Shown piece by piece: positions 1-64,000 of a stretch of 64,000 nt of DNA. Origin of the DNA: Pohlia nutans (taxonomy: Eukaryota > Streptophyta > Bryopsida > Bryales > Mniaceae); NCBI GenBank assembly GCA_022496805.1, contig CM040094.1:4239501-4303500 (forward strand), given 5' to 3'. Below the pieces are notes generated by a model. It was given only the letters and a program-made list of their open reading frames with translations. It was not told where the DNA came from and did no database searches. The position numbers and the translations under genes are program-made. Position 1 is the first letter of the stretch, and every line of letters begins with the position of its first letter.

Positions 1-168
1 CGGCTGGTCGGGCGGGAAGTAGGGGGAGAGCGGGCAATCGGGCGTGCACTTCCGGCGCTGGTACTTGCACGCCGCGCACGCCGTACTGGTGCTCCCGTGA
101 CTCGTCACCGCCCGCGACCCTGAGCCGGACCCGGAACCCCCCGAGCCCCCCGACGCCGACCCCGTCAT
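1..168 (-). CDS. LOB-domain (LBD/AS2-like) transcription factor, 5' part, cut by window edge
   Basis: Reading the minus strand from the ATG at 168-166, the frame stays open to the window edge and gives about 56 residues. A Gly/Ser-rich leader is followed by ACAACKYQRRKCTPDC and then PLSPYFPPDQP. The cysteines fit CX2CX6CX3C, the zinc-binding block that defines plant LOB-domain DNA-binding proteins, and the downstream SPYFPP matches the conserved start of the family's next block. LOB proteins are plant-specific nuclear regulators of organ boundaries and lateral organs. The GAS block and the leucine-zipper-like coiled coil would lie outside the window. High GC here contrasts with the AT-rich DNA to the right. 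The exact LBD class cannot be assigned from this fragment. Confidence 0.85.
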   Translation of the reverse strand, partial: MTGSASGGSGGSGSGSGSRAVTSHGSTSTACAACKYQRRKCTPDCPLSPYFPPDQP

Positions 169-304
169 GTCGATAGCGATCTAATAATCCACCCTAAAAC
201 CCCCGCCCACCGCCGGACCGGAATCGCAATCCCCCTAAACTCTCAACTCCACGGTATCGCATCAATCTCACTCCACGTCGCCATTGAAACTGTCCCCGCA
301 CCTG

Positions 305-605
305 CCATCCAAAAATCTAGATAACTGGTATGTACACCGTAACTGCAAAATCTAGACAAGCTGATCGACGAACCGGCGGCCACCGAAAATCTAGATAGCT
401 GGTATGCACACCGTAACTGCAAAAATCTAGATATTCACTGGTACACCGTAACTGCAAAATCTAGACAAGCCGATCGATGAACCGGCGGCCACCGAAAATC
501 AATATAACTGGTATGTACTCTAGATAACACCGTAACTGCAAAAATCTGGATATTCACTGGTACACCGAAACTGCAAAAATCTAGACAAGCTGATCGATGA
601 ACCAA
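305..605. repeat. Irregular tandem repeat upstream of the LOB gene
   Basis: About three imperfect units of roughly 75-117 bp share the blocks AAAATCTAGATA, ACTGGTATG, ACACCGTAACTGCAAAA, TCTAGACAAGC and GATGAACCGGCGGCCACC. The array begins about 140 bp upstream of the LOB start codon, so it lies in the promoter or 5' leader of that gene. No transposon ends are visible. Confidence 0.75.
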
Positions 606-3162
606 CGACTGGAATCTGAGCGGGATTCGGCAGCTGGGGTTACGACTGTGAGGATCCCGGGGGGGTCATTGAGATCGATCGATCGATTGCATCGAGCTGG
701 GAGGAGCTAGTCGGCACGGGAGCGGAAATTATTCAGTTGATCTGGGGCGGAGGCAGTGAAGAGAGTGGGTGAGGAAGAGGAGGGGTTTGTGGTGAGTGAT
801 GAGGTCTAGATCGTGATGCTTGTTCTCGTTGTTGTTGATGTTATTAGTGAACTAGTGATTTTAGGGGAGCGGCGAAGATTGAGGCTCCGAGGGTGGCCTT
901 TGCGCCTGCAAGATACTGCACACGCCTCCAGGTGCTGTGGCTCTGGCCCACCGTTGTTGTACTTGCCTTGTGCTCGGGAAGCTTCTCGCTAGTCAGTTCC
1001 TCACTGACTCACCATCTTCCCAAGCAGGTTTCTCTTTTCCCTTTTTGCCTACCTTGTTACCAAATTTTTACCTCACCTGGTATAATTTAATCTCATATTG
1101 TAATTATATTGGTAATTATAATGGAGAGAAACGTGGAAAAAGATATTGGAGAGAAACGTGGAAAAAAATCCTTGTGTAGGATATGGATGTCCAAGGAATC
1201 TTACGTTACATGTTTTGTCTCATGGCATAAAAATGTATTTTTGTGTACTTTGATACCAATTTTTATCTCACTTTGTATAATTTTGTCTCATGTGGTAATT
1301 ATATTAGAGATAATCAGATAATGTGGGAAATTTCTTGTGGAGGAGAGAGAAAAAGAATTTTACATCACCTTCTTTGTCTTTTTTTAAAAATGTTAATTTT
1401 GTTCATTGAATGTTCTTTTGTCTCTTTCTTTGTCCCTAAACGTTCACATTTATTTTTAGTATGATAATCTTATTTGATAAGAAACTACTAGGTATTACAT
1501 ATAGGCTCTAGAAGGATGGTTATCACATTAGGGCAAGAATGTTATGATGATCAGGTTGGATGTACATTTGAGGCGAGACTCATTTTTGAGCCAATCCAAT
1601 CGACAAGCCAACAAATGAACTTTTGTTACGTAAGTGAGTTGACATTTGGGCCTCCAAGTATGAAGTCTTTGTATCCAAACAAAGCCACCCAGTTTCACAA
1701 TTATTTGTTTTTATGAAGGGCCACTTCACATATGAAGTAGAGGTTGTTTTCTCTTAGGCCTAATCCAACCAAATTTCAACCCATATTAGCTTTAAAGAGA
1801 AAAGGAAAAAAATTCATGAAGAGGCAATTGGGTTCCATATTTTAATTTTCAATAAATCATTTTTTTTCAAATTTTCAAAGAGAAAAGTTTGTCTAACCCT
1901 CAAATTGTTTCTTGGCCTCTTCAATAGTCAAGTTTTTTTATAAACAATTTCATGCAAGGGATCACCCAAAAGCAGTAGACCATTCTACCCATAAACCGTG
2001 CCTATCCAATTCCCAAATTAACTCGATTTCAAAAAAATATCACACCTTGCAACTAGAATTGTCATTGTTGTCAAACATTCTCAGAAATGAGTGAGGATGT
2101 CTCCGTTTCAGTAGAAGTCTATTGTCTGGTTTGTAGGGTCCTCACAATTTTCCGTATTTCTACTTTAAAGGTTTCGCTTTGTTTTGGTGTTTTTGAGTCC
2201 CTTTGCACGGATAGTTACCGCATTAGGTCAAGGGGTCATTCATGGAATTCTAAATTAGTGTGGTTTTTGCAGGATGAGAAACTGTGGATTTTTTTTTGCT
2301 GTCTGACATATGGATAAAGCTTCTATTGTCCTCACTGTGGCCAACTGAACTTCCTACGCTACAAAATTCAGTGCCTTTGGCTTCTTTTGTTCCTTTTATT
2401 GTGTCAAAATAATAAAAATAATACTTCTTTAGTATTTTTCTCTTTATTATTATTGCCTTTCGGATGTTCTCCACATGTGTTTCAGTTCTAAAGGAAAATA
2501 TTAATTGTTGGGCACTTTAGTTGAACCGCCCAGGTAGATGGAATTTAGGTTAGTAGTTGAGGCTTGACCAAGTCACTTTCTCTCATCTTGTTATCCTTGT
2601 CCATTAGCAAGGTGGCCAAATCAGTGGACTCTTTCTTTGCTGCAAATATGGTAGAGGGCGACCCTTTTAAGGATTCTTGTCATGAAATTTGACGTCATAA
2701 ATCTGAAATTTATAAGCAGTGTAGGAAGTAAGAAATAATTGACATTCCTTCTTCTTTTTTCTTCTTTTTTTCAAAATATATGTTCATATATTCAAATTTC
2801 ACTATATCTTACCTTCTGTGGAAAAATTAAATTGGCTAAATTAGTCATTCTAAACCCTATATTATCGAATGTAGTAAAATAATAAAACTCAATTTTTGAG
2901 CGATTTAGAAAAACCATCCCGAATTCTATTTTTATCTCATTTAGTTTTTCCATGGAAGGTGAGATGTAGGTCTTTAGAAAACACACAAACAAGAAACTTG
3001 AGGTGATAGTTGTAACTGATCTTGTAGGAAGCCTAAATACGACCCAAAATCAAGATTGATTGTTCATTGCATTTGGATTTGAAATTGAAAAAGGATCTAA
3101 AAGGAATAGTATAAAAGAAACAAAATTCGGATTGGGAATGGAATAAGGGCCACTACAATTAG
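606..3162. other. Intergenic, no gene recognised
   Basis: Bases 640-1030 are GC-richer and resemble a plant leader or a transcribed non-coding region, but no frame looks coding. The rest is AT-rich and has only short chance ORFs. Confidence 0.5.
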
Positions 3163-3350
3163 TTAACCCCTAAACGACCCACGTATCCAAATTGGGCCTT
3201 GTATTTATTTTAAGCAATTTTTTAGTAGGTTCAATGTGTAGTTCAATTTGTTTATTTGATGACATAAAACTTGGTCTCATCTAATTGATGTTTTTCATAC
3301 AAAAATTGATTGAATTTTTCATTTTAAAACCTTGGTCCTTCAGGAGTCAC
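3163..3350. mobile_element. TTAA-type (piggyBac-like) MITE, ~190 bp
   Basis: The left end is TTAACCCCTAAACGACC. The right end is CCTTGGTCCTTCAGGAGT, a decayed form of the family end GGTCCTTTAGGGGTTAA. The interior (TGACATAAAACTTGGTC..., ATTTTAAAACCTTGGTCC) is the same as in the copies near 48.2 and 63.4 kb. Confidence 0.6.
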
Positions 3351-6300
3351 CTTTCCATTTCTATTGCAAAAAACCAAATATCTTTGCCTTCATTAGCGCA
3401 ATATTCATAAACCTAACACTATTATAAAACTCCATTGGATATAACAAGATAATATCACATTGAATTTGTTATCATAACATTCAGTAGCCAACAGTGAGTC
3501 CGCCATGGAATGTCTAGAATATCCCCCATCATCATCCACAATGCAATCTGTAGTTACCATCTATCATCTATGACATACAACTACAAGAATATATTACTGC
3601 CACATGAAGATGACCCAAGACAAACCAACGACCTCCCTCCCACATGGAAGGTTGTGCATGCTTGAAATTTGACCACAAACTACAATTATTTACACATGGA
3701 AGGCTCTGCCAACTTTATTTATCCAAGGCCCAATACCTTTTCCATTCTCAATAACCACCTTTTAACACTCTCCTTGATACCACGGTTTTTCATTCATCTA
3801 AAATTTGGGTGAAGTTTCTTCATAGTCAATTAAACCAAAAGAAAGTCCCAATAATGGTTACTAAATGTTATGATGACTAAACATAAAAACTTGTGTTATT
3901 TTGTTTATCCATAACACATTGAAAATGACATAAGTCTAAAGGAAATAATACAAGTCTCCTCTTGTCTTCGATTTTTGCGACCTTCATTTATTCAATAGGG
4001 TTTCATCCTCTTGTTTCAATATAAAATAAAAATAAAATAAAAATAGAGGAATACAGCAATGTTGAGATTATAAACCTAAAATCTTGTATAAAAACTACTT
4101 GAATAAAGTCATTTATAAAGTGCGAAATACATGATACAACACCGACCTCACTGGTGGATTGATTCCATGTATTTTTCCTTTTTCTTTTACTTTTTCAACA
4201 CTACAATACTGTAGACTTGGGAAAAACTTTACTTCCAAGTTCAGAAAAAAGGTTCAACTGTCCAATTGATTCCCATGAACATGATTACCACCCCTACGGC
4301 GTTGACCTTCATGAATTTTTATTTAATTTTGCATCTGTTCACTCACTGCCGGCATGTCTCTGGTCCTTCTATTCCCTCCGGGCCGGATGATACATTCACA
4401 ACAAAGAGAAAACTAAATTAAATTATATTTTGTAAAAGAGCCATGACTGCATGTCTCCGGTCACTTCTACTCCCTTACTGGATACCCTACCTCGTGGTCA
4501 GTTTCAACATAAATTAATTCATTTTGTCAAAAGAGTGCCACATGTCATCTTGTGATTGGTTTATGGTGACGTGGACCTCCAAAAATCTGATGTGGAAATT
4601 AGATTTCGACACAATATTGTCCGAATCTGACCTTCACATATGGTACCCATGTTTTCTCAAAGATGGAGATTTTGGAAAATTAGAAGGGAAGGTAACCATG
4701 CATGGTCTTTGCTAACACATTCCTCACTTTTAAAGAGAGTAACATTATAAGTAATAATACTTTAATCCATTAATGTCATGGTGCATGGCTATTCAATAGA
4801 AAAATGGGTAACTTGAATATAAACAAATCGTTGAATACTATGCCTCTTCTTTTGTCCCTCCATTAACTATGGTTTATTACCTTCCTACTTCCTTTCCTAT
4901 TATCCCCACTCCTTGAAAAATGAAAAAAATAAGAGTTGCACTTAATGCACTATATGGATGAAATTCACATGATGCACTATGAATCACATGATGAATGAAA
5001 AGGTAGAGTGAGTCTGAATGCTACTGAATGTCATATGATACATTTGCAACTCAACCAATTTTTCAAACTTTTTTTTAATAGTTTGTAAAAGAACTATGTT
5101 CATAAGTTTCTTTTCTAGCTCTTTTAATGTTCACCTCAAAATCTTGGTTATTATTTCGGAATCATTGTAGCACATTTGGAATCATGGACAAGTCCACATC
5201 ATCTTTAATTAAAGTTTGGGTGGTGAAACATTGTATTCAACATTAAAGCATTTGCAGTGCTACCTTTGAAATGTCCGAAATGCAAAGTTTAGTCTCAGAT
5301 TTGGTAAAATAAATTTGGCAGTTATGTATATGGTGGTGTTATCTCATTATGTACAAAATATCAGGTCCGTAGCTCATTGTATGCAAATTTTCAAGACATG
5401 CCTGCACTTAGGTTTTTCACCTTTGCATGATTATTTCTTTTAATTTATACATCACCTACATACGCAAATTACCATACCATCTTCGTTATAAAGAGTAGAA
5501 TCATAGCAAAAAAATCTCAAAAATTGAAAATCAATACTCATTTCACATTGAGCTAACCGAACTTGAAAAATCAGCATTGGTTCTTTAGGGGTTAACTCTT
5601 TCTATGTGCTATTAAAAAAAACTGGGTACCTCAATTCTTGGTCGATATACGGTAGTACCGTAGTTACTCCACGACCGTACACCTGTATTTTGTATATTAT
5701 TATCACAAGTGGGTTCATTTTAATTACCTCTCCCCTCACTGTCCTAGCTTTGCATCATTTGATTCCTTTATTCTTTCCACTTTCTGACTTCCCGCCATTT
5801 TTATGCCAGCAATATGTCATGCAATTGCCACCACATGAGTCGGGTCAATTGAGTTACAGTCCATTTCTTTATTTTTAGTCTTTTCCACCCTCCATGAGAG
5901 ACGGGGGGTTTTTACCCCTTGAACCCGGTGTGTTTTTTAAATGAAGCCTAACTGGCAATGTAAAAGAAATTGGGAAAGAATGTTTGGCAAATTCTTAAGC
6001 TTACAACTATATTTTTGATAGGTTTTTTTTTTTTTTTTTTTCATATTTTGGTAGTTTTTCTTTACAAAACTTGACTATGTTCACAAAAAAATATGGAGAA
6101 GATCTAGCAAAAAAATTCAAAATTTTATCATTTTTTTTCTTAATAAAAGAGAAATGCCATATTTTGTAATGAAATCTGGCGAAATATAGCCCAAAAAAAA
6201 ACACTACTTGAACCAGGTGGAGCAAGGATCTATTTTTGGATTTGGATGATGGCATGATATGGGAACCGCCTCCTTAATTAGTGTGGGTTTAGAAAAATCT

Positions 6301-6625
6301 TTTTGGTAAGGAAAACATACTGAAAGAATACAAAAATTAGATGGTGTTGTAGATGGCATAGTAAGAGCCGCATACACTGTGTTAAAAACATAATTTATGG
6401 CTCGCATAAAATGAGTTACACAAAGTCACATATATGGTTACGCGTAACCAGGATACTCATATCAGACCATTATCCATATATTTGCAGCAATCGTGTTTAT
6501 AACACCCTCTAATTTTTGTAATATTCCAATGTCTTTTTTTTACCAAAAGGATATTTCTCAGAAATCACACTTTTTTTGAAGGGGGGTACGGCTATATCAA
6601 GCCATCACCTTTATACATAAAATTT
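3351..6625. other. AT-rich intergenic DNA, no gene recognised
   Basis: There is no coding-like frame. An isolated family right end (CTTTAGGGGTTAA) occurs at 5583-5595, but its left partner was not found. A long T homopolymer run lies near 6019-6040. Confidence 0.5.
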
Positions 6626-7044
6626 TTAACCCCTAAACGTACCAATCCTTTGAACATAAGTAGATGCTAGCCTCAAAAATAGATATTAGCATGACTCAGA
6701 TGTAGATTAGGTGTACATAAGAGGAGCATTGCATGCATGAAATCTACCCAACAAAATTGACATACTTGCATTTGGAGGCCTATCCAATATTATCGACATC
6801 TCCTCATCACAAGAGGTTTATTCTAATTGGTAGAGAATTTAATAGGCTTGCAAAGGCGATTTGGATGAAAGTCATCCAAGATCGTATGAAAAAAATCTAA
6901 GTCTTTGAATTTGTTCGTGATCCAGTTTCTGAACGCTGGGACATTTAAGGGTTAAGAATATTTTTAAAAACAAATTGTTAACTGAATTTGGTGCTCAAAA
7001 CGGGCACCAATTACAAAATAGTTGTTTGGATCACTAGGGGTTAA
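6626..7044. mobile_element. TTAA-type MITE (boundary uncertain)
   Basis: The left end TTAACCCCTAAACGTACC at 6626 faces two possible right ends: GGACATTTAAGGGTTAA ending at 6955, and GGATCACTAGGGGTTAA ending at 7044. Either one 420-bp element or a 330-bp element plus a solo end is possible. Confidence 0.45.
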
Positions 7045-7212
7045 GAGTATGTTCATTTAGGTCCTGCATCGATGCTACCTACTAAATTTTCTTGCAGTTA
7101 TACCTATCTAAATAAATGAATTTTATCAAGACTATCTTATACTTTAATTCTAAAATAACATTTAATAAAAGAATTGAACACTTCGTTACTCTTAGAGATT
7201 CAGACCTCTATA

Positions 7213-7452
7213 CTCTCTCCATTTCATAATAAGAGTCCACATTTTTGGCATTCTTTTTCTTTAGTTTTTGTACTATGTTTTATACTTCAAGATGTCAACA
7301 TTGTCGACTTCAAACATATCATACAATGAGAGCTACATACTACTATTAAAGATAGCCCATCTTTTGATTATTGAGATGACTTTTATTGGCAAAACAAAGG
7401 CCAAGTTGAAACATCCAAAAAAATTTGAACTCTTAATATAAAAGAGAGGGAG
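7213..7452. mobile_element. Stowaway-like MITE (TA target), ~240 bp
   Basis: The ends are CTCTCTCCATTTCATAATAA and, inverted, ACTCTTAATATAAAAGAGAG plus GGAG. Both sides are flanked by TA. The termini resemble the plant Stowaway consensus CTCCCTCCG..., and the subterminal GAGTCCACATTTTTGG is also partly mirrored. Confidence 0.6.
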
Positions 7453-8060
7453 TATTTTTTTTTTCTAGTCCAACTGTTTAAATTTATTTAAACATTGAAT
7501 TCATAAGGATTCAATTAGTAAAGTACTTTGTATAATAGAGTTACTCCATTGAATTATTAGGACATACATTCATTGTGAGAAGGTGAAAACAAAAGCATAT
7601 GATTGATGAAATCAAATATGAGACTCAAAGAATATCTCTAATCCAAAATATGATCTTTTGAAGACATATTGTCATAAAATATAATGCTTCTATAGGTATT
7701 TGACCTTAAAGAAATGTACAAGTTCCATTTGTACTTACATAACATACAGTAGTCTCTTTGACTGACAAACTGTTGCCTTCTCCCAATAGAATGATGTGGA
7801 ATATCTCACATCATTTCATCCCCCAATGAAATGATGTGGAATATTCCACGTCACATCAGTAGTTATGGGGCACGTAGTATTAAGCAAGAGTTATCAGCCA
7901 TGGTGAGCAGTAACCAACCAAAAGCACTCAATCACAATTCAGTAGTGTTTTGTAATTGTTTATTTGATTGACTAGTCCATTTAATTACAAAACACTAGTC
8001 ACTTCATATATAAAAGTGAATGAAACCAACAGACACATCATGAACTTCAAAGCATGTGAA

Positions 8061-8215
8061 CATGGTGCCATGATGGTGCATTGAAATGCAATTAAGACAA
8101 TTTGGTGCCAACCTCCATACCAACCTAGTATGAATAAAATGACACTAAAATGATTTGTACGCAGCTTTTGGTGTCACAATGGCACCAAAATAGTATGGCC
8201 CAACTGTTCTGATGC
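8061..8215. repeat. Dispersed ~155-bp repeat, copy 1
   Basis: This block (CATGGTGCCATGATGGTGCA ... GGCACCAAAATAGTATGG) recurs with about 90% identity by eye at 55,884-56,040 in the same orientation. GGTGCCAT/ATGGCACC at its two sides suggests short terminal inversion and therefore a small MITE. Confidence 0.7.
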
Positions 8216-8466
8216 AGCCTCTTGGAAGGCTATTGAATGTTATGTAAAATTCACATTATCACAACATTCAATAGTTTACATTGTCACCGCCTTAGCTTTA
8301 TAGTAGATGATACGGATATTCCACACTCACCAGTACTTCATCAGTAAGTAAGTGGACATGTGGATTGTGGAGGATGAAGGTGATAAACAGAGTGCATGAA
8401 GGAAAGGCAAAGGATATTGCCTGTCTAACTTAGTAATCTTCTACAGTAAAACAAAGGACTTGTGGG

Positions 8467-9049
8467 TTAACCCCTAAAGGACTGGGGGGTGTTTTAGCTT
8501 AGCTCTTGTTTTCTTGACTAGTTCATATAACAAGCTCAATCCCTTATTGGTGTGGGTTAATTTTGACGATCGGCACCGTTGAAATCAAAGAATACTTATA
8601 TAGCTTTTGTATGAAAAAAGGATCAACAAAATCGCACAAGTTTTGAGAAAATGCCACCGTTGAGAAAATTGATGGAACTTGTTCAGGGTATTTTGTACAT
8701 ATGCTGAAATCGGATTGATCAAAAGTGCTCCAAAAAATCTGAAATTTCTACCATGCATAATGATCATCATTTTGAACATGTTCAAAAATTTTCAATTAAT
8801 TTGGAGGTGTGAGGAGAAAGATATGAGGGTCTCAAGTGACACCCAAATAATTTCCTGGCAGCTCAAAAAAATCACCAAAAATCGCACACTTTATGAAATT
8901 TCGATCAAGAATTACTCACGGATTCAGCTCTCAAAAAGAACTAGGGTCTCTTTGTTGCTCACTTTAAAATTCATGGTCCAACAACTCGAAATTCCTCACT
9001 TTCTAGTTCCAGAAGCCACGTTGTGGCCTCGTGGTCCTTTTGGGGTTAA
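8467..9049. mobile_element. TTAA-type MITE, 583 bp
   Basis: The ends are TTAACCCCTAAAGGACTG and GGTCCTTTTGGGGTTAA, an inverted pair that includes the TTAA flank. The subterminal GTGGCCTCGTGGTCC is shared with the right end of the 63.4-kb copy. The 127-residue plus-strand frame at 8,679-9,062 runs through the element's right end and shows no recognisable domain. Confidence 0.7.
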
Positions 9050-9526
9050 TCTTCTGGATTAGTGTCCACTAATCTCGGCTAATTTCTAAATGGAGTACAT
9101 TAATCCGATCCAACAACAGAATGAGTGTAGTGATTATGCACATAAAGGCATTCAATCACGAGTTAATTCAGAGTTTTAGAGCTCCAATTTAGGGTTTATA
9201 TTTTAAGCCCAAACAGACAGTATTTTGAGTCTTTGACGACACATGACTTGGGTCTGATTCATCACCGCCATTCACAACCCTGTGTGGCTGTATCTAGGCT
9301 GTTGAGTTATTATTTTTAATGGTATTTTATTTTATTTTTTATGCTTGAAAAAAATTACCCTGACCTGAATGAGACTTTACTTTCCCCGGCGGGTTAATTT
9401 GTATTTTATTTCTTCTTCTTGCAGTAAAGGGAACTCCTTTATTTGTGTATAAATAATAATAATAATAAATTAGTTTCACAACAAATTAGTTTTAACTATT
9501 TGAACCCCTTGAGGTCAAAGTCTCTC

Positions 9527-9594
9527 AAAAGAGAATAATCACCACTCTAAAATTGTGATTAAAAGAGAATAATCACCACTCTAAAATTGTGATT
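9527..9594. repeat. 34-bp tandem duplication
   Basis: Two identical adjacent copies of a 34-base unit starting AAAAGAGAATAATCACCACT. Confidence 0.9.
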
Positions 9595-9778
9595 CAGTGT
9601 TCATTGAGAATTGGTGTTATTTACCAGACTTCGTTCAAAGGTGAAGAGAAATAGTGTCCCTATAGTACATAGGAGTTTGCTATCTGTCATTCTCACACGA
9701 GTAAAGAAAACGTCCATGTTGACTAGCGAAAAGACTCCACGAGTCATGACAAACTAAATTAGTTGTGAGCATGCTTCT

Positions 9779-10327
9779 TTAACCCTTAAATGACAGAGGG
9801 AGTAAGGGCAAAACCTAAATGTGTTATAATATGTTGCTTCTACAACTTCCATGAAGTTTGGTCCAAAAGAGAAAATGAGAAGCACGATGTTTAGTAATTA
9901 TCCATACGGTCAAACTTTCAAAAAATGTTTTAGATACTCATTAAACGAATTTAGAAGCATTTATCATTGAATATTCACCAAAATTACAAATTTTATTTTT
10001 AGAATTCGAAATTTGGTATGATTGGTTGAAACTAGACATTCTATTCTAAAGTTCAAAAAAGAATTTTTTTAGAAAGAGGGAACATCATTACTTTCCCAAA
10101 ATAGTATGTTTTGTAACATTAGGACAATGTTGAGGTGTTTGTCTCTGAAAATTTCTCCTTCATGGAGTTTAACTCAGATTGACATGATTCAAATTGGGTT
10201 GGAAAGTAGACTTGATTTCCTATTTGAAAATATTATATATTTTTTGAAAAAGTTTTTTTAAATCTCGGGCAGCTCGTAAAAAAAGGGCAGCGACAATAAA
10301 ATGGTTGATCGGTCACTTAGGGGTTAA
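9779..10327. mobile_element. TTAA-type MITE, 549 bp (subfamily A)
   Basis: The left end is TTAACCCTTAAATGACAGAG and the right end is GGTCACTTAGGGGTTAA. The interior is closely related to 17.84-18.36 kb, with shared blocks such as GAGAAAATGAGAAG, GATGTTTAGTAATTAT, GAATTTAGAAGCATTTA and GACATGATTCAAATTGGGTT. Confidence 0.75.
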
Positions 10328-10880
10328 ATTATGTGTGGTGTGTCTCTACTTGTGCCACTTCTATTGAGAGTCATGATTTCACTTTCAAACGATGAGAGTG
10401 ACATGTGTTGGCATGGGATGTTAATTATAAAAATTCTATTTGTTATTGGAACACTACATCTAGAAGGTTTACTTGGAGTTTTTATCACTTTGAATATATA
10501 ATAAAAGGCTTTTTTAGTGGGGACACTATATCTCCAAAAAGCCAAACAGTGTTTGTGTTGAGAAATGGTGTCCCAAACATTAAATCACAATTTAGTGTAG
10601 CACCACGTTATAATACTATTCCTCACTGCTCAAAGATCACCTTTTTCACTAATGAATGAATTGAAAAAATGTTTTCAATTGCTTGAAGTCATTATTTCAT
10701 TCATTTCAAATTTTCTAAATTTATGTAAAAATTGAACAATCTTATAATAGTTGTTTTTTTTAATTATGTTTTTTAATTTTTTTAATACAACCACAAGTAA
10801 GATTAGTTATCAAGCTCTTTAAAGTATATCCCCTTAAAATTTCAAGATAAAAAGCTCTACTTATTGCAAGCTTGTAATGT

Positions 10881-11431
10881 TTAACCCTTTGACGCTCCTA
10901 CGTCCAATATTTGGACGACAAACAGATTCAAGTTGTTCAATTCTCATCCGAATTGGACAGTTTTCATCCACATAAAATTTTCTTGGTTCTTGTGCAAGTT
11001 TACTATCTATTGTACGGTTTGGATTTTTAAAATGGGCTATTATGATTTTTGGGAAAATCATACAATTGGTTTATGTCAAGTTTCATTCTTAGTTCAAAAA
11101 GTGAGACTTAAAACATGATTTTCCAAAATAAATAGAATCAAATAATGAAAACCAAACCATCTCATAGAGCATGTTATTCCAATTTCATTACAATATTTTA
11201 AAAAAAAAATTGTGTTAATGCGGGATTTTTAATCAAATTTCAAGAGAAAACCTTGCAAAAGTAATTTAAAATACTTAATAAAAAAAATATGATAAATCCA
11301 ACCGTACAGATGTGATCTTCACGTTGACATTTACAACTTTGCACTGTACATCAACTCCATTTTTGATATTCATCTAACATTTTATAGCGTTTCTTTGAAA
11401 ACAATGTTGAATTGGGACCTTAAAGGGTTAA
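10881..11431. mobile_element. TTAA-type MITE, 551 bp (subfamily B, uninterrupted copy)
   Basis: The ends are TTAACCCTTTGACGCTCC and GGGACCTTAAAGGGTTAA. It is an inverted relative of the element at 50.29-51.24 kb and lacks that copy's internal insertion, so it serves as the empty reference copy. Confidence 0.75.
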
Positions 11432-12196
11432 AGTTTAATCTTATGTATTTAGCACTCAAGTATACTTTGGTTGTAGAATTTTTTTTAAATGAATTCTAAT
11501 AGTGAGAATGAATTACCGGTAGTCAAAATGTTTTGGTTTCTTTGTCTCAAGATGTAAGTTTGTTATCATTTCCAATTAACTGATCAAGTAATTTTATTTT
11601 GTTTTAAATGTTTGGTTTGTTAGATACAAATAAAGGAACACGCAAAGGCCAAAGTTTCTTTTATGAACTTTGTTTTTTAATTTTTTGAAATGTATTATAA
11701 ACTAAGAGAAAAGCAAAAAAATAATTGTTGATATAGAAACAAAATTAACCTTTGTTATAATCTTCTTCTGCATACAAATTCCAAAAAATAACAAAAAGTG
11801 TAAGTTTAGAAGCCGAGAATCCAAATGTAATTGGCAACTTTTAGATACTACTAAGCTATGTATACTAAAATCAACAATGAACCTAAATCCAACACTATGT
11901 ATTTTTCTTATATGTTTTTCGTTATTGGTTTCTAGTTTGGAGAGTAAGAGATCAAATTTACTTTAATTTTAAGGTATAGTTGGACAAACTGCCCCCTATA
12001 GATTCTACTTGTGATGGCCTTTGAGCCAACATTATGATTGTTATTGTACCACTCTCATACATTTGAGGTTCTTAAATGTATGACAATGATACATAACGTC
12101 AATTTTAAGTTCATTGTTGGCTCTGTCCAAAGATTGAGACTACTCAATAATTTCTCCCTTTATAGAGTTTACTTCCTATAGAGCACTTTTTACATT
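11432..12196. other. AT-rich intergenic, nothing recognised
   Basis: There is no coding-like frame and no paired repeat ends. Confidence 0.4.
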
Positions 12197-12462
12197 CGGG
12201 GGGTGCACTCTACACTATGTCTGAGAATCACGTGCGTTCATGACCCCCTCTGAAAACCCCCTTGTATACGAGGAATTATACATCTAAAACTTTTGTATAC
12301 AAATCTATTCCATCCTAAATATATGTTTAATGTATGTATACGTCAATATTTTCTTCTCTAAATGTGTCTATTGTATGTATACGTAATACGGAAATATTCA
12401 AATTAATATCCCTCATGTGCATTCACGTATACACGTACATGTTTAGTACAGTGCACCCCCGT
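12197..12462. mobile_element. Possible MITE with GGGGGTGCACT termini
   Basis: GGGGGGTGCACTCTACACTA near 12,198 is mirrored by TAGTACAGTGCACCCCCG near 12,445-12,461. This gives an approximately 18-bp imperfect terminal inverted repeat enclosing about 265 bp. The target duplication is not clear. Confidence 0.45.
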
Positions 12463-13504
12463 AAGTTTTTACACAACTCTAATAAAGTTAAAAGAAATTT
12501 AATTTAACAAATAAAATCTTATCCTAAAAGCATCTAGACCCTTTTCTTTTAATTCACCCCAGCGTTGATTAATATCATCATATTCAAAAATTGGTGATAC
12601 AATATATTGTCTTCACAACCTTGGACTGCTATGTGGGCAATAATAAGCTTGGGGTATCACTTTTTGGACACACTAATTAGGTTATTTTTGTTTAAAACCT
12701 TCAAAGTTTGCCTAATTTGCTCATTTTGATCAAGTAAAAAGACCCTAAAATGAAGAAAAAAAAAATCCTGCGCCTCAATGGGATCAAAATGTATATGTTC
12801 AAAGAGTTTAAAGTAAAAAAATTAATTTTTTTAGATCCATTCATAGATGTGTAAAACAATGCTGAATTTTGGGATTTGCAAGCTACATAGTGCACAATTC
12901 ATTCATTTTTTTAATGATAAAATAAATTATTTTGTACTCTACACAATTAGATGTAGGTCATATTCAAAAATAATATATATATTTTTTTTTTGATATTCCA
13001 TTTGCTTGATTTCAAGGATTCTAGGTGATTGGGACATAACTTACTTTTTCAACTAAAAAATCAAATAAAATTACTTTAAAATCTTTGATTGTAATCAAAT
13101 TTTTTTTCCTTGATACGTTATAAGTGTAGAAAACTAAAATCACATTTAATAAAGTCTTACTTTATTAAAATTAAAAAATATGTTTGTTTGACACACCAGC
13201 ACATAGTGCAATTGTCCCGAAGACAGCTTTTTTGGGTACCCCAACCATACCATCACCCATGTGTCCCTTTGTATAGTCCGTAAACCAATTACAATCACTA
13301 TACATGAGTAATCATTAGAGTCCATTAATCAATGATACTTAAGCCTTTCAAAACTTAATTATAAAAGGACATATTGAGGTATCTATATTGTGTTCATATT
13401 TAGTGGCTCTCTCATCTGCCTAATATATATGTTGAATTTCATTCATTTTTAAAAAAACCTTGAGAATTTAGTGATAGAGTGTGCATGCTCTTTTGTATAT
13501 ATAT
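12463..13504. other. AT-rich intergenic, nothing recognised
   Basis: This is low-complexity AT-rich DNA without a coding-like frame. A short (TA)n run lies near 13,495-13,507. Confidence 0.4.
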
Positions 13505-14710
13505 ATAAGTTATCCGCTAACTCATCTAATGTTTGAATAAGATACTATTAATGTTTTCTAATACATTCTTATTTGTTCACTCCAAATAAATATAAAGTAT
13601 GAAAGAACTTGGTGGTCTCTCGTTATTAAGTGTGTAAGAACTCGGTGGTCAATGAATTTAGCAAAAACATTTTTAGTCATCAATATAAACGTTTTTTGAG
13701 TTTTCTTTGAGTTTAAAAACCACCAAGCTTTTACACACTTAACCCCTAACCGCCCAACCATGCATATTTTGCTTGATGTACAAATTTCATCCGTAGTTTC
13801 TCATCCATCATGCACTTTTTGCAGTGTGGTTTTTTTAGTGAATTTTTTATGGGAAGTTAGCTTCATGTATGTGCGATCTGATCGAAAAGGAAACAATTTC
13901 TAAAAAAATTATGCCTCATTTCGTGTTGTAGTGTTTCACCCAAAATTTTGAAGATTTTAGTCTAAAAGTGTTCTTAAAAAATAAACTCATAATAGAGTTA
14001 TTTGTAAAGTCCCTCAAAACCCTTCTTTTTGACCTGTAATTTGGAAAGGACAGGATCAGCTTGATCTCACTGTAGACCCAAAATAGAGCACTGGATAGAT
14101 TGAAATTTTTATTCATAAAAATTTGGAAGGAGGGAGAAGAATTGGGTAGTGGGGTGGGACCGTGAGGAGGAGTGGTGTCAATCAGCTCTGGTCTATGAAA
14201 AAAGGAGGACAAAAGACCGGATGCCTTTACAAATAACTCTAATATCAAGCATCCAAAAAATCTCCAAAAATCACTAAATCTAGAGTACTATATTATAAGC
14301 CATCACAACAAATTTCATCCCCATAATGTCAATATCTTTTTCGTAATCAAATTACAAAATAATTTTTTATTTTATGTCTCAAAATTTATAAAAAAATATT
14401 AGTGATAGCAATCAAAGATCTAACCGTATAGGTTGAATCTAAATTTCATAATGTATAACTTTTATTCATACATCAAGTTTCAAATATTCATGTTAGTTGC
14501 ATTTTATAATGCATCTTTGCAAAACTGCCCAAATTGGATACAGGTGAGGACGTTTAGGGGTTAATAATGAAAGACCACCAAGTTCTTCCATACCTTATAA
14601 CTATTCGGAGTGAACAAATAAGAATATATATCAAAGAAAAATCCATAGTATTGATCTCCATTCATACTCAAGGTGAGTTAGCGAATAAATCTATCATCAT
14701 TTGCTCTCGG
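13505..14710. mobile_element. Long-armed fold-back MITE, split by a TTAA-type insertion
   Basis: The left arm (about 13,505-13,660) and right arm (about 14,565-14,710) are reverse complements by eye. Shared blocks include TTCTTATTTGTTCACTCC, GAACTTGGTGGTCT and CGCTAACTCA. The right half of the fold-back is interrupted exactly at a TTAA by the element at 13,739-14,564. Confidence 0.7.
13739..14564. mobile_element. TTAA-type MITE, 826 bp (subfamily C), nested
   Basis: The ends are TTAACCCCTAACCGCCC and GGACGTTTAGGGGTTAA. The mirror arm of its host contains the undisturbed site GTTATTAAGTGTG, so one TTAA became two on insertion. The interior is related to 29.87-30.36 kb, with shared CACTTTTTGCAG, GGAAGTTAGCTTC and GATTTTAGTCTAAAAGTG. 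The 110-residue minus-strand frame inside (13,916-14,248) has no recognisable domain. Confidence 0.8.
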
Positions 14711-15420
14711 TAGTATATCCTCTACACATTTTATACTACTAAAACAATCTTTAAAAATTTGCAACAAACATAAAGAAAATTGGGACATATACCGTCCTTG
14801 TTGATTTTGGGTAACTTAGGTCTACCTCATATAAATGTCCCATTTGATAAAAATTTAGAAGGGAGGGCAGAGATGAAAATAGTAACTAAGCTTATGAAAA
14901 AGGACAGCATTTGGCCTTGTCCTGAAGAGAAAAAAATATCCATATAGACATGAAACTGAAAAGAGTGATTATTTTAATGAACATATAGCAAGGTAAGGTG
15001 ACTCCACTTTTGGGTTTCTGAAATAAAAAAATATTTTGACGTAATGCACATGTCATTTTTGGGCGTTGATTCATGTGCTCTCAGAAAGGAAATTCCTGGG
15101 GTGTCAGAGGCTGGCTATTATTGCAAAGTGATCCGGTCCGAAACTTTTCTACTGTGCCCGAGGGAAAAAAAAATGGTATCTGGAATGGAATCCACACTCC
15201 ACAGTGAGGGGCAGATTTTTATTTGGGGTAAATGATAGCCTGGCTGGCTGGGTGGATGTCAGATGTCCCCATTTGGGCTTTGTTTTTATTTAGCCTGCCC
15301 GCACATGACGCATGATTCTCCCTCCTATTGCAGGGCAGGTGAATGTCGCCTATAGTGAGTTACAATCCAGCTGAGTAAGTTAGTTCAATTCTTGCACATT
15401 CACACCAAGCGTGATGAAAA
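14711..15420. other. Intergenic, nothing recognised
   Basis: There is no coding-like frame. GC rises slightly after 15,040. Confidence 0.4.
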
Positions 15421-15600
15421 GGAAAGGGGTTACGTACCCAAGGTTGGCGGTTTGATTCCGCCAACCTTGTAAAATCACCACTCTATCGAATGGAAAAATT
15501 CCGGCGATGGGTTGCTAAAAGCAACTCGTCAGCTTTGCCACAGGTTGCAAAACAACTCGTGTGCCTCAATAAAAGTAAAAGTAAAAGTAAAAGTAAGGGG
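15421..15600 (+). repeat. Possible tRNA-derived SINE-like segment with B-box and A-rich hexamer tail
   Basis: GGTTTGATTCC (near 15,448) resembles a pol III B box and sits in the loop of a perfect stem CAAGGTTGGCGG/CCGCCAACCTTG. About 110 bp downstream is a short tandem run of AAAAGT. No convincing A box or target duplication was found, so this is tentative. Confidence 0.3.
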
Positions 15601-16885
15601 CTATGTACTCAAACGAGTGCATAACCCCATATTAGGGAGAGTCTTCATGAGAGACCTATGTCCACTCTCTGCAAAGAGAATAAACAAATTTTAACTCCTG
15701 TTTTGGATTAGAGAACGAGTGCTAGAGCGATAGGATGGACTCGGCACTTCCTCAAACCAACATTCTTGTTTTCTAGAGACCTACTTTCACTTTTATTAGA
15801 GAAGAATTAGAGGAGGTTGAACAGTGAACCGGTTGTATATTATCTGCAAGATCGGGGCCATGTCCTTCATGGAGAGCGGCTCTTACTAAAGCTACGCTTG
15901 AGAGCGGTAGCTCAAAATGCAAGTGTAGTAATATGGGGGAATGCACGCCTTCTCGTACGTAGCACGACGTGAGCACAAGTTCCTTTGTGCAAGGAGCATG
16001 CAGAAGTTGTGTTATCTTTGCTAATGGTGCAGTTCACCGTTTTTGTGGACTTTGGGTGTTTAACGCTCGTGTGCTGAACCAAATTCCTTTAAGACATTTA
16101 GAACAAAATGGTTAACGATTGGATTTAAAACTTTGGCATGGGACGTGTTGGGCTTTGCTATCCTCTGGCACATTTAGTGCAGTAGAAACCGGTTTACTTT
16201 TCAACAATAACCTTTCAAGGTCTTGCAAATTTGCCACCTTGCTTGGAAGGATACGATTTAAAAGGGAATGGCATGTAGGAACGCGGTCCTCAAGCATTTT
16301 CACAAGAGTGGAGAGTATAAGCAAGCGACCTAAACGGAGGAGTTCTCGGCTATTTGGTGTATCAGTGAGATTTTTGCACTAGGATTTTTTTCATAGCTAG
16401 ATGGAAGTTTGCTCCTACTTTTGACTTGTCTGTTGCCCCTTATATGGGACCCCGACATGGGGAGGTTACATACTACATACTTTTGTAAACCACGTGCGGT
16501 CGGGGGTTAATTGTAGGTGGGCTATTTATCTAAATTTCTTAAATAATTTGCACCCTATTAGTAGATAAAAAGGTACTTTGAGGTATTTTTCAAGACCCTA
16601 TAGGTAAATATAATTTCCACCATTAAGTTATTTTATAGACCCTATTTTATTTATAAACTGAACCATTTATCAAAATCCTGGAATTTCAGTATAAATTGAA
16701 CTTAATTGGATTATCGGGCATAACAGAATGTCAACAATACATGAACGTAACTTTCAAAGAATAACGACTGTGCTTAGTGCCTAAAATGTTCAATGGTAGG
16801 TTTGAGTGAGAAATGCATGTTGTGAGAGGAAGCATGCGGCACTACCACCCCACCCTAGCCTCGTGAATCTCATTGGTCATCTAAA
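15601..16885. other. Intergenic, mixed composition, nothing recognised
   Basis: Overlapping frames exist on both strands near 16.1-16.4 kb, but no domain is recognisable. It may be decayed transposon sequence. Confidence 0.4.
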
Positions 16886-17103
16886 GGTCGAGGCACCTAA
16901 AACCGACCAGGTACCTAAAGCCGATAAGTTCTACACATAGCTTTCATTTTAGAACGCAAACCTAAATATGTCATAGAGCCTTTATTGTTTGTTGACCAAA
17001 ACGATAAGCCATCTATGGTCGACCTAGATGTGCTTTCTAAAATGAAAGCCATGTGTAGAAATTATCGGCTTTAGGTACCTGGTCGGTTTTAGGTGCCTCG
17101 ACC
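16886..17103. mobile_element. Near-perfect hairpin (fold-back MITE), 218 bp
   Basis: GGTCGAGGCACCTAAAACCG at 16,886 is mirrored exactly by CGGTTTTAGGTGCCTCGACC ending at 17,103. Pairing continues inward through TACCTAAAGCCGATAA and CATTTTAGA, giving arms of about 75 bases around a 70-base loop. If transcribed it would fold into a long stem. Confidence 0.85.
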
Positions 17104-17838
17104 TTAATGCTCAAATTCATTATGAGGAGACTTTCCCATGAAGCCAAATAATTCAACCTTCATTTGTGGTTCATTCGTAGCCATTGGTTAATTTCAACGA
17201 TTTTTAGTCAATTGAGGCGATTCTCATTCAATTCAAGGATTTTCATTAGAGCTCACATAAATTCTTTGTTCTTTTAAATATTTGAGACCTTACTTTATTA
17301 ATAAAAATAGAATACTACCTATACTTTTCACCTACCCTACTTTAGATATAGTATCGTATAGGCCATTTTATCCAGGCTATGGTATTCATAAAATTTGTAT
17401 AAATTTTTGCTCCAATGAATTAAATTTACCCTATATTTTTTCTCATATGGTTTAATAAAATTTTGACAGTGACCTCCCCGGGGACCTCGATTGATTTTAA
17501 TTTTATTTTCCTGGCACTTTAATGGATTGGTTTCACTCTTCCAAAAATAAAAGAAGAAAAAAAGGTTGAGTAGAAATTTATTCCCATGGGATTAACCTCT
17601 AGAGGACCAAAGATTTTAACTGCCTAAAAAAGGTCATTGGGATCCCTCTCTACAACATGTATTTTGCTTTATAATTGCTCAATCGTGGTATACTATATGA
17701 ATTGTGACATATTGTTAAATACATATTATCACCATTCTCAATTTTTCTTTGTACTGAAAAGTGTTTGGTCATTGTTATTTTGATCAAATACCACCAAATA
17801 AAAAATATAGCATATAGCTGCAAAGGGCTATAAGACTG
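17104..17838. other. AT-rich intergenic
   Basis: No gene is seen. One solo family-like end, TTAACCTCTAGAGGACC, lies at about 17,592. Confidence 0.4.
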
Positions 17839-18362
17839 TTTAATCCCTAAATGATAGAGGGGATAACGGAAAAATCTACAAGTATTACAAATTTTTACTT
17901 TTCCAAGTTTGATGATGTTTGGCCTAAAAGAGAAAATGAGAAGAATGATGTTTAGTAATTATTTGTTTGACCAAACTTTAAAAAAACGTTTTAGATACCC
18001 ATCTAATGAATTTAGAAGCATTTACCATTTGATACTCACCAAAATTACAAGTTTTATTTTTAGAATTTGAAATTTGGTATGGATGGTTGAAACTAGACAT
18101 TCTATTCTAAAAACTGAAAAAGCAAAGGAGATAACACCATTAGTTTCCCAAAGTAGGAAATTTTATAACACTAACACAATATTCAGGTCTTTGTCTTTTG
18201 AAAATTCTCCTAGGTGGAGTATCACTTGGATTGACATGATTCAAATTGGGTTGGAGAAAAAACTTTACTTCCTATTTGAAATTTTTATTTTTATTTTATA
18301 AATTTTAAAATCCTCGGAAACTTGTCAGAAAGGGTAGTATCCACAAAATGGTCGTTTGGTCA
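17839..18362. mobile_element. TTAA-type MITE, subfamily A, second copy
   Basis: It begins TTAATCCCTAAATGATAGAG and is collinear with the 9.78-10.33 kb element over most of its length. Its right end decays into TTTGGTCATCCCTAAATGCC, where another element may start. Confidence 0.65.
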
Positions 18363-19109
18363 TCCCTAAATGCCTAGGCCTATAACCATGGAATCGTGTT
18401 TTACCTATCACACTCAACTTTTCCATTATAAATAAGATAAAAATCTCACTTTACATCTTTAGCAAATGAAGCCACGTGTCTAGTACTACAAAATTATGAT
18501 TTTTTTCTTAACTTTTGGTGAAAATTGAAATTAATATGATTTTTTGAAGTGATCCAAAAGAAAAATCATATCAATTATGAAATAGTACTTAAATTCTGAT
18601 TTTTTACCATAGGCGTAATTTACAATGAAGAAATTTACAATGAACAAATGATAAATCATTTGTGTACCTAAATTTAGAAAATTTCCTATGCCTAGGTAAT
18701 ACATGTTGATCTTGTAACTTCAATAAAACTTTCATTTTTTTAGATTTTTTCAAAAATTCAAAGTGGAGTATGGACTAGATTTAGTAGGCTTCATTTTGAT
18801 GGTAAGCCTAAATGCAATAGAACTCATAGTCATAGACTAAATTTAGTTAAATCAAGAAAAAATAGAAAAATCCAAAATACAGTACATGGTGAACTGATTT
18901 TAGTCACTCTTTCTGTAGTTGGGACTAGGGACTCCATGTAAAATCCAAAAATATCTTGAATGATCTAAACTTAGCTTGAAGAGCTGGCATGACCAATTGA
19001 AACCTTTCACAAAAATAATTGGATGAAATTTGATGTTCTTTCTTCATTCAACAACTGCTTCAGATCATCCAAAAGCCAATTTTTGGTCTTGGCGGCAATT
19101 AGGGGTTAA
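18363..19109. mobile_element. Possible TTAA-type MITE
   Basis: CCCTAAATGCC at about 18,364 can pair with GGCAATTAGGGGTTAA ending at 19,109. No second copy of the interior was seen, so the left boundary is uncertain. Confidence 0.35.
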
Positions 19110-19855
19110 GGATTAAGAACATTCCTACTAGGGACTAGTATCCTCGAATTTCTCACTAAAAACCAAGGTCCTTCTTTGACTTGGAAAGATTTTTTGCTAA
19201 TAAGAGCGTCTGAGGTTGGTATATTGTTCTTGGATATCACAGAGATGTGACTGCTTCTCTGGAAAAAATTAGGTTTGGGTTGGTTTATCATGTTCAAAAA
19301 CAGGGATACTAACGTCAATGATGGGCATGTCCTAAAATTATAAATTCAAACTATTATATTGTGCAAAAAAAAATTCAAATGGAACTAAATTTCATATCAT
19401 TGGAATTAGTGAAGGACATTGCATGTGTTAAAAAAAACAACATCACGTTCGAAACAATTAATTAGAAAGTAAGTAAGCGTAATACCAAAAAATATATAAA
19501 ATGTAGGAACTTTGACTCCTTTGTACGCACTTGTGGTATGTTGCAATAAATTTGTGAAGTTCAAATTTGACCCCCTTCTAGCATTTCCCATATTATAGGT
19601 GCATATAGGTGCACTTTTGACAAACAACACGCTACAAAATTGAAGCATAAATGATTTATTTGGACAGAAAGATTAAAATTTTACAAACTTTATCGTGTTA
19701 GACATCTTAAAATTGGAATTATGGAAACAATGAAATTTGTTTTGTTATAAATTTCCATCCCAATATTTATTGGTGATTTTTCAAAGATTGAAAAAGTGCA
19801 GCAATTCTTACACCGTGAAAAAAAGTTGAATGACCATAGCTTGCAATCACCCAGT
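19110..19855. other. AT-rich intergenic, nothing recognised
   Basis: There is no coding-like frame. From about 19,860 the ACGTC-rich sequence of the CACTA-like nest begins. Confidence 0.4.
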
Positions 19856-20208
19856 CATACTATGTTAGAGCCAATGTCACATTCAACATTGGCTCCAACA
19901 ACGGGACAACACCATTTATATGTTTCAATGCACATTCCACCTAATGTCTATGTAGACATCCATGCCGACAACGAAGGTTTGTGGGGAAGTTAGAAATCGT
20001 TAATGCCAATGCCCTAGATAACATCTACAACAACATCCGGACAACGAACTCAAACGTCTTCACCGGCGTCCACGATGACATTTTAGAAAACATAGCTAAC
20101 GTCCATGATGATAATTGACAAACATATCCGTCAACTTTGCTAAATTTAAACATTTGCAGCGCTATTCAAGACGTTGCGGCTAACGTCTACGTCAACATTC
20201 ACTAAAAC

Positions 20209-20501
20209 ATACACTATAACAAAATTTGGTAAAAAAGACTGCAGCTGAAATTTGTTGCAGTTCATTTGACTCATTATGTTGTAATCGCTAAACGACTGCA
20301 AAACTTTCTTTTTTGATTTATGGCCGAGATTTTGAGAGTTTTTAAGCGTGTAATATATTGTTGAAAAGGTATTTTCAAAATTGCAGCTGTAAATCAAAAA
20401 ACAAAGTTCTGCAGTCGTTTAGCAACAACATCAAAATAAGGTCAAACAAACCACAGTCAATGTCAGATGTAGTTTTCTTGTACCAAGTTTTCTTATAGTC
20501 A
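20209..20501. mobile_element. Small CACTA-like non-autonomous element
   Basis: The left end CACTATAACAAAATTTGGTA matches the inverted right end (reverse complement ACTATAAGAAAACTTGGTAC). CACTA(C/T)AAGAAA is the usual plant CACTA terminus. Internally, GTAATCGCTAAACGACTGCA and TGCAGTCGTTTAGCAACAAC form a second, long inverted arm. Confidence 0.6.
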
Positions 20502-20827
20502 AGACACGTTCAATATATCCACTTGTGTCTGAAGTTTCTACGTTTCTTTACTATTACATAGACAATGATACATCTTGTTCTTATGTAAATTTCAATTTGA
20601 ATTGCATAGGTTCAAATTCATGTTACGTAATATCATATTGGGACAAAAAACCAAACAATATACACAAATATTGAAACACTCTATGACATATTCATTGCAC
20701 AACTATAGCTAGGCATCCCAATGAGAGCAAAGGCATCTAGGAAGAAATGAAGGCACAAAAGTCTACACAATTCGGTAAGTGACCACACCTAAAACATGGA
20801 TTGAATGGAACATGTAATGGCTTCGTG

Positions 20828-21165
20828 CACTTGTTAGAAGAAAACTATGTAAAAAAAACCTGCATTCAAAATTGATTGTGGTGCTTTTGACCAGCTTGAT
20901 TTGCAGTTGCTAAATGATTACATATTTTTCTTCCTCGTTTTGCAACTGCAATTTTGATAATTTAGGGGTGTGTAATATACCGTTAGAAAGGTAGTTTTAA
21001 TACCTTTCCAATGGTACATTACACGCCTTGAAATTATTAAAACTCCAGTCAATAATTCAAAAAAAGACAATTCGCAATCGTTTAGCGATTGCAGACCATG
21101 CTAGTCGAAAGAACCGCAGGTAATATTGGTTGCGGTTTTTTTTGGCATGATCTTCTACTAGTGGT
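20828..21165. mobile_element. Second small CACTA-like / hairpin element
   Basis: CACTTGTTAGAAGAAAAC on the left mirrors GATCTTCTACTAGTG on the right. Inside, GGGTGTGTAATATACCGTTA and its inverse TGGTACATTACACGCC form a central hairpin. It shares TTGCAGTTGCTAAATGATT-like blocks with the element at 20.2 kb, so the two are related. Confidence 0.55.
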
Positions 21166-21899
21166 GAGATCTGAGGTGGTCTACAACAAGTTGCATGCAA
21201 GCAGAGGTACAACACATACGTTTTGAACAGCGTTTGAGCAAACGTCAGCTCAAATGCTTCCGCGTTTGCATGAGCATTTGAGATGTTTTTTTGGAACGTC
21301 CACATATACATCTTGGAGTTGATGCAGTTTGTAGTTCCACATGTGAAGTATGATCTATGTACGTAGTAGAGGATCAGAGTTCCGCATTTATGAAGCATTG
21401 GAATGTAGTTAGTGATAGTACATGAATGTTTGTCCTATTGGAACTATAGTTTGGATATAGCACGAGTTGTTAGTATAAATGTCAATTCCATTGTTTATTA
21501 AATTCTTTTGAACACATGCATCCTTGGTATGTTGTTCATCTGCAGACTTGGACAATCGCTAATGATACTTCACATGTTAGCCGAGCATTGATAGCAAGCC
21601 GCCTACATTGGAGCAAGGTAAATGCAATCATCAAGACGCGATCAAATTAAGTGTGATGCGCAAAGAGGTTAAGAGTGCCCCACACCAAGGAAGACACACT
21701 CGCAATTTATCATGTAGGCCATTCATGCAATTCGTGAATCCGCAATAGTCTATGCGTATGTTTTTGCCATATGCATAAATGTAGAGTTTGTGCACCTTCA
21801 GCATCAAGTTTCGCTCAAAATCAATGGAGATATGACTTTGAAATCAATTATGATGTTCCAATGTATTATGTGTATGCGGGAATACATATCTGTGATAGT

Positions 21900-22556
21900 A
21901 AGCCCTAAAATCCAATGTCCATGTGGTATACTGTGTTGTGCACAACGTCCAATGAAACGCCATGTCCTAACGACAATATAGGCGTCAATCATTATTCCAG
22001 ATGTCATTGTAGATGTATGTGCATTCCGTAGGACATTTGCCATTGTTGTTTGCAACGTCAATAGCAACAAGAAGGTATAGCACCGTGGATATTAGAATAG
22101 ACATCGAGGAAAACATGGTTTGTTCCATGCGGTATCCTCGACAACGAGAGTGTCTAGGATGGTGTCTTCTAGGACGTGTCGAACATCCACCGAAACATCC
22201 GGCATAACACCATTCTACAGACACAACAGTCATAGTGGATACTGGTAGTAACTTCCGAGAAAACAAGGCATGCTCAATGTCGTATCCACGACGGCATTGA
22301 TGTGCGCATTTACATAGTGATATGTACATGCATTGTGAGACGAGTGAGTGTCCAAAATGATCTCATGTATAACACATCAAACATCTACATGAACGATCAA
22401 TATAATACTAGCTTAAAGACATTTTAATCATACCAGATGTTAAAAAAGGCGTTCAAAAAAACATAACATCTATGGCATCTATGGCGTTCAATGTGGTATC
22501 TATGACGGAATTGATATGGACGTTTGCATAATGGCATGTGCATACTTAGCGAAACC
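21900..22556. repeat. Tandem array of ~200-bp monomers, left part
   Basis: Recurring blocks include ACGAGTGAGTGTCCAAAATG, TATAACACATCAAACATC, AGATGTTAAAAAAGGCGTTC, GACGGAATTGATATGGACG and ATGGCATGTGCAT. The same order recurs at 27.1-27.5 kb. The ACGTC-rich composition resembles the subterminal repeats of CACTA transposons. Confidence 0.6.
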
Positions 22557-23795
22557 ACTACTAGAAATTGGGGGGGACAACAACAAATACAAACCTTTTG
22601 GAACATGCTTATTGCAACGTTTGTGGGGGCTCAGTTTAGCTTAGAGAACACTGAACTTTTAGGTTCGCGAACTTTTGCATCGGGACCCACTGTGCTATTT
22701 TGAACCGGGGTTCATCTTACACTTACTAACTTGCACACATTTTAAACATCTATTATTCACATTCTCCCTATGCTTTTACATTCCAGAATTACAGCTGCTG
22801 AAAAGTAATGGTAATTTATAGTTACATACATTTTGTGAAAAGTAATTGTAAGTACTATGTTACTACGTGATTTTACTATGACTATTCCCTATTCATGGAC
22901 AATAATTGTTAGTTTTGTGTTTTTTCCATGCATGAAGGTAAAAATCACGAGAAGTTATTAAAAAAGTTGGGGATTGTGGATTGCCACATGTTAGTCATGG
23001 AGTGGGTGCACATGGCTCGCCGTGGTTATTTAGCGTTCCAATTTAACGTAAACATAAGGAAATCTGAGATTTGATAGTAAATTTTGTATTCATCAATGCC
23101 ACGTGTCAGTTTTTTAATGGACATTGCAGCCAAGCTATACACATAAATAGGATCTACATATGCAGCCAAATTTTTACATGCCATTCTGAGACTACCTTGG
23201 GGCTCTGTAATTAAAGGAAATATGTTCTCATCTTTGTTTGATTTGTCGATATTAATGTATAGAACATTAATAGATGTCATCCCAGTTGCCTTTACAGCTT
23301 TTTTCATCCATGTTTGGAAGGATGAATGCATTTTAGGGTGCCAATTTCAGATGTGTGCTTGGACTTCAGGTGGGGCCATTCATGCAAATTACAACATTGA
23401 TAACGAGTATAATCCAATAATAGATCCATGAAATCAATGTATGTATCATACAATAAAAGGAATAACTAATGTAATAGATAAAATTATACAGTGCCTTTTA
23501 TTTGGCACTATTGCATAATGTTCAATGCATGTCCCTCACAATTTGTGAATTAAAGTACACGTGATATGTCCATGTTTGTCAAATGTCTTCACTAACGCGT
23601 AATTATGCTAAATACATACTGTATTTTTTGAAGGTTGACACCTTAGGCCATTCCCTACACTATACATTGATAATATTGTAAACCTTTCTACAATGTGTAC
23701 AACCATGACAATAGAGGTTAAATTTATGAAGTGAATATTACATGCATAATACTACAACCATATGTGAATATGAAACAATCACATCATTGGGCTAT

Positions 23796-24056
23796 CTACT
23801 CCGAACTAAAATTGGGATCATCATCTGATGTTGTGCTATACGATCCGTCTTCCTCACTCTCTCCTGAGGTAGTGGAAATTGAGGCCTCCTCCGATGGAAG
23901 GCTCTTGGTCTTCTGAACCGTTGGTTTTTGTGCTCTGGTCTTACCCTCCTTTGGACTGTCTTTGGTGTTTGACATTTCACCATTCAACGCGGCTTGATTC
24001 ACTCTTTCCTCAAGCGCTGCAAACCCATTGCGCTTCCAATAAGAGAGCTCCTCATT
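23796..24056 (-). CDS. Unknown exon-like segment, acidic Ser-rich C-terminus
   Basis: A frame reading ATNEELSYWKRNGFAALEER continues into a basic stretch. It ends in an acidic Ser/Thr-rich tail (EEASISTTSGESEEDG..., then DDDPNF) before a stop. The upstream limit at about 24,056 would be an AG acceptor. It probably belongs to the same transcript as the segments at 25.5-27.1 kb. No known domain is recognised; the tail resembles that of a nuclear protein only in a general way. Confidence 0.3.
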   Translation of the reverse strand, partial: NEELSYWKRNGFAALEERVNQAALNGEMSNTKDSPKEGKTRAQKPTVQKTKSLPSEEASISTTSGESEEDGSYSTTSDDDPNFSSE

Positions 24057-25494
24057 AGTGGCTTCTCAGTTAAAGGTCTCATACTACTTGCACAAGCCAA
24101 ATTAAATAACAGTTAGCGACTAGTACTTCACAAAGGCAAGATTACACTTGACTATTGGACAACTGGACTTATTACTGGACTTATGCACTGGACTCTTGAC
24201 TGGACTTACTACTAGAATTATTGAACTAAATGTATAGGCCAAAATTAAATTAGACTACTCAATCACTACTTAGGCAGATAGTCTCCATTAAACCACCACA
24301 GGCCAACGTCCAACTCCTACCCACTTCATTGACTCCATTACATTGACATTCCTCTCAAGTAGCATTTAGCCACATCTCATCATAGTATCATTCTCCACCA
24401 CCTAAACCCGCGTTAACCAAGTCAATATAGGGTTCATGGTATGAACTGAACTACAATTCAGCCCAATTCAGCCACACTCCAACCCCTATATATTGCAGAT
24501 TAAGACATTCCCAACACCCTAGGTGAGAATAAACATAATTAAATTGTACAAAATTACATGCCTACTGATATCCTAGGAAATACAAAGCATTGGTAAATTA
24601 AGCTATGAATGAGAGTCCATTCGCAAGGTACTTCAACCAATCTCAGTATCTCAGAAGAGTAGCTGAAATTGTTCACCCTTAATGACTGCACTGCATTATC
24701 CAAATGTTCTACTGTAACTCTAAACATGTACGGTAAGCCACCATATTTGCTCACAATGACTCTTTTTGGAAGAAGCTCGTTCAAGAAGCCCAAAATCGAT
24801 GTATTTTTTGTTCCACTATGGACCAATACAGTACGCAACGTATCACTTTGTAGGACTAAGACATTCATAGAATATAAAATAATATCTCCTTGTCAATTAA
24901 AAGTTTGATGAAGATAGCACTACTACACTGAAGAAAAACAAAATAACGTGGGTCATGAATGACAAAGGCTGTTGGATAGTTCTATGTAGACTTCAATATC
25001 AAGAAGTAAATTTATTTTGCGGAAAATAGGAGTAACTACGTTATAATAAACTTACTGGAAAAAACCATACCAAAACAAAATATTAAAAATAAAAAATAAA
25101 AAATAAATAAAAAACCTTCAAAGTAGTTATTCAAACTATAGTACATGGACCTAAATAAAATATGGGATTCTAGTTTTCGAATTCCAATAGCTTTAGGACT
25201 AACTTTGGATTCTTCGGCCTTTAGAAGCCCTTTAACCAGTTCCTGCCATCCCAACACCCAAGTACTTGAGACGCCCCAAAAAATTTATTACCCCAACACT
25301 TCCAACGCCCTAGCAAAACCATCACCCCAACACTTTCAACGCCAACAAATATACCATAATTTATTCGCAACCGATTATCTAAGCTCTTAGAAAGGGAAAA
25401 TTCAAACAAAGAAAACAACTCCATTTGCATAAGTGATAAGATTAGAGAAAAGGATGTACTCACATATTTAACACCAATTCCCTTCACGCCTTGA

Positions 25495-25705
25495 GGACCA
25501 CATCTATGACTGTACCCACCTCCGCCATGCACACATTTGCTTCGGCTTTGCACGCTTCAGACTTCCTTTTCTTCCGTTCATCCTTTGTGGCTTTATAGAT
25601 ATTCAACCACGAGTCCCTCGAGCACTCACTCGGTCTTGGAACGGCTTTCCAATTCTCGTAACTTTCAAGTTTTTTCTTTAGCCTACATTGTCTCTCCCGT
25701 AGGTT
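25495..25705 (-). CDS. Unknown exon-like segment, charged helix
   Basis: The minus-strand frame reads LRERQCRLKKKLESYENWK, then a Pro/Ser turn (PRPSECSRDSW) and LNIYKATKDERKRKSEACKA. The strongly charged, Lys/Glu-rich heptad-like pattern and lack of stops suggest a real coiled-coil exon. No family is recognised. Confidence 0.3.
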
Positions 25706-25883
25706 ACTACCAACTGCTGCTAGGTCCAGCTAGGAGTGCCACAGCCTAGCCCTTCTCCTCTGCCTTTTCAATCTCCACGCCTTGCAAAATCTCCTCACAG
25801 TTGTTCTTCTCTGCTCCTGCTCCTGGCTCTCCCATGGTCTTCTCTGGTTGTTCTTCTTCCCTTTGACCGCCAGTAAAGTGCGA

Positions 25884-27100
25884 TTAAATGGCAAAGGCCT
25901 CCTCGGCTCTCCTCTTTCTCCTGACCTCTTCAATCCTCTTCACTCCAATTGCATGCCATCTTTTATAATCAGCCCTAGTTAGAGCTAGTTCAGCCTGCTT
26001 CTGCAAATCTAGTTTCTGTGGGTGCAGAATTACTTGCGTTGATTTGGTGTTGACGGAGTAGTGACTCGGGGTTCCTACAGGGCTTTTATAGGAATTGCTT
26101 TCATTTATGGGGACTTTCTCCTGTTCTATAGTTAGCGCTTCTACTTGGAGATGAGAGAAGAGGAAAGTTTCTTTCTCATGTTGGGATAAGAAGGAAATCA
26201 AGAACTTTATGTCTTTGGATGCAATAGGAGGGGTTTCATGCACTAATGCTATATTAGGTCTATTATGATTGGGTACAAGCTGAGGTTTAGGCACAACAAA
26301 GTTTACATCTGCTGTCTTTGGCACTACAGGGTCTACCACTGCAACTTTTGGGATTACCAAATCTACATTTGCAGTATTGGGCACAACAGCCTCAACTCGT
26401 GGAATTACCGAGTCTACAACTACAGCTGTTGGCACAACAATCTCAGCTCGTGGTTCCTCTGCCACTACAAGGTCTGATATACCCAAATCTGCGACTACGT
26501 TGTCGACTTCTACAAGATCGGCTACTACAGGATGTGGAATACCAAGATCCGACACAACTGCGTCTCTGTCAACCACAATGTTCATTTCTACGTTTTTGGG
26601 CACTACATAGTCAGGAACTAAGCAACATTTTGCTAAATTGGTGCGTACGGGGCGTCCACAAACAAGACTTGGACTCTTAGGAACTACATCACTGAACAAA
26701 GACACCCTTATTGCGTGCACACTAGGCGAGTTGAAAGGGAACGAGGGGAGGGGCTGATCTGCATGCAATTGACGTGGAGAGACATACACATTTATGTGTA
26801 CATTGCTAGAGGGAGAAGGAGGGGGAGTACCAAATGTGTGCAGTTGAGCTGCTTGAGGATTTGTGGTGACAAGCGGCCTGCCATTCTTCTCGGCGCTCCT
26901 CGCAGCTTTGAAGACCCCCGCCATAGCCAAAACCTCGCCTAATACCTCTTTCAGAGCTGCGCAATCTTTAAGCCCTTTGTGCTTTCGCCCTGTCTCCCGC
27001 TGTTTTGACGTACCACGCCGCCTTGATTTTTTTGAGGGTTCTGGGTCAACAACGTCCTCCAACGCCTGCTTCTTTGAGGGAGAGGGAGTATCCACCCCTT
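25884..27100 (-). CDS. Unknown ~400-residue coding exon with Val/Pro repeat region
   Basis: The frame is open from about 27,100 to a stop at 25,884. The first in-frame start-like codon is GTG (27,095) and a TAG lies just upstream, so this is more likely an internal exon or a 5'-truncated gene than a complete ORF. In order it has a basic N-terminus with nuclear-localisation-like KKSRRRGTSKQRETGRKHKG, then about 150 residues of degenerate repeats such as VVPKTADVNFVVPK and VIPKVAVVDPVVPK, and a charged C-terminus DYKRWHAIGVKRIEEVRRKR. It sits at the edge of the insertion that splits the tandem array, so it may be a transposon-encoded accessory protein or a captured host fragment. Function unknown. 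Confidence 0.4.
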
Positions 27101-27103
27101 GCT

Positions 27104-27730
27104 AACCAGTGGGTGTCTAAAATGATGTCTTTTATAACACATCAAATATCCACATTAACAATCACCATAACACCAACTTAGAGACATATTCATATTGGAT
27201 GTTCAAAAAGGCGTCCAAGAAAATATATACATTTAAATTGATATCCACAATGGCCTTCAAATGGATGTTTGCGTAGTGGCGTGTGCATGCTTAGTAAGAC
27301 GAGTGGGAGTCCAAGATGATGTCTTTTATGATATGTCGATCATCTTCATAAACGTCGACATTAACACTATGTTCCGACAACCATGTGCACAGAACGTTAC
27401 TGTTCACATGACCAAATTTGTCGCGGCATCTCCCATATCTTCTGCAACGCAAAGGACAACAAGACAAAGGTGCATAGTAGCAATATTCAATGTTGGCAAC
27501 GACGTCCAAATGGATCTTGCCGAATCAAATATAGAATCGACTATGATATTGGGTCCGCCTGCAAAAACGTCAAATCAAACATATTGTGTGTTTAAAAAAA
27601 CGTCCATGTCATTATGTCAACTCGGCAGAGGCCACGCGAAAGCATGCTATCAATATAAACGTCTAAGCGAATACCACACCGAGGATGTCTTACAAAACTC
27701 ATCCACATCACAAGGGATGTCCAACTAAAC
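27104..27730. repeat. Tandem array of ~200-bp monomers, right part
   Basis: The array resumes with GTGTCTAAAATGATGTCTTT, TATAACACATCAAATATCC, GGATGTTCAAAAAGGCGTCC and GTGCATGCTTAGTAAGACGAG. At least two further monomers follow and become degenerate after about 27.5 kb. Confidence 0.6.
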
Positions 27731-28130
27731 ACTTTCCTGATTCAAAAACTGCCCTAAAATTTGCTTAAGGGGCATGCCAACTCATCTTTTTTGGTGGGTC
27801 TACGTTGGATTTTGGTGCTGCCATGTCAGATTTTGGTGGGACCACGTCATCTGACAGATCACCATGGGACCAGATGAAAAACATTCCCACGTGGCACTGC
27901 TTGTTCTTGTGCCGCTGATGTGGACTCGACGTGGCATTCACATTGCACATTTTTTAGGCCTCCCAAACCCATGTCCAAACAAGCATGTTAATAAAAATGT
28001 CTGCATGTTTTTTTTAAAATTCTAGCATGTTTTTGCATGGCTTGTATGTTTCCAAAAATTTGGATGTCTCGAAAAACACACGAATGTTAAAAAGAACGCA
28101 AAAAAACACATTGTCAAGTCCGTCAAGAAA

Positions 28131-28150
28131 AACACGGGTTTCTTATAGTG
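28131..28150. repeat. CACTA-type right terminus
   Basis: AACACGGGTTTCTTATAGTG is the inverse of CACTATAAGAAACCCGTG, a textbook plant CACTA end facing left. Its left partner was not identified with certainty. Confidence 0.55.
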
Positions 28151-29869
28151 ACAATTCATCTCATTACAGCTTGCCCCTCGACTTTGCTCGTATACATAGT
28201 ACATCGTCGCTACCACCATCACCAACAACACTAGGACCATCTTCAATTGCTCTCAAAAAAATATGGTAGTGAATTTGAAGACCCTGTGAATGTATACTTG
28301 TGAAGGTTGGTGACTGGCATAGAGTGGCGTGAAGCGCATGGGCTTGGCGTGGAGCGAGTAGAACACCTTGTCCAACTCAAAATAACCTTTAGTTTTTCAT
28401 TTTTGGACACAATTTGTCAAATTCAACATGCTTTAAGTATTTTAATTTGACTTTCACAACGGGTAGACAACCAGTTAAGTGAACTATGTAATATTTTTGG
28501 ATATTATTGCATAACTTGGCTCAATTTTGTAATTTGCGGCATCCTCTTTAATGAATACTTTTTCTTTTTGACTCTCTTCTCCAATAATTTCCGATATTTT
28601 TCAACTTCTATTTCTTTATTTAATTTTTGCCGACCTTGACGGCCCGGTACGGTAGTGTCCATGGGTAAAATAAAAATAATAAATTATTGAATATTTTAAA
28701 TGATAAAAAATTCAAGTAAACCTCCTAGATGTAGTGTTCTAACCAAAAATGGCAATTTTATAATAAACATGGCCATGCCACCTTATGTCACTCTCATCGC
28801 CTCAAAAGAACATGGCACTTAATAAAATTGGAATGACAAATGCCAGATTCCTATGTATTGTAAAGACACTATTCTTCTTCACCTTTGAATGAACTATGGT
28901 AAAAGACATCAATTCTCACTGGATATTATAATTTAGACCATTTAGTGTAGTGGATAAAGGATAAAAAAACCAATAAAATTGCAAGATCCTTCTAACAACT
29001 AAACAAATCTATCACCCTAGAAGTTTAACTTAGTAGGAAAATGGTTGATAATTGAGAGGATGTGGCTCCTCCCTCTTCCTCTCCCATCTTTCTAAAGTAC
29101 ACTAATTCCATTCACCAAGCCATGTCCCATTACGGCCGTTATGGCTCCCATTAAGGTAGAACGTCTTGAAATGGGTAACTAAAGCTTTCTAGCCTATATA
29201 CGGTAGAAGTAGAAGTTGAACAAAAATAAAATTCTTCATAGGAAAATAGAAATCATGAAAAATGAAAATTTTCCATAATTTTATTCTAAAAGAAGGAATT
29301 TCTACAAATTTCAAAGCAAAAAGTTAGTCATCATCCAAAACCGTTAAAAAAGCCCGTATCCCAAATCTATGAGCATATGATTCCACAAACCGGCCCAAAT
29401 TTTACTAATGTGATTGATTGTCACACAAATGGCATTGAGTTTGGTTGTTAACCATTATAAATCAATCTACGCATTGATTTGGGAGTATTAACCCATAAAA
29501 GATATACCAAACCACTCAAACTTATTTTCTCAATTTTCAAAAAACTTTGGTTATAAATCGCTAATAATGGAGAAATGTTTTCATGAAATTTTTCCAAGCA
29601 TTGTTCACGACAAAAATAGTATCTCTACATTTTTTAAATGTAAATTAGGACACTTCTATATTTTGGGATTAAAGCCAAAAAATACTCTTTTCATTCTAAA
29701 TTAGGAAATGTCATTTAAGACTTTTAGGACATTCTACCTTAGAACAGACTTACATGCAAACCCGATGGACAAAAAATGTACTAAAGACAAGAGTGAGTTC
29801 AACCGATCATTGGTAAACACGAACATAGGTTTTGAACAATGTCTTTCTTGTGATTTTGAACAATGTCTT
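28151..29869. other. AT-rich intergenic, nothing recognised
   Basis: There are only short frames without domains. Confidence 0.4.
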
Positions 29870-30360
29870 TCCATCATACACTTTTTGCAGCGTGGATTTT
29901 TTTTATGGAAAGTTAGCTTCGTGCATGTGTGATCCAATCAAAAAGGGGATGATTTGTGAAATTTTTATGCCTCATTTCATGTTGTAGTGTTCCATCCAAA
30001 ATTTCCAAGATTTTAGTCTAAAAGTGCTCTTGAAAAAGTCAAGCACTAAAAACAAGCAACCAAAAAATCTCCAAAAATCACTACACTTAGATTATTGTAT
30101 TTCAACCCATCCCAAGAAATATCATTATTAAATTGCCAATATCTTATTCATATTCATATTACAAAAGAACTCTAAATATTAAGTTTAAAAATTTATATAC
30201 AAATATTGGTGATAGCAATCACAAATCTAACCGTATAGATAGAATCTAAAATTCATAATGTAAAGTTTTTATTCATTCATCAAGTTGAAAATATCCCTCT
30301 TAATTGCATTTTATAATGTATCTGCTAAATTTGAAAATGGTAAGAACATTTAGGGGTTAA
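29870..30360. mobile_element. TTAA-type MITE, subfamily C, left-truncated copy
   Basis: It is collinear with the 3' two-thirds of the 13.74-14.56 kb element and ends TAAGAACATTTAGGGGTTAA. No left terminus is present. Confidence 0.65.
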
Positions 30361-32264
30361 GGTAGAAGTACTTAATTTAAACTATCTAAACTACTTTTTG
30401 GACCATCAATTAATAGGGAAATAATTTTTTATGTTCGAAGTTAGTTTTCAAGAAGAACGCTGTTTTTTTTTCAATTTTTTTCCAATATTGAAATTAGTAC
30501 AATTTTTGAAGTGGAAAGTAATTGGTGCCCTACTTTGATCAATAGGCTCCCCTATGTCCAACTATGTGGTACTAATTTCCACTCATGACAATACCCAAAA
30601 CTAATCACTAATATCCTCTCAAGGACTCTCAATGCTTGACTATCATTGGTAAATTGCATCCTGGTGAATAGTACAATTTATCAATTTTGGGTCAAGCGAT
30701 GAACAGTTGTGTTAGAAGCCTAATGATCAATTTTGGCCCAGGTTCTTTTTTTTTGTTTTTTGGATCATCTAACTATATGCTACAAACTTCACACGCGAGT
30801 AAACGAGGCGGCTTTTGATCCCTCCTCTTTTACATTTTTAATTTGAAAAAATTAGTCTATTTTTTCACATCCTATTGGCCTTTCACAAGACCCTTCATAC
30901 ATCCTATATTTTTCATCTAACATCTTGGCCTTTTCATCTATCACGTGTCGCTCTCGAAGTCCCACCTTGGCTTGCAACCGATGCAATTCACCTAGTTAGA
31001 TGAGGTGGCATTTTTCTCATTATGTTCCCATTTGCTGATTCTCCCAGTGGATTAGTGTAGTAAACTGGCTATGAAAAGCCTGAAAAAAATCAAAACTTTT
31101 GGGGAGCTGATCACTTTAAGGTTCTTCTACACTATATGTTCTCACAGTTTTGACATTGGGGTTTGTGCATGGCAATATTTGCCTATTCAAACTGTCCACT
31201 TTGCTCTGCTATCTATCCATTACGCAATTGTTACCTCACCGTACTGAGCTGCAATTAGCAAGGTGGTAATGACCCAGCGGAGGCAACGGACCCAATTGAA
31301 CCCCTGGGGAGGGACCATGTCACGTCAGCCCCGCAATTTCTGGTGGCTTCTTCGACCTGTAAAGACCATCTTGTGTCACTTTTGGGGACCACCACCTCTC
31401 CAAATTCCACAAAACTCCAAACACAGCCAATTCATAAGCTTGCCTAAGTTAATGAGCATGATGGTAGGTATGCTCACTCCAGAGTGGAAGTGCAGCCATA
31501 GCCTACCCTGCTACAGTAACTTAACTACCACGTAACAAAACAATATTCAGTAAGTTCATCGATAATTTACCAATTGCCCTTTTCTTTATTGCACGTCTTC
31601 TTCTGCTCCTTGCGTTCGTAGCTTTCAATCCCCCTTCCCATCTGCTTGAGACAGCTTCGACGTCAGTTGTTCGCATCCTCCAAGACGCAATGGCGGTACT
31701 GGGAATTCCTACTCCTTCCAAGCACTCTAATAATATTACAAAATTTCTCATGAAGAAGCTGATCTAAACCTGCAGTTTTCAATTCGATCCAAGCACGACA
31801 AGGATTTCCTACACCGCCGTCTACTGTACATCAAGGCTCTCATATCAAACAGTGGAAATGCTTGGAATAGAATAAAAACTAATCTGGAAGGCACCACTGG
31901 CTTGGAAGATATGTACAAAGATATAACTTATCAGGAAACAACTTCTCCTTCCAAGTAGTATGCTTTGGAAGATGAGTCAAATAGAAAATCACAAGATGAT
32001 AGACCTTGCTGTACACAAGGAAGCAACAGAAAGTTGCTGTAAAACACATGGTAAGTGCTTGATAAGGAAAAACATGAGGACTCCTGCCCTCGTTCTTCAC
32101 TTAAGAAGACTGACAGTCAGGGCTGGTGATGATCTCCACGGCTCCTGCTGCTGCTACCATCAAATGACTTCCCACCTCCGGAAACTGGAGTGAGAGGGAT
32201 GAAACTCAACTCAATTCGTTCTCACCGCAGCAAGATGATTTTTAGTCTCCACATATATCCACAA
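30361..32264. other. Intergenic / CPSF30 3' flank
   Basis: No gene is recognised. The stretch nearest 32,264 is expected to hold the 3' UTR and poly(A) site of the minus-strand CPSF30 gene. Confidence 0.4.
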
Positions 32265-35200
32265 TTAGAAGTTGGCTTCGTCAGGATCACCAGAATTCAC
32301 TTCCCATTGACTGGTTGCAGGGTCCCACCTCGGATCACCAGACTCCCCACCTTCCATATCTTTCCGCCTTTTCTTCGCCTGCCCGTGTCTTGATCTTCTC
32401 GGGGCTTCGTCCTCACTTTCGCTTTCCTCCTCGTCTACATAGCTTGTAGAGCCACCAACATCAGCCAACTGTTGCCTTTGCCCTGCATCGGGATTGTATT
32501 GATTCGAGTGAGACAATGACCAATGAAAGTGGTCAATCGACACTAACAAAATAACCTCACTTCCAAACTTCGAAGAAAAGATACGATCTAATATCTGTCG
32601 AGCAAACTAACTATAAGAAAAAGGACTAAAAGCAACCCTCGAGAAAGAAACACCCAAGCATACAAAAAAAGTTCTAAATACAGTGGGGAAAGGAATCCTG
32701 ACCTGCATCAGCCTGTGAGCTTTCTTCATTAGCAGAGGCAGAGGGATTTGAACGGCCTTTATTGCCCCCTGATCCTGATTTGCCACCTGATCCACCCCGT
32801 CTCCTTTTTGGCTGCTGTTCTCCAGGACCACGAGCTCCTCTTCCAGGGAAGGGAGGGCGGAAAGGCATGTTCATTGCCCGTGGAGGTCCACGACCCCCCA
32901 TCGGACCAGGACCTGGGCCGCCCGGACCATTCAAGAAGGGTGGACGACCCTCTGGACCCATCATTGGTCCTGCCCCGTGAGGAGGTCCCATCATGCCTGG
33001 TCCATTTGGTCCCATCATGTGAGGAGGTGGTCTACCTGGGAAACCCATGGGTCCAGGGCCATCCATATGGCCAAAGTTCAGGAAGTCTGGACCTGCAAAT
33101 CACGAATTCGTAAGCATAAAAACTAATCAATGAGAACTTCAACATTTACAAAGACGAGGAGACTGAAGAAAACTCACAATAGCAAAACTGCACATGAAAA
33201 TCAAAAGTCCTATTAATTGTGTACAAACGTAGGGACCCATCCTGGTTGCAGAGCTGTCACGAACATGGTTCAAACCTTGTCACTAAACCCTGCCACCTTG
33301 CTCAATAACCCAAAGAAAAGAAAAACCACAATTTTGTTTATCCAGATACGTAAAACTAAGGTAAAACTTTAGGTCCTTCTGAATTAATAACCAATGTGAT
33401 ATTGAAGACCAAATGGAGTTGAATTTGGGCACGGTTCTTTACGAGAAACCTTACACGATCGAACTAAGAGTAAAGATGAGAAAACACTAACCTGCAAAAT
33501 TAGGCCCTGGTCCACCAGGATGCCCAAATGGGAAACCTCGACCAGGTCCTGGAGGACCTCCGAAAGGGTCACCAGGTCCCATGAATCCATCCCCAGGTCC
33601 CATGAACCCAGCCCCAGGTCCCATGAACCCATCTCCAGGGCCCATGAACCCATCTCCAGGGCCCATGAATCCTTCTCCTGGACCCATGAACCCCTCTCCA
33701 GGGCCCATAAATCCTTCTCCAGGACCCATCCCAAATCTATCAAAACCCATCCCAAAACCCTCGCCCCCCATTTCTGGATGGAAAGGCATACCTCTTCCTC
33801 CAGGACCATTCATCATTCCTCTTCCACCCCTACCCATACCGTCAAATCCAGGGCCCTGAGGACCCCACATTCCCCGTCCTCGTCCCATTCCAGGTCCTCG
33901 ACCACGACCACCAGGACCTACGATAACTGGAGACGTAGATTGACTGTTTGAATCATCATCTTCACTGTCATCATCCTCAAGGTCTTCATCCTCGTTATCC
34001 TCAAAAGGTATAATACCTGTTTCTTGCTCAGGCTCCAGAGACCCCCTTGCTCTCTCATCTTCTCGCTTCTCCGCTGACTCTTTTGCAAGTATCTGCATTG
34101 TTACTGACTACAATTAGCATCTCTTTCAACCAGAAATATTAATCAAACCAACCGCTTACATACGGAACACCACTTTGATGTTGGACACGAGCTGAGAGAA
34201 AGATAGGACGAATTTCAGATGTACAACAATTCAATTCTAATACCATTTATAATCTTCATTAATAAATTAATGATTATATAGTGCGTGCAAGTGTTCAGTA
34301 GATAAGGTAAGCCTTACCATGAGCTCACTGTCAGGTTCCTGATACAACAAATGCACCAGTTGCTCTCCTATACTTGGTTCCAGCTCTTGGCAATCTCTAC
34401 TGATCTGTAACCATACCAAGAAAACAAGAGAGCTCATCAAACACAAGTGTAAATGCAACGTGTACGGATATAGTGCATGGTATTTAAGCTCTTGTATAAA
34501 CATACCAAAACTGAACAAAACATGAACTTTAATGTACCTTCACAGGTAGATTATCATTGAGAGTGTTTCGCAAGTGCCGAGTCTTGTTGAACGAAAGCTC
34601 ACACAGCTGCATAAAGACCCCGACATAAACAGCAAATGATTAATCCACTGACAATCTCCAATGAAGCAAGTCTCCACAGTAATACAAAGAGTACAGCCTA
34701 GGAGTTGGGAAACATGTACTTAGACAAGTATACCGTGGAATCAGAAAACACTGCCAGAAATGCATTTCTCCTCTTTAAGAAGAAGAGCAAAAACAACTAC
34801 CAGAGCATGCTTTACATCAACAAAAATGACAGGTAAACTTTCCAATCGTCAAGGACGAGGCAGGTCTCGAACGTTTAAAGAATATCTATCACCACCTAGA
34901 CGATGTCATTTGGGACAACAATCATGCCTAAAATCACCACTGTTCAAACTTGGTGATGTTCTACTAGTGATAGTCCCTCCCTGAATTTCTCAGTTGTTGG
35001 GATAGCAAGTGCCCCTGTGGGATAGCAAGTGTCCTTAAGGCATCAAGACAGGAGTCCAGAGGGTCGAGCAATCACACCTCCCAATCAATGAAACTGGGAT
35101 CCTCCAATGTATGCTCCAAAGCTCTAGGATTCCTGCCTTGATGCCAGACATCACGACTGCAAGCATACATGCAATGAATCTCAGGTGCATTTTGAGTAGA

Positions 35201-37803
35201 TGGATGAGCTATCACAACGAGTCCATAGATGGAGAGGGACCTTGTAATTATCAGTGGATTGACCAGTACCAGGGGTAAGAGTAAATATCCTAAGTATATC
35301 AATCAAATCCTAAACAAAAAGCCAACCTTGAGCCACTTTAAGTGGAAATTGCGACCATAATGAGCAGTGCCGTGGGCGTACTTCCAGACCCCTCCACCCA
35401 CAACGCCTCCTATCTTGGACATCATCCGGGCACAACCCTGTAATGTAACAGTAGAAACAAGATGAATGATGGACTAAAAAAAATCTCAACCACTCTAGGC
35501 AAGATTTTCAAATTCACTGCGTGGAAAACAGGAAGGATTATGCACACAATCAATTGACTTATGCAGGCCATAATGATCACTATACAAGCAATTTCTTATT
35601 AAAAAAATTTAAATTTAAATTCAGTTTGGCATAATTTCAGTCTTGAAAGGACAATCTCACCTGAAAATGTCGAGTTTCGTTGACTGAAAATACCAGTACA
35701 ACATGTTCACATGTATCGAAGGCTTCGTTGAGTTTGCCCTCGTTATTGCGATGTGTGGCCCAGAGTCCCCGCTCCACTGATAGTTCCAAGTTTTCTTTAT
35801 TACTACTCTTTACGATAAAGTATCTGCAAAATTTAAAGACGAGACTTCTCAGTCTTTGATCTAAGCCGACAGCGTGCCTCAGAAAGGTAAAAAGGCACTT
35901 AATTGATACTGAATATGAGAATAAAATCTGCAGCTACTACGTACACCGCACATAAAAATGTGAAGACGTTGCTAAAAGACATTAATGCTGATTGCTGAAT
36001 GATCTGTATCTGAAGCACTTGTACATTCCAGACGTTATCTTTTCTGATCAGACTTATCTAGAACAGAACTTGTACATTCCAGACGTTTATATTTTCTGAT
36101 CAGTCTATTCTGTCACAGTTTTTCATCATACCTTCAAACGAATTTTTCCACATGATTTTGGTAGCCTTCCTGAGTATGTGTAAAACTAACGGATGTCTTT
36201 TCTTTTCATTTGGGTAGGTGTACTTGGTAAACATCCGGTTGCGTAGAGTGGAAACAGACATTCTTATCACTGTTTATAAGCCTCTTGCTATCAGGTAAAG
36301 ACCTTGAGGAAGCCTTTATATTCCTTGAACGGTAGTTTCTTAAGAGCCGTGGCAAATTGTTACGAAACTTCTAAAGATGGACAACACTAACCTCTCTGAA
36401 CTCGCTTCTAAATGGAAGGAGAAAGTAGACAGAAAACGAAGCTGCAAGGACCGAGTTAGACCCCAAACCCAGAGAGAGGCGCATAGATCTAATGCAGCTC
36501 ACCTACATAACCCATGCGGTATGGGTGCGGCGTTCGATGGAAAGGGAGCAGGATTTACAGGCCCGTTTGCCATCGCTTGCGCCGGAGGTAACTGAGGTGT
36601 CACTTGCAGTGCAGGAGGTCGAGCAGAACGAGGCGGTGGTACCTCCTCAGCGTTTGTGGCCCTGCCTCCCGTTTGACCACCCTCCACGTTTCGAGCAGAA
36701 GGATATTTGCCAAGATGCCCCGTCGTGGTTCCATTCGTATTCGGAGCATAGACCCGGTGCGAAATCTTTTGTAGGTTCTGATCCACGGATGGTGGAGGGC
36801 CGGGCAGTTTTTGGTGACGATATCGACAGTCAGGTCCATTTGGACAAAACCCTAACTTATACCTAATACACGAAACCGAACAACAATGAGTGAAATGCAC
36901 ATTCACTTCTTTCCTTCCAATTCAACAGTTCGTAACCAGAGATCACAATCACTTAACCCCTAAAAGACCAAGGATTCATGGTTTTAAATGACAAATTCAA
37001 TCAATAATAGTATGCAAAATATAGGACTACATTTATACCACCGAATTTAGTGAACAAAAAGAAGTCTACATAGGACCTACACAAAACTGCCAGAAGAAAT
37101 ATGAGGCCTGATTCGGGCTTCTTGGTCCTCTAGGGGTTAATGACACAGACAGGAAGCAGACTAGACTTTCATTCACACATTACTATAGAAACACTCACGA
37201 TGAGGAAAGTCTCCAGAACAAGTAAACACAAAACAACAGAGACCTCACAAAAGCCAACCTAAACTCACTTATGAAACTCAAAACCCTAACTACAAGTTTC
37301 GTGCTCTAATGCGACGAAGAAAAGAATCCTCACCACTCTAAAACAATCCCTAAGAAGAGAACGCACTCGAAAAACAGGATCATTTAGGGCTAGCCCGAAC
37401 CAGAGGAAGAAGAAAGGACTTACATATTACACTCTTTGATGTCTTCATTAGTGTGCTTGTAAATGCAATCCGGCTCCCGACACTCTCCGAACTTGGCAAA
37501 GAACCGACACACAGGCATCCGCGCCTTATCAAATTGGTGCAAGAACCCGCAGGCGTCCCCTTTCATGCACAGACCTCGCAACCAATGGCGACACACGGTT
37601 TGCCTGTAATTCTTTCGCGCTTGCTGGTTCTTCGGCGCAGCGAGCGACGACGGAGCTTGCACATTATTATTAACATTATTCACTGTCGCGGTGTGCGCCG
37701 GAGCGCCCCCAGCGGCTCCCCCCTGCGGAGGTCCTCCCGCCGCTACAGCCGCCTCCAAGCCTCCCTCGAAATCAAAACTCAAACCTCCGTCGGCGTCCTC
37801 CAT
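32265..37803 (-). CDS. CPSF30: CPSF30-L: cleavage and polyadenylation specificity factor 30-kDa subunit with YTH domain
   Basis: Nine exons join in phase to 792 residues: 37803-37424, 36862-36503, 35823-35661, 35437-35327, 34606-34538, 34404-34318, 34092-33492, 33092-32703, 32482-32265. The N-terminus MEDADGGLSFDFEGGL is the conserved plant CPSF30 start. Three CCCH fingers follow: CRHWLRGLCMKGDACGFLH; CRFFAKFGECREPDC with IYKH; and CNMYKLGFCPNGPDCRYRH, which spans intron 1. A YTH domain begins RYFIVKSSNKENLELS and contains RGLWATHRNNEGKLNEAF and GGGVWKYAHGTAHYGRNF, with tryptophans where the m6A-binding cage lies. The C-terminus has an acidic stretch, a Gly/Pro/Met-rich repeat region and a basic region. 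The family binds pre-mRNA poly(A) signals in the CPSF complex, and the plant long form reads m6A. The Arabidopsis long form is about 630 residues, so this one is longer, mostly through the GPG repeats. Exon 1 start choice rests on conservation. Confidence 0.95.
33575..33740 (-). repeat. 21-bp coding minisatellite in CPSF30
   Basis: About eight or nine head-to-tail 21-base units encode the heptad GFMGPGE/D/A within CPSF30 exon 7. Units differ at few positions (CCCATGAACCCATCTCCAGG versus CCCATGAATCCTTCTCCTGG on the plus strand), which is typical of slippage-prone coding repeats. Confidence 0.9.
35824..36502 (-). promoter_or_regulatory. CPSF30 intron 2: candidate site for the short zinc-finger-only isoform
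   Basis: If the donor at 36,502 is not used, translation runs from TGTAG into GTGA and stops at once, giving about 246 residues with the three CCCH fingers and no YTH domain. Plant CPSF30 is known to make such a short form by polyadenylation inside intron 2. No canonical AATAAA is seen on the minus strand here. Confidence 0.5.
36953..37140. mobile_element. TTAA-type MITE in CPSF30 intron 1, 188 bp
   Basis: The perfect-looking ends TTAACCCCTAAAAGACCAAG and CTTGGTCCTCTAGGGGTTAA lie wholly inside intron 1 (36,863-37,423). This is the cleanest short member of the family. Confidence 0.85.
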
Positions 37804-38307
37804 GATCGATGCCGCAATCAACCAGACATTCGCACCTCTGTTGCCAAGTGTTAGCTCTACGGTTTTTGATGAAGAAAAGCTGGTTGGAATGAGAAACTTG
37901 CGCTCTGTCTGAAAAGATAAAGAGAAGCGACGAATTGCTGTGAAAGCTGAGTTGTTTCCGAGGGTTAGCAGGTGCAAATCTCGACCGTTTTCGATGAAGA
38001 AAAGCTCGTTGGAAGACGAGGAAAACGGGAAGCGGCACAAGGTGTATACAAAGAATGCGAAGAAGTTTACGAAAACATAAACAAAAGTGGATTTCGTGTG
38101 CAGGTCGCGTTGTGAGTAGCGCCCACGGTTGCGCAAGCAGACACCGAAGGAGCGAAGCAGCGTCCTGGATGAATGAATAAGTGGAATTATCATCCGTTCG
38201 TGTTTCATGCGGCCTTCTCTCGGGGTTTCGTGTGAATAGTAACTTACGATTATCTTCGGTTCGAAGATGAACTCCGGGCCGGGTCCTCTAAGCACAACCA
38301 AAATGCC

Positions 38308-39438
38308 TCACTCCTCTTTGTGAGGCTTGGAAGTAGAGACCTTCTTGTGGCAATTTTGAGCCCTGTGACCTTTCTCGCCACAATATAGACACAAGTCTTC
38401 CTTATGACGACGATCTTTCTCTTCTTGAGAAAGTCTCAGAACCTTGGAAGCGTCAATTTGCATTAGCTCGGGCATTGATGAATTGGTTTGACGTGTCGAT
38501 GTTACAGTATCGGCTCGATATGGTCCTGATGATGATCGACGTTCCTGTCGGCGCTCGAAGAGTTGATTATCGCACCGTACCGCTTGCGTAATAGCTTCTA
38601 ATAGTGTAGTTGGATCTGGAACATTCAATAGCAAGTCTTTAACGTCATCTCGTAATCCCCAATGAAAAGCGATGATAAGGGCTTTGTCGTCCCAATCCAC
38701 ATCACAAGCAAGTTGTCGGAATTCTGCGGCATAAACAGAAGCTGCACGCGACCGTTGTTGCAACGACCAAATTTTTGTTGTTGCGGTTCTTTCTTTGTCA
38801 GTTTCACCAAAGGTATTGGTGAACTCTTCAAGAAAACCATCAAAATCTTGAAGTAGAGGAGAGTCTTTTTCCACAAGTGGTGAAAACCATGATAAAGCAG
38901 CTCCAGATAATAACGTTCCAATGAGTCCTACTCGAGTTTCTTCAGTAGGATATTGTAATGGCTGCATACGGATGATCAGTTGGATTTGATTTACAAACCC
39001 TCGAAACTTAGAGCGGGTTCCATCAAATTTGTCTTGGAGTCCTATTCTTGGCTCCTTTGCTGCTAGTAGATCTGGAGTTGTGGCAGCAACTGGAGGTTTC
39101 GGAGATCTTGAAATTGAAGCTTGAAGTTGCTTGAACGCATGTCGCAAGTTGTTGTGCTCTTCTTGAAGTTGTTGCAGTGCACTCCACATGTCATTGACTG
39201 AAATCCCTTGATCGAATCTTGTATCCCCCATGTTGAATTCAAGTAATTTCAAAAGATAAACCTTCCCTCGAAGAACCTTTGGTACAATTAATGGACGAAA
39301 AGACCTCAAGAAAATTTGATACTCACGCTCTCCGCGCTCTCGAATAAAAATGTCTCTCTGCTCAATTTTTGATTTGCAAGAGAAGAAATTTTCTAAAACA
39401 ATTTGTCCAATCAGAATCGAAAGACAATTCAAGTCCAT
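38308..39438 (-). CDS. Sushi/Tf1-like Ty3-gypsy Gag protein (solitary, no pol)
   Basis: The open frame is 376 codons from ATG 39,438, or 307 from the better-placed internal ATG at 39,231 (MGDTRFDQGISVNDMW). Residues after the second Met form a coiled coil (WSALQQLQEEHNNLRHAFKQ). The retrotransposon Gag fold follows, with KFDGTRSKFRGFVNQIQL, GTLLSGAALSWFSPLV, FLEEFTNTFGETDK, SVYAAEFRQLACDVDWDD and AFHWGLRDDVKDLLL. Next is the zinc knuckle CLYCGEKGHRAQNC (CX2CX4HX4C), close to the C-terminus. The layout is that of the Tf1/sushi Gags, the group also domesticated in mammals as PEG10/RTL proteins. No protease, reverse transcriptase or integrase follows: the CPSF30 leader begins right after the stop. 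It is either a truncated element or a retained gag gene. Confidence 0.85.
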   Translation of the reverse strand: MDLNCLSILIGQIVLENFFSCKSKIEQRDIFIRERGEREYQIFLRSFRPLIVPKVLRGKVYLLKLLEFNMGDTRFDQGISVNDMWSALQQLQEEHNNLRHAFKQLQASISRSPKPPVAATTPDLLAAKEPRIGLQDKFDGTRSKFRGFVNQIQLIIRMQPLQYPTEETRVGLIGTLLSGAALSWFSPLVEKDSPLLQDFDGFLEEFTNTFGETDKERTATTKIWSLQQRSRAASVYAAEFRQLACDVDWDDKALIIAFHWGLRDDVKDLLLNVPDPTTLLEAITQAVRCDNQLFERRQERRSSSGPYRADTVTSTRQTNSSMPELMQIDASKVLRLSQEEKDRRHKEDLCLYCGEKGHRAQNCHKKVSTSKPHKEE

Positions 39439-40080
39439 GTAATAACTACATCAAGACTTTTAAGAACTCTCAAGTATTAAAAGTTCAAGATCAGAACAAG
39501 ATTCGAAAGCACAACATAAAATAATACTAGCCCAGAGGAGGGTAATCTGCAACCCCTAGAATGCTCTAGTATTTTCAAGAAAGGGATAATCCACTCTTAT
39601 CAAAAAAGACCAAACTCTAGTATTGTCAATGTCAGTCTCGTCAAACTATCAAGGATACAAGAATTCGAGAACATGAAGTGCAATGGTACACAAGAGTGGC
39701 TCTCAAGAAAGTATATTGAACTAGATTGATAGCTTGAACAAGATAGAAGAGAAGACAATACTAAAGATTGCTACTAAATTGGTGTTGACGAGACTGAGGA
39801 GTCCCTCGTCTCGTCCCCTATATATACTAATACTATAAGACCTCGAGGAAGTCTTAGGAAGTATTTAGAATACTATAGAAGATCTTGGAAGCTTCTAGAG
39901 ACCTAGGGAAGTTTCTAGAAGTTCGTGGAAGCTTTTAGGAACTCGTGAAAACTTCTAGAAGCTCGTGGAAGCTTTTAGAAGTCCGTGGAAGCTTCTAGAA
40001 GTTCTTGGAAATTTCTAGAAGTGTCTACAAGGTTCTAGAAGTGTTTAGAAGGTTCTTTGGAAGTTTTCTTTGCAGTCTAA
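39439..40080 (-). promoter_or_regulatory. LTR-like promoter and leader of the gag ORF
   Basis: Reading the minus strand, a repeat-rich block (40,080-39,860) is followed by a TATA box (TATATATAG, about 39,826-39,819) and a roughly 380-base leader to the gag ORF. This matches U3-R-U5 plus leader order. No second LTR, TG/CA ends or primer-binding site could be fixed, so LTR limits are not given. Confidence 0.5.
39868..40075. promoter_or_regulatory. Array of heat-shock-element units upstream of gag
   Basis: The run is made of alternating GAA/TTC modules with 2-bp spacing, such as GAAGCTTCTAGAAGTTC (about 39,987) and GAAGCTTTTAGAAGTCC, repeated with a period near 20 bp over about 200 bp. Consecutive nGAAnnTTCn units are the binding site of heat-shock factor trimers. 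The array ends about 40 bp upstream of the TATA box on the minus strand. Confidence 0.65.
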
Positions 40081-40480
40081 GCTTGAAGCAGTGTATATTA
40101 CAGCAAAACAATTGATGGAGAGTGGTCCCTCTAGATTTAAACCACTCTGATTGTGCCACGATATTGGAGTCTCAAGCCAAAAAAAAAACCTTGTTATAAA
40201 GAATGATGAACAAAGACATAAAAAAATTGCCGAGAGAAAAGTATAAAAGTTTCCAATTTTTTTTTTGTGAACAACTCCTCTTTTGCAATATTCAAACAAA
40301 AATGCATTTATAAAATGATTACGAATATCGTGCTGACATTAAAATCACAAGCACTTCTGATAATATATAACATCCCGGGTTAAAATCTATGAAATGTGCT
40401 GTCTGTTTATCTACAAGCACCGTGCCACAGAAAGCTCGTTCCCATGCCTTCATTTTGTAGGAGCACTCACGCGATCCTGA

Positions 40481-43400
40481 TTAATATTTGTGATGGAATA
40501 CGATATTCCGATACATGACAAGATATTCTGGGTTCGTGGTCAAGCCTTTTGCGGTGATGTAAGAAGTGACAACAAAAATGAGAGCACCCAAGCCAACAAA
40601 TAGTGGTCCAGCACTCAGCTTAATCCACTTCAATGATTCCTCCAGCCTTTCTCTCAATGTGTGTGTCTCTTCGTCTGGAGGGGCCTGTTGACGACCTTGC
40701 TGGATTAGCAACAGCCCTGGAATAATAAAGATCACCATGACCCCTCCTGTGGCACCGATAATGGAAAATACCTGCGAGTCCAGTGAGAACGGTAGTTACG
40801 ACTCCTGAAGCTGCACTGCAGAATTCAAACTAAACAAGAGAATTTCTGTAACTCTAATATCAAACATCTGCCACGCTGATGTGTAGATGCCAACATGGAA
40901 TATGAGCTACCTTGTGCAGAATTTGTGTCAACGAAGACAAATACTGGCAGAAATTTATAACTAACAAAAGTAATGATGAACTCGACTTACCGTTCCAAGA
41001 TTGGTAACAAGGAGGCTTGTCACAAGTGTTGATATGAAGATAAGCAGGGTGACGAAGACATGGCGGTTCCATGAGACGTTACTGGCTGGTCGACGAAAGA
41101 CATGCTTTATAGCGTCTTCCAAAATTGATCTTGCAGGAAAACATTGTACTGGATAGCATGCCAATGCCACCTGAAAGAGAGAGAAAAGGATCAATGGAGA
41201 GCCCTTAAAAATTTCAAATACATGCGGAGGTGACAAATAAGGGCCTACACACGAGGTGCGCTGGCCAGGGAATCAAGAGTTTCATTTGACAAAAAGACTG
41301 AAACAACAGCGTGACGAGAGTACAGGTCAGAATATTTCTACACTGCAGTTTTATTTAATGCTTGTTTTGCAAGATGAAAATACTTGGAAGAGTAGAAGAA
41401 GATACCAGAGACATGCCAAGGCGTGCAAAGTTCATGAAGCTATTATCGCTTCCGAAGCTCTTCAAGACGTCACTCTCTACATCTGGAAACAAAATGTATC
41501 CGAATTCTCCCACCTATACACATGCAAGTAAATTACATAATAGAAATAAGCGCCAAAAGGGGAGGTAGGAGCTCTGCAATGCCTTCTGACACAGACAAAT
41601 TATCGCCCTCGATCCAATGAGGCAAAGACTCTGCAGGAGAAGGCTTCGTGAATTGGTTCGGTCCATATAATTCAGTTCACTGTACTGCAGATGCAAAGTG
41701 ATCAAAGGCATTCAAATAAGATTGAAAATCGTAAAATTTCAACGCTTTGAAGAAAAAAGAGACACAACACGGAAAAACTCGCAAAACTAAACCTTCAGGC
41801 AGAGACACAAAGAGAATACTTGCCAGACAGTAGCCGACGAAACAAATGGTCATGGAAATGAAAATGATTCCGTCCATCCGCCTGAGTCTTATCGATCTCA
41901 CTCTTATCAGTGGTCTTCCAGTGTTAAGCCCCTCTGGGACAGGTAGCAGACGCTCTTCAAGAGGTTTACGACCCTCACCTATAAAGGGCCAGGGATGTTC
42001 TGCAAGCTCAGCAAATATAGGGATAACCTGACACACCAACTTGCCTGATCATCATCCAAAATTAATCAGCTAGAAATCCACTTTCAGTCTTAGGTTTAAG
42101 CCACGAACCACAGCTGTCTACGCAACGTGGGTATCGTGCTGCATATCTATCACTGGCTGCCCACCTTATCATTGTTTACAGAGCTGAAAGAGGATCCGAA
42201 TTGGTGCAATATAAGTTAAGACCAATCATCGGAACCTAGATCAACAGATCCATTACACGAAAATGAAAATAAGAATCATGGAGTGATAAGAAAATGAACC
42301 TGAATGTGCGAGTGGAAACTGAAAACCACGATGTCCATGGCAATGAAGACGGGCATGCCGCCAGAAAAGTACTTAATCTGTCATCAAATAGAAAATATCC
42401 AAACAATAAACGACATAAGGAAAACCATTCATAAAGTGACAACATGAATTTACAGGATGGCGGGTATTCCCCCAAAACTACAGTGCAAGAACCACACGCT
42501 GTACTAATTATGGGCAAGGAAATTAACTGACTAGTGAAGTATTTGCTTACCTTCCGAGATAGTCCATCATCAACTAGATGGGCAACCCCAAGTGTGGTAA
42601 GAGTTACAGTCAAATATGTGAGCATTATCACCTGCATTTGACCCACCCATGCCTCGTGCCCACGTCAGAAGAAGAAAGAAAGCAACATATTGCATGAGAC
42701 GCTTTTCTTCTGAAATCCCAATTGAACTGCAGAAGAAAGGGAATCTTGGTATGCCAGGTTTGAAGCAATGAGCACTGAAATTGTGAGAAGAAGTTCAGTG
42801 AGCATACCGATATGGTGCCGGTCCACTTCAGCTCTCGCAAATTCCGCTTGAGCGATAGCGGCAAAACAACTACTACGGCGAAGATTGTGATCACCAACCT
42901 GCCGTGAAACAGCAACGAAGATGAATCACTGGCAACTTCATGATCCAATAGTTACAAGAGCTAACAAAAAACAGCAAAGGTCCAAGATCGGTGGATGGTG
43001 AACTTGGTATCCATATATACATACCTGCGATCTGACAGTGCGCTGTCATTCCCAAACCAACCAGCAAAAATAGGCTGGAATACATCACCTGCAATAAACA
43101 CCAAAACTTAATCATGAAGTTACAAAATAAATCTGGAAACAACACAATTCTGAGTCCCTCAAGATTCATTCTGTAAACCTCCTGATATGAATTGATGGTT
43201 TATTGCAATAGACGAGATCCACATTCAAGTTCTCAGTTCATGAGAGGAAGTTGTGATACCTGTAATTATCAGGAAGGAAATCATGGCACCCAGAACAAAT
43301 AAAAGTATTGTCGACGATGTTAACACAGCCATTGTGGGTCCCAGAGTTGAGGTGACTAGTTCCTGTATAGCATTACAGAATCAATCGATTTATAGTTTGC

Positions 43401-44022
43401 TTCGACATCACTCAGGTCAGGTTGAGACTAGATGTTCATTAAGAACAAATAACAATATGCTATATTGCTGCTGCTGACATCCAAATAGCGCATCTTCTCT
43501 AAGCATTCTGCAGTCTACATCTTAGCCTTGGACCTCAACACAAAAAACAACATACCTGGTAAGATTTGCTCTGATTGATCTCTGCAGCCCGTATAAGAAT
43601 ACATAACGCACCTACTTCGATCAGCCATATTAAGCCAGTGTAAAAGAGACCTCCATATATGCCAGTTTGTCTGAAATTAAAGAAGAAAAGAAAGAGCTCA
43701 AGAACTATTACAGAAAAGACAGTACTGTCGCTGGAAAATATAATGCATCGTGAACAAAAATTATCAGGCCATGAACCTAACTCTATTCTAAATCAAATCT
43801 GTCTTTTTCACCACTCTGGAATCTCTCAAATTGCAGCCGCATGATATTACAAATTTTGAGCCATTGTCACAGCCTTTGACACGAAGAAGAAAAATCCAAG
43901 AAATTTAACCTGAACGCGAAAGGGAACGACAGCACCCCGGAACCAACCACTGCGTTACAGAGATTGAACACTGACACCCAGGGCTGGTAGTTCAGTCCAT
44001 CTCGTCTTCTTACGACATCCAT
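40481..44022 (-). CDS. AAAP/SLC38-like amino-acid transporter, 11 exons
   Basis: Exons, all GT-AG: 44022-43910, 43670-43556, 43362-43260, 43088-43025, 42898-42808, 42631-42551, 42377-42300, 42027-41820, 41506-41406, 41170-40991, 40771-40481. The sum is 1425 nt, giving 474 residues and closing exactly in phase. Hallmarks of the family are VFNLCNAVVGSGVLSFPFAF in the broken first membrane helix, then QTGIYGGLFYTGLIW, LGPTMAVLTSSTILLFVLGA, SFHSHIQ, FGYILFPDVESDVLKSF and YPVQCFPARSILEDAI. The C-terminal helices include IIGATGGVMVIFIIPGLLLI. About eleven membrane helices are expected, consistent with LeuT-fold H+- or Na+-coupled transporters of neutral amino acids at the vacuole or plasma membrane. 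The ATG lies 6 bases inside its exon, so a further 5' exon extending the short N-terminus is possible. Substrate is not predictable. Confidence 0.85.
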
Positions 44023-44028
44023 TATCTC

Positions 44029-45037
44029 CTGCACGTAGAAAGAAAACGCCTGTAACTAGCAGTCCAGAAAACAATCCATTCATAAAAACATTCCCTAGCT
44101 TTTTTTATTTAAATATTTTGAACTTAATCGGAATCAGACATAAATGCTTCCAATAATCGATGAGAGGCTATGACTATGAATCCAGCTCAAGAAATTCAAA
44201 AATCCTCAATGCTTCTTGAAGGCAGCTAATAAACTTGAGATATAGTTTCTACTTGGTTGTATAGAAAAATTGAGCAAAATACTAAATAAAAATAGAAGCT
44301 ATAATGACAGATCCTTAGGAAAGGAGCAAAAATATTAAAAGCATTTACGACGCTCACAAATTTTTAACACCAGAAAATCGTTCGATCGTTTCACTTGCGA
44401 ATTGCGCCTTTCGGAAGAAGCATTTCAAACTGGTTTTGTCAAAGAACTCTCCATCCTGCAATGCGCAAAATCTACGAGAAACAGGTTACACTAAACCTCA
44501 CCGATCTCCCACGAAACCTCACCAAACTTCACCAAAATTTTCCAAAATTCACCAAAATTCGCCAACCACAGCGGTAACGCCCTTGACGCCGAGACGACGA
44601 CAACAAGCTCAAAAATCTGAGAAGCATAGCCGGGAGATAGAATCGCAATTGCAAGCGGACCTCGCCCTTCTGAAGCACACAGGAGGGCGAAGAGAAATGG
44701 ATGAAAGAGACGACTGAACTAATTTGGATGAATACGTATGTTGGATGAAAGGACATACCCGTAGCGCCCAGCCCACCGGATATCACCACAACCGCCCACA
44801 ATCTGAGAAAGTCGAAGTGAGGGCTTTCAGTATTGAATCAGCACATTTTCATTTACTATGGCAACCTTTTTTGAAACTATATTGTAATTGTACGCGTGTC
44901 TTATAAAGACCGTATGAATTCCAAGTAAATAAATCAACACAATAATATTACACTATAAATACTAAATTTAATATAGATATTATATTGACCTAGTGATATA
45001 AATGTTATACAAGTTTAATATGATTTGTTATTTTTAT
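44029..45037. other. Divergent upstream region of the transporter
   Basis: It contains GC-richer sequence at 44,400-44,820 that may be a 5' UTR exon of the transporter. No coding frame is recognised. Confidence 0.4.
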
Positions 45038-45216
45038 GTAACCCTCAGCCGGTGTCTGAGGTGCCAAATCCTGGACTCCGACTCGCCGAGAGTAGCAGGA
45101 TTACTCGGAGTAACCTGTTGATCATGATTGCTAGATGAAAATGAAACTAATCTTGGATGTAGAGCAGAATCTAGTCGTATATGAGCGGAATCCATCCAAC
45201 ACCGGCTGAGGGTTAC
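45038..45216. mobile_element. MITE with perfect 18-bp terminal inverted repeat, 179 bp
   Basis: GTAACCCTCAGCCGGTGT at the left is the exact inverse of ACACCGGCTGAGGGTTAC at the right. GTA follows the right end directly. Confidence 0.8.
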
Positions 45217-45220
45217 GTAA

Positions 45221-45314
45221 GGTAACCAGGATGAACAACAGGATTACCAGAAAATGACTCCTCGCTGCCGCAACTCATCATTTCTCGGTAACCCTGTTGT
45301 TCATCCTCGTTACC
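45221..45314. mobile_element. Adjacent 94-bp hairpin element
   Basis: GGTAACCAGGATGAACAACA is mirrored by TGTTGTTCATCCTCGTTACC, with inner GGATTACC/GGTAACCC. It lies 4 bp after the previous element and begins with a related GGTAACC end. Confidence 0.75.
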
Positions 45315-45834
45315 TAATACATTGAATCTATACGAGAATGACAAAGCTTATCATAGTAAAAAGTGTGGAGAGGTTACCGTACGGTTTCTATCCTGTAGAT
45401 GTATCATGTACTCCACCACAAGAACTTTCCGGATGAGATGAAAAAGACGACCAAATTGGATGAACGAATGTGGATGAATGAATCGACAAAGTTGCGCCAG
45501 CGCACAGGAAATCTAAAACACTTTACCCTTTTCCAGCACATACCCGGACTGGAATACCAACCGGATATCATGAGAACCGGCCAGAATAGTTACACCACAA
45601 GGCTTTGTTATCTCGTCGGCGGGCGTTTCAGTCGCTTGCCTTCACGCCACCTTTCTTCTTCAACAATCCTGTGCAGATCCCAAATCCCCTCCGCGCAATT
45701 GCGCATCTCTCGTTTCAGCTCACTCAATCCTGTGCTGAGAGGACGAGAGAGTTCCAGAATCCGAAACAGGTCTGTATTTGCAAAGAAATTGCGCTTTTCA
45801 TATCATCTCTGCATGTTCATTTTGATGCAGTAGC

Positions 45835-46266
45835 AATTCGGTTCCTATGAATCTTTGTAGAACCCGACGACGAGAGTTCTGTTTTTTAGTTTTGTAGAAT
45901 AATATGCTTTTGATTTCTTGTGTTTTTTATCTCTGACATCTGCCCTAATAATGGTCCATTCCTTTGTGTGGTAGCTCGTCATCTTTCCCCGTGTCGTGCA
46001 ATTGTAGGTGTGCCAGGAGCGTGCAGCTTCAATTCGGAGAAAATTTTGCCTACTTTCAAATAGAAACCAAAATAGGTGCGTGATTTCGCATATTTTTTTG
46101 CTTTTTTTTCGTATGACAAATTTTTGCGTTTTCCAATTCGATTCCTGTGAATCTTTGGACGAGAGTTCTGTTTTCTAGTTTTATAGAATTGAATGCTTTT
46201 GATTTTTTTTGTGTTTCTCATCTCTGGCATCTGCCCTAATAGCGCAGACATGATGATCCATTCATT
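45835..46266. repeat. Direct duplication of ~130 bp in the TraB-gene leader
   Basis: Copies at about 45,835-45,965 and 46,134-46,266 share CGAGAGTTCTGTTTT, TAGTTTT-TAGAAT, GCTTTTGATTT, CATCTGCCCTAATA and ATGATCCATTC-type blocks. They lie upstream of the TraB coding start, probably in its 5' UTR or leader intron. Confidence 0.75.
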
Positions 46267-46396
46267 TCGGGTTGTAGTGCTCATCGTTTGTCGTGGAACT
46301 CTAGGTTTGGAGTGATTTTGAGGAATTCAGTGGAAGCGTGGGATGAAACTCCATCGACCTTAGACCTTGGAGTACGACAACCGGTGTTCCATCACG

Positions 46397-49300
46397 ATGG
46401 CGACGGCGACGGCGACGGGGGGGATATCAACGCGACTTCTCTGCAAGGCGGAGTCGAGTGCGAGCCCCTGCAGGCCCCTAGGTTCCAAGTGCGTCCCATT
46501 CCGGATTGCTTACATTCATCACTCAATTGCTGCAGTACGGCGAGTGGCGAACACGAATGAACACTCCGATGATGTCGTCTGGGGAAATGGTTCTGTTAAG
46601 GGCCGTGGGCGGATGATCCAGGCTCGGGCAATGTTCTCGTGGGCCTCAGATCCACCCCCGCTCACGGAAAACTCCATGGAGTTTGAGGATGCTCGTATGG
46701 AGGTTCTGGAACGAGTGGGAGAGTTGAACTCCATCGCCGATTTCACGCGTTTCCGTGACAATGGCGCTCAGGGAGCTGAATTGCAGACTGCCATTATCAC
46801 CTACAAGACGCAGTTTCCTTTGTCCCTCTTCCGACCGCAGCAGGTACAGTGCATGCCTCATGTTCAAGTGGACTTCATGTTTGCTAATTCTCAGCAATTG
46901 TCGCTCTTCAAATTGGTCGCCTCATGTTTTTAAGTAGGTCATATACTCCCTCCGTCCCATAATAGATGATGCTTTTGAAAAATAAATTAAAATATAAAGC
47001 AAATTAGAATGATTTCATCAAAACTCTAATTACAGCAAAAATCCATTTTGGTATGTGTGGCATGTAGCAGTATGGTGATGTTTGTTGCAGTGTGTTCTTT
47101 GATGCAGTGAACATATTCTAGCATTGATTTTTAGCTAGCTCATGTGTTGTTTGTGATCCACACATGAGCAAAGACAAGCTTCTCAGACCAAAAACACTTC
47201 ATGTGCACTTGTCTTCTGATTTTGCTTTCTTAGAATTTGTTCAAATTGAATAAATGATGTGCATCAAGTATTTGGGACATTCTTTTTTTCTCAAAAGCAT
47301 CATCTGTTATGGGACGGAGGGAGTAAGAACTTATTTTTTTATTCAATTTTGATTATTTGTTGACCAAGGCTCTTCACTGATTCTAGTGATATAAAACTTG
47401 GCTCCATCTGAATTACATATGATCAATCGAATTGGTCATTTTAACTTCATGTAACCGTTCAACTGAATTCTTTCCTTCACTAATTCTGGTGTTGCCTTGT
47501 TGAACACCCGCAGGTAGATTTGGTGGCAGCTGTTCATATTGCTGACAGAGAGTAAGTTGTTCATATATTCCGAATTTCTAGTTCCCATGAGACTTACATT
47601 CTACCGTCATCTGAGATTCTGCTACGTTCAGTCTCTGTTGCAACTTCTGAGTCGGTCTCATTTTGGTTGTGGATTCATGAAACAGGTACTTCTCATCCTT
47701 ACAGAAAGACTTGAGCAAGTATGATCGTGTCTTATACGAAATGGTGGCAGATAAGGATAAGCTACAAACCAATAGACTCGGGAAGATGCGGTGGAGGCCT
47801 CCCAGAAGGCTTCCTGGCCGCCGTGGTGGCCATGGTTTTAGCATCATCGGCACAATACAGCGAACCATGGCATCTCTTCTTACCCTGGAGTTTCAGTTGG
47901 AGTGCATGGACTACCGCCGTGAGAATTGGTACCACGCCGACCTTGACTACGACACCTTTGCAGTTTTACAGGTAACAACGGCCTAGCACTGTCAGCCCAT
48001 CTTATTGTTAACGTCATCCTGCTGTCTGGGAACGTTTGGGACTCACGAAGAGTAATAATAGTAGCATTGCTTAAGTGACAAGGAGTCTCTATTGAGAATA
48101 AGAATAAAATTAATGAGTGGAAAGTGAAAGTAAAGTGGTTGAAAGGTATATAAACCCTTTCAGGACCAAGAAGCCCAAATTGGGCCTCTAGTTGTTTATA
48201 GCAGTTTTGAATAGGTCTTCTGTAGACTTCCTTCTATTCAAACTTATTTGTCTTTTGATCAACACATGCAATGTTCTTCACTGATTCCAGTGATATAAAA
48301 TCCGGTCCTATTTGAATTATATTTTTCACAATATGATCAATTGAGTTTGTCATTTCAAAACTATGAATCCTTGGTCCTTCAGGGGTTAATAGGAATGGTA
48401 TCATTGTTCGTATAATAACAGGATGTCTTCTGATGCTTGTTACAAAATTGCAGCGAGAGCGTGGGGAATCGTTTCTCTCTTTTGCAAAGGATTTGACTAC
48501 CATGTCAAGCAAGGCCATCACAAAAGCTGCGTTTTCACCGAAGCCGGGGCTAGACCCATGGAGGCAAAAGCTGCAGTGGATCTCGCGGGTGATGCCCATG
48601 CCCTTGCTTGGGTTGTTGGTGATTGAGGGCGTGTGTGCACCGTCAGATGCCCCCTTGAAAACATCCCCCGAGATGAAGGCGCTGCTGGAGTTGGACATCC
48701 CTGGCGCTTTCAAAGTCTTGCTGGCGAAACAAATCACCACTGAGTAAGTAACAACCATCCATCCATCAATCCATCAATAAATCAATCAATGTTATTCTGT
48801 TTTTTTGGTTGAGATGACATGAACCGTGAGGTCCACAGGAGTGTGTGGAGTATGGTCGAAATCTCTTGGCAAGAAGGGGTGCGTGGGCTATGTTCTGCAC
48901 TGTTGAACTTCAGAGTTACTCCCTCTGTCCGGAAAGAATTGTCCTAGTTTTCGGCATTGTTTTTTTTTTTCAATATTTGTCCTACACATGTGTATGGTTG
49001 TCTCATACGATGTATGGCTGTCCTATACTGTGTATGGCTGTCCTATACTGTGCGTGGGCATAAGATTTAAATTAAAACCCAAAAACTAGGATAGTTGAAT
49101 AGGGAGTATTGAATTTCTGACATAGGGAGTATTGAATTTCATATTTGCTCTGCGTAGGTGGCTGCTATAGTTATGCTCAGCAGCCCATGCCATGCTAGTT
49201 AAATTGCTGATGCATCACCACACTGGCATGAATTGGCAGCTTCGCAGACAGTACCTCGGAATTGGTGGAGAATTCGGTGATCATTGGTGAGAGGAACCGA

Positions 49301-49687
49301 GTGGCCATGGCCGAGCTTCGAGCAGCCTTCAAAGAAGGTTGCTCTAAGGTGGCCGTGTTCTACGGCAGTGGCCATCTACCAGACATGGACCGCCGGCTGC
49401 GAGAGGAGTTTCGCCTTTACCCCACGGGGATCAATTGGAGGACGGCCTGGGCCATCCGGGGCCGCAAGCCCATGGCCGCCGGCGACCTGTCCGTGTTTTT
49501 GAGCTCCTTGGCCGACAAGTCCGGGTGGGCGCTGAACAGGTACCAGACTCTGGCGCTGCTGCTCATTTCGGTCGTCCTGGCTGTGGATCTGTGGTTCTGG
49601 GAGCTCTTTCTGAGTGCTTGCAACAATTACCTCGAGAGCACCATGGCGTTCATTGTGGGTCTGCTGGACAAAGGCTGGACTCTGTGA
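46397..49687 (+). CDS. TraB/Tiki-like family membrane protein, 5 exons
   Basis: Exons 46397-46843, 47514-47551, 47686-47971, 48454-48743 and 49252-49687 total 1497 nt, giving 498 residues and closing in phase. The first ATG (MATATATGGISTRLL) gives an N-terminus rich in Ala, Ser, Arg and Thr with few acidic residues, as in organelle transit peptides. The core has VDLVAAVHIADREYFSSLQK and KYDRVLYEMVADKDKLQ, then a variable middle. ENSVIIGERNRVAMAELR and VAVFYGSGHLPDMDRRLREE supply the family's GxxH motif. The C-terminus carries a hydrophobic helix (YQTLALLLISVVLAVDLWFW). TraB/PrgY/Tiki proteins share this fold, and some are metalloproteases; the role of the plant members is poorly known. The acceptor of exon 5 was chosen as CAGACAG|T to keep phase. 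Two MITEs sit in its introns. Confidence 0.85.
46946..47323. mobile_element. Stowaway-like MITE in TraB intron 1, 378 bp
   Basis: CTCCCTCCGTCCCATAATAG at the left and its inverse CTGTTATGGGACGGAGGGAG at the right are each flanked by TA. Pairing continues through ATGATGCTTTTGA/TCAAAAGCATCAT. This is the classic plant Stowaway terminus. Confidence 0.85.
47335..47455. mobile_element. Fragment of the TTAA-type family next to the Stowaway element
   Basis: CTTCACTGATTCTAGTGATA, TAAAACTTGGCTCC and ATGATCAATCGAATTGGTCA match the interior of the 48.15-48.39 kb copy. The ends are lost. Confidence 0.55.
48152..48389. mobile_element. TTAA-type MITE in TraB intron 3, ~238 bp
   Basis: The left end is AAACCCTTTCAGGACCAAG and the right end is CTTGGTCCTTCAGGGGTTAA. 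The interior matches the copies at 3.16 and 63.34 kb. Confidence 0.75.
48919..49106. mobile_element. Stowaway-like MITE in TraB intron 4, 188 bp
   Basis: It runs from CTCCCTCTGTCCGGAAAGAA to the inverse-type end AATAGGGAG, with TA on both sides. ATTGTCCTAGTTTT and AAAACTAGGATAGTT pair subterminally. Inside are three 21-bp tandem units of the type GTGTATGGCTGTCCTATACT. Confidence 0.7.
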
Positions 49688-50291
49688 ACCAACAAACTTG
49701 ATCATCATTCTGCACTCACTTTACAGTCTCTGCTTCATTCTTGAACATGTATTTGGGTAGTCCGAAGTGGATCAGGCCCAATCATCCACATTTTACATTC
49801 TTCGATTAGTAGTATTAATAGTCACTCTAAGGAAGAAAGAAGTTGCTGTTTTTCCAGCTCGGAAGAAAATCACTTTCCAGTAATTTCGCAAGGAAATGCC
49901 TGTCGGTCGGTGTACTCACCTCACACTACTCTGAAGTTTGCATATTGTGAAATATGAGTTATTTTTTTCGACGTTGAGTGCCTTCAGTTGGAATGTTACC
50001 GTCTGTACTGTACCAGTAGTGAATTTCAGAGTAGCCACTTCAGGTTCTTGTTGTTGGACAGAACTTTCCATGTGGCACACTTGCATTCTTGAGCAACTCT
50101 TTTAGTGTAGTGAGAAGTTGCCATCCACTCATACGAAGGAGGTGGGTCAGGTTTTCAAAATCGAAAACTCTCAGTCTCCATGCATGCTTCAACTCTTATA
50201 AGTTAAGGGCCGGTTCACACTAATTATACCTGTCCAAGTCGAGAGGCTGTGCAAGTTGTTCATGGCTAATCCATGTTGAGAGTTCAAATAC
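49688..50291. other. TraB 3' flank
   Basis: This is the expected 3' UTR region of the TraB gene; no other gene is seen. Confidence 0.4.
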
Positions 50292-51235
50292 TTAACCCTT
50301 TAAGGTCCCGATTCAACACTGTTTTCAAAGATTCGTTCTAAAATGTTTGATAAAAAACTAAAATGGAGTTGGTGTAGGGTTGGATAACCTATTACCACCA
50401 CCTCCCCCAATTACAACCTGTAGATTTTTCTTGGGGCCACCAGAGTTGAGACTCAAAACCACCAATTTCACTATTGAGGTAGACCAATGGCATGCCAAGC
50501 ATTGCAAAGAAATAGTTGGTGGTTTTGGGTATCATGATGAGTGAAAGTTAGTACCACATGGGGTGGACATGGGGAAATCTAGAGGTTTGATTTGAGTAAA
50601 AGGTTACTTCCCACTTTGGAATTTTGTAGTAAATTGACAAATGTGAATTAGATGTTGCAAATTTTTGCAATCCTCATCAAAACCTATTTCGGATGCGGTC
50701 ATATTTTTTTTTCGAATTTAGCACTGCCAAAAATAGGCCAGATTGCTTAAGTTGGTGGTAATAGGTTATCCAACCTTACAAAGCAAAGTTATAAATGTCA
50801 ATGTGAAGATAACATCTATACGGTTGGATATTTATTATTATTATTTTTTAATTAATTTTGCAAGGTTTTCTCTTGAAATTCAATAAAAAAATCTAAAATT
50901 AACATTAATTTTTTTTAAATATTGTAATGAAATTGGAATAACATGCACTACAAGATGGTATGGTTTTCACTAATTGAATCTTTTTATTAAGAAAAATCAT
51001 GTTTAAGGTCTCACTTTTTGAACTAAGAATGAAACTTGACATAAACCACTTTTTCTATTTTTCAAAAACTCTCAATATCTTATCTTGAAGATCCGTACCG
51101 TACAAATGGTAATCAACTAGCACAAGAATTTTAAAAAAATTGAATGGATGAAAAACATCCTCGTGCGTGGTGAAGGGACGCATCCAGAAATCATCCATCG
51201 ACTAGATTTTGGACGCATGCGCACCCAAGGGTTAA
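50292..51235. mobile_element. TTAA-type MITE, subfamily B, interrupted copy
   Basis: It begins TTAACCCTTTAAGGTCCC and ends ACCCAAGGGTTAA. It is the reverse-oriented relative of the 10.88-11.43 kb element, split by the insertion at 50,378-50,775. Confidence 0.75.
50378..50775. mobile_element. TA-target MITE nested in the TTAA element, ~398 bp
   Basis: GGTTGGATAACCTATTACCA is exactly mirrored by TGGTAATAGGTTATCCAACC. The host reads GGTGTA before it and TACAAAGCAAAG after it. Comparison with the intact copy (reverse complement GATGTACAGTGCAAAG near 11.35 kb) indicates a duplicated TA. Confidence 0.8.
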
Positions 51236-51539
51236 GTTTGAAATATATGTAATAAAACATAGAAATTGGAGCCTTTGGCTGACCATATCGTCGTTCTCAA
51301 TGGAAGCTTTGCAGGCCAGTTTCGTGTTTAAATGTGTTCTCTGCAAGACCTCTTTTGTAATTAGGCATGTTTTACAAATCTGTTATCACTTGAGTGAAGT
51401 GTATGTTTTACTAAATTGTGACATCAGATGGTGCAGTTGCAAGGTAATCATTTGTATTTGCGAGCATATTCTGCATTGTCATCCAAGAACAATCAGTAGC
51501 TAGTACCCATGTTTTCTTACTGATGAGGTTTTGGGAAGG
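51236..51539. other. Intergenic, target of the LINE insertion
   Basis: Nothing is recognised. It ends at the 5' target-site copy. Confidence 0.4.
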
Positions 51540-51552
51540 TATCCGAGTAGGG
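51540..51552 (+). repeat. Target-site duplication, 5' copy (TATCCGAGTAGGG)
   Basis: This is identical to 54,974-54,986. The 13-bp perfect match at both ends of the A/C-rich block defines the insertion. Confidence 0.9.
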
Positions 51553-51553
51553 A

Positions 51554-54493
51554 TGCAATGAAGATTGCACAAACACATGCCGAATACATTTCCCACCACA
51601 CACACTCAAAGATAAATATAAAATATACAACCCCCACAGAATCCCCAGAACACCAATAAACCCCGTACAAATCCCTCAACCACCTCAACCACAACAACCA
51701 GCTCCACCACAAAACATAAAAAATGACCCCATAAGATTCCCCATTAGCACAATATTAAACCACAAAACAATTACAACAAAAGATAAATATAAAATACCTA
51801 AAAAATACAACACCTATCTATGTCAATGGATAGACTCAAACCACATAACATACAATAAATGGTTACAACAACGCGAACTATTTCCACTAAACCTACCAAC
51901 AGTAATACATCATAATCTAAATCTACTTACAAACTATTACACAAATTATAAAAACAAACAACATCAAAATATCATAAATACACAATTTACACCCGAACAA
52001 AATAGAGACACAAGATACATCCCACCTCCAACAATAATCTCACACATTAAAACATCCACAATTGAATGTAACCCAGAAAGAGACATAGACACAAACAAGT
52101 GCACCATTCAAACACAAAATGATAAAACCCACATATATAATGACACCGGTAAATATATCACCACCATTCCAACTACAAGAATAAAATGGTTATGGCATCA
52201 ATATAACAACAACAAATACAACATCCACAGACTAATACCTGCTATACAACCATTTGAAACAGAAGTAGTCTGGCTATACCAAAGATATGAACACAAAAAC
52301 CACAAAAAGAATACAATAAGAACACCACACCATACCATTCCATCCAACATTCTAGACACACTAATAACAACATTTAATATAACACACTCATACTTTTCCT
52401 CACCAATTACATGTTCCATGAAATCTACCCAATTCTACTCAACATTCGCTAGAGACAAGATTTTTGGCTCACTAGGGGAAGCCTTTCAATACAAATGGAA
52501 AGGTATCGGATATGCACACCCAAATGATGCTGAAACAACACAACAAGCAATACATTGGGCAAGACTAGCAGCAAAACAAGACCCAGAAACTGTCACCATT
52601 TTAGCAATCCCAGACACCAACTGGTATCAAAATCTATCACCGTACAACGGACCCTTCCCGGATACGCATGCCATTATACATTTTGCCGCGGACACCATTA
52701 CGTATGACGAACCTACAATACCACTAGAACCCAACAAAACCCGAAACGAACCACTTGCAATGTATATATGGTGTATACACCATCAAAACAACAACATTGG
52801 CACGATAAACCAAATAAACACCATAAACACAACAATAGAAAATCTACAAATCCCGCAATACCATACACAAACAACACCACCCACACCACCAAACACAAAA
52901 GTTAACAAAAGCACAAAATGGAACAAACTCATATACCCGCCCTATAACAATCTACAAAACATGTGGGTAAATCCCCTTCCAAATTTCGAAATAAACACTA
53001 CACTAAAATTTCTACCACAATACAGCTACTACACAGATGGATCCTTTTTACCACCTAAAGAAGATGATGACGGCCATTGGAAAAAAGAAAAAGCTGGATA
53101 TGGAATCTACAACCCATCTAAACCAGATGTACAAATATCAAAAAGACTGCCTGGATTACAAACATGCTTCAGAGCAGAACTAATGGCCATACATGAAACA
53201 CTTTCACTAATCACCACTAAATACATAAACGAACCTGCACATATTTTTACTGATTGTCTCAATTGTATACATGTTCTAAACACACAACTAAAACAGCCAA
53301 CCCAACAAAACAACCACGCCGATAAAACCATATTAGAAGAAATGGTAAAAATGGTAAAAATGCAAACACAACCAACTACAATATACAAAGTTAAAGCACA
53401 CGCTAAAATTAACGGAAATGAACACGCATACCAACTCGCAAAAGAAGGCACCATGAAAAGAGGTTATCAATTTGCAGTAAATCCACACGAATTTGCACAT
53501 ACCACACCTTACTACTTCCAAAAAGACACATGGCCCGGTCGTATCAAACGACCAGACAAAGGACCAGTTAGATGTTTGGAAGAATACATAAAGAAACATG
53601 ACCGAGAAAATAACCTAGAATTACTGGCACAAGACTTTCCCAACATTAACAAATGGACAACAAACCCCGTCATAGATAACAAAATGTCTAATGACTTTTG
53701 GAATAACCCAGCAATAACAGACTCACAAAAAACAAGCATACTAAAATTTAGAACCGGTCAATACATGGGTAATGCCAGAAAACAATTAATTTTCGGCATA
53801 CAAAGATTCCCCTCAAAAACATGTCCCATCTGTAACTCACAAGACGCAGATACATGGCTACATGTACTCTTAATATGCAAACAACACCATATACACGCAC
53901 TAAGAACCAAAAGGCACAATAAAGCGGTATGGGAATTAAGAAAATTAATACTATCCTCAAATAAATCAAGATGCTACACTCTCATGAATGCGGGCACATT
54001 CAACAATAACCCACAAGAAAACACAGTCCCTACATGGTTATTACCATGTACTTGTAATCAACAAAGATGTCAATGTAATGCTAGATTCAAACCAGATATA
54101 TTATGCATTAAAGGCCTCCCATACCAAAGCCCACCTCCTCTAAACCCCGCTGATAACCTAACCATACAATTCATAGAATTCACATACACAAACGACAGAT
54201 TTTCACCAGAAACAATTGGCAGAATTTTTTTTAAATACCAACCTCTAATTAATAACATTATACAACAAGGTTGGAAAGTAGATCCTATCATAGTCATTAC
54301 AGCAGGAGCTAGAGGAACCACACACGTCCCCTCTATGAAACAACTAGAAACAAAATTCAACATTTGTGAAACCTCCATAAAACACACATTCAAAGCAATA
54401 AATACCATTGCCATACAATATGCCGGATCTATCCTTTTACATAAAAGACGTATAGAGAATAATCAAACAATACCAACAGATGTAGTACATTAA
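51554..54493 (+). CDS. LINE polyprotein C-terminal part: PCIF1-like domain, RNase H, CCHC finger, nuclease-like domain
   Basis: The frame is open from the first element base to TAA at 54,493 (979 codons). The first in-frame ATG is only at 52,418, so the protein is 5'-truncated, not initiated there. In order: a Pro/Gln-rich linker (residues about 20-45); helical region with WLYQRYE; PCIF1-like core with YFSSPITCSMKSTQFYSTF, FGSLG (residue 304) and YAHPND (about 320), where active PCIF1 has NPPF; IHWARLAA and ILAIPDTNWYQN. Then RNase H: YTDGS (D495), AELMAIHETL (E542), FTDCLN (D567), YKVKAHA and GNEHAYQLA, with Tyr 626 at the usual fourth Asp. A zinc motif CPIC...HVLLIC starts at 757, and a CTCNQQRCQC cluster follows. 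The C-terminus has FKPD (D848), IEFTY (E875) and FFKY (K894), resembling the PD-(D/E)XK endonuclease of R2-type LINEs. It is part of a retrotransposon replication protein. Confidence 0.8.
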   Translation, partial: CNEDCTNTCRIHFPPHTLKDKYKIYNPHRIPRTPINPVQIPQPPQPQQPAPPQNIKNDPIRFPISTILNHKTITTKDKYKIPKKYNTYLCQWIDSNHITYNKWLQQRELFPLNLPTVIHHNLNLLTNYYTNYKNKQHQNIINTQFTPEQNRDTRYIPPPTIISHIKTSTIECNPERDIDTNKCTIQTQNDKTHIYNDTGKYITTIPTTRIKWLWHQYNNNKYNIHRLIPAIQPFETEVVWLYQRYEHKNHKKNTIRTPHHTIPSNILDTLITTFNITHSYFSSPITCSMKSTQFYSTFARDKIFGSLGEAFQYKWKGIGYAHPNDAETTQQAIHWARLAAKQDPETVTILAIPDTNWYQNLSPYNGPFPDTHAIIHFAADTITYDEPTIPLEPNKTRNEPLAMYIWCIHHQNNNIGTINQINTINTTIENLQIPQYHTQTTPPTPPNTKVNKSTKWNKLIYPPYNNLQNMWVNPLPNFEINTTLKFLPQYSYYTDGSFLPPKEDDDGHWKKEKAGYGIYNPSKPDVQISKRLPGLQTCFRAELMAIHETLSLITTKYINEPAHIFTDCLNCIHVLNTQLKQPTQQNNHADKTILEEMVKMVKMQTQPTTIYKVKAHAKINGNEHAYQLAKEGTMKRGYQFAVNPHEFAHTTPYYFQKDTWPGRIKRPDKGPVRCLEEYIKKHDRENNLELLAQDFPNINKWTTNPVIDNKMSNDFWNNPAITDSQKTSILKFRTGQYMGNARKQLIFGIQRFPSKTCPICNSQDADTWLHVLLICKQHHIHALRTKRHNKAVWELRKLILSSNKSRCYTLMNAGTFNNNPQENTVPTWLLPCTCNQQRCQCNARFKPDILCIKGLPYQSPPPLNPADNLTIQFIEFTYTNDRFSPETIGRIFFKYQPLINNIIQQGWKVDPIIVITAGARGTTHVPSMKQLETKFNICETSIKHTFKAINTIAIQYAGSILLHKRRIENNQTIPTDVVH

Positions 54494-54957
54494 AAGAGGG
54501 GGGGGTAGTGGTGAAAACCACTGCTAGCCACTCTTCAAATTCACTAGCTCAGCTTGTCTCAAGGGATAGATGGGGCCGGTTGGTTGGTACAACTTTCCTG
54601 CCATGATAATTCACTAGCAGCACCAAGCCATGTGTATCACACCACTGCTCAACGAGCCCAACTGGTTTCGAACCCGGACCACATAATCGTGATACAACGC
54701 CCTTCACCAACCAACCAAAGAACTCATGACTTGGCGATTAAACTTAACACTAAACATACCTTTATACAAACTAACACTCATCCAACAGAACTTCGCTTTT
54801 CTCCTCTGTTATTGTTACTTTGTTTTGGTTACTATAGTGTCCATCCTCGAAAGGGGAGAGTAGTATTGTTCCAATGTCCCTTTGTCCCGTGGGCATCGGG
54901 TCATTGACATTACGAACGGACACTTTATTCACGCCGGCCCTTTCTATAGGGTTGGTG
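54494..54957 (+). other. LINE 3' UTR with tRNA-like segment
   Basis: GGTTTCGAACCC (54,664-54,675) matches a pol III B box. GGTTGGTTGGT (54,578-54,588) pairs perfectly with ACCAACCAACC (54,706-54,716) and closes a tRNA-sized domain. It may be a SINE-like module or an RNA structure recognised by the LINE protein. Confidence 0.45.
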
Positions 54958-54973
54958 TTTCTATCTATCTATC

Positions 54974-54986
54974 TATCCGAGTAGGG
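54974..54986 (+). repeat. Target-site duplication, 3' copy (TATCCGAGTAGGG)
   Basis: It directly follows the CTAT tail and is identical to 51,540-51,552. Confidence 0.9.
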
Positions 54987-55069
54987 TCTTTGCTGACACA
55001 TCCCCACATGTCCCTCACTTTTAAGAAAGCAACATTAAAAGAAATAATCCAAGAACCCAAGAATGTTAT

Positions 55070-55600
55070 GGTGAATGGCTAACCAATAGAAAATGGGCAA
55101 CCAAAACAAATAATTGAAACAAAAAGAAGTGAAAAGAATTGAGGTAGAAAGAATAGAATAGGAAAAGATCATCTTTTTTAATGTTAAGAAATAAAGAGAA
55201 AGCAAAAAACAATAATGAACAGATAAAAAAAGAAAAACAAATCAATTAAAAAGAAATGAGATGAAAAGAAAAGAAAAGGAAAGATTTTCTTTTTTCAAAA
55301 GCAAAGAAAAATAAACTAAACGTCTAAACCGAATGAAGAATTCAAAAGAAAACAATTCAAAAGAAATGAGATGAAAAGAGAAGGGAACATTTTAAATCAA
55401 TAGCAAACAAAACAAAACAAAGAATTCAAAATATAACTAAAGAAATAAAAAGAATCCGGAAAAGAAAAAAAAGTTAAATAAATAAAAATTTGAAATGAGA
55501 TGAAAACAAAGATTTTTTTTTTTGAAAAGCAAGGACAATTAAACTAAAAACAAAATTCAAAAGAAAACCAAGGGATGCAAAAAAGGCCCTACATCAAGAA
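55070..55600. repeat. Purine-rich (GAAA/AAAAG) low-complexity tract
   Basis: Degenerate GAAAAGAAAAG- and AACAAAAC-type sequence with few pyrimidines on the plus strand. There are no coding frames. Confidence 0.7.
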
Positions 55601-55883
55601 CTTCACAGCATGTACCGTAACACCATAGCAGGTTCGCCACCTGGTGAATGAATATTTATTTTTTTTGAAAAAATAAGGTTCGCCTCTCAAAAACTAAATT
55701 TCTCAATTTTCGTTTTTTAGCAAAAAATCAATAAAAATGACTTTAAATAGCTTAGAAATAACAAAATATTGAAAAAAACTAATTTATTCTATTTTCGTTT
55801 TTCTGTCTTCAGAATTTTCTAATTTTTACGTTTTTTATTTTTAGAATTATTTTAGGACGAACCTGCTATGGTACTACGGTATA

Positions 55884-56040
55884 CATGGTGTCATGATGGT
55901 GCATTGAAATGCAATTAAGATAATTTGGTGCCAACCTCCATACCAACCTAGTATGGATAAAATGACACTAAAATGAATTGTATGCGGCCTTTGGTGTCAA
56001 AATGGCACCAAAATATTATGGCCCAACTTTTGTGATGTAT
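55884..56040. repeat. Dispersed ~155-bp repeat, copy 2
   Basis: Same orientation and order as 8,061-8,215 (CATGGTGTCATGATGGTGCA ... GGCACCAAAATATTATGG). Confidence 0.7.
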
Positions 56041-56279
56041 TCCGTTTATGTTGAGACTTTTCGCAGTCTTGTTTTTATCTTCGACTTGAAGATAAACCGT
56101 TTCATCTCTTTATTAGTATTTTATTATAAATAGGTAACAACATCAAATTTTAGAATTTCATTATAGAATCACTATTTGAGCATTTTAATTTTTTGGTTTC
56201 AATTACTATTTTTAAAATGAATTTATGAATAACTAGCATTTCCGTCTCAAAACTTACGTAAAGTCTCAGTATAACGAAT

Positions 56280-56840
56280 ATGGCGTTAAAAGAACAGTTG
56301 AATAGAAATGAGGAGAAAAGAAAAGATTCTATCTTAAAAGCAAATTGAAAGAAAAATGAAAAAACAAAAAACAAAACAAAACAAAGAATTCAAAATCTAA
56401 CAAAGAAAGCGAAAGAAAACAAAAATTCAAAACTTCCAATTGAAATGAAATGAGATGAATTTAAGAAATGAATAGATTTTTATTTTTTTATTTTTTGGAA
56501 GCAAAGAGAACAAAACAAAAAAAAGAAAAGCTAAACGAAATGAAAACAAATCAACCCAACATAAATGAAATTAAGTTAAAAGAAAAGAATGGGAAAGGAA
56601 AGAAAAGAAATCAAATGAAATGAATAGAAATGAACAAAACCCAAAGAAAAGAAATGAAATGAAAATAAAAATAAAAACGAAAGAAAAAGGCAACCAAAAG
56701 AAAAGGAATGAAAACTAAACATAATTTAATAAATGAAAATAAATTTAAAGAAAAAGAGAAGAAAGGATATTAATACGAAAGAAACAAAAAGAAAAGAGAA
56801 TAAATAAATAAATAAAAAGGAAAGAAGAATATGGGATTTG
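56280..56840. repeat. Purine-rich low-complexity tract, continued
   Basis: GAAATGAAATGA / AAAGAAAAG-type sequence, resuming after the dispersed repeat and a short unique stretch. It ends in a brief (AAAT)n run. Confidence 0.7.
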
Positions 56841-56904
56841 AGTTCCCGCATGCAGGTACTCAAAGTAATTAGATGGTTGGCGGAGGTTGGAGAATCCTAG
56901 GGAA

Positions 56905-56930
56905 GGGTTTAGGATTTAGGGTTTAGGGTT
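56905..56930 (+). repeat. Short plant-telomere-like TTTAGGG run
   Basis: Three to four units, one imperfect (TTTAGGA), lie between the purine tract and ordinary intergenic DNA. Telo-box motifs of this kind also occur in plant promoters. Confidence 0.6.
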
Positions 56931-59900
56931 GAATGGGGGCCGTGACTTAATGCCGTCATTGAGCCTGGTAGTCAACTGACATATAGGCTTATTAATTAAT
57001 GTGAGCCGTCAAATAGACCGACTGATTAAATTTAAGTTAAAACGGCCCTGCAGGCCGCCAATATTTTGATCAGAGTGTAAGGTAGTGGTACCAAATTCCG
57101 TGTGGTCCCAATTTTTGACCCCTCCAAATCTGGGGTGGGTCTCGAAAACCAACTAGGCTGGTTTTTGAAAATGTCCAAGAAGGCTGTGAATGGTTATACG
57201 AGCAGATTTACGTTTACTACTGGTTGGAATAGGGCTCCTATGTGGATGAGAAAGTGAATGTATTTAAATGGAACGACAGTGCATAAAGTGTGTAATTAAT
57301 TTCCAACAAGGTTTGGGAGCCCATGTGGGCGGATTTCTGTGGCCTGCCAGACCCATTCTAAACCCAGTCCTAGCCACATTTTCAAACGAAATAGGCTGGC
57401 ACAACCTATATGCGTGAGAAGTTAATGTGTGCTTTTTGGGTCAATTTTGGAACAGTAACTCACTACTTTTAGAATTCAATTGCTCAAAAAAGCCAAGACT
57501 CTAGAGGTGACTAATGGCCACTCTAAGCTTTTAGACTTAGAAATTCATAGGAAATTGTATATATGCTCAAAAAATGTGTCTTTTTTTGGAATGCCTTTGC
57601 ACCAGCCTTGGAGAGCATCCAAAATTTATAAAAAGTAAAAAATCACAAGCCTAAGAAAGCAAATCTAAAATTCATGCAGGAATTGGTACCACTACCTTAT
57701 GCTAATTTTAAAAGGGCTTGTAATTACTATGTATTCAGAGTCAAAATTTTATTGGATGCTCGTAGTGTTTCAGTAACTAGGATCGAGATCTTGGAGTAAG
57801 TGTACTAAATAATTATTATTCAGATTGTCCTTCCAACTCCCTCAGTCGTGAGAATGAATGAATGAATGAGGGTTTAATTAGGGTTTAGTGGACGTCCACA
57901 TCTTGAGTGATCAGACTGAATAAATACGATACTCGCTATCATTGGTTAATTTCATTTGCCCCGCCCTGATCATGAACGATTCATGTGCATTACTTTCACT
58001 TCAAACTCGTTGTAGGAAGGTGGGATGGAGGTTGATCACTCGTAAACGCATTTGAACTGAAAGTTAAGGGGGCCAGCCAGCAGATCGCTGTTAGTGAAGA
58101 TCTGCTACTCTTTCACTGCTCGATTTGTCAGAATGAATGGTTCAGGGTTTAGTCTTGAAGCTAGGGCTCCATTGCGATGTCGTCTTGCAACTTGTTTACA
58201 GTGCGATACATATCTTGCAACTTGTTTATTCAATCTGTCGCTTTGAGATCTCGTTAGAGTGACGCTGAGAGTTACAATATCTTTCAGTCTGTACAAGTTA
58301 CAAGTTGTCTTCAAGAGCATTTATCAGTAAGATTTCTCTAACTTGAAGGGCGCCACAATGATCATGGTCTGAAGAGTTGGGCCATTTATAGTTCTAGGGC
58401 GCTTCCGTTACAGTAAGTTCTACTTTGTAAATGGCTGATTGATAGCCCTGGCTGGCTGGGAAGAAATTAGGTACAACTCTATGAGAGCCAACGATACTAA
58501 ATGTTCGATCGGTGGTCCTGAATGATCTTGAAGTTAGATTATTCAATGTTCGCTACTCATGCTAAAGTTCATTGTCTGATCTAGTGAGAACTCTTTTAAT
58601 ATGCAATAAAATTTTACGGACTGTAAGTAACTTATGGAGGTCTCACGGGTGCATGTCGTGAAAGGTTGGAGCCCTGGCTGGCTAGTTCCCAACTGTGAAT
58701 GAGCACTCTGATTACATCATTGGGAGCCCTTCAAACTTTGTTTTGGTAGAGAAACGTACGTACACATGTATGATTTGTCCTGAATGATTACAGTGTTGAT
58801 CGATAGCTAGAATAAGTGGTAAGTTGTGTAAGTGGTAAAATAGTTCAAAATCACGCATTTTTTGAAATTTTGTTTTGGCTTATCATCTCATGTTTGCGCA
58901 AGTGGGACTAGAATCATTGACGAGTGCAAAAAAATATTGTCTTCTCCTCCCCTAACAAATTATCCAATTTCGATACGTGGAAACATCCTTCAATACTTTG
59001 TATGTTTTTCTCGATGGATTTGATTTGAATCACCCTTATGTTTAGCCTCATAGTGTAGAGGTGTTAATGAAATGTAGCAAGTGAGAGGTACAAAAAACAC
59101 AGTCACTGGATTATACATTTTTTTATGGTCCTTAGTTTGGCGTCAGCTCGGTGCGCTTCATCGAAAATCTTCTCATCCTTCTTTACACCTGAGGTATGGG
59201 CCTTCATCCTCACCACTATAGGCTCCTAGCTATCGCTCAACTCTCCAATACTTGCCATTTTGTTGAGTAGGCCTTAAAGTCAAAAAGATATTTGGACTAA
59301 GTATTGGCGCAAGAAAACCTATGACCTTCAGAATATCAATCCATGTACAAAAGACATTGGGAATTGCAAGTGAGATCGAAAACTCACACACAATAGTGAT
59401 TTCATGGAGACCTTGAACTATATCCTAATTATCAAACTAATACACTTTATAAATTGATTGTTATTCAACGAAGCTACTACTGAGTTTTTACGACGTGAGA
59501 AGATCGAAGCTACAATTAGAACTCGCACGAGGAGGTCTGAAGCATACAATATTCTTCTCATTTTCAAATCAATGTACACATCGAGGAAAAAACCTGCTTA
59601 AAACAACCAAGTGCAATGATTTGTGAAAGACATCACCAAAAGACCACAACGCATTTTGGCAATGTAGATATGGATTAGTAACAAAATTTTGATAAACAGA
59701 CATAATTCAACTAAACACCACGAAGCTATTCGCAATGACAAATCTACCACATGTGCAAACTCTAAAGTGGCCAAGTAGCTAACTCACAAGAAAATCCGAA
59801 TTTCTAAAAAGCATTAAAAAAAAAATACATATATGCATAGGCAACTTACAGTTCACAAGTACCTACCTCATATGATACCATCGACTCCAGGAACAACAAA

Positions 59901-59973
59901 AAATCCTACAACTATTCATGAATAGAAAAACGAGAAAACTCCATAAAACCCCGCAAATTCCCAAACTTACTAA
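56931..59973. other. Intergenic, nothing recognised
   Basis: The mixed composition is less AT-rich at 57.0-58.7 kb. A 17-bp direct repeat (ATCTTGCAACTTGTTTA-type) lies near 58.18-58.23 kb. No coding frame is convincing. Confidence 0.4.
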
Positions 59974-60919
59974 TTAACCCCTAAATTTCCTTGTGTTTTT
60001 GGGAGCTTGAAACCTCAAAACTCCGATTTTCTACCTCTATGTACTCCCGGGGATGTGAACCAAGTTTTTTACTTCTTTTAGAATTCCAACCGTAAGATCT
60101 TGTACCTAAGCCTATTCATAGCTACTGTTTCAAAAATTGACCGTTGGATGTTTATCATTTGCAAGATCATAACATCCAAAGTTTGTGCAAAAGTTTTTCG
60201 GGGCATTGCTTGGGAGGCATTGTCTCCATAGTGCAAAGGGGGACTTGAAGATTGTTACTCCAAACATTTTGCTCATATTTTTTTCCATGTAGATAACTAA
60301 GTTGGGTACGCTCATGCAAAATTTTAGAGACTCATTACGCGTTTCAAACCTTCATCCAAATTAATTTCCGGAAGTAGGTATAAAAATGGCAATTTGGTGA
60401 AACATGCATCACATTAATTGTATTTGATTTTTGGAAAAAATGAACGGTGATTAGGTACCTCTATGATTTTATAAATTTTAGGCGAAATTATTTTTAAAAA
60501 ATTTCAAAATCTCAAATTTTGACAAATTTCGAAAGAAATGGATGTGAAATTACAAAAAACCTTGGAGGTTGCTGTTCTTGATTTTGGAGGCTGCCCTTGT
60601 CAAGCCAAGAATATAATCAACATGGGTCACTTCAAATTCTGAGCCTAAATGTGGTGAAGAGCATGTCTCCAAAAAAAAAAATTGAAAAAATGATTATAAT
60701 AAAAAGTTTTTCTCTGCCCCAGTTGGACTTGAAACCAAAAATTTCAATAAAAAAATTGTAAAATCCGAATTTGACTTTGTAATTTTTACCCCACACACCT
60801 TGTATGTATGACCACGCCCACGCCAAATTATAGTCTAAAATTATTAATTTAGACCTTCCATCTAAGCTGCCCGAAACAGCAAAAAGCCATTTTGGCTTTT
60901 AAGGGCCTTTAGGGGTTAA
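59974..60919. mobile_element. TTAA-type MITE, 946 bp
   Basis: The ends are TTAACCCCTAAATTTCC and GGGCCTTTAGGGGTTAA. It is the longest family member seen here, and its interior is not matched elsewhere in the window. Confidence 0.6.
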
Positions 60920-62605
60920 CACAAACATATGTGAAAATACCCCACTTAATCCCCGATTATCCTACACATGATAAATGATATTCCCAGGACAGTTGCATTT
61001 GAAAGCTTTTGACATGAATACTCATAGAATAGTAACAAAATCAAACAAGGATTGGAAATTCACCGAAACACAGTGGCAAAAATAGACATGATGAGCGCAC
61101 TTAAACAATTGGAAGGATGAAAGAGGCAGGGGTGATTGCGAACATGAGTGTGGATGCAAAATGCAGGGAACACACAAGCTTTGTATATATGGAGTCGTGC
61201 ACTTGGCCCATCGCCTAAGCTAACCTCGTGACGCCTCAAGACGAGGCAACACTATGTTTGAGTGTGGGCTCGGCGAATCCGAGTTGGTCGCCATCAACAG
61301 TCACAAATACCCTACATCGGTTGCCCGCAAGTCATGCTGCTCGTGTGCAACCATCTAACTAAACACCTGCATTCTTCTGTCATTTGTGTGCGGAATTGCA
61401 GATGTATTCTTTAATTCTTTCATGTGACTTCCCAGTTTGGATGTAGTTCGTCGTCTTTAGTTAGTACTTTAGTGTGACTCACACTACTGTCCTCACAAAA
61501 AACAATTCGACACATGTGTATCTGCTAACATACTATAACTTTTAATGGGCCAAAAAGCCTGAATTTGGTGTAGTAGTTTTCTTTTAACAATTTTGAATAG
61601 GTATAATGTGAACTTCCCTTTTTAAATTTAGTTTTTTTTTTTTTATCAATACATGTAATTCAACGTTTTCATTGATTCATGTAGTATAAGTCTTCGTCCC
61701 ATTTTTCAATTGCATTGATTCACGTAGTATAAGTCTTGGTCTTGTTAAAGCATAAATGGATATAAGGTACTTTATGTGAAGTTTAAAAAAACTGTATATC
61801 AATGCAAATGCACACCGGTGAGTGGCATATGGGACCCACTAGTTATGTACATTATGAATGAGAAAAGATTGTCATACTCCACTTATAATATATAAATAGA
61901 GTTTTTTTGGAAGTTCTAAGAATATTACTCTATATGAATTGTACTTTAGAAGTCCCAATTGTTACTCACCCATGAAAGCTTTATAAAAAAATTATTCCAT
62001 AAGTAAATGATGATTTTGACAATTTTAGGTTCTTTGAACAGCAATTGTTGAAAACACCTAAATGAATCATGTTAAAAGTAGACAATTATGGAACATTTGG
62101 TCTCAAGGTAAATTTCCCATGCCCCTAAATAGGCTAAAAATAAACTCTTAATTGAGTAAATACACACTAACTGGACAGTCACAAAGTCAACACTCAGCAG
62201 CAATTTTCCCGCAGCAGGGTGGAGATGCTCTAATGTCTTGAGAATGGACAAATGCAGAGAAGCGTGCCACACCAGTGTACGGTTTTTCAAGTCGGGTATC
62301 AATCCTCAAAAGGTTATCAGGCAGCCAATCTTGAAGAGGGTATCAATCCGCCAACCCCATTCAAGCTCCTGGTCACTTCCATTGTACTCTTGAGTGGCCT
62401 CTCGGCTCTTCTAGCTTCGGCGACTCGATCCGTCACCGGGAGTTCCATCGCCAAATCCGACCTCCCACAGCACCTTCAAAACCGATTCCCTCTCCGATCT
62501 GATTTCCTCACCGTCAGTCACCGCTCCACCCGCCTTTCTATGGTTCTTGTTTCATCATTTTTGGTTGAGTATTGAGTGAGAACGAGCGCAATTAGGGTTT
62601 TAGCG
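60920..62605. other. Upstream region and probable 5' leader of the OGDH gene
   Basis: A decayed TTAA-family copy lies at about 61,545-61,750 (CCAAAAAGCCTGAATTTGG, TTTTGAATAGGT, GTATAAGTCTTGGTCTTG). Bases 62,280-62,605 are GC-richer and probably 5' UTR. The frame there (62,252-62,575) ends in a stop before the OGDH start. Confidence 0.45.
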
Positions 62606-63255
62606 ATGGTGTGGTGTCGCGTGAGCACCGCGGCCGCCACGGCGTTGGCGCGATCGGCCGTGCGACAACAGGCGAGATCGAGCGGCTCCTTAGTCGGGAA
62701 AGCAACTTTTTACACTCGCACTCTTGGAGGAGGGGAATCATCGCATTCAACGAGGGATTTGAGTTCGGCGTTGACGGGATGGGCTCGCGCGTTGCACTCG
62801 TCGAAGGAGAGGCTGCAGCAGCAGTTAGCCTCCCCGAGGAGCGTGCCGTTGTCGAAGCTGACGGACAATTTTCTGGACGGGACGTCGAGTGTGTACTTGG
62901 AGGAGCTGCAGCGGGCGTGGGAGGTCGATCCGAAGAGCGTGGATGAATCGTGGGACACGTTTTTCCAGAACTTCACGGGGCAGGCGGCCACGAACGTCGG
63001 CTTGTCTGGGCAGACCATTCAGGAGAGCATGCGCTTGTTGCTGCTTGTGAGAGCGTACCAAGTGAATGGTCACATGAAGGCCAAGCTCGATCCCTTGAAT
63101 CTTGACGACCGCAAGATGCCCATGGAGCTTGATCCTGCTCTCTATGGATTCACTGAGGCTGACCTCGATCGGGAGTTCTTCCTTGGTGTGTGGCGAATGT
63201 CCGGTTTCCTTTCTGAGAATCGACCGGTGCAGACTTTGCGAGCCATTCTGTCAAG
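62606..63255 (+). CDS. 2-oxoglutarate dehydrogenase E1 subunit, mitochondrial, exon 1 (gene continues beyond window)
   Basis: The ATG at 62,606 starts an Arg/Ala/Ser-rich, acid-poor mitochondrial presequence (MVWCRVSTAAATALARSAVR). The conserved E1o N-terminal region follows: LTDNFLDGTSSVYLEELQRA, WEVDPKSVDESWDTFF, LLVRAYQVNGHMKAKLDPLN and ELDPALYGFTEADLDREF. The exon ends after RAILSR at AAG|GTATG (63,255), phase 1. OGDH E1 is the thiamine-diphosphate-dependent decarboxylase of the TCA-cycle 2-oxoglutarate dehydrogenase complex in the mitochondrial matrix. The thiamine-binding domains would be in exons to the right. A TTAA-type MITE sits in intron 1. Confidence 0.93.
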
Positions 63256-63339
63256 GTATGTTGATTTTTTTTTGAAGCATTTTTGCTACTTTTCCATGGC
63301 TTGAAGAGCAATCCAGTCTCCTTGGATGCTCATTTCATA

Positions 63340-63579
63340 TTAACCCCTAAAGGACCAAGGATTCAAGGTTTTAAAATGAGAAGTTTAAATGATCATATTG
63401 TGAAAATTATAATTTGAATGGGACCATATTTTATATCACTGGAATTAGTGAAGAATATTACATATGTTGAATTAATAATAAAACAGAAATTAACAAAAAA
63501 GAATCTACGTAAAACCTAGTCAAAATCAACGAAAAAAGTAGGAGCCACCTGGTGGCCTTATGGTCCTTTAGGGGTTTAA
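63340..63579. mobile_element. TTAA-type MITE in OGDH intron 1, ~240 bp
   Basis: The left end is TTAACCCCTAAAGGACCAAG and the right end is GGTCCTTTAGGGGTTTAA, with one extra T before the flank. The interior is related to the copies at 3.16 and 48.15 kb. Confidence 0.8.
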
Positions 63580-64000
63580 TATATAGGTAATATAAGGGTA
63601 ATACACATGTGCTACCTAGATGCTACCTGGGTGATACCTAGGTTTAATGAGGCTACAAATCTTGACTCCATGTAGGAAATCAGGCTATTATTCCTCTTTT
63701 TAATTTTAATAAACCCTTTGTATCAATTAGCCAGCCCAAATTTTATGTATCAATTTGGCTAAAATTAGCAACCAAAATTCACTGTGTTGGAGGATTGCAT
63801 CTACCCTCAATTTAGGGTTACAGTCTTTTTACTCTTTTTCAATCTAATTCTAAACTTGAGCTGATGTTGTGCTCTAAAGAACTGGTCTCCATTTAAGGTA
63901 CTGTAATTTTTCATAGTAGTTGAGTAACGCAATATAAAGTCGCAAAAACATTCTTCCAATCTTCATTTTTAAATTTTGTTGTTCAACTAATCTCTCGTGT
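63580..64000. other. OGDH intron 1, nothing recognised
   Basis: This is AT-rich sequence with no coding frame or acceptor-linked exon resembling E1. Confidence 0.5.

Follow-up and report, generated by a model that had tools for sequence, protein, structure and literature searches.

A predicted PCIF1-type methyltransferase fold within the polyprotein of a dual-endonuclease LINE of Pohlia nutans

The LINE copy and its surroundings

The stretch of DNA analysed, here called the window, comprises 64,000 nucleotides of the Pohlia nutans genome (assembly GCA_022496805.1, contig CM040094.1, positions 4,239,501 to 4,303,500 of the forward strand); positions given below are those of the window. It contains a recent, 5′-truncated LINE insertion with the following parts.

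51540..51552, + strand: left target-site duplication, TATCCGAGTAGGG, an exact 13-bp match to the right copy
51553..54973 (right end approximate), + strand: 5′-truncated LINE copy, bounded by both duplications
51551..54493, + strand: 980-aa open frame, the C-terminal third of the LINE polyprotein
51728..52000, + strand: chromo-like segment (residues 60-150), its fold only suggested, by AlphaFold
52094..52840, + strand: PCIF1-like methyltransferase-fold domain (residues 182-430), from Pfam PF12237, PDB profile search, Foldseek and VIA-align
52517..52528, + strand: HPND (residues 323-326), which alignments put at the place of the PCIF1 catalytic NPPF
53009..53470, + strand: RNase H domain (residues 487-640), from Pfam
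53429..53431, + strand: Tyr at the conserved Asp position of GNEHAD, an RNase H motif, in the window copy only (1 of 30 copies)
53822..53878, + strand: CCHC zinc knuckle, CPICNSQDADTWLHVLLIC, from aligned R2/NeSL-like relatives (labels by eye) and an R2 fold match
53879..54475, + strand: R2-type restriction-like endonuclease (RLE), with PD at 54092-54097 and E at 54176-54178
54494..54959, + strand: 3′ UTR of the LINE, present in 37 other loci at 87-99% identity
54960..54977, + strand: (TCTA)n, i.e. (TATC)n, tail, overlapping the right duplication; similar tails are present in other copies
54974..54986, + strand: right target-site duplication, TATCCGAGTAGGG, an exact 13-bp match to the left copy

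On the + strand of the window the 13-bp sequence occurs only twice, as a perfect target-site duplication flanking the copy (duplications were sought at this copy only). The 3′ terminus of the LINE reads GGGTTGGTGTTTC and is followed by (TATC)n, while the 5′ end of the window copy falls inside the frame of the full-length copies L031 and L032 considered below. Duplication, 5′ truncation and microsatellite tail are marks of target-primed insertion and, together with full-length copies that have a reverse transcriptase (RT), they bear out the assignment to LINEs in the preliminary description. Being truncated, without RT and with Tyr in the GNEHAD motif of its RNase H, the window copy cannot mobilise itself. 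Both RNase H and PCIF1_WW are above the Pfam cut-off in its 980-aa frame.

Strand bias is strong across 52001-54000, where the coding strand is A- and C-rich (GC skew -0.34, AT skew 0.37). Elsewhere the window has a retrotransposon gag open reading frame of Ty3 type (38311-39450, - strand; PF03732, 3.8e-16), the N-terminus of a 2-oxoglutarate dehydrogenase (62576-63301, + strand; PF16078, 1.4e-14) and a CCCH zinc-finger exon that is below the Pfam cut-off and CPSF30-like by eye (36502-36921, - strand).

Copies in the genome and the full-length layout

In a screen of 698 Mb in 332 contigs, at least 47 places were scored for the 980-aa frame from 6605 first-look candidates, namely the window's own and 46 others with 92-99% amino acid identity to it. 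A search with the 3′ end matched 38 of 38 loci, the window's own plus 37 (30 other insertions, 7 seen twice). The tails are mostly TATC repeats, that of L020 being TAT-rich, and in L010 the 3′ end is split in two pieces. By eye, the 3′ flanks beyond the tail vary between insertions, with the exception of the pairs L006/L016 and L009/L019, whose similar flanks may reflect a position in the same host repeats. Varied 5′ truncation sites and varied flanks are again marks of target-primed insertion.

Eight 10-kb stretches (L031-L038) were examined for full-length copies. From stop to stop, the frame runs unbroken for 2629 aa in L031 and for 2736 aa in L032; in L034 a single stop follows 2293 aa, and the remainder comes after it. 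In both L031 and L032 Pfam lists Exo_endo_phos (APE), RVT_1 and PCIF1_WW, so that the full-length relatives with an upstream RT that the preliminary description had proposed to look for do exist. The APE (PF03372) scores 26.2 and 26.0 bits respectively, against a cut-off of 24.5, and has the motifs GDFN and SDHSPV; the window copy, being truncated, has no APE. Searched against the PDB, the L031 protein matches the R2 RT at E 3.1e-32, with only R2 and RNase H1 chains reaching E 0.1. RNase H is found by phmmer at residues 2142-2284 of L031, where its motifs are also present; Pfam gave no RNase H in L031 and L032, probably because its filter overlooked the domain in proteins of this length. The same Pfam scan, with this gap, gave no cysteine protease in L031 or L032, and no WW-domain family in these two or in the window frame. 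The part initially termed nuclease-like has an R2 fold match, as an R2-type CCHC followed by RLE.

A 2A-type NPGP motif lies upstream of APE in the long frame at 5 of the 8 loci, once in L031, L032 and L033, and repeated in one frame at intervals of 100-172 aa in L036 (two) and L034 (three). L035 and L038 have it in a different frame, and none was detected in L037. Occurrence of 2A in non-LTR retrotransposons was already known, as passages of PMC4981915 record. The full-length polyprotein has the order basic leader, 2A/StopGo motif(s), APE, R2-like RT, chromo-like segment, PCIF1-like domain, RNase H, CCHC and C-terminal R2-type RLE.

Identity of the PCIF1-like domain

PF12237 is above cut-off in the window frame, and a family profile searched against the PDB retrieves PCIF1 at E 2.8e-12 and 1.1e-11, the next match being at 0.19. 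Foldseek against 350,542 PDB chains gives six matches at E<=0.001, all of them PCIF1. Profile and structure searches thus both uphold what had been proposed from motif order, and with the nuclease resolved into CCHC and RLE, the predicted methyltransferase fold of PCIF1 type, next to RNase H and a nuclease in a LINE polyprotein, is confirmed at the level of profile and model comparison. Shared motifs are FxSP and D..FG; of the seven residues that never vary across the family alignment, six (S, P, S, D, F, G) are the same in PCIF1, as judged by eye. The one result that would favour chance similarity without true PCIF1 kinship is a single-sequence phmmer search of the PDB, in which PCIF1 reaches E 1.4 only. 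Set against the profile value, the Pfam score, the unanimous structure matches and the genome counts that follow, this leaves chance a vanishingly small probability, and it was rejected.

Across the genome, 150 of 150 scored PF12237 places, out of 1183 candidates, are above cut-off. All of the best 10 have the LINE-type domain, and the motif at the active-site place, readable in 9, is HPH or HPN (L040 is broken there). A host cellular PCIF1 was not among these best 10 of 150, with the proviso that an intron-split gene could escape the search. A cellular PCIF1 pseudogene lying beside a LINE was considered and rejected because in the full-length copies the domain and RT share one frame, as do the domain, RT and RNase H in relatives.

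The structural match, by Foldseek and VIA-align, covers PCIF1 417-668 only. Most of the crystallised PCIF1 ahead of 417, including the region of the cap-recognising helical domain, is unmatched. VIA-align rows barely cover residues 48-145. AlphaFold gives the chromo-like segment three strands and a helix. Its best PDB profile match is a CDYL chromodomain at a non-significant E 0.75, and no chromo family is among its weak Pfam matches, so that a chromodomain identity for residues 60-150 is only suggested.

Distant relatives

Of 23 relatives retrieved by a first protein search, 14 have a precomputed PF12237. A search with the RT part gave 20; among them P0025-P0028 combine PF12237 with RT and RNase H, at 28-35% identity across the 20-38% of the query that aligns best. 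P0024 (34% identity) matches the PCIF1-like profile and is not listed by Pfam. The window-derived profile is matched by 27 of the 43 proteins. The five distant relatives P0024-P0028 thus have the PCIF1-like domain together with RT and RNase H, and it lies between the two by coordinates in P0024, P0025, P0026 and P0028, and by eye in P0027. P0024 and P0028 have an APE that passes the cut-off. That of P0026 falls short, at 17.7 bits, and none was detected in P0025, whose sequence begins inside RT. The suggestion that the retrotransposon captured or shares a PCIF1-type fold stands as to the presence of the fold, which is not private to this LINE, since distant relatives share it. Trees of RT, PCIF1-like domain and RNase H plus RLE from six elements give no decision on co-inheritance of RT and PCIF1-like domain. 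A third search retrieved 174 proteins, of which 120 were listed, at 38-93% identity to the window's stretch.

Some relatives have further domains. Between RT and the PCIF1-like domain a PHD finger is above cut-off in P0025 and just below in P0028; with the chromo-like segment of the window family in the same place, chromatin targeting is possible. Upstream, Pfam identifies an Ulp1 protease-like domain in P0029, and OTU-, Ulp1- and Josephin-like motifs were seen, by eye only, in P0026, P0028 and P0024 respectively. A PCIF1-like domain suspected by eye in P0029 and P0030 was dropped, hhalign not being significant: Prob 0.3 for P0029, within the range of 30 shuffles, and, for the two proteins together, Prob 1.4 across 35 columns, a value without shuffles. 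P0061 and P0116 are LINE-family fragments deposited as archaeal (Candidatus Nitrosocosmicus MAGs) and are probably eukaryotic DNA contaminating those MAGs.

The active-site motif and selection on the domain

The catalytic loop of PCIF1, N553-C557, contains NPPF, and mutants of N553 and F556 (NPPF to APPA or SPPG) serve as its inactive forms, according to PMC10544176. In the window HPND replaces the equivalents of both N553 and F556, and the marking by the element of its own transcript, raised in the preliminary description, is not supported in that form. Among 30 genome copies 29 have AHPND and one AHQND. The profile could be aligned to 137 of 154 public proteins, no two of the 137 identical, and 129 of these have residues at the motif. 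His is at the N553 position in 120 of the 129, Asn in 4, Tyr in 2 and Phe, Thr and Ile in one each, and none has NPPF, counts that are non-independent as the proteins were picked by family likeness, include many fragments and close kin, and draw on the 120 listed of 174 matches. The four that keep Asn are P0025, P0027 and P0028, with NPEY, and P0024, with NPPP. Where letters are present, SP of FxSP is kept in 113 of 131 relatives and D..FG in 118 of 130. Judged from these alignments, the replacement of NPPF is fixed in the family and is not the decay of one copy. Conservation of the PCIF1 active-site loop F479-P494 (our own numbering) is not apparent by eye in the alignment of the family profile with PCIF1.

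Selection was gauged by pooled pairwise Nei-Gojobori dN/dS over the 14 stop-free of 30 copies (16 dropped; the strand with fewer stops chosen). The PCIF1-like domain gives 0.164, its core (residues 265-360) gives 0.205 and the stretch 300-330 gives 0.210, to be set beside 0.148 for CCHC plus RLE and 0.229 for RNase H; the chromo-like segment and the linker 441-486 are at 0.278 and 0.288. All these values include neutral changes added by young copies. The PCIF1-like domain is under purifying selection, and the need of the LINE for it seems to be about that for its other enzymes.

Comparison with known systems

APE and a PD-(D/E)XK-type RLE within one element are described for the Dualen/RandI group in passages of PMC4640811 and PMC3636483, and RNase H is reported for it in the former. 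With APE upstream of RT, RNase H and RLE in the same protein, the LINE is placed with this group by layout, from which it differs in the PCIF1-like domain that separates RT from RNase H and in its 2A motifs. Dualen elements carry a protease; in the window family no cysteine protease was seen by Pfam, which overlooked RNase H in the same long proteins. With R2 it shares the type of RT and of CCHC-RLE; in addition it has RNase H, and APE, so that RLE is not its sole endonuclease. R2 has a fixed rDNA target; the 3′ flanks of the LINE copies differ from one another, by eye.

The likeness to PCIF1/CAPAM, the cap-specific m6Am methyltransferase, resides in the methyltransferase-domain fold over 417-668 with FxSP and D..FG; the LINE domain differs in being without NPPF or a WW match, in leaving the helical domain of PCIF1 largely unmatched and in its location inside a retrotransposon polyprotein. 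The same fold, by Foldseek, is present in giant-virus PCIF1 (Pithovirus LCPAC101, Tetraselmis virus 1, Hokovirus HKV1), where it is viral and in proteins of 316-482 aa, too short to include RT and RNase H. DIRS retrotransposons with a Dam-like methyltransferase exist, a parallel as to a methyltransferase-fold domain in a retroelement, though from another methyltransferase family and in another class of element. Drosophila PCIF1 is described in PMC10544176 as catalytic-dead yet with a role, and is likewise a PCIF1 homologue without catalysis, though cellular and not in a mobile element.

As the preliminary description had surmised, no account of a PCIF1-like domain in retrotransposons was found in searches of paper listings in open-licence PubMed Central, and passages of PMC8226300, which reports a Chlamydomonas genome and its Dualen elements, do not contain the word PCIF1. 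The layout of APE, RT, RNase H and RLE was already known; the PCIF1-like domain in a dual-endonuclease LINE is apparently undescribed.

What the domain may do

With the known active-site motif replaced, the domain probably binds nucleic acid rather than methylates it. The reading favoured, with somewhat better than even confidence, is that of a retired methyltransferase fold, located between RT and RNase H, that now serves as a module binding nucleic acid. It would bind RNA or an RNA/DNA hybrid, and perhaps still SAM; PCIF1 itself is reported in PMC10544176 to be active both on ssRNA and on RNA/DNA hybrids. It could then act as a connection module that grips the template between polymerase and RNase H in target-primed reverse transcription, and the gap between RT and RNase H is where such a module would be expected. 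Against retirement there is the Asn-Pro-aromatic of NPEY in P0025, P0027 and P0028, and the NPPP of P0024; parts of the group may, on this sequence evidence, have activity.

Were the domain instead a working, re-specified adenine (or other) methyltransferase that marks the element's RNA or cDNA, with NPEY or HPH(N/D) serving for NPPF, then the retention in most relatives of the presumed cofactor-pocket motifs, the purifying selection and the Asn, Pro and aromatic residue of NPEY would be in keeping with it. Yet the corresponding mutants of PCIF1 are the inactive ones (PMC10544176), the window family lacks both residues concerned and the F479-P494 loop is not visibly conserved, making this unlikely. 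The position between two enzymes and the loss of the catalytic motif would also suit a structural spacer or protein-interaction platform without nucleic-acid contact. While the domain could be such a protein-protein or structural module, the pocket-side motifs are conserved and dN/dS is near that of the nuclease domain, two arguments of little weight, and the probability given to it is low. A reader of the cap at the 5′ end of the LINE's own mRNA, for cis-preference or cDNA completion, is suggested by homology to PCIF1. However, cap binding is doubtful, as the match spans 417-668 and the preceding part, with the helical-domain region credited with cap recognition, is mostly unmatched; such a role is judged quite improbable.

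A wider proposal is that an entire group of dual-endonuclease LINEs acquired a PCIF1-type methyltransferase long ago and that it still acts on the element's own nucleic acid, as a working enzyme marking element RNA or cDNA in the NPEY and NPPP lineages, and as a reader or clamp in those with HPH or HPN. This is speculative, with little probability attached, and if true would mean an epitranscriptomic enzyme fold inside a reverse-transcription machine.

Implications

On the practical side, eukaryotic PF12237 matches may be LINE fragments and not PCIF1 genes, a caution for annotation. The altered active sites NPPP, NPEY, HPH and HPN constitute a natural series, and copies with intact frames make the PCIF1-like domain testable. 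For target-primed reverse transcription, the replication polyprotein of this abundant LINE offers a new part whose contribution can be tested, namely its domain of the cap-m6Am methyltransferase family.
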